From a virus, in the IMG/VR virus record IMGVR_UViG_3300025769_000841, positions 1 through 23,912 of that record: a stretch of 23,912 nt of DNA; one strand, written 5' to 3'. Shown here one piece after another: positions 1 through 23,912 of the stretch. The stretch's first letter is position 1; each line of letters opens with the position of its first letter. The notes beneath the pieces were generated by a model that saw nothing but the letters and a program-made list of their open reading frames with translations, ran no database searches and was not told where the DNA came from. The position numbers were made by a program, and so were the translations under genes.

Positions 1-100
1 GCCAAAAGTAGGAAAGAAAATGTATAAGTCCGTAAAAAAAGCCAAACAGGCTGCTAAGAAGTCTGGTAAAAAGATGGTTAGGACAAAAAAGAAGTACTAA
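1..100 (+). CDS. Lys-rich mini-protein, 5' end cut by the window
   Basis: The open frame ends at TAA 98-100 and reads back to base 2 (Pro-Lys-Val-Gly-Lys-Lys-Met...). Base 1 is G, so the true ATG probably lies two bases outside the window, giving a 33-residue protein; an internal ATG at 20 would give 26 residues. Of the 33 inferred residues 14 are Lys and 1 is Arg, with no hydrophobic segment. The stop overlaps the ATG of the next gene (TAATG). Tiny basic proteins beginning MPKVGKK are, from memory, frequent in marine phages; their role is unknown. Nucleic-acid binding is an inference from charge only. Confidence 0.55.
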   Translation, partial: PKVGKKMYKSVKKAKQAAKKSGKKMVRTKKKY

Positions 101-516
101 TGCCAAAATTCGGTAGAAGAAGTAGAGAAAGACTCAAAGGAGTAGATGCTAGACTAGTTAGCGTTCTTAATGAAGTAGTAAAATACTTTGATATTACTGT
201 TATAGAAGGACTTCGTAGTCAAGAAAGACAGAACGAACTTGTAAAACAGGGTAAGAGTAAGACTAAGTTTGGTAAACATGTACAGGGTAAAGCTGTAGAT
301 ATAGCTCCGTATCCTATAGATTGGGAATCAAGAGATGATTTTCATTATCTAGGAGGATTTGTATTGGGTATAGCTGCTAAGTTAGGCGTCAATGTTAGAT
401 GGGGAGGCGACTGGTCGTCCCCTAGTCTTGATAAAGACGTTATGGCTGGCAGAGAGCAAAGAACTACAAAAGATAATGGCTTTGATGATTTAGTACACTT
501 TGAAATACAGGACTAA
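100..516 (+). CDS. Endolysin-like peptidase, M15 / D-Ala-D-Ala carboxypeptidase fold
   Basis: The 138-residue protein carries the zinc-site pattern of the M15 family (VanY and T5-type L-alanyl-D-glutamate endopeptidases): H60 and D67 in the KHVQGKAVDI motif, and H133 in HFE near the C-terminus. The segment around residues 35-46 (EGLRSQERQNEL) matches the conserved 'G.R....Q..L' region, and WGGDW lies just before the last third. Family members cut peptide bonds in peptidoglycan, so the likely role is lysis; a virion-associated muralytic role is the alternative. There is no signal peptide, so it would need a holin for release, and holin candidates sit near 15.3-16.1 kb. It starts inside the stop of the upstream mini-gene and its own stop overlaps the next ATG at 516. 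Confidence 0.85.
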   Translation: MPKFGRRSRERLKGVDARLVSVLNEVVKYFDITVIEGLRSQERQNELVKQGKSKTKFGKHVQGKAVDIAPYPIDWESRDDFHYLGGFVLGIAAKLGVNVRWGGDWSSPSLDKDVMAGREQRTTKDNGFDDLVHFEIQD

Positions 517-1349
517 TGTATCAAATACCCGTTAACCACAAAAAGGGTAAGGTGTGGTATAGTATCTACACCAAAGAAGAAGCTAAACAATCTAATATTC
601 CATATAAGCATTGGAAAGAAGTAGATGAAGGCGAGTATGCCTTGTCTGATGATGGTATAGTAGCTTTAGTTATTTCTAAAAAAACGTATCCCCACAAAGC
701 CTCAGGTAGTGATAGTATATACTTGAGGTTTCCTTGGGGGTATCATATGTTCCAACCTAAGTATAAAAATACTAAATTAAACGCACAAGGACGTAAGACA
801 CCACATACATTAAGTGGTAAGTCACAGTTAGAAGTAAGAGCAGGTCAAGATAAGATGAAGAATCTTGCAATGGCTTATGCTCAAACAATGGATTATAATT
901 TATCAATAGATATGGCGTTGGGTTCAACAACCCCAGCAGAGAATAGAAAATGGAAACGCCACATGAAATCGGAGGTTTTTAAGTCAATGGTTAGAGAAGA
1001 GTTGCAAAAACTATTATTATCTCATGATTTGACTCCTGATAAAACAATGGAGTTATTAAATGAGACTATAGTAATGGCAAAAGAAAAGAAGGATGTTACT
1101 AATTTAATGAGAGCATCTGAAAAACTTATGGATTTACACGGTATGAACGAAAAGCAAAAGACTGTTACTACACAATCTTTAGAAGCTGTAGAAACAGCTA
1201 GGCTTATAGATGATATAAGAGAAGAAGAACGTAAGTTATTTGCTAAACAAACGGAGGTAAAAGTTGAGCCACACCAATCACAGACGCAAGAACAAGGTAA
1301 GGAAGAAACCAAATCCAAGGAAGAAGGCAGCAAAGAGATTGCTGAATAA
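516..1349 (+). CDS. Putative terminase small subunit with extra N-terminal domain
   Basis: 277 residues. Placement directly before TerL and the helical middle and C-terminal parts (about residues 105-235) suggest a DNA-recognition small terminase subunit. The stretch near residues 193-212 (LMRASEKLMDLHGMNEKQ) resembles the oligomerisation helices of small terminases, and the preceding region could hold the DNA-binding helices. The tail (residues 235-277) is rich in Glu, Gln and Lys and probably disordered. The first 95 residues look like a separate beta-rich module (GEYALSDDGIVA, IYLRFPWGYHMF) not typical of short TerS proteins, so this protein is longer than usual. It starts within the stop of the endolysin gene. 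No catalytic motif is visible; position carries much of the call. Confidence 0.55.
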   Translation: MYQIPVNHKKGKVWYSIYTKEEAKQSNIPYKHWKEVDEGEYALSDDGIVALVISKKTYPHKASGSDSIYLRFPWGYHMFQPKYKNTKLNAQGRKTPHTLSGKSQLEVRAGQDKMKNLAMAYAQTMDYNLSIDMALGSTTPAENRKWKRHMKSEVFKSMVREELQKLLLSHDLTPDKTMELLNETIVMAKEKKDVTNLMRASEKLMDLHGMNEKQKTVTTQSLEAVETARLIDDIREEERKLFAKQTEVKVEPHQSQTQEQGKEETKSKEEGSKEIAE

Positions 1350-1363
1350 GAAAAAACAGAAGT

Positions 1364-2860
1364 ATGGATTATGAAGCACAATATGAGCTACAACAGACTC
1401 TTAAAAAATTCTATGAATCTATGGGACTCTTTGGTAAGATTTGTTTCCCAACAGCACTCAAATCTGACATACCACCTTTTCACACTGAAGTATATAAGAA
1501 TTTACAGAATCCGAGGGTTCCAAGAGTATTGGTTGCTGCCCCTCGTGGTACTGCTAAGTCTACTGTTTCTTCATTAATACTACCTCTCTGGCGTGCTGCA
1601 TTCAAACCACAAGACGAAGACCTGTTTATTGTTATTATTTCCGAAAGCCAAACGCAATCGATTAACTTTTTATCAAGGATTAAATACCATCTCGAAAATT
1701 CGTCTACTTACAGAAGACTCTTCGGAGACATGGGCCCTAGCACAGCTAAAAGATGGACTGGAAATGACATCATCCTTGCAAATGGAACAAGAATAATTGC
1801 TGTTGGGACAGGACAAAGGGTTCGTGGCTTTATTGAGGGCGATACTCGTCCTAATCTTATTATTGTTGATGACTTCGAGTCTGAGCTAAACGCAGCTACA
1901 CCAGAAGCTAGAGCTAAGAATCGTAAGTGGATGACCGAAGCTGTTATCCCATCTTTATCAGATGATGGCCGTATTGTAATGATTGGCACTGTTATATCTG
2001 AAGATTGTTTCTTATATTGGGCAAAAGAGTCTCCTGCATGGAAGGTTCTTTGGTATTCTATTATAAATGAGGATGGAAATAGTATATGGGAGTCTAGGTT
2101 CCCTATGTCTAGAATAGACCAGATAAAAGCAGAGTTCGAAGGAGTAGGTAATTTAAATGGTTTCTTTCAGGAATATATGAATGAAGCACAAGCTCCAGAC
2201 AATGCACCTTTTAAACCAGAGTATATTAAATTACATCATTATTCTCATGAACGAATAAATGGGCAATCTTGCCTAGTAAGGACAATAGATGGACAAAAAG
2301 AGATTATACCGGTGGAACTCTATTCAGGCATTGACCCAGCTTCTTCACTCAATGCTCGTTCTGACTTTTTTGTTATTGCCACGATTGCTGTTGATTCTGA
2401 TGGTAACAAGTATATTGTTGATTTATTTCGGGATAAGATTAATCCAGCTATGCAGCCGGAGACTATTATCGAAACTTTTAAAAAATATAGACCTAAAAGA
2501 ATGAAAGTTGAAACAACAGGGTATCAAGAAGCATTAAGACAAGCAGTAAGAAAACAAATGTTGGAACAAAACTTATATATACCGGGTTTAGAAAAAGGCA
2601 TAAAGCCACGGAGTAAGAAATCCGAAAGATTAATATCGTTAGTTCCAATGCTTGCAAAGGGAGAGTTTCACTTTAGACCAAAAGATTTACCAGCACAGCA
2701 AGAGTTTCTTTCTTATCCAAAAGGAAAGCATGATGACATCATGGATGCTATATATTATGCACTTGATGGCCATAAACCTTGTCGTATACCTCGTAATGAT
2801 TTTGACCCAAAAGCAGAGAAAAAAAATTATACATCAGTACTTGACTGGTTGACAATGTAA
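1364..2860 (+). CDS. terL: Terminase large subunit (packaging ATPase and nuclease)
   Basis: 498 residues with both TerL domains. The ATPase half has a Walker A at residues 58-67 (AAPRGTAKST), a Walker B at 165-170 (LIIVDD) with E172 as the likely catalytic Glu, and a coupling-type motif MIGTV at 206-210. The RNase H-like nuclease half has D324 in SGIDPAS, E383 in KVETTG, and D457/D458 with D461 in KHDDIMDAIYYA. All key residues are present, so it should be an active motor. It translocates DNA into the prohead through the portal encoded next and cuts the concatemer. It starts 14 bases after the TerS-like gene with only a weak purine-rich ribosome site. Length is normal for the family. Confidence 0.96.
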   Translation: MDYEAQYELQQTLKKFYESMGLFGKICFPTALKSDIPPFHTEVYKNLQNPRVPRVLVAAPRGTAKSTVSSLILPLWRAAFKPQDEDLFIVIISESQTQSINFLSRIKYHLENSSTYRRLFGDMGPSTAKRWTGNDIILANGTRIIAVGTGQRVRGFIEGDTRPNLIIVDDFESELNAATPEARAKNRKWMTEAVIPSLSDDGRIVMIGTVISEDCFLYWAKESPAWKVLWYSIINEDGNSIWESRFPMSRIDQIKAEFEGVGNLNGFFQEYMNEAQAPDNAPFKPEYIKLHHYSHERINGQSCLVRTIDGQKEIIPVELYSGIDPASSLNARSDFFVIATIAVDSDGNKYIVDLFRDKINPAMQPETIIETFKKYRPKRMKVETTGYQEALRQAVRKQMLEQNLYIPGLEKGIKPRSKKSERLISLVPMLAKGEFHFRPKDLPAQQEFLSYPKGKHDDIMDAIYYALDGHKPCRIPRNDFDPKAEKKNYTSVLDWLTM

Positions 2861-2870
2861 TATGTATATT
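2841..2870 (+). promoter_or_regulatory. Candidate sigma70-like promoter at the terL/portal junction
   Basis: TTGACT (2841-2846) and TATATT (2865-2870) each match 5 of 6 consensus bases and are separated by 18 bases. Transcription would begin around 2877-2880, about 20 bases before the portal ATG. The -35 box lies in the last codons of terL. In AT-rich DNA such matches occur by chance, so this is a weak call. Confidence 0.3.
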
Positions 2871-2899
2871 GGATTGGACGAATACAACTTTTTGAGGTT

Positions 2900-5284
2900 A
2901 TGATAGAAGTATATAAAGAACCGGCAACGGATGAAGAATACAAGAAACTTGTTGATGAAACACACGATGTGTTCCGTATGTACTCAAATAAAAGAGACAC
3001 ATGGGCTATTCACGCACAAGAAGATAGAGAATTTAGATTAGGTAGACAATGGTCTGCTGAACAAAGAAGAGTATTAGAAGAGCGAGGCCAAGCACCAGTT
3101 GTGGTCAATCGCATACACCCCGCAGTTGAGTCTGCTAAAGCACTATTAACCTCAAAAAGACCTTCATTTCGAGTCTCTCCTCGTGAAGATAGTGATAACA
3201 AAATAGCACAAGTACTCAATGGTTTGTTAGAATATATCTGGCAAATTAGCGATGGTGACACTGCATTGAGAAATGTAGTAGATGACTATTATGTTACTGG
3301 GCTTGGTGCTCTTCTTGTATATCAAGACCCAACTAAAGATAGTGGTAAGGGTGAAGTCTGCATGAAGGACATTGACCCTCTTGATATTTATATAGACCCA
3401 AATGCTAGAGATAGATTTGGCGATGATGCAAATAGCATTATTATATCAAGAATGTATACAAGAGACCAAGCAATGAAGATGTATCCTATGTATTCTGATG
3501 CAATTCAAGCAGCTGAGTCAGACCAGTATACAGATAGACCAACTACATCTAGAGAAGACGATGGTGAGCTAATTTTTCCTGAAGATACACAAACACATAC
3601 AAGAATGGTTGGCTTTGGTGAAAGTGACGAGTATGTTCGTGGCTATGAAAGATATATGAAGGTGCAAGTCAATTTATATAGGGTGTATGAAAAATATAGT
3701 GGTAAAGAACATTTATTAGAAGAATCTACCGGAGCTTATGAAGAATATAAGCAAACTACAGTCTGGAAAATAAACGGACAAGTTGTAGAGGATGCAAGCA
3801 TTGTAGAGCAAGAATCTCAAAAATATGAAAGAGAGTATGAGTTACAATTAGAAAAGATACAATCTGAAGGAGAGTATGCTTTAGCTAGAATGGGTCAAGA
3901 ACATAGTGTTCAATATGTAGAAATGCAGCAAAAGCTTGCAGAACAAGTACAAATGGGTGAAATGGTTCCTGAAAGAATGGAACTCCAATTACAAGATTTA
4001 AGAAAACAACAAGAACAAGAAGCTGAACAAGCTCAAAATAATTTTAATGCTCAAATGGAGCAGTTGCAACCACCATCTATAGAACAAATAGATAAAGACC
4101 AGTTAATTATGGAAGGTCTTATTGATGTGGTAAAAGTCAATCAAGAAAGAATTAAAATGTGTGTAATCATTGGAGACAAGTATCTTTATGGCAGGATTCT
4201 TCCTACCGATAAATATCCTATTGTCTTGTTTATGAATCAACACACTAGAACACCTTATCCTATCGGTGATGTGCGAATGGTTAAGGGTATGCAAGAATAC
4301 ATCAACAAAACTAGAAGCCTTATAATTGCTCATGCAACAACTAGTACCAACGTAAAGATACTAGTACCATCAGGTAGTGTAGACATGAGGGAGTTTGAGC
4401 AAAAATGGGCCCAACCGGGAGTAGCCATTGAGGTCGATTTCGACCAAGGTGCCCCTCAGCCAGTGCAACCGACTCCGTTGCCTAACGAATTATACCAAAA
4501 TGAGAACACAGCGAAGAATGATATCGACCACCAGTTAGGCTTATACGAGTTAATGATGGGTAATTCTTCTGTTGCGCCGCATACCTATAAGGCAACCGTG
4601 TCTCTTGATGAGTTTGGGCAACGGAAGATACGGTCTAAATTAATGGATATTGAGGCTGGTTTAAAAAGAGCTGGAGAAGTTGCAATTCCTATGGCTCAAC
4701 AGTTGTATAAGTCAGAAAAAGTTTTTAGATTAATTAATCCTAATCAGACCATGTCTGAGTACATGATTAACAAAAGAATGGTTGATGACAAGACTGGTGA
4801 GATTAAGATTTTTAACGATATAGGGGTAGGAGCTTATGACGTTGTGGTTGTAACTGGTAGTACATTACCAACAAATAGGTACGCACAACTTGAATTATAT
4901 ATGGACGCATATAAGAATCAAATCATTGATAGACAAGAGGTATTAAAGAAGACTGAAGTATTTGATGTAGAAGGCGTCATGCAAAGGACTGATTATATTG
5001 GCAAACTAGAACAAGAAGTCCAAAAAATGCAAGAAACAATAAAAGATTTACAAGGTGACCTGCAAACAAGAGAGCGTGAAGTTTATCATGCGAAGCAGAA
5101 AGCTGAATTAGAAAAATTTAAGTCAGATTTAGACGCCCAGTCAAACAAAGCGAAAGCAGCTGGTACCGTCTTTGAAAAACGACTTAACGATGCAACTGGA
5201 CAAATAGCCAAAGAAGTCAGGGAGGCTTCGGCGGACAAGAAACAGGACACTCCTTCGTCCAGAACAAATAAGAAGGACTCCTAA
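2900..5284 (+). CDS. Portal protein, P22-like family, with coiled-coil insertion
   Basis: 794 residues, typical of the large portals of P22-like podoviruses. The N-terminal third fits the family: the segment around residues 45-85 (FRLGRQWSAEQR, VVNRIHPAVES, LLTSKRPSFRV), then DALV-type core elements such as YYVTGLGALLVYQDP and DPLDIYIDPNAR. The dodecameric ring would form the packaging channel and the tail attachment site. Two strongly heptad-like, Gln/Glu-rich coiled coils stand out: residues about 303-388, inside the domain, and about 700-773 at the C-terminus; the latter may be the barrel-like tail of long portals. GAGG at 2894-2897 is only 2 bases from the ATG, an unusually short spacing, and the start overlaps the stop of a possible 13-codon leader ORF (2862-2903). 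It follows terL, as expected. Bases 4381-4620 are distinctly GC-richer than the rest. Confidence 0.9.
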   Translation: MIEVYKEPATDEEYKKLVDETHDVFRMYSNKRDTWAIHAQEDREFRLGRQWSAEQRRVLEERGQAPVVVNRIHPAVESAKALLTSKRPSFRVSPREDSDNKIAQVLNGLLEYIWQISDGDTALRNVVDDYYVTGLGALLVYQDPTKDSGKGEVCMKDIDPLDIYIDPNARDRFGDDANSIIISRMYTRDQAMKMYPMYSDAIQAAESDQYTDRPTTSREDDGELIFPEDTQTHTRMVGFGESDEYVRGYERYMKVQVNLYRVYEKYSGKEHLLEESTGAYEEYKQTTVWKINGQVVEDASIVEQESQKYEREYELQLEKIQSEGEYALARMGQEHSVQYVEMQQKLAEQVQMGEMVPERMELQLQDLRKQQEQEAEQAQNNFNAQMEQLQPPSIEQIDKDQLIMEGLIDVVKVNQERIKMCVIIGDKYLYGRILPTDKYPIVLFMNQHTRTPYPIGDVRMVKGMQEYINKTRSLIIAHATTSTNVKILVPSGSVDMREFEQKWAQPGVAIEVDFDQGAPQPVQPTPLPNELYQNENTAKNDIDHQLGLYELMMGNSSVAPHTYKATVSLDEFGQRKIRSKLMDIEAGLKRAGEVAIPMAQQLYKSEKVFRLINPNQTMSEYMINKRMVDDKTGEIKIFNDIGVGAYDVVVVTGSTLPTNRYAQLELYMDAYKNQIIDRQEVLKKTEVFDVEGVMQRTDYIGKLEQEVQKMQETIKDLQGDLQTREREVYHAKQKAELEKFKSDLDAQSNKAKAAGTVFEKRLNDATGQIAKEVREASADKKQDTPSSRTNKKDS

Positions 5285-5303
5285 ACATACAGGATAACAA
5301 AGA

Positions 5304-6278
5304 ATGCAAGAACAAACAACAATAGACACTCCTTTAGTAGATACTCCTCCGATTGATAATCAAGAAGTAGATACTCAGGACTCTGTAGAAGAAGCTATCT
5401 TTGGTGGTAACGAACAGGACTCTATATGGGCACCCCAAGAGCCAAGACCTCTAGCGGCCCCAGATGAAAATAGTGAAACCCAAGAAACTCAACAACCAGC
5501 TGAAGAACAGCCAGTAGATAATGATACAACTCGTTATCAATATTGGCAGTCAGAAGCTGATAAGATGAAAAATACGCTTACTGAGATGCAAAAGCAAAAT
5601 GAAGAATTGAAAAATCAATTGATTGGTCAATATCAGAATCAGCAAGTACCTCAACAAGCACAGGCAGAACCAGTAGAAGAAGTTGATGAGTTTCCAAGTG
5701 CGCCTGATAAACCACAAAAACCCAGAGGTTTTAGTAGGGTAGAAGCGAATGAAGACCCAAACTCAGAATCAGCAAGATATCTTGATGACATGGAAGCTTG
5801 GAGAGACGATATGGACGAGTATAATCGTTTGTATGTAGAATACCAAGGAGCTATGTTACAAGCAGAGCGTGAAAAAATGCAAGAGGCTGAAAACAAAAGG
5901 CAAGCTGAAGTACAAGCTCAACAAGAGCGTCAAAAAGCTATGCAAGATGTTAGAAATCACATTGCTAGTAATTTTAACGTAACTGACGAAAATGTCGTAT
6001 CTGATTTTATTGAGAAGATGTCTGACCCGTCTTCAGTATCCCTTGATAATCTTTGGAAATTATATCAAATGGAAAATGGAACTTACAATGTGAATCCACA
6101 AGCTAAACCTGAGGTACCTCAACCGAGCCCTGAGTTTCAGCAAACAAAGAATGCACAGAGTATTCCATCTCCTATGGGTGTATTGAACTCTTCTAATGAA
6201 GCCACAAGGCAGACTCCAGAAGATTCAATAATTGATGACATAATAACGGACTATAATTCTAAAAACCCTTGGACTTAG
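5304..6278 (+). CDS. Putative head scaffolding protein
   Basis: 324 residues, acidic and rich in Gln, Glu, Asp and Pro. The first 75 residues look disordered. Two helical coiled-coil stretches follow, at about 75-115 (KMKNTLTEMQKQNEELKNQL) and 180-215 (QAEREKMQEAENKRQAEVQ), and the C-terminal part is again polar and flexible. This composition and the position between portal and major capsid gene are what scaffolding proteins show; they direct shell assembly and leave the prohead or are cleaved. No protease motif is visible. It starts 20 bases after the portal stop with an AGGA upstream. The call rests on position and composition, not on a conserved motif. Confidence 0.65.
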   Translation: MQEQTTIDTPLVDTPPIDNQEVDTQDSVEEAIFGGNEQDSIWAPQEPRPLAAPDENSETQETQQPAEEQPVDNDTTRYQYWQSEADKMKNTLTEMQKQNEELKNQLIGQYQNQQVPQQAQAEPVEEVDEFPSAPDKPQKPRGFSRVEANEDPNSESARYLDDMEAWRDDMDEYNRLYVEYQGAMLQAEREKMQEAENKRQAEVQAQQERQKAMQDVRNHIASNFNVTDENVVSDFIEKMSDPSSVSLDNLWKLYQMENGTYNVNPQAKPEVPQPSPEFQQTKNAQSIPSPMGVLNSSNEATRQTPEDSIIDDIITDYNSKNPWT

Positions 6279-6286
6279 GACTATAA
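6248..6286 (+). repeat. 9-bp direct repeat GGACTATAA, 30 bases apart
   Basis: GGACTATAA occurs at 6248-6256 (last codons of the scaffold gene) and again at 6278-6286 (just after it), 40-80 bases before the capsid ATG. Both copies contain a -10-like TATAA, the first extended to a perfect TATAAT at 6252-6257, but no convincing -35 box lies at the right distance. It may be a regulatory element for the most abundant gene, or chance. Confidence 0.3.
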
Positions 6287-6326
6287 GGGTAGGATTAGAG
6301 GTCATAAATAACGAAAGAGGTTACAA

Positions 6327-7664
6327 ATGAGTGCAGACGTTAATAGCACAGCCGCAGGCCAAGCGCCACAAGGACTGTCAATTAATAGTAATCGCCGACT
6401 ATTCAACTTCGGTGAAAGGGTAGCTGAATTAGCTCCCGCTCAAAGCCCATTCTTCGTCTATTTATCTAAAGTTGCTAAAAAGCCAACTGATGACCCTGTA
6501 TTCAAATTTCTTGAAGAAAGACACCAGTGGCAACGTAGAAACTTTAATTTAGGTGAAGCAGTGGCAAACGCTACTTACGCAAGTGGTGATTATATAAACG
6601 ATAGTGGTGACGACTTAGTAAAGATATATGTTAACTATGATAAGCATGGTAACATTCAATCTTCTGAGTATGCTCCTGAGTTTATTGTAAAAGGTCAAAT
6701 ATTGGCAATTGAAGATACATCAGGTACAGTAAGGAGATTTAGAGTAGATGCTACTCCTTCTGTTACATCTGGTGCTGGCACAGTAGATGTAAAGCTAAAA
6801 GCTGAATTTGCTGGTGATGCTGCATTTGCTGATGATGCAAAAGGTGCTGTCATTGGTTCAGCTTACGCTGAAGGTGGCACAGACCCTGACGGATGGCGTG
6901 ATGAGCTATACGACAGAGAAGGATATGTTCAGATTTTTAAAACTGCATGCCCAATGTTCTCTGGTACAGCTATGGCTACTCGTTACAGAGGTAAAGCTGA
7001 TGAGTATAAAAGAGTATGGCAAGGTAAGCTTATTGAGCATAAAATGGACTTAGAACAAGCAATGTTGTTTGGTGTAGGTTCTGCTCACTCCGTATCTAAC
7101 GGTGTTGAAGGTTCAGGTGCTCCTGCTAGACGCTCTTGGGGTATTATACCTTATACTGAGCAGTATGGTAAAATCTATAACATGAGCTATGCTAGCTCTG
7201 GTTATGATGCTTTCTTAGATGCAATGGAGGATTTCTTTGCACCTGAGTCTGGTAACTCTGGAAACAAGCTTGTACTTGCTTCTCGTAAGGTTATTTCTTA
7301 CTTGAACAAGTTAGGCTCTGGTTCTTTCTTGAATAACAGTATTGGTTCTTCTCAATACAGCTTAGATGTTCAGAACATTAAAGGTTCTTTTGGACATCAG
7401 GTAACAATGGTAAATACCATCTTTGGTAATCTCCATTTTATCGCTGACCCACTACTTCGTGGGCCTTGGGAAAACTACTGTGTAGCAGTAGACATGGCTA
7501 ATGTAGCTTATCGTCCACTTGCTGGTAACGGTGTTTCAAGAGATACACATATCATAACCAATGTGCAGAATAATAATGTTGATGGAAGAAAAGATATGAT
7601 TCTAACCGAAGCTGGTTTAGAAATTCAACTTCCTGAAACTCACGCTGTACTTAAATTCTCATAA
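6327..7664 (+). CDS. Major capsid protein (probable)
   Basis: 445 residues, directly downstream of the scaffold candidate, the standard place for the shell protein. The N-terminal region contains the segment FGERVAELAPAQSPFFVYLS (about residues 28-47), typical in my recollection of the large capsid proteins of marine podovirus-like phages, followed by mixed alpha/beta sequence and, near residues 210-250, an HK97-like helical stretch (YKRVWQGKLIEHKMDLEQAM). The later part (LADPLLRGPW-like FIADPLLRGPW; DMANVAYRPLAGNGV; ILTEAGLEIQLPE) also fits capsid proteins that form the subunit lattice. AGAGG at 6316-6320 with 6-base spacing gives a good ribosome site. Fold family (HK97) is inferred. Confidence 0.82.
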   Translation: MSADVNSTAAGQAPQGLSINSNRRLFNFGERVAELAPAQSPFFVYLSKVAKKPTDDPVFKFLEERHQWQRRNFNLGEAVANATYASGDYINDSGDDLVKIYVNYDKHGNIQSSEYAPEFIVKGQILAIEDTSGTVRRFRVDATPSVTSGAGTVDVKLKAEFAGDAAFADDAKGAVIGSAYAEGGTDPDGWRDELYDREGYVQIFKTACPMFSGTAMATRYRGKADEYKRVWQGKLIEHKMDLEQAMLFGVGSAHSVSNGVEGSGAPARRSWGIIPYTEQYGKIYNMSYASSGYDAFLDAMEDFFAPESGNSGNKLVLASRKVISYLNKLGSGSFLNNSIGSSQYSLDVQNIKGSFGHQVTMVNTIFGNLHFIADPLLRGPWENYCVAVDMANVAYRPLAGNGVSRDTHIITNVQNNNVDGRKDMILTEAGLEIQLPETHAVLKFS

Positions 7665-7675
7665 GGGGGTAGGTT

Positions 7676-8149
7676 ATGGCATTTGCATATAGTAAATCAG
7701 ATGGTTATATAAAAGCTTCTGAAACAGTATCAGTAGCAGCTGCTTCTGGTAGCAATGTTGATACTGCTGGAAGTTCTTTAGCCATTAAAGGTAAAGGTAT
7801 GGTATTTGCCAAGGCAGATGAATCAACTGGTGTAACTGCAAAATTGCAATACACTATGGACTCTGCTTCTATCTCAATCGGGGGTATTGGAGCTGACCCA
7901 AGTAGTAGAGCCTTAGGTTCTCAAACTTGGATTGACGCTAAAGCAACAGAGGGAGATGCTTCTTCTGGTGCAATGGCTGACGATACTCTTGAGGCTTTTA
8001 TTATTCCAAAGAAAGCAGAATATGTACGTATTCTGTACACAGCTGTTGATGGCACTTCTGCTATCGATGAAGCAACTGAAATTTGGTGTGATGGAAGCAA
8101 TTCTGGGATTGGTTTTAGCATATCTGGTATAGGGGCTGACCCCTCTTAA
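7676..8149 (+). CDS. Capsid-associated protein of unknown fold (decoration candidate)
   Basis: 157 residues, rich in Ala, Ser, Gly and beta-formers, with no membrane segment. It lies 12 bases after the capsid gene with its own strong AAGGGGG ribosome site (7663-7669, 6-base spacing) and before a strong hairpin, so it would be made at high level along with the capsid protein. This suggests a capsid decoration or stabilising protein, by position only. Two near-identical segments are present: SISIGGIGADPSS at 65-77 and FSISGIGADPS at 147-157, the second forming the extreme C-terminus. The DNA of the two copies differs, so the similarity is at protein level. I do not recognise the family. Confidence 0.7.
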   Translation: MAFAYSKSDGYIKASETVSVAAASGSNVDTAGSSLAIKGKGMVFAKADESTGVTAKLQYTMDSASISIGGIGADPSSRALGSQTWIDAKATEGDASSGAMADDTLEAFIIPKKAEYVRILYTAVDGTSAIDEATEIWCDGSNSGIGFSISGIGADPS

Positions 8150-8159
8150 CTAAACTGAC

Positions 8160-8179
8160 TGGGGGGCTTTTGCCCCCCA
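8160..8179 (+). terminator. GC-rich hairpin downstream of the capsid genes, no U-tract
   Basis: TGGGGGGC (8160-8167), loop TTTT (8168-8171), GCCCCCCA (8172-8179): a perfect 8-bp stem with a 4-base loop. It lies 11 bases after the stop of the capsid-associated gene and 23 before the next start. A smaller 5-bp stem, AGGGG-CTGA-CCCCT (8131-8144), precedes it inside the last codons. No T-run follows (TGTCGTAAATAAGG), so it may be a partial terminator, a pause site or a 3' end that protects the capsid mRNA from exonucleases. Confidence 0.6.
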
Positions 8180-8201
8180 TGTCGTAAATAAGGAATTTAA
8201 A

Positions 8202-8474
8202 ATGGCAATAGAAAAAACATTTTACGGAACTTCTAGCGCACAGAAAGTAAAATCAAAAGAAATTACTGGAACTTCTTCAGTAACTGCAAAAAACGCTCCC
8301 GGATTACTATGGGGATATTCTTGCAGTTCAACAGGAGTAGGAGAAATAAAAGACAATACTGCTAACATAGCTTTTGCAGCTAAAAATGCAGTTTGGTATG
8401 AAAAACCAGTTCCTTTTGAAACTAGTTTAAAAGTTACTTTATCTGCTGGTAAAGCAGTTGTGTATTACGAATAG
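8202..8474 (+). CDS. Small virion protein, unknown (decoration or fibre-base candidate)
   Basis: 90 residues, beta-rich with many Thr, Ser and Lys (EITGTSSVTAKNAPGLLWGY, then a C-terminal VTLSAGKAVVYYE). No signal peptide or membrane segment. The pattern of short strands and an aromatic end fits a small beta-barrel or sandwich such as a decoration protein, but I recognise no family. AAGGAA lies 7 bases before the ATG. It is the first gene after the hairpin at 8160-8179, so its expression relative to the capsid genes may be set by that structure. Confidence 0.65.
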   Translation: MAIEKTFYGTSSAQKVKSKEITGTSSVTAKNAPGLLWGYSCSSTGVGEIKDNTANIAFAAKNAVWYEKPVPFETSLKVTLSAGKAVVYYE

Positions 8475-8483
8475 GAGTAGTAA

Positions 8484-8615
8484 ATGAATAATCCAAAAAT
8501 AAAAGTAAATAGTAACTTAGTTACTAGTACAGTACCCGGTAAAGAGTGGGAAGGCACAAAGCCTGATACTCGTAAAAAGAAAGCAACAAAGTCAAAAGCT
8601 AAGAAATCTAAATAA
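8484..8615 (+). CDS. 43-residue Lys-rich protein
   Basis: ATG at 8484 follows a GGAG (8474-8477) at 6-base spacing, and the frame ends at TAA 8613-8615, overlapping the next ATG (TAATG). The first half is neutral and beta-like (KIKVNSNLVTSTVPGKEWEG); the second half is strongly basic, with 12 Lys and 1 Arg in 43 residues and the end KKATKSKAKKSK. Good ribosome site, tight junction on the downstream side and absence of any competing frame support a real gene. Function unknown; binding to DNA or to the capsid interior is conceivable from the charge. Confidence 0.6.
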   Translation: MNNPKIKVNSNLVTSTVPGKEWEGTKPDTRKKKATKSKAKKSK

Positions 8616-9151
8616 TGGCTGATAAATCATTTGATGACCAAGTAAAGTTTTTAGCTGGGCCAATATCAAGCTATTCTAATGAGTTAGAGCAATTTTATAA
8701 CGATGGCGTTAGAGATGTTATATCTAGGATAGCTGCTGTTAAGCCTGAGCTTTTAAAACAATTTTCTGAAGAAACTGCAGTACCTACATCAGGGTTATCT
8801 CTGTCTACTACGGCTAAGGTACTTGATGTTAACCTAGCAGGTTTTACAGCAAAAGAAATAGAAGCAGAACAAAGATTTAATGCTTGGGATACAGATAGTA
8901 TTTACTATGCCCATAGCACTGCACCTGTGTATTACACAATGAATCAGACTCTTCATGTAATACCGGGTGGAGATACATACTTTCAAGCTCCATCAGATGA
9001 GACCGTTGACGGTGTAATATTAGAACAAGATGGTCAAAGCTCTACAAATCAGAATAAACAATTAGTATCACAAACTGGTCAAAAGAGCTCTACATCAGGT
9101 AAGATTTCTAAAGCAATAAAAGGTGATAGTACGATAAGTACAGGTTTATAA
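8615..9151 (+). CDS. Head-tail connector-like protein, N-terminal part of a possibly split connector
   Basis: 178 residues. Residues 6-55 (FDDQVKFLAG...ELEQFYNDGVRDVISRI...KPELLKQF) form helices of the type seen at the start of marine-phage head-tail connectors, and residues 103-119 (PVYYTMNQTLHVIPGG) form the following beta part. In related connectors, from memory, the chain then continues into a helical C-terminal segment ('FP.E....VILYAA'), which here lies in the next gene. The last 45 residues are Ser/Gln/Lys-rich and look like a flexible tail. Role: joining the portal to the tail. It overlaps its neighbours at both ends (TAATG). Confidence 0.6.
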   Translation: MADKSFDDQVKFLAGPISSYSNELEQFYNDGVRDVISRIAAVKPELLKQFSEETAVPTSGLSLSTTAKVLDVNLAGFTAKEIEAEQRFNAWDTDSIYYAHSTAPVYYTMNQTLHVIPGGDTYFQAPSDETVDGVILEQDGQSSTNQNKQLVSQTGQKSSTSGKISKAIKGDSTISTGL

Positions 9152-9879
9152 TGGCAACGTATCATTACAGATTTACATATGTAGACGAAAATAATAAAGA
9201 AACTGGGCCATCAACTGTTAAAAGCTTAACAGAAAGTGGTACAGCTACTAGCATTAATATCTACAACGTACCTAGAGAAAACTTGTTAAACATATCAAGT
9301 AGAAAGATATATAGAAGCACTAATACTGGAACTGCATCACCAGCATTAAATACTTTTAAGCTTGTTACGACTATCAGCAATAATGACTACACTAGTTTTT
9401 CAGATAATTTAGCTAGTGTTGCATCTAATGCTGCAATGCCAACTGAAACAGCTTTTGGTAGTGGTACAACAGCATCAGCTAATGTTGTAAAATATGGTGC
9501 TGTAACTAATGCAGGTGAAACTACTGCAGCCATAGCGTCTTTTCCTGCTGAATGGTATAGAGCAGTAATATTGTATGCTGCTAAAAAGTTATGTGATAAA
9601 AAACTTATGGACATGAGAGATACGTTAGCTACAAAAAGTGATAGTTATGATGCTGGTCATAGTAATCCTTCTGAAACATCTCAAGGTTGGGAAAAAGTTA
9701 GATGGTACATAGAAGATGATGAAGATGTAGAATTAGCAGGCGCTAAGTCTTCTGCAATGACAGCAGAACAACAGCAATTTGCATTAGATTATAAATGGTT
9801 GCAAAGCCAAAGACAAATTATAGCTCAAGAATATGACTTGATGTTTCAATTTGAAGGAATGACAAGGGAGCAAGAATGA
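9151..9879 (+). CDS. Ig/FN3-like domain fused to connector-type helical domain
   Basis: 242 residues. Residues 3-97 look like one FN3/Ig-type beta-sandwich (YRFTYVDENNKETGPST, then RKIYRSTNTG and a closing strand), a module common in phage tail and connector proteins. Residues 128-160 (SFPAEWYRAVILYAAKKLCDKKL) resemble the C-terminal helix region of head-tail connectors, and residues 170-242 are helical and Gln-rich. The gene starts inside the stop of the preceding connector-like gene (TAATG) and its end overlaps the next by ATGA. Best explanation: the C-terminal half of a connector carrying an extra Ig-like domain, made as a separate chain. The same beta module recurs in the 1589-residue tail protein. 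Confidence 0.6.
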   Translation: MATYHYRFTYVDENNKETGPSTVKSLTESGTATSINIYNVPRENLLNISSRKIYRSTNTGTASPALNTFKLVTTISNNDYTSFSDNLASVASNAAMPTETAFGSGTTASANVVKYGAVTNAGETTAAIASFPAEWYRAVILYAAKKLCDKKLMDMRDTLATKSDSYDAGHSNPSETSQGWEKVRWYIEDDEDVELAGAKSSAMTAEQQQFALDYKWLQSQRQIIAQEYDLMFQFEGMTREQE

Positions 9880-10139
9880 AGCTAAAAGAAATGGTAGAAA
9901 TTATTAATCAACAGCATCCTGATATAGGAACTGTTGAAGCTATGAAGCTTTTAAACAGAGCTCAAGATGAGTTTTCAGCAAGAACAAAGATATTAGAGTC
10001 TGCTGATAAATTTGATGTTGTGGCGAACCAGCGAGGATATAAACTTGCTGACCATATATTAGAGATACGCTCAGTTGATTACGATGGGAAAAATATAAAG
10101 CGACTCGCTGGACGCCCACTTAAAAGGGATTTAACATAG
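9876..10139 (+). CDS. Phage adaptor-like protein, N-terminal half
   Basis: 87 residues. The pattern LLNRAQDEFSARTKI (about 25-39) followed by RGYKLADHILEIRSVDYDG (about 53-71) matches what I know of the first half of phage adaptor proteins that sit below the portal: a helix, then a 'Y.L..d.leI..V.ydG' strand pair. Those proteins normally go on for another 100 residues or more; here the frame stops at TAG 10137-10139, overlapping a GTG start. The missing part resembles the gene at 10735. ATGA overlap with the upstream gene indicates translational coupling. A truncated but sufficient short adaptor is the alternative. Confidence 0.6.
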   Translation: MKLKEMVEIINQQHPDIGTVEAMKLLNRAQDEFSARTKILESADKFDVVANQRGYKLADHILEIRSVDYDGKNIKRLAGRPLKRDLT

Positions 10140-10735
10140 TGCAAGGTTTAGAATACGCAAAGAATTATAACTATAAGCCAAGCTTATTAGGTGCAGTTTT
10201 AGATAAAATGCCTTACCTTGGTGGATATAGAAGACACAAAAGAGCTATGGATTATTACAATCAAGTACATAATGATAATCCTAATTTGACTATTAAAGAT
10301 TTTCAAGGAGAAAGAGTTCATAAAGGTGCTAATGCGAGTGGTTCAATGGTTCATCATTTTAGTGAAAGATATCAAAATGAAGTAAATGACTCTACGATTC
10401 AGGATGTTTTTAGAGCTAGAAGCCTTGTTGAAGATAGAGACAATCCTAATAAATATAGTTATAGTAATTTTGTAGAACAAGATGATATAGGTGTGGTAGA
10501 CCAGTTTGTTAGGGGAACTAGAGCTGGGCATTCAGTAGAAGATGGTGATGCTTTGTCACATGCAGTAGACCCTTTTAATGTAGTAAAATTTCAACATGGA
10601 GCTAGAGGTTTATTTGGTATACCTGTAGGATACGATGCACAAATAAAAAAGAATCCCGGTATAAATCCAAGAATAGATAAGGATTATTTTAGAAATCAGA
10701 TAAGTGAAGGTGGAAGAATGGGAGTATATAAGTAA
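10139..10735 (+). CDS. Protein of unknown function lying between two adaptor-like halves
   Basis: 198 residues starting with GTG (TAGTG junction). Not recognised. The N-terminus is basic and aromatic (YAKNYNYKPSLLGAVLDKMPYLGGYRRHKRAM), the middle is polar and charged with many Asn, Asp, Gln and Arg, and the C-terminal third is Gly-rich (GARGLFGIPVGYDA). No membrane segment, nuclease, HNH, GIY-YIG or intein motif is visible, so an obvious selfish element is not supported. The segment VDPFNVV (about residues 143-149) has a near copy, VDPLNVV, in the gene at 11205. It may be a neck or tail protein of this phage group, or an insertion that separated two adaptor halves. Confidence 0.65.
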   Translation: MQGLEYAKNYNYKPSLLGAVLDKMPYLGGYRRHKRAMDYYNQVHNDNPNLTIKDFQGERVHKGANASGSMVHHFSERYQNEVNDSTIQDVFRARSLVEDRDNPNKYSYSNFVEQDDIGVVDQFVRGTRAGHSVEDGDALSHAVDPFNVVKFQHGARGLFGIPVGYDAQIKKNPGINPRIDKDYFRNQISEGGRMGVYK

Positions 10736-11205
10736 TGAGTACAGTTATTACAGAATACGTATGGTGGACTGAAAGAGGAGCTATATGGCTTGCTTATTAT
10801 GACTCATCTAAAAACGCAGAAGAGGATAGGTTTACATCATTATCAGATAGTACAAAAGATGTACATATATTTTATTATAAAAAAGCTGACCACTTTAAAT
10901 TTGAAGGTCAAAGTGTAGAAGATAGAGCAGTTGTAGGTGGACGATACTTAAATGCAGGTGTAAAAGGCAGTGCTGGCTCTTATACTGTAGATACAGACTT
11001 TCTTACACAGAGAAGCGATATTCCAGAACAATTTCATGAGTACCTTGTTGATAAAGCTATACAGCTTGGTCACGAAAAGAAAGGTCAATTAGATATTGCT
11101 CAATACTATAATCAAAAATTTGAAAAAGGTGTAAAGTTAGGTAAAAGATTTGCCTATCAAGCACGGAATGGACAACCTATTAATATTAACCCGGTGGATT
11201 TTTAA
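10735..11205 (+). CDS. Adaptor/connector-like protein, C-terminal half
   Basis: 156 residues. The N-terminal part alternates strands with aromatic residues (EYVWWTERGAIWLAYY, then VHIFYYKKADHF), and residues 93-140 are helical with the pattern IPEQFHEYLVDKAIQLG...AQYYNQKFEKGVKLGK. In adaptor proteins I know, this order ('W...g.i.lyp', 'Y.k.a..l', 'P...h..lv.yal', 'A..y...F') is the second half of one chain whose first half looks like the protein at 9876. It starts within the stop of the gene at 10139 and ends overlapping the next ATG. Role: likely part of the ring below the portal. Confidence 0.62.
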   Translation: MSTVITEYVWWTERGAIWLAYYDSSKNAEEDRFTSLSDSTKDVHIFYYKKADHFKFEGQSVEDRAVVGGRYLNAGVKGSAGSYTVDTDFLTQRSDIPEQFHEYLVDKAIQLGHEKKGQLDIAQYYNQKFEKGVKLGKRFAYQARNGQPININPVDF

Positions 11206-11426
11206 TGCCTGAAGGATATACTGGATTAAACTTTGGTTCGTTTAAATTATCAGAGTTTACTAATTTATTATTTAAGCAAGTAACCGATTCTTACTTTCAT
11301 TCTTTATCAGAAGAAGATTTGTTTTCTTCTGTAGACCCATTGAATGTAGTATTTGAACCCGTAGGTACATCTACTAGTGTTTACACGCCTGTAAGTATAA
11401 TTGACGCAACATTTACACCAGCATAG
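11205..11426 (+). CDS. Short protein of unknown function
   Basis: 73 residues, no membrane segment. It contains FKLSEFTNLLFKQVTDSYFH (helical), the motif VDPLNVVFEP shared in part with the 10139 product (VDPFNVVKF), and a beta-like C-terminal end (TSVYTPVSIIDATFTPA). TAATG overlap with the upstream connector gene and a strong AGGAGGG for the next gene overlapping its stop argue for a genuine gene in the neck/tail operon. Function not recognised. Confidence 0.65.
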   Translation: MPEGYTGLNFGSFKLSEFTNLLFKQVTDSYFHSLSEEDLFSSVDPLNVVFEPVGTSTSVYTPVSIIDATFTPA

Positions 11427-11434
11427 GAGGGATT

Positions 11435-11797
11435 ATGGCAGGTTTTTTAACAGATAATGTAATATCAACAGCATACACAAGCTTGATATTTAGAAAAAGC
11501 GATAATAAGCTATATTATGACAATGGCACAGCTGATGTAGAAGTACTAGACTTAGCTGGTATAGGTGGTACAGATGCTGATAATGATGGAAGATTTGAGT
11601 TTGAATCAACTGATTCAGCTAGTGTTAGTAGCGCACTAACTTCTGGAAATTTAGCTCAATTTTCTAATGATAATGATATTAAATTTTCTATTGATTATAA
11701 TGGTGTTTTAAAGCTAAAAGAACAAGCTGGAATACCAACAGCTGTAGAAGGTGGAATATATTATAAAGACGGAGAATTTTATGTCGGGTCTAATTAG
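11435..11797 (+). CDS. Short fibre-like virion protein
   Basis: 120 residues. It begins MAGFLTDNVISTAYTSLIF and runs through Asp/Ser/Gly-rich strands to the end GGIYYKDGEFYVGSN. Such endings ('GG.YY....FYV') are characteristic of phage fibre proteins, and the longer fibre at 11999 ends in the same way (AMFINTDNGNFYVYS). It therefore looks like a mini-fibre or a fibre cap. A strong ribosome site, AGGAGGG at 11425-11431, precedes the ATG. It overlaps the next gene by 17 bases. Confidence 0.65.
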   Translation: MAGFLTDNVISTAYTSLIFRKSDNKLYYDNGTADVEVLDLAGIGGTDADNDGRFEFESTDSASVSSALTSGNLAQFSNDNDIKFSIDYNGVLKLKEQAGIPTAVEGGIYYKDGEFYVGSN

Positions 11798-11999
11798 AAA
11801 ACAAGATTTAATCAAACAAGATGAGGCAGTAAAAGAACAAGAGCCTAATCTTGGTTTAGATGTAAAAGAAGTAGGGTTCATGTTACGTTTGATTGACGAA
11901 GGCGTCCATCAAGGTAAATTCTTGGAGCTGGCCCTACAAGTAAAACTAAAGCTTCAAGGTAAGATGGAAAAGTTAATTAAACATAAGGAGGTCATCTGA
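11781..11999 (+). CDS. Short helical protein preceding fibre 1
   Basis: 72 residues using ATG 11781, which has GGAG (11771-11774) at 6-base spacing; a longer reading from ATG 11751 has no such site. The N-terminal 25 residues are charged (LIRKQDLIKQDEAVKEQE). Residues 29-72 are predicted helical with a pattern 'VGFMLRLIDEGVHQGKFLEL...KL'. A similar pattern ('LQIILMSIKNATIKGEDAP...KI') occurs in the gene at 13210; both end at the start of a fibre gene beginning MASWK. Short proteins of this type are, from memory, common in marine phages and of unknown function; a fibre chaperone is only a guess. Confidence 0.68.
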   Translation: MSGLIRKQDLIKQDEAVKEQEPNLGLDVKEVGFMLRLIDEGVHQGKFLELALQVKLKLQGKMEKLIKHKEVI

Positions 12000-13210
12000 T
12001 GGCAAGTTGGAAACGAGTAATTACTACCAGTGATGATAGTAATTATAAAAATAGTAATATTCAAGAAGCTAGTACTAGCGCTAGAGGTGGTATTAAGTTA
12101 TTTAGCGATACAGACCAGTCTGTTGCTGCTAATAGTGTAAGTACTACTGCTAGTAGAACATATGGGATACAATTAGACTCTAATGGAAAAGCTGTAGTAA
12201 ACGTACCTTGGAGTGACACTACAGTTGCTAATTCATTTAGAACAGTTAAGTCTACTAACTCTGGTGGAACTACATCAACACTAGGAGCTACTGAGGTATT
12301 AGAATTAGAAGCAGGTACTAATGTTGAGCTAGTTGAATCTGGCGGTGTTGTAACAATTTCTGCTACTGATACTAATACACAATTGAGTACTGCTGATGTT
12401 AGAGGTAAAATTTCAGGTACTGGAGTAATCTCTTATGATTCATCAACAGGTGTAATTAGTTCATCAGCAAACAATTATTCATTACCTGCTGCAACAGCAA
12501 CTGTAAGAGGTGGTATTGAATTAGGAAGTAATACACAACAAAGTGTAGCAGCTAATTCAGTATCAGCAACTGCTAGTAGAACATATGCTATTCAAACAAA
12601 CTCTGATGGACAAGCAGTAGTTAATGTTCCTTGGACTGATAGTAATACTAATACTTTTAGAACTATTAAGTTTGATACAAATGGAGATGGTACTGCTAAC
12701 TCTACTTTAGGTACAACAAGCAATTTAGAACTATATGGTAGTGGTGGTGTTAGTTTAGCTCACTCAGGGTCAGATGTTACAATTTCTCTTGATTCTACTG
12801 TTGTTAAAACAAGTGGCACTCAAACTATAGCTGGTAATAAAAGCTTTAGTAATAATGTTGTTATAAGTGGAAACTTAACAGTAAGCGGAACTTCAACTAC
12901 AGTTAATACTGAAACAGTTACAGTCAATGACAATATTATTGTATTAAACAATAATGCTGCATCTACACCTACAGAAGATGCTGGTGTAGAAGTAGAGCGT
13001 GGTAGTAGAACTAATGTATTTATTAACTGGGATGAAAGCGCTAAAGAATGGACAGGTAGAGTACAGGCAAGTCATGATAATGATACTACAGGTTACACAG
13101 GAAGAATGGCTCTTATTGAAAGAGCAAGTACTGGTAGCAGTGGTTCAATAAATACTGCTGGAGCTATGTTTATCAATACTGATAATGGTAACTTCTACGT
13201 ATATAGTTAA
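11999..13210 (+). CDS. Tail fibre protein 1 with internal duplication
   Basis: 403 residues. The start MASWKRVIT is shared with fibre 2. Two copies of a ~96-residue module (residues 27-122 and 168-264) are separated by a linker with the fibre motif ADVRGKISGTGVISYDSSTG. Residues 290-352 (LTVSGTSTTVNTETVTVNDN, then AGVEVERGSRTNVFINWDE) are a well-known marine-phage fibre segment, and the end resembles the cap of the 11435 protein. The protein probably forms a trimeric fibre for host recognition or its shaft. AAGGAGG at 11985-11991 is a strong ribosome site; the start overlaps the previous stop (TGATG). Confidence 0.85.
   Translation: MASWKRVITTSDDSNYKNSNIQEASTSARGGIKLFSDTDQSVAANSVSTTASRTYGIQLDSNGKAVVNVPWSDTTVANSFRTVKSTNSGGTTSTLGATEVLELEAGTNVELVESGGVVTISATDTNTQLSTADVRGKISGTGVISYDSSTGVISSSANNYSLPAATATVRGGIELGSNTQQSVAANSVSATASRTYAIQTNSDGQAVVNVPWTDSNTNTFRTIKFDTNGDGTANSTLGTTSNLELYGSGGVSLAHSGSDVTISLDSTVVKTSGTQTIAGNKSFSNNVVISGNLTVSGTSTTVNTETVTVNDNIIVLNNNAASTPTEDAGVEVERGSRTNVFINWDESAKEWTGRVQASHDNDTTGYTGRMALIERASTGSSGSINTAGAMFINTDNGNFYVYS
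12077..12790 (+). repeat. Duplicated ~290-bp module inside fibre 1 (two copies)
   Basis: Copy A spans about 12077-12364 and copy B about 12500-12790. At protein level both read RGGI(K/E)L, QSVAANSVS, TASRTY.IQ, AVVNVPW, FRT(V/I)K, STLG, then a VTIS end. At DNA level the longest identical run I see is 19 bases (actgctagtagaacatatg), so the duplication is old. It extends the fibre shaft. Confidence 0.85.
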
Positions 13211-13389
13211 TGTCAAATAAACAGCAAAAAGGAGATATTTTGAGAGTTGAATTAGACATGCAATCTTTGCAAATAATATTAATGAGTATAAAAAATGCTA
13301 CAATTAAAGGAGAAGATGCTCCTGCGTTTGCAAAGGTTTTAAATAAGATTGAAGCTTCTATAGAGAAAGAAATAGCTAAGAATGGCTAG
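13210..13389 (+). CDS. Short helical protein preceding fibre 2
   Basis: 59 residues if started at ATG 13210, which overlaps the fibre 1 stop (TAATG). A TTG at 13240 has a near-ideal site (AAGGAG ending at 13234, 5-base spacing) and would give 49 residues beginning at RVELDMQSLQ, so the true start is open. The core (LQIILMSIKNATIKGEDAP, then FAKVLNKIEASIEKEIAK) is helical and resembles the gene at 11781. The last 8 bases overlap fibre 2. The function is unknown; it may assist expression or folding of the fibre that follows. Confidence 0.65.
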   Translation: MSNKQQKGDILRVELDMQSLQIILMSIKNATIKGEDAPAFAKVLNKIEASIEKEIAKNG

Positions 13390-14623
13390 TTGGAAGAAAA
13401 TCTTAACTAATACAAGTAACAGCGTTGTTACTAATAACATTACTAATAGCGCTGTTACTACAGATAAAATAAACAATGAATCTGTTACTCAAGCTAAAAT
13501 GGCTAATGACTCTGTTAGATTAGAGCAACTTGATACATCAAATACTGGCACAGTAGGGCAAGTATTGTCACTAAGCCCTACAACAGAAGGTCTTACTTGG
13601 GTAACAAAGACTAATACTGTTAACAATGGCGATTGGAGTGGAACTGATTTATCTGTTGCAAATGGAGGTACGGGCTCAAGCACTGCATCTGGTGCAAGAA
13701 CAAATTTAGGTTTAGGTTCATTGTCTACACTTAGTACAGTTGGTACTAGCAATATAGCTAATGATGCAGTCACTAATGGTAAAATAGCTGATGAGGCTAT
13801 TGATAACAATAAACTTGCAGATAATGCAATATTAGATAATCATATATCAAGTAATGCAGTTACTACTGCAAAAATAAACGGTTCAGCAGTTACAACTGCT
13901 AAGATAGCCAATGATGCTGTTACTAGTGCTAAAATTGCTGATTTTGCAGTTAGTGGTGAAGCTATAGCAGATGAAGGAATCAATAGTGGTAAGCTCGCAG
14001 ATAATGCAGTAGGGACTAACAATATTGCAAACAGTGCAGTTACTAGTGCTAAGATAGCAAACGACTCTATTGATGCTAATAAGTTAAATCCAATTGCTAA
14101 TGGTTCATCTGGATATTTACTTCAATATGTATCTGCAAGCACTGGTATAACTTGGGCAGCTCCATCAACAGTAGGTGCATCTACTGGTTTAAATAAAGCT
14201 TATATGCATTTTTGCCACAACTTTTATGATGATATAGGCACTAGTACTCATTATTTACCTTGGAACACTGGCAACGAAACAACAACTACACTTAGTTCAA
14301 ATAGTTCGTTTTTAGTTGCTGATACTATGCAACTTAAAAAAATAATGATTAGACCAATGCAATTTCAAACAATGGGTAATTATACACTTACAGTAAGAGT
14401 TTATAAAGCATCTAACAATAATACTTCATTTACTCAGCAAGCAGAGGGTACAATGTCGTTTAATCAGTTTTCAAATTATGGTGCTCAAACAATTACATCA
14501 ATGAATCCTACTGTTGTTTCTGGGGAACACATTGCAATATATATTGATGCAAGTAGTGACCCTAGTGGGACTATACATTGGCAAGCAACCTCAATATGGG
14601 AAGTAGATAGGGTTGGATTATGA
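13382..14623 (+). CDS. Tail fibre protein 2 with decapeptide repeats and receptor-binding tip
   Basis: 413 residues. The order is: MASWKKILT start as in fibre 1; a first repeat-like stretch at 20-50; the fibre motif VANGGTGSSTASGARTNLGL at about 92-111; eleven decapeptide units in exact register at 125-235 with pattern (I/L)xxxA(V/I)xxxK; and a C-terminal beta-rich domain (about 270-413) likely to be the receptor-binding tip (MHFCHNFYD start, TLTVRVYKASN and EHIAIYIDASSDPSG strands). It probably trimerises through the repeat shaft. The start lies 8 bases inside the preceding small gene and the stop overlaps the next start (ATGA). No diversity-generating reverse transcriptase is visible in the window. 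Confidence 0.86.
   Translation: MASWKKILTNTSNSVVTNNITNSAVTTDKINNESVTQAKMANDSVRLEQLDTSNTGTVGQVLSLSPTTEGLTWVTKTNTVNNGDWSGTDLSVANGGTGSSTASGARTNLGLGSLSTLSTVGTSNIANDAVTNGKIADEAIDNNKLADNAILDNHISSNAVTTAKINGSAVTTAKIANDAVTSAKIADFAVSGEAIADEGINSGKLADNAVGTNNIANSAVTSAKIANDSIDANKLNPIANGSSGYLLQYVSASTGITWAAPSTVGASTGLNKAYMHFCHNFYDDIGTSTHYLPWNTGNETTTTLSSNSSFLVADTMQLKKIMIRPMQFQTMGNYTLTVRVYKASNNNTSFTQQAEGTMSFNQFSNYGAQTITSMNPTVVSGEHIAIYIDASSDPSGTIHWQATSIWEVDRVGL
13754..14086 (+). repeat. Imperfect 30-bp tandem repeats encoding a fibre decapeptide array
   Basis: Eleven 30-bp units encode residues 125-235 of fibre 2, each of the form (I/L)xxxA(V/I)xxxK. Examples are IANDAVTNGK, LADNAILDNH and IANDAVTSAK. The units stay in frame and in register, with DNA that has drifted more than the protein. 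Confidence 0.88.
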
Positions 14624-14835
14624 TAATGAAATTTCAAACAATTATTGGTGAGTATAACGATATAGGGTTAAGAATAATTGACCCTAAAATTAATTCTAGT
14701 AAGCATTATAAGATAGGTGAGTATGCAGAAGATTTTTCGTATGTATATCTTACAGATATATCTGAGGAAGATGCTGCTGCTTTTAGAAAATATGTCGGAT
14801 ACATTGAAGATGTTCCTGAAGAAGATGATGAGTGA
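14620..14835 (+). CDS. Small acidic protein of unknown function
   Basis: 71 residues from ATG 14620 (ATGA overlap with fibre 2); a second in-frame ATG at 14626 would remove two residues. The N-terminal half is beta-like (KFQTIIGEYNDIGLRIID), followed by YVYLTDISEEDAAAFRKYV and a very acidic end (EDVPEEDDE). No membrane segment. Position after the fibre could mean a fibre-assembly helper, but I see no diagnostic motif. Confidence 0.6.
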   Translation: MIMKFQTIIGEYNDIGLRIIDPKINSSKHYKIGEYAEDFSYVYLTDISEEDAAAFRKYVGYIEDVPEEDDE

Positions 14836-14947
14836 AGATATTAAAGATGTAATTAAGGTTATAGCCTTTATCACAGTAATCCTTGGTGGTTTAGTATTGC
14901 TTGGTAGTTGTGATAGTGGGTGGAGCGTTGCTGGTTGGGAGGTATGA
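14828..14947 (+). CDS. 39-residue membrane or lipoprotein-like peptide (spanin candidate)
   Basis: ATG 14828 (or ATG 14825, one residue longer) starts a short protein with a charged N-terminus (MSEDIKDVIK), a hydrophobic stretch at about 9-26, and LLGSC at residues 24-28, which resembles a lipobox with Cys28 as the possible acylated residue. Only 11 residues follow (DSGWSVAGWEV). This would fit either a small lipoprotein such as an outer-membrane spanin or a single-span membrane peptide. It overlaps the previous gene by 8 bases and the next by ATGA, and the next product has the layout of an inner-membrane spanin. There is no strong ribosome site; coupling is likely. Identity is unproven. Confidence 0.45.
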   Translation: MSEDIKDVIKVIAFITVILGGLVLLGSCDSGWSVAGWEV

Positions 14948-15267
14948 GTAATGCCAAACCTAAAACGGCAAGGAGCTATCGTGGAGCTATGGTCGATGAC
15001 AACGCTGTTATATCTATTAATATTAAGTGGCTTGTTCAAATGTCTGTGGCTCTCGTTGGACTTGTTTATTCGTACTATCAGGTTATCAACAGAATTGACA
15101 ACCTTGAGCGAAGAGTATCAGAAGCTAACACTACAATTACAGAACTTGTAGAAAAACACATAGCAGAAGAAGAGCAAAAAATATTAAGTTTAGAGAAGGA
15201 ATTACAGTGGTATCAGAAAGAGTTGAATCTAAATCCACTAAGCTGGAGAAAAAAGAAGCGCAAATAG
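14944..15267 (+). CDS. Membrane-anchored coiled-coil protein (i-spanin or holin-like candidate)
   Basis: 107 residues from ATG 14944; an extension to 14920 is open but lacks support. Residues 29-46 form one membrane segment (WLVQMSVALVGLVYSYY), preceded by a basic N-terminus; residues 47-95 are a coiled coil (IDNLERRVSEANTTITELVE onward), and the end is very basic (SWRKKKRK). Similar single-span proteins are common beside lysis genes in marine phages. With a possible lipoprotein directly upstream, an inner-membrane spanin partner is one reading; a holin-associated protein is another. GGGAGG at 14937-14942 is only 1 base from the ATG, which is unfavourable, so expression may depend on coupling. 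The same site is well placed for a nested frame at 14951. Confidence 0.62.
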   Translation: MSNAKPKTARSYRGAMVDDNAVISINIKWLVQMSVALVGLVYSYYQVINRIDNLERRVSEANTTITELVEKHIAEEEQKILSLEKELQWYQKELNLNPLSWRKKKRK

Positions 15268-15276
15268 GAGGTAAGG

Positions 15277-15597
15277 ATGGACGAATTTCTAGCAGTTTAT
15301 TCAGAAGCGGGTATGATAGGTGTCGTAGGGGCTTTGTTAGTGTATATGGTCTTCTCTATGAACAAAAGAGGGTTGGAGCAGGCAGAAGCTTTGCAAGACC
15401 TAAAAACAGAAAATAGAGGTCAGAGTGAAACACTTGAGAACATGGAAGGTATGGTTATTAAGCTTATTAACCGCTGGAATCAGAGTGACGACAAGCTGGA
15501 CAGAAAATTTGATTCGATTACGAAGGAAATTAATGACCTTGATAATCAAGTTTCGGAAATAAAAGGAAGTTTATCTAGGGTAAACGGAAAACATTAG
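15277..15597 (+). CDS. Holin-like single-span membrane protein (BhlA/UviB-like layout)
   Basis: 106 residues. A short N-terminus (MDEFLAVYSEA) leads into one membrane segment at 11-28 (AGMIGVVGALLVYMVFSM), then a basic turn (NKRG) and a long polar helical tail with coiled-coil character (LDRKFDSITKEINDLDNQVS). This layout resembles BhlA/UviB bacteriocin/holin-like proteins, although the tail is longer. A holin would release the M15 endolysin encoded at the start of the window. AGGAGG at 15266-15271 with 5-base spacing is one of the best ribosome sites in the window. The call rests on topology, not on a specific signature. Confidence 0.6.
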   Translation: MDEFLAVYSEAGMIGVVGALLVYMVFSMNKRGLEQAEALQDLKTENRGQSETLENMEGMVIKLINRWNQSDDKLDRKFDSITKEINDLDNQVSEIKGSLSRVNGKH

Positions 15598-15605
15598 GGT
15601 AGGAT

Positions 15606-15938
15606 ATGGCTAAATCACCAGCATGGCAACGCAAGGAAGGTAAGTCACCCAGTGGTGGTCTGAATGCTAAAGGTAGAGCATCTGCTAAAAGAGAAGGCAG
15701 TAATCTAAAAGCACCAGTCACTAAAAAAAATCCAAAGGGCAAAGCGAAAGCTAGAAGAGCTAGTTTTTGTGCTAGAATGTGTGGTATGAAAAAAAGATTG
15801 ACTAGTGCTAAAACAGCTAGAGACCCTAACTCAAGAATAAATAAAGCACTTAGAAAATGGAATTGTAAGTGTGGTTCTGCATCGGTAAAAAAAGCTGCTG
15901 CTAAGAGCAAGGCGAAAAAGGTAGGTAAGCGTGGATAG
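15606..15938 (+). CDS. Basic Cys-containing phage protein, DUF6321-like
   Basis: 110 residues. The start MAKSPAWQRKEGK, the segment GGLNAKGRASAKRE, the central SFCARMCGMK and the later ALRKWNCKCG are, from memory, the conserved features of the phage family DUF6321, widespread in marine phages and of unknown function. Lys and Arg dominate, especially in the last 20 residues. The Cys pairs (SFCARMC and CKC) could bind a metal. AGGG at 15597-15600 with 5-base spacing serves as the ribosome site and overlaps the upstream stop. The long open frame on the opposite strand is a by-product of its Lys/Ala-rich codons. Confidence 0.82.
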   Translation: MAKSPAWQRKEGKSPSGGLNAKGRASAKREGSNLKAPVTKKNPKGKAKARRASFCARMCGMKKRLTSAKTARDPNSRINKALRKWNCKCGSASVKKAAAKSKAKKVGKRG

Positions 15939-16089
15939 TCTAAGAGTAACCGCACAAACGACAGGATTGGGCTTAATATATTGGACAGATGTGCTGTCTG
16001 GTATACTAATGTGTACAATGTTTGCAGTACAAATATACTATTTGTACTTGAAAACAAAGAAAATAAAGGAGAATGAGAATGGACTTTAA
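15931..16089 (+). CDS. Small membrane protein, second holin-like candidate
   Basis: 52 residues from GTG 15931, which overlaps the stop of the DUF6321-like gene by 8 bases. A short polar N-terminus (MDSLRVTAQTTGLGLI) is followed by one likely membrane helix at 21-40 (LSGILMCTMFAVQIYYLYL) and a basic tail (KTKKIKENENGL). Small phage proteins with a 'MDSL...G.G' start, one span and a Lys-rich end are often found in lysis regions. The frame runs 11 bases past the next start. A purine-rich stretch (AGGTAGGTAAGC) precedes the GTG. Confidence 0.55.
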   Translation: MDSLRVTAQTTGLGLIYWTDVLSGILMCTMFAVQIYYLYLKTKKIKENENGL

Positions 16090-16306
16090 AAAAATGCTAA
16101 TGGATTTAGCTGAAGAACAAGCAGATAAGATGAAAGGTGAAGCTATTAATTGGCTTGGTAGTGATGAGTTTGCTGACAAAATAGCTACTAAAATCAATGA
16201 AAAAATTGACATACCTTTTGTGTCTGAAGAAAAAGAACAAATCTTTTTTGAAAAAGTAGTTGATATTGTTACTGATTTACTAGAAGGTGTATTCAAGGGT
16301 AAATAG
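16079..16306 (+). CDS. Small helical protein of unknown function
   Basis: 75 residues from ATG 16079, chosen because AAGGAG (16066-16071) is 7 bases away; ATG 16073 is only 1 base from it. The protein is helical and charged (MDFKKMLMDLAEEQADKMKG, then GSDEFADKIATKINEKIDIP) with an amphipathic C-terminal helix (FFEKVVDIVTDLLEGVFKGK). No transmembrane segment. It overlaps the membrane protein upstream and its TAG overlaps the GTG of the zinc-ribbon gene. Function not recognised. Confidence 0.7.
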   Translation: MDFKKMLMDLAEEQADKMKGEAINWLGSDEFADKIATKINEKIDIPFVSEEKEQIFFEKVVDIVTDLLEGVFKGK

Positions 16307-16575
16307 TGTCAAAAATAATAGATAAGTTTGACATAAGAGGTAGCAAGACATTCAGAAAAAGACCTGAAAAGTGTCCCTATTGCGAATGCAGTAGTATACA
16401 TAGTGTAGAGATACTTGGTGCATACGAAGGAGCTCTAATGTGGGAATGTGATTACTGTCATGCCTTTCTATTAAGGTTTACAAAGCGCACAACGGAGAAA
16501 CATCTCCAGAAGGCGAAAAAGTTATTAATAGACGTTAGTAATTGGGAGGAACTTTGGGAGCAACTACCAAATTAG
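16306..16575 (+). CDS. Zinc-ribbon protein
   Basis: 89 residues from GTG 16306 (TAGTG junction). Two Cys clusters, C23/C26/C28 (CPYCEC) and C48/C51 (CDYC), separated by a beta-hairpin (HSVEILGAYEGALMWE), form a zinc-ribbon typical of DNA-, RNA- or protein-binding small proteins. The basic segment FTKRTTEKHLQKAKKL follows, and the end overlaps the phosphoesterase gene. The tight overlap suggests the two are expressed together. The target of the ribbon is unknown. Confidence 0.7.
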   Translation: MSKIIDKFDIRGSKTFRKRPEKCPYCECSSIHSVEILGAYEGALMWECDYCHAFLLRFTKRTTEKHLQKAKKLLIDVSNWEELWEQLPN

Positions 16576-17333
16576 ATAAAGGTGTAGTAAAGCGTGGAAT
16601 TATTACACCAGATAAGCATTTTCCACTTGAAGATAAAGGTGCTATTGCATGCCTTAATAAAGCAATTGAAATAGTTAAACCTGATTTCTATGTAGACCTC
16701 GGTGATGTGGGTGAGTGGTTTTCCGTCAGTAGCTGGCAGTGGAAAAAGAAGAAAAGACCACCATTAGAGTATCAGTTACCTTTTGTAGATAAGGAAATAA
16801 AACAAGTAAACAAGGGGATAGACAGAATAGATGAAGCATTGGATAAGGCTAATTGCACAGAGAAGTACTTCTGTGAAGGAAATCACGATGACTGGCTCAA
16901 CAGGTTTCAACAAGAAAACCCGTACTGTCATGGATACAACTTTAAAGATGCCGTATTACAGGGACGAGGATACAAATACTATCCTGTGGGAAAGTATCTC
17001 AAAATCGGTAAGTTGTTTTACTATCATGGAAATCATTTTGCTGGTATCAACCACACCCGCAATCATCTTATCCGTCTTGGTTCAAATGTTATGTACGGCC
17101 ATCACCATGATATTCAGCAATCTTCAGTTACCCACTTGGATGGTGTCAAGAGTGCTTGGTCAATAGGATGTTTAAAGAAGTTAGATTCTAAATCAAATGA
17201 TTGGCTTATGAATAGAAAACATAACTGGCAACATGCATTTGCAGTAGTAGATTACTTTGATAATGGTTACTTTACTGTGCATATAATACAGATAATTAAT
17301 GGTCGTGCCTCTCTGTGGGGAGAGTTAATTTGA
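16554..17333 (+). CDS. Calcineurin-like metallophosphoesterase
   Basis: 259 residues from TTG 16554, which has GGAGG (16545-16549) at 4-base spacing; TTG 16542 would add four residues. All metal-binding motifs of the superfamily are present: DxH (D20, H22 in TPDKHFP), GD (D51 in VDLGDVGEW), GNH(D) (N110, H111 in EGNHDD), a later H158 (YYHGNHF), and GHxH (H183, H185 in MYGHHHD). A two-metal hydrolase is therefore likely. The substrate cannot be told; known relatives act on DNA, RNA, cyclic nucleotides, Nudix-type substrates or phosphoproteins. A basic insertion WQWKKKKRPP (about 61-70) might contact nucleic acid. Location among tail and lysis genes is unusual for a replication nuclease. Confidence 0.9.
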   Translation: MGATTKLDKGVVKRGIITPDKHFPLEDKGAIACLNKAIEIVKPDFYVDLGDVGEWFSVSSWQWKKKKRPPLEYQLPFVDKEIKQVNKGIDRIDEALDKANCTEKYFCEGNHDDWLNRFQQENPYCHGYNFKDAVLQGRGYKYYPVGKYLKIGKLFYYHGNHFAGINHTRNHLIRLGSNVMYGHHHDIQQSSVTHLDGVKSAWSIGCLKKLDSKSNDWLMNRKHNWQHAFAVVDYFDNGYFTVHIIQIINGRASLWGELI

Positions 17334-17515
17334 ACAAGGAAATAATAGAAGCTATTAAAGAAAGATTAGAACATGGAAAGAAAGAGTATCCAGAAGAGCT
17401 TGATGTAAATGATGGCAGGGACTGGGTACAAGAATCTTTGGAGGAAGCGTTGGATTTAGCCGTTTATATAACAGCAAAGTTATTGCAAATACAGAAAGAC
17501 AAAGAAGATGCCTAA
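17330..17515 (+). CDS. Small helical protein, MazG-like in part
   Basis: 61 residues from TTG 17330, whose TTGA overlaps the phosphoesterase stop and which has GGGGAG (17317-17322) at 7-base spacing; GTG 17315 would add five residues but has no ribosome site. The protein is one or two helices with EHGKKEYPEELDVNDGRDW and ESLEEALDLAVYITAKLLQ. The EExxDLAVY pattern recalls the helix of all-alpha NTP pyrophosphatases (MazG type), but the protein is too short for the full catalytic set, so catalytic activity is doubtful. Related short proteins are, from memory, frequent in marine phages. It overlaps the next gene by 8 bases. Confidence 0.62.
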   Translation: MNKEIIEAIKERLEHGKKEYPEELDVNDGRDWVQESLEEALDLAVYITAKLLQIQKDKEDA

Positions 17516-18656
17516 AGCTGTTAGGGAGGTAAAAGCATTTAACTTAGGAATAGTTACAGCTGCTGATGACAATGATATAAAAATTGATGCAGCTACTTAT
17601 TCTCAAGATATTGACCCTAACAGTACACAAGGAAGATTGCAGGGTAGATGGGACGATGTTATGATAGACACTGCTACTTTTAGTACTCAGTTTCAATTTA
17701 TAGACCCACCTGCTACACCTCAAGTTCAAAGAGAAATTGATATAAGATGGACGTATAATACACAACAAGAGTTTACAAATGAAATATATCAAAACCTTAT
17801 TGTAAGAGGAGAAGTAACGTTACATGGGACTGCTCCAACTTCTAATGTTGTAGTAAGAGTAGCTATTGATGATTATGCTAATATATCTACTTATTTAAAA
17901 GTCCATACAACATCCACTGGAGCAATAGCTCCTAACGAGGGTGAGTATGTAGATTTAACTTTTACGCCTTCTAACTACCAAACACCTCAATTAGTTTATC
18001 TTAGGCCGCAAAATGTTACTGTTGCAGCTTCTCAAGCAATACAAATAGATGTAACTGCACAATCAACTGAAGCTAATTGGAATGTTACAGATTTAGATTT
18101 TAGCAGAAACTTTAATTATGTAAGCAATATTATAGATGGATTTATAGTTAAAAATTCTAGTTTTGATACGCAAACCCCTAAAGGATTGCAAGGTGGAGCT
18201 AAAATTGAAATCAAATTAACAAGTAATCCTAACTTTGAAAATGATAGCTCTACTATAGATATAACATTTGCATCGCAAGATACAACTGTATTAAAAGCAC
18301 ATAAACCAGATGGTGGTGGTGCTGTAAATACAAAAACATTATCTTTTAATAATACAAATTGGAATACCTATCAAGCTTTAGAGCCTTTTGCTGTAGATGA
18401 TGGAGTTAAAGAAGGGAATAAACAAGTCCCCTTGTTAGTAACTGCAAACTCTAATGGGCATTGGGCTTTTTCTGAAATAGATAGTAACATTTCAAATAGA
18501 GTAAGATTTGATAATGGAAACTTTCAAACAAATAGTTTTCCATATGCTGGACAATCTTTATACAATATAGTAATAGTAGATACTGGAGGCAATACTGACA
18601 ACTCTGGTGATGGTAATTCTGGCGATGGTGGAACAGATGGATGGACGAGGCCCTAA
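17508..18656 (+). CDS. Tail/stopper-associated protein with beta-sandwich domains
   Basis: 382 residues. The N-terminal segment (about 8-46: AFNLGIVTAADDNDIKIDA, ATYSQDIDPNSTQGRLQG) matches the start pattern of large tail-stopper proteins, where a 'ys.Nid...GrL.g' strand precedes a beta-propeller; the propeller itself lies in the next gene. Residues 85-330 look like beta-sandwich repeats, and the end (GGNTDNSGDGNSGDGGTDGW) is a Gly/Asp linker before the stop. The ATG of the next gene follows the stop with no gap, so the two may be one ancestral tail gene cut in two. Role: likely part of the tail nozzle or of a spike on it. Not recognised as a whole. Confidence 0.68.
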   Translation: MPKAVREVKAFNLGIVTAADDNDIKIDAATYSQDIDPNSTQGRLQGRWDDVMIDTATFSTQFQFIDPPATPQVQREIDIRWTYNTQQEFTNEIYQNLIVRGEVTLHGTAPTSNVVVRVAIDDYANISTYLKVHTTSTGAIAPNEGEYVDLTFTPSNYQTPQLVYLRPQNVTVAASQAIQIDVTAQSTEANWNVTDLDFSRNFNYVSNIIDGFIVKNSSFDTQTPKGLQGGAKIEIKLTSNPNFENDSSTIDITFASQDTTVLKAHKPDGGGAVNTKTLSFNNTNWNTYQALEPFAVDDGVKEGNKQVPLLVTANSNGHWAFSEIDSNISNRVRFDNGNFQTNSFPYAGQSLYNIVIVDTGGNTDNSGDGNSGDGGTDGWTRP

Positions 18657-21600
18657 ATGGCATTAGCTAGCAACACACCAAATCAATGGCAGGGAGTGCA
18701 AGATGCTGGTATTACTAGCATCTCTAATAAAAGTTCTTTTTTAAGACTCTCTGGCCAATTTAATGGTGAAAAAGACACTGAGTATAACATAGTTATAGAT
18801 GAATTAACTAGTGGCTTGGTAACAGATTTAGACTTTATGGTTACTACTGATGTAACTGGTTTAACAAATGGTACTTATACTAATTTAGCTACAACTACAG
18901 TTAGTGGCTCTGGAAGTGGTTTAAAATTAAATCTTGAAGTTCATCATTCTAAGTATGATGGAGGTGGTGCTAATAGTGTGCATACAGCAGGTACTGGTTA
19001 TAAAATTGGAGATACTATAAAAGTACTTGGCACAGCTTTAGGTGGTGCTTCACCAGCTGGAGATGTAACACTTACTATTACCTCAGTTACTAATTCAAAT
19101 TTAAAATATAAAGTCAAAAAAATTGTAGAAGGCATTGATACTGCATATGGCAATTTAATTACCCCAGCTGAAGATATAAATCAATCAGATGATATAGGAT
19201 ATGGCATTTCATTAGCTTGGGGCTCTTTTGCTCCTTTTAAGCTTGGTGAAAAAATAGTATTTAGTTATTTTGCTAATGGGTCAATAGCGTCAGATATGTT
19301 TTGCTTAAAAACAAAAGATGGCTCTCATTTAATAAAGTTTTGGAATGGAACACTAAGTGTCCAACATGATATTGATAAAAAACTACCAATAGACCCTGAT
19401 AATATACCCACAGGAGCTAAAAAAGATAATAGGATAGGTGTAGTATCGCAAAACTCAAGACATGCTGATTTTGCTCAAATAAACAGTAAAAGTGTAAGCA
19501 TTGGATTAGGAGATAGCAAAGCTACTCCTCCTAAATGGGTTGGTATGCAGCAATATAAACAATGGAATAAAGAGTTAGTAAAAGATAGAATGGTAATAGA
19601 AGATGCAGAATTAAAAATACCTGCTGATGTTCCTGTTTTGTCTGATATGGTTGTTTTAGATGTAGCAAACTGGTATAATGCTAGTAATCAAAAGGGTGGC
19701 AGTTCTGGTGCTTGGACTCAGGACTACCTTGCTGGGTTTATTATAGGAAAGCCAGATTTATATTTATTTAGGACTAGTACAGGTGCTTTTGGCCCTACCT
19801 ATTCAGTAACTAGCTATATAAAGTATGGAGTAGAAGATACTCAGCTTGTTTCTCCTGTTGCAATAGCTACAGATGGCCCTCATTTATTTGTTCTTGATGA
19901 TGTTGGTAGTGGCTTAGTCCATTGTTATAAGTTTACAGGAGCAGAAGACTCAGGAGATACTGATAGCCCTACAATAGCTTCATTTGATAAATATAATAGT
20001 AATTGGCCTTACGCATTACCAGATACTTTAAAAGGTATTGCTCAAAAGAAAACTAAATCAGGAGTGCCTTGCAGTGGTGCTTCGTATACAGATATTATGG
20101 TTACACCTACAGATGCTAGGTTTAATACTAATAATGGTGGTAATGGTAAAATATTTATACAAGCTAGTTGGATTTTTAACAAAGATAATGACTATACGAA
20201 ATACGATGATGACCCTAATAATACATGGGAGCCTCCAATAGTAGGTCATACTGATGATAGTCAATGGCTTTGGGCTGTTGATTTAGCAAATCCTGCTCAT
20301 CCTACGGGTATGACTGCTCAGCTTGATAATAATGGCAGATTATTAATGGAAAATAAAAGCCCTGCCTTAGATAAGTTTTATAAAATAAATCAAGTAAATA
20401 TACCTCCTACAACAGTAAGGCCACAAACTGTTATACACAATGCTGTAATTAGAGGAGATTATGATATAACAGAAGGAGGGCATCCTCAAGAAGCTACTGC
20501 AGATTCTAGTAACCCAAACACAACTAATGTATTTGAAACAGCACCAATTTATACAAATAATAATGGTTCAGGAATATTAGTTCAAAAAGGTGGATTAGGA
20601 GTAAAAATTGACAATAAAGAAGCTGGAGTTTTGCAAACATTTAGGTTTGGATTAACAGATATAGGAGAAGCTACTAGAGTAGGTGTAACTTGTGTATACG
20701 CTTCTTCTGATAAAAGCAGATATGGCGATAGTGTTATTAATAAAAGAAAAGGTCACTTGCAGAACGAAAGTGTTTTGTATGCAGAATTAATTAGTAGTAG
20801 TGCTTATTACTCTGACAGCTTTTTAGGAGGAGAATTTAATACTGGAGCTAACTCATCTAGAGATAGGTTAATCTTAAGTGGAGGAAATTCAGGAACACCA
20901 AAGAAAGTTGAATTAGCTGGATTACCAGCTTCTCAAGTTGTTTCTTTTAACATTGTAGATGGTAACGCTACTGGTTTTTCAAAGAAACCATTAATTATAC
21001 CATTAGCTATAGATACATTGAAAAACGGATATAACTCAGCTGATGCTGCTACTCAAGAAGATTTTGATTATGGTGCAAAATACTATAATACAGAAGAAAG
21101 AAGCTTGGTAATGGATAATGGTAAACCAAGTGATGTAGTTAGAATTATGTATCATAGAGATACAAATACTAGTAAATCATATTTGCAGACATTTTTAGAA
21201 GATGGAACTTCTATTACTCATGATATAACTACTTTATATGCTGCAGATTCATTACAAACAGGTAATGGTGCTAATGGCTGGGTAAAAGATACATTTTTCT
21301 ATAAAAATCCTTTTCATAAACAATTAGATAGTTTTGCAAGTTCATCTCATGCAGGTAAATCTGCAAGTGAACATATGCCGGGTTTGTTTAATAGTAACAA
21401 GCTATCTGTAGGTCTTGTTCAACATCCAAGAATAAATTATGTACAAGCAGCATTAAATGCTGGAAAAGATGGAGCAAAAATAGCATATAGAGACAGGACT
21501 ACAAGAAGCAGTGATAGATATACAGATGTATTAGCTGCTACTTATGCAAATGCTGGTACTCTAACAGCAGAAAGTAGTACAGTTTGGAGTCATTGGGAAC

Positions 21601-23426
21601 AAGCTTTTGGAGGTAAAGCAGGTGATGTAAGATTGTTTGTATTACCACATGAAAGGACAGAAGATTTTAAAGCAAAGATTCAATACGACCAATCTCAGGA
21701 GACTAAGATGTGGGATTACACTCCTACTAAAGCAGCTACATTTAATAACGGCATGAAACATTTTGTTATAAATCAAAGAAAAAGTGAGTGGTCTTTACTA
21801 TACCCAATAAACTTAAATGGAGGAGTTACTCCTGTAAGTAGCACAGTAGGATTTCAAGCTCAACAACCATTTTTAGAAGTAACTGGATTTGATAATGTTG
21901 GAAATGGTGCTCCTGCTGATAGCAATGCTAGAATAAGCGCTCCTGTAAGTCCGGGTCAGTCTGATTTTATAGGTTGGTGGAAAGTAGCTCCTAATGGAAG
22001 TTTAGATTATAATGAAACTAATAAAGAAGCTTTAGGCCCAGACTATTTATATTATAGTTTTTCTTTAGTATATGACGGACATCAAGAATCTCCATTATCT
22101 TCTAGCTTAGGCTCTAGTGTAGATTCTAATAGTGGATGGACAGTTCAAACTAATAAAGATAGTTTAAATGTTAAAATTGTAATAAACGATATTAAAAATA
22201 TATCAAAAAGAGTATCTCATATAAATATTTACAGGTCTAAGAACAGAACAGATGTTCCATTTGCAAAAGCATTTTATCAGTTAGTAGAACAAATTTCATT
22301 AGATGATGTAAGATGGGTAGAAGATGGAAGCGTTGATGATAAATGGACATGTACTATTGTTGACCTTGGTAAAACTGGTGAAACATATGAAACAAGAACT
22401 GGTGTGTCAGAGTTGCTTGAGAATACAATGCCTCATTATGGCTTGTCTGCAGAAGGAGATGGATATCTATTTGTAAGTCAAGCTTGGCATCAGTCACTAG
22501 ATGAAGCAACTAATTATATATTTAGGTCAAAGCCGGGTAAGTACTCTGTCTTTGATTGGAGTTCTGATTTTGTAGAATTACCTGAGTACCCTTCTGCTTT
22601 AAGTTATTACAACGGAAAGCTATTTGCATTTAGTGACTCTACAACATACTTAATAAACCCTAGAACCTTGGTAATAGAAGAAACATTTTTACAAGCTGGA
22701 TGTCTATCTAACTCTGCTATTGTGAGTTCTGATTATGGAATGTTTTGGGCTGACAAAAAGAGTATTTGGTTATATCAAGGAGCAAGAATACAAAATATAG
22801 GATTACCTATAGAACAAGGTATGGATTCTTCTTATAGAAATAGACATGATATAGCTGATAGTGTACATGTAGAATTTGATGCTTTAAGTAAGTGTTTTTG
22901 TGTTTTTCATAAACCTAAAAGACAATATACTACATTAACTGGAAGCGATGTAAATGACGGTCAGTTAACAGAAAGCAGTTACCAAGCTGCTGTATGGGCA
23001 TACCATATTGAAAAACAAAGGTGGGATTATTGGGTGCTAACAGACAATGTTGATGATGCAAAGCTAGGCAAGTCTACATATGCTACTTGCAGAGACTATA
23101 ATGGAGGAATTTTTTACATAAATAAGCATGGTTTATTTCAGTTAGGAGCAAGTAACTATAGAAAAGCATGGCATTGGATATCAAAAAACTTTGTAATGGG
23201 ATTTCCTACTCTTGATAAAAGATTTTATAAACTTAGAGCTGTATCTCAAAATGGTACTCCCGTATTAGAATATAAAGTAGATGATGCTTTAGTAGGCCTT
23301 GGTGTTGATACAAATGAAAAAATAGCAACTAAAAAAGGTAAAAGAATTAAAGTAGCTGTTAGAGCAGATGGGAATACAGCAGTTGATAGTATAGGTATAA
23401 TTTATAGGAAACCAAAGGCAAAGTAA
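18657..23426 (+). CDS. Giant tail/stopper protein with fibre, FN3-like and propeller-like parts
   Basis: 1589 residues, the largest gene here. About residues 82-148 contain a fibre-type module (GSGSGLKLNLEVHH, then HTAGTGYKIGDTIKVLG). Long beta-rich stretches follow to about 1100. Residues about 1129-1244 form a FN3-like domain (DYLYYSFSLVYDGHQES, INIYRSKNRTD). From about 1305 there is a propeller-like region (LPEYPSALSYYNGKLFAFSD, TYLINP, YGMFWADKKSIWLYQ, YKLRAVSQNGTPVLEYKV). This order, with a C-terminal propeller-like part, fits stopper or nozzle proteins of podoviruses. It probably closes the head and forms the tail tip with the preceding protein. No transmembrane segment. Beta-helix or enzymatic parts are not visible. 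Confidence 0.75.
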   Translation: MALASNTPNQWQGVQDAGITSISNKSSFLRLSGQFNGEKDTEYNIVIDELTSGLVTDLDFMVTTDVTGLTNGTYTNLATTTVSGSGSGLKLNLEVHHSKYDGGGANSVHTAGTGYKIGDTIKVLGTALGGASPAGDVTLTITSVTNSNLKYKVKKIVEGIDTAYGNLITPAEDINQSDDIGYGISLAWGSFAPFKLGEKIVFSYFANGSIASDMFCLKTKDGSHLIKFWNGTLSVQHDIDKKLPIDPDNIPTGAKKDNRIGVVSQNSRHADFAQINSKSVSIGLGDSKATPPKWVGMQQYKQWNKELVKDRMVIEDAELKIPADVPVLSDMVVLDVANWYNASNQKGGSSGAWTQDYLAGFIIGKPDLYLFRTSTGAFGPTYSVTSYIKYGVEDTQLVSPVAIATDGPHLFVLDDVGSGLVHCYKFTGAEDSGDTDSPTIASFDKYNSNWPYALPDTLKGIAQKKTKSGVPCSGASYTDIMVTPTDARFNTNNGGNGKIFIQASWIFNKDNDYTKYDDDPNNTWEPPIVGHTDDSQWLWAVDLANPAHPTGMTAQLDNNGRLLMENKSPALDKFYKINQVNIPPTTVRPQTVIHNAVIRGDYDITEGGHPQEATADSSNPNTTNVFETAPIYTNNNGSGILVQKGGLGVKIDNKEAGVLQTFRFGLTDIGEATRVGVTCVYASSDKSRYGDSVINKRKGHLQNESVLYAELISSSAYYSDSFLGGEFNTGANSSRDRLILSGGNSGTPKKVELAGLPASQVVSFNIVDGNATGFSKKPLIIPLAIDTLKNGYNSADAATQEDFDYGAKYYNTEERSLVMDNGKPSDVVRIMYHRDTNTSKSYLQTFLEDGTSITHDITTLYAADSLQTGNGANGWVKDTFFYKNPFHKQLDSFASSSHAGKSASEHMPGLFNSNKLSVGLVQHPRINYVQAALNAGKDGAKIAYRDRTTRSSDRYTDVLAATYANAGTLTAESSTVWSHWEQAFGGKAGDVRLFVLPHERTEDFKAKIQYDQSQETKMWDYTPTKAATFNNGMKHFVINQRKSEWSLLYPINLNGGVTPVSSTVGFQAQQPFLEVTGFDNVGNGAPADSNARISAPVSPGQSDFIGWWKVAPNGSLDYNETNKEALGPDYLYYSFSLVYDGHQESPLSSSLGSSVDSNSGWTVQTNKDSLNVKIVINDIKNISKRVSHINIYRSKNRTDVPFAKAFYQLVEQISLDDVRWVEDGSVDDKWTCTIVDLGKTGETYETRTGVSELLENTMPHYGLSAEGDGYLFVSQAWHQSLDEATNYIFRSKPGKYSVFDWSSDFVELPEYPSALSYYNGKLFAFSDSTTYLINPRTLVIEETFLQAGCLSNSAIVSSDYGMFWADKKSIWLYQGARIQNIGLPIEQGMDSSYRNRHDIADSVHVEFDALSKCFCVFHKPKRQYTTLTGSDVNDGQLTESSYQAAVWAYHIEKQRWDYWVLTDNVDDAKLGKSTYATCRDYNGGIFYINKHGLFQLGASNYRKAWHWISKNFVMGFPTLDKRFYKLRAVSQNGTPVLEYKVDDALVGLGVDTNEKIATKKGKRIKVAVRADGNTAVDSIGIIYRKPKAK

Positions 23427-23677
23427 TGGCTATAAAAAGTAGACAATTAAAAGAACTTGACATAAAAGAATTAAATAGTATATTAGAAAATATTTATCGT
23501 GAAATAAATCAAATATTATCAGTAGTTTCTGAACAAGATAATAAAGCTTTGGAAGAACCTGAAGGCTCTTTTAGAATAGAAAGAGATGGTAATACAGATA
23601 ATTATTTTTTAGAGTTTAAAGGAAAAAATGGATGGGTAAGCTCTGATGCGGCTACCTATAAGCTAAAGGAGAATTAA
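23426..23677 (+). CDS. Small virion protein, unknown
   Basis: 83 residues (TAATG junction with the giant tail gene). The N-terminal half is a charged coiled-coil-like helix (LKELDIKELNSILENIYREI) and the second half is beta-like (FRIERDGNTDNYFLEFKGKN, then GWVSSDAATYKLKEN), a hairpin ending often seen in small phage structural proteins. The stop is followed after one base by the next ATG. Function not recognised; a tail or fibre-base component is likely by position. Confidence 0.68.
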   Translation: MAIKSRQLKELDIKELNSILENIYREINQILSVVSEQDNKALEEPEGSFRIERDGNTDNYFLEFKGKNGWVSSDAATYKLKEN

Positions 23678-23678
23678 T

Positions 23679-23912
23679 ATGAGCATTTTTAAAGATTTTA
23701 GCATAAACAATCTTCTAGGTATAGAGAGCTCTGGTGAGAAAAGAAAAGATTTTCTACAAGATAGAAAAGTAGGAGAGTTTGAAGACTACTCTGAAAAATT
23801 TGGAGACCAAGCTACTAGATTTAATCAGATGTCTGAGGACTTTTTTAATCCTAATTCTGCATTAAATAATCAAAGATTTGGAATATTAAACGAAGCTATA
23901 CAAGACCAGACA
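23679..23912 (+). CDS. Probable internal or ejected virion protein, 3' end outside the window
   Basis: Only the first 78 codons are present, starting at ATG 23679 with AAGGAG (23666-23671) at 7-base spacing. The frame stays open to the end of the window. The visible part is polar and helical (MSIFKDFSINNLLGIESSGE, then FEDYSEKFGDQATRFNQMS), with no membrane segment. Position after the stopper gene suggests an internal or ejection protein of a podovirus, but no motif proves it. Confidence 0.6.
   Translation, partial: MSIFKDFSINNLLGIESSGEKRKDFLQDRKVGEFEDYSEKFGDQATRFNQMSEDFFNPNSALNNQRFGILNEAIQDQT

Follow-up and report, generated by a model that had tools for sequence, protein, structure and literature searches.

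The fold of the head-to-tail adaptor is one of those found most widely in tailed phages. The SU10 virion has twelve adaptors, which connect the portal to the nozzle (PMC9509320), and the adaptor gp11 (PF24175; 7Z47; PMC9509320) is one chain with a helix-strand-strand-helix order, whose gene is placed after the major capsid gene. All the solved adaptors matched in this study are single chains, including chains G and 2 of the GP4 portal-tail complex (8JOV; deposited with lengths of 204 and 213 residues) as well as T7 gp11 and KP32 tail tubular protein A, which share the general adaptor fold predicted for our locus and to which no sequence similarity was detected in these searches. The GenBank relatives that we found are also unsplit: the adaptors of Arthrobacter phage Jasmine, Microbacterium phage Shocker and ctEqG8, which are sequence-related to the 214-aa adaptor of one contig in our collection (L087; 96.5 bits against PF24175), are encoded by one ORF, and a large gene follows directly ('phage stabilization protein' in ctEqG8). 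In a literature search limited to open-licence papers, no report of a split adaptor was found.

We analysed a 23.9 kb piece of an uncultivated tailed phage genome (virus record G000), which is called the window below. Its genes are arranged in the order of M15 endolysin, terminase, portal, probable scaffold and major capsid, and a run of small genes then follows. Within this run, three genes on the + strand are 9876..10139 (87 aa, ATG start), 10139..10735 (198 aa, GTG start) and 10735..11205 (156 aa, ATG start), with TAGTG at 10137-10141 and TAATG at 10733-10737 as their junctions and another TAATG at 11203-11207, and in these respects the first-pass annotation was accurate. It had also proposed that the first and third genes are the N- and C-terminal parts of an adaptor and that the second belongs to neither, and the evidence given below agrees with both proposals; of the two outcomes that it had named as refuting them, neither was obtained. 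Very probably, the first and third genes together specify one head-to-tail adaptor of the SU10 or T7 gp11 kind, each gene providing one of its two chains. The predicted fold, the order of helices and strands and the place after the major capsid gene are shared with SU10 gp11; the difference is that SU10 has one chain, whereas here there are two chains from two genes.

Sequence relationship of the two genes to adaptor families

IMG/VR searches gave 17 loci for the 10735 product and 59 for the 9876 product, and a search with single-chain forms gave extra loci, all cited here by locus number. At most of them, a gene for 87-96 aa abuts a gene for 132-161 aa with no gene between. In L010-L016 and L077-L083, one ORF of 247-276 aa is found instead, whose N-part is like the 9876 product and whose C-part is like the 10735 product; fused forms lacking the 10139 gene thus exist. 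We built an HMM from these single-chain relatives of 247-276 aa, and among the window ORFs it matches exactly two, at complementary ranges: residues 5-85 of the 9876 product at HMM positions 5-85 (E 7.4e-10) and residues 87-142 of the 10735 product at positions 184-241 (E 7.5e-10). When the same HMM was applied to every ORF of the split loci at E<=1, it matched 65 N-half ORFs, 62 C-half ORFs and zero others, and the complementary matches are therefore not due to chance. Conversely, HMMs of the split N-half and of the split C-half each match the fused ORFs in the correct order (9e-14 and 1e-16 for L010). Profile-profile comparison by hhalign placed columns 4-85 of the N-half family on columns 4-85 of the fused family (98.3%, E 2.5e-14), and the C-half family on its final 64 columns (98.0%, E 2.2e-13); the first about 85 residues of the C-half are aligned to the fused family by position and via Pfam alone, without support from hhalign.

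The Pfam SU10_adaptor profile has a length of 194 and a curated cut-off of 27 bits. The 9876 product alone gives 19.8 bits, below the cut-off, and the Pfam search gave no match for the 10735 or 10139 product alone; with single window halves, PHROGs and Pfam gave sub-threshold matches at most. When the two window halves are joined end to end, the score is 28.1 bits, which is a narrow pass. The N-half joined to the 10139 product gives 17.1 bits, no gain over the 19.8 bits of the N-half alone. Joined pairs from split contigs without an intervening gene score much higher (L045, 56.1; L052, 55.8; L063, 47.4; L032, 43.7 bits). The joined pairs, that of the window included, cover positions 1-182 (L045, L052 and L063) or 21/23-181/179 of the 194, which is nearly the full profile. 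The fused L010 protein passes unaided with 35.4 bits. The halves of L045 cover positions 1-77 and 98-182 separately, and so they behave as two portions of one family, as do the window halves against the single-chain relatives, and not as separate complete families. A single polypeptide is what SU10_adaptor describes, and we find two ORFs, with an intervening gene in the window and a stop-start overlap in the relatives lacking it; the pair is therefore classed as a split SU10_adaptor variant and not as an ordinary member. That each window half lies below the family cut-off explains why the adaptor is missed by annotation in such phages.

Both adaptor halves are real genes under strong purifying selection (dN/dS of 0.03-0.07 for the N-half and 0.10-0.18 for the C-half, against 0.06-0.08 for the portal). 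A second adaptor-family match was searched for in 12 records of 24-55 kb, whose completeness is not given, and none was found. Relatives of either half were not found among GenBank phages. A PDB sequence search with the fused and split profiles found no adaptor, and we therefore used structural matching.

Predicted fold and the neighbouring protein upstream

The AlphaFold2 model of the fused L010 protein (pLDDT 73.6, pTM 0.63) predicts an adaptor fold for this single-chain relative, comprising N-terminal helices, a beta dock domain and C-terminal helices. Its clear PDB matches are phage adaptor or neck proteins: chain G of GP4 is the best (8jov_G, Z 13.2), followed by KHP30 (12.4), SU10 (7z47_A, 11.8), cyanophage A4 (11.4), T7 (6r21_M, 9.4) and KP32 tail tubular protein A (8.4). 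The split point corresponds to a weakly predicted loop of this model (residues 85-98, pLDDT below 50), which separates the N-terminal helices and first strands from the remaining beta domain. In the window, two N-terminal helices, the first beta strands and a conserved C-terminal GRPxxRDLT are assigned to the first chain, and aromatic beta strands (VWWTER) and C-terminal helices (IPEQFHEYLVDKAI...) to the second. SU10_adaptor members have an embracing loop at the C-terminus that contacts the portal. The C-terminal tail of the second chain is conserved (RGR..G....I.PVDF) but is predicted with low confidence in the fused model (residues 237-247).

In the model, the helix bundle takes helices 3-13 and 19-37 from the part corresponding to the first chain and helices 189-205 and 212-236 from that corresponding to the second. 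Because each chain would supply only part of the bundle, neither alone makes a complete fold, and this is the main reason for inferring that the two form an obligate pair. As the bundle would draw its first two helices from chain one and its last two from chain two, the chains may pair at once, and twelve such pairs would then build the ring between portal and nozzle; on this modelling basis, we infer a virion ring containing both chains. A two-chain adaptor kept stably in dozens of uncultivated phages would mean that the fold tolerates a cut within its beta domain, and it would offer a naturally split ring protein for co-expression tests.

Directly upstream, the genes 8615..9151 (+, 178 aa) and 9151..9879 (+, 242 aa), the latter overlapping the 9876 gene by four bases (ATGA), appear to be the N- and C-parts of a second adaptor-fold protein. 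In most relatives they are fused: other split lineages have one ORF of 255-1148 aa in their place, and the division into two genes is confined to the window subclade (L001-L007). The HMM of this upstream family matches the L019, L020 and L006 orthologues of the 8615 product. The AlphaFold2 model of the relative in L031 (pLDDT 82.4) shows an adaptor fold, for which the best Foldseek matches are the adaptors of GP4, A4 (9k09_d, 5.5e-5) and KHP30, that of SU10 being also matched; GP4 chain 2 (8jov_2) is its best VIA match, with Z 9.8. According to these models, the window subclade carries two adjacent proteins of predicted adaptor fold, each in two pieces. The 9151 product (dN/dS 0.06-0.18) has an extra N-terminal domain, Fn3-like by eye, which is absent from the single-chain relatives in the alignment. 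A 1589-aa protein encoded at 18657-23426 has propeller-like and Fn3-like stretches by eye and is possibly the nozzle; Pfam and PHROGs gave no match for it, and BLAST of the 9151 product against it lent no support to the Fn3-like domain suspected by eye to be shared. The wide size range of the upstream protein is due to Q/A-rich, coiled-coil-like inserts that recur ahead of a conserved DYQWLQ helix at its C-terminus, and the size variants include L022 3970-7167, L023 4558-8004 and L070 6107-8032.

Since the upstream protein shares the fold, the 9876/10735 pair may form either the portal-adjacent ring or a second adaptor-fold ring. In the latter case, the portal-proximal ring would be built from the 8615/9151 protein, and we regard this as possible but somewhat doubtful. 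The structural matches of the L031 model are in its favour, and the GP4 portal-tail complex itself has two chains, G and 2, that match the fused model; against it, PF24175 matches the 9876/10735 products and their fused relatives, but its match to the upstream protein is not clear (16.9 bits at best, in L032, below the cut-off of 27). If this were true, the split itself would be unchanged. A wider proposal, that two successive adaptor-fold rings are both made from split, co-translated chains in the window subclade, with the 10139 product as a stoichiometrically matched ring component decorating the neck or docking fibres, seems to us unlikely.

It is very unlikely that the two halves have separate jobs, with one forming the ring and the other being a free or differently placed virion protein. 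Their rates of evolution do differ as given above, the N-half being far better conserved, but wherever a split locus extends far enough to include the two halves, both are present and their order is kept, and each holds only part of the helix bundle and thus an incomplete fold.

Junctions and translational coupling

Both halves are available from 59 split contigs; the slot between them is empty in 52 and occupied in seven. A one-base overlap joins the halves in 35 of the 52 (TAATG in 31, TAGTG in three and TGATG in one), and the remaining 17 (L045 type) have an eight-base overlap in the other frame (+1). An SD-like purine run is present at most 20 nt from the C-half start in all 52, and this SD-like stretch sits in the nucleotides that encode a conserved RDL close to the C-terminus of the first protein. 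In this RDL, 41 of 58 genomes use AGG as the Arg codon, compared with 17 of 305 among the other Arg codons of the same genes, and the bias persists after reduction to 14 clusters (<85% nucleotide identity; 6/14 versus 6/73, p=0.003). Basing on these codon data, we read the RDL motif as being, at least partly, a ribosome-binding site. In the window, the putative embedded site AGGGA in the RDL codons and the TAGTG stop-start span 10125..10141 (+), and the arrangement that serves the C-half in the relatives with an empty slot serves the 10139 gene here.

Short gene overlaps couple translation and are enriched among genes for the subunits of heteromeric complexes (PMC10666635). The pairs described there and the present one have in common a 1-nt overlap, an expected translational coupling and partners of one complex; the difference is that each partner here would contribute one piece of the same fold to a phage ring. 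We suppose that ribosomes finishing the first chain would restart on the second by termination-reinitiation, which would give near-equal amounts of the two.

Programmed ribosomal frameshifting could in principle yield one chain, the apparent split being then an annotation artefact, and at most junctions the second gene does begin directly at the stop codon of the first, in the -1 frame. This is extremely improbable: the frame relation varies, as the eight-base overlap of the L045 type shows, and a relation that is not conserved speaks against programmed frameshifting. Moreover, no conserved slippery heptamer was seen by eye, a whole gene lies between the halves in the window and in other contigs, and the start codon of the second gene is a good one and comes with an SD sequence conserved at the nucleotide level.

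The slot between the halves, its occupants and its history

The 10139 product lies outside the adaptor chain and has no match to either half, and by its distribution it is a guest: the slot is empty in most split contigs, and unrelated occupants are found elsewhere. Two occupied slots, L091 and L102, were found later, beyond the 59 contigs, and overall the slot occupants are of three unrelated kinds. The first, the 10139 family, is present in the window, L001/L002, L004 (two tandem copies), L005 and L007, and in another lineage, L091; L006 has two small basic proteins, and L055 and L102 have a protein of 149-151 aa. Between the window and L007, identity is 98% for the N-half and 92% for the sequenced part of the C-half but 32% for the guest, and guests turn over much faster than the surrounding genes. 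They start at the stop-start of the first gene, except in L006, where the start is two bases beyond. Their ends meet the C-half in TAATG or ATAATG, preceded in most cases by a purine run, which allows the C-half to stay coupled.

We propose that the 10139 gene came as a later cassette placed precisely at the stop-start, and since it would bring its own ribosome-binding site and a terminal TAATG, the second half would stay coupled to it. Guests are probably tolerated because the slot in a split adaptor is a gene boundary and not the interior of a coding chain. At this slot, a single translational coupling signal would serve unrelated genes that replace one another. As for the product itself, its family is also found in L092, L093, L097 and L100, there as an internal domain of larger proteins (556-671 aa), and in L093, L097 and L100 this large protein directly precedes the portal gene. 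These contexts suggest that the family is most likely related to the virion or its assembly, and the 10139 product is thus most likely an accessory of this kind and not the missing piece of the adaptor. The large proteins are encoded at L093 3391-5235, L092 3966-5636 and L097 2-2017 (with the domain twice in L097), and that of L093 opens with a GPSHEQGGV...EGGEWIIPKE motif. An unrelated ORF does interrupt a gene that is single in some relatives, and the 10139 segment could in principle be an intron or intein whose removal yields a single adaptor chain. The probability of this is practically negligible: in relatives with an empty slot, the halves are still separated by a stop codon and a new start in a different frame, the insert is an ORF from end to end, no Rfam intron was found in the window and Pfam gave no homing endonuclease or intein match.

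The first-pass annotation had regarded the locus as one gene interrupted by another. An unrelated gene does stand between the halves, but the interruption was not what separated them, because the halves are already separate in nearly all relatives and the guest came later. The adaptor split is older than the guest; it is an old, widespread and stable trait of this large, uncultivated marine phage group, and the guest arrived recently. In quick trees with long branches made from the MCP and portal, the single-chain forms make one clade within the split lineages (SH-aLRT 97 and 100, respectively). The L093 and L045-type lineages, which are more distant, also have split adaptors. The adaptor tree has a very long single-chain branch, and one split clade is not rejected in it (p-AU 0.28). 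The single-chain clade may be ancestral, may have been re-fused or may carry a swapped-in adaptor module. For this clade, identity is 26-30% for the adaptor N-half, 55-57% for the portal and 60-69% for the capsid, and its upstream gene, like its adaptor, is far more diverged than the portal and capsid. This difference in divergence suggests a swap of the adaptor module over re-fusion.

Several minor observations concern these relatives. The MAG label of L102 (NZBN01000005.1), in which the slot is occupied, gives a host in Euryarchaeota, and we do not accept this host because the stretch carries phage genes and the window phage has a peptidoglycan-type M15 endolysin; the contig is probably misbinned. 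In L003 and L020, a different gene of 114 aa (L020 7655-7999) lies between the upstream protein and the adaptor N-half, and the adaptor slot is empty. Downstream of the adaptor, positions 16542-17333 of the window encode a phage metallo-phosphoesterase (phrog_221, 4e-21), and the single-chain clade likewise has a similar gene downstream of its adaptor (L010 8757-9545).
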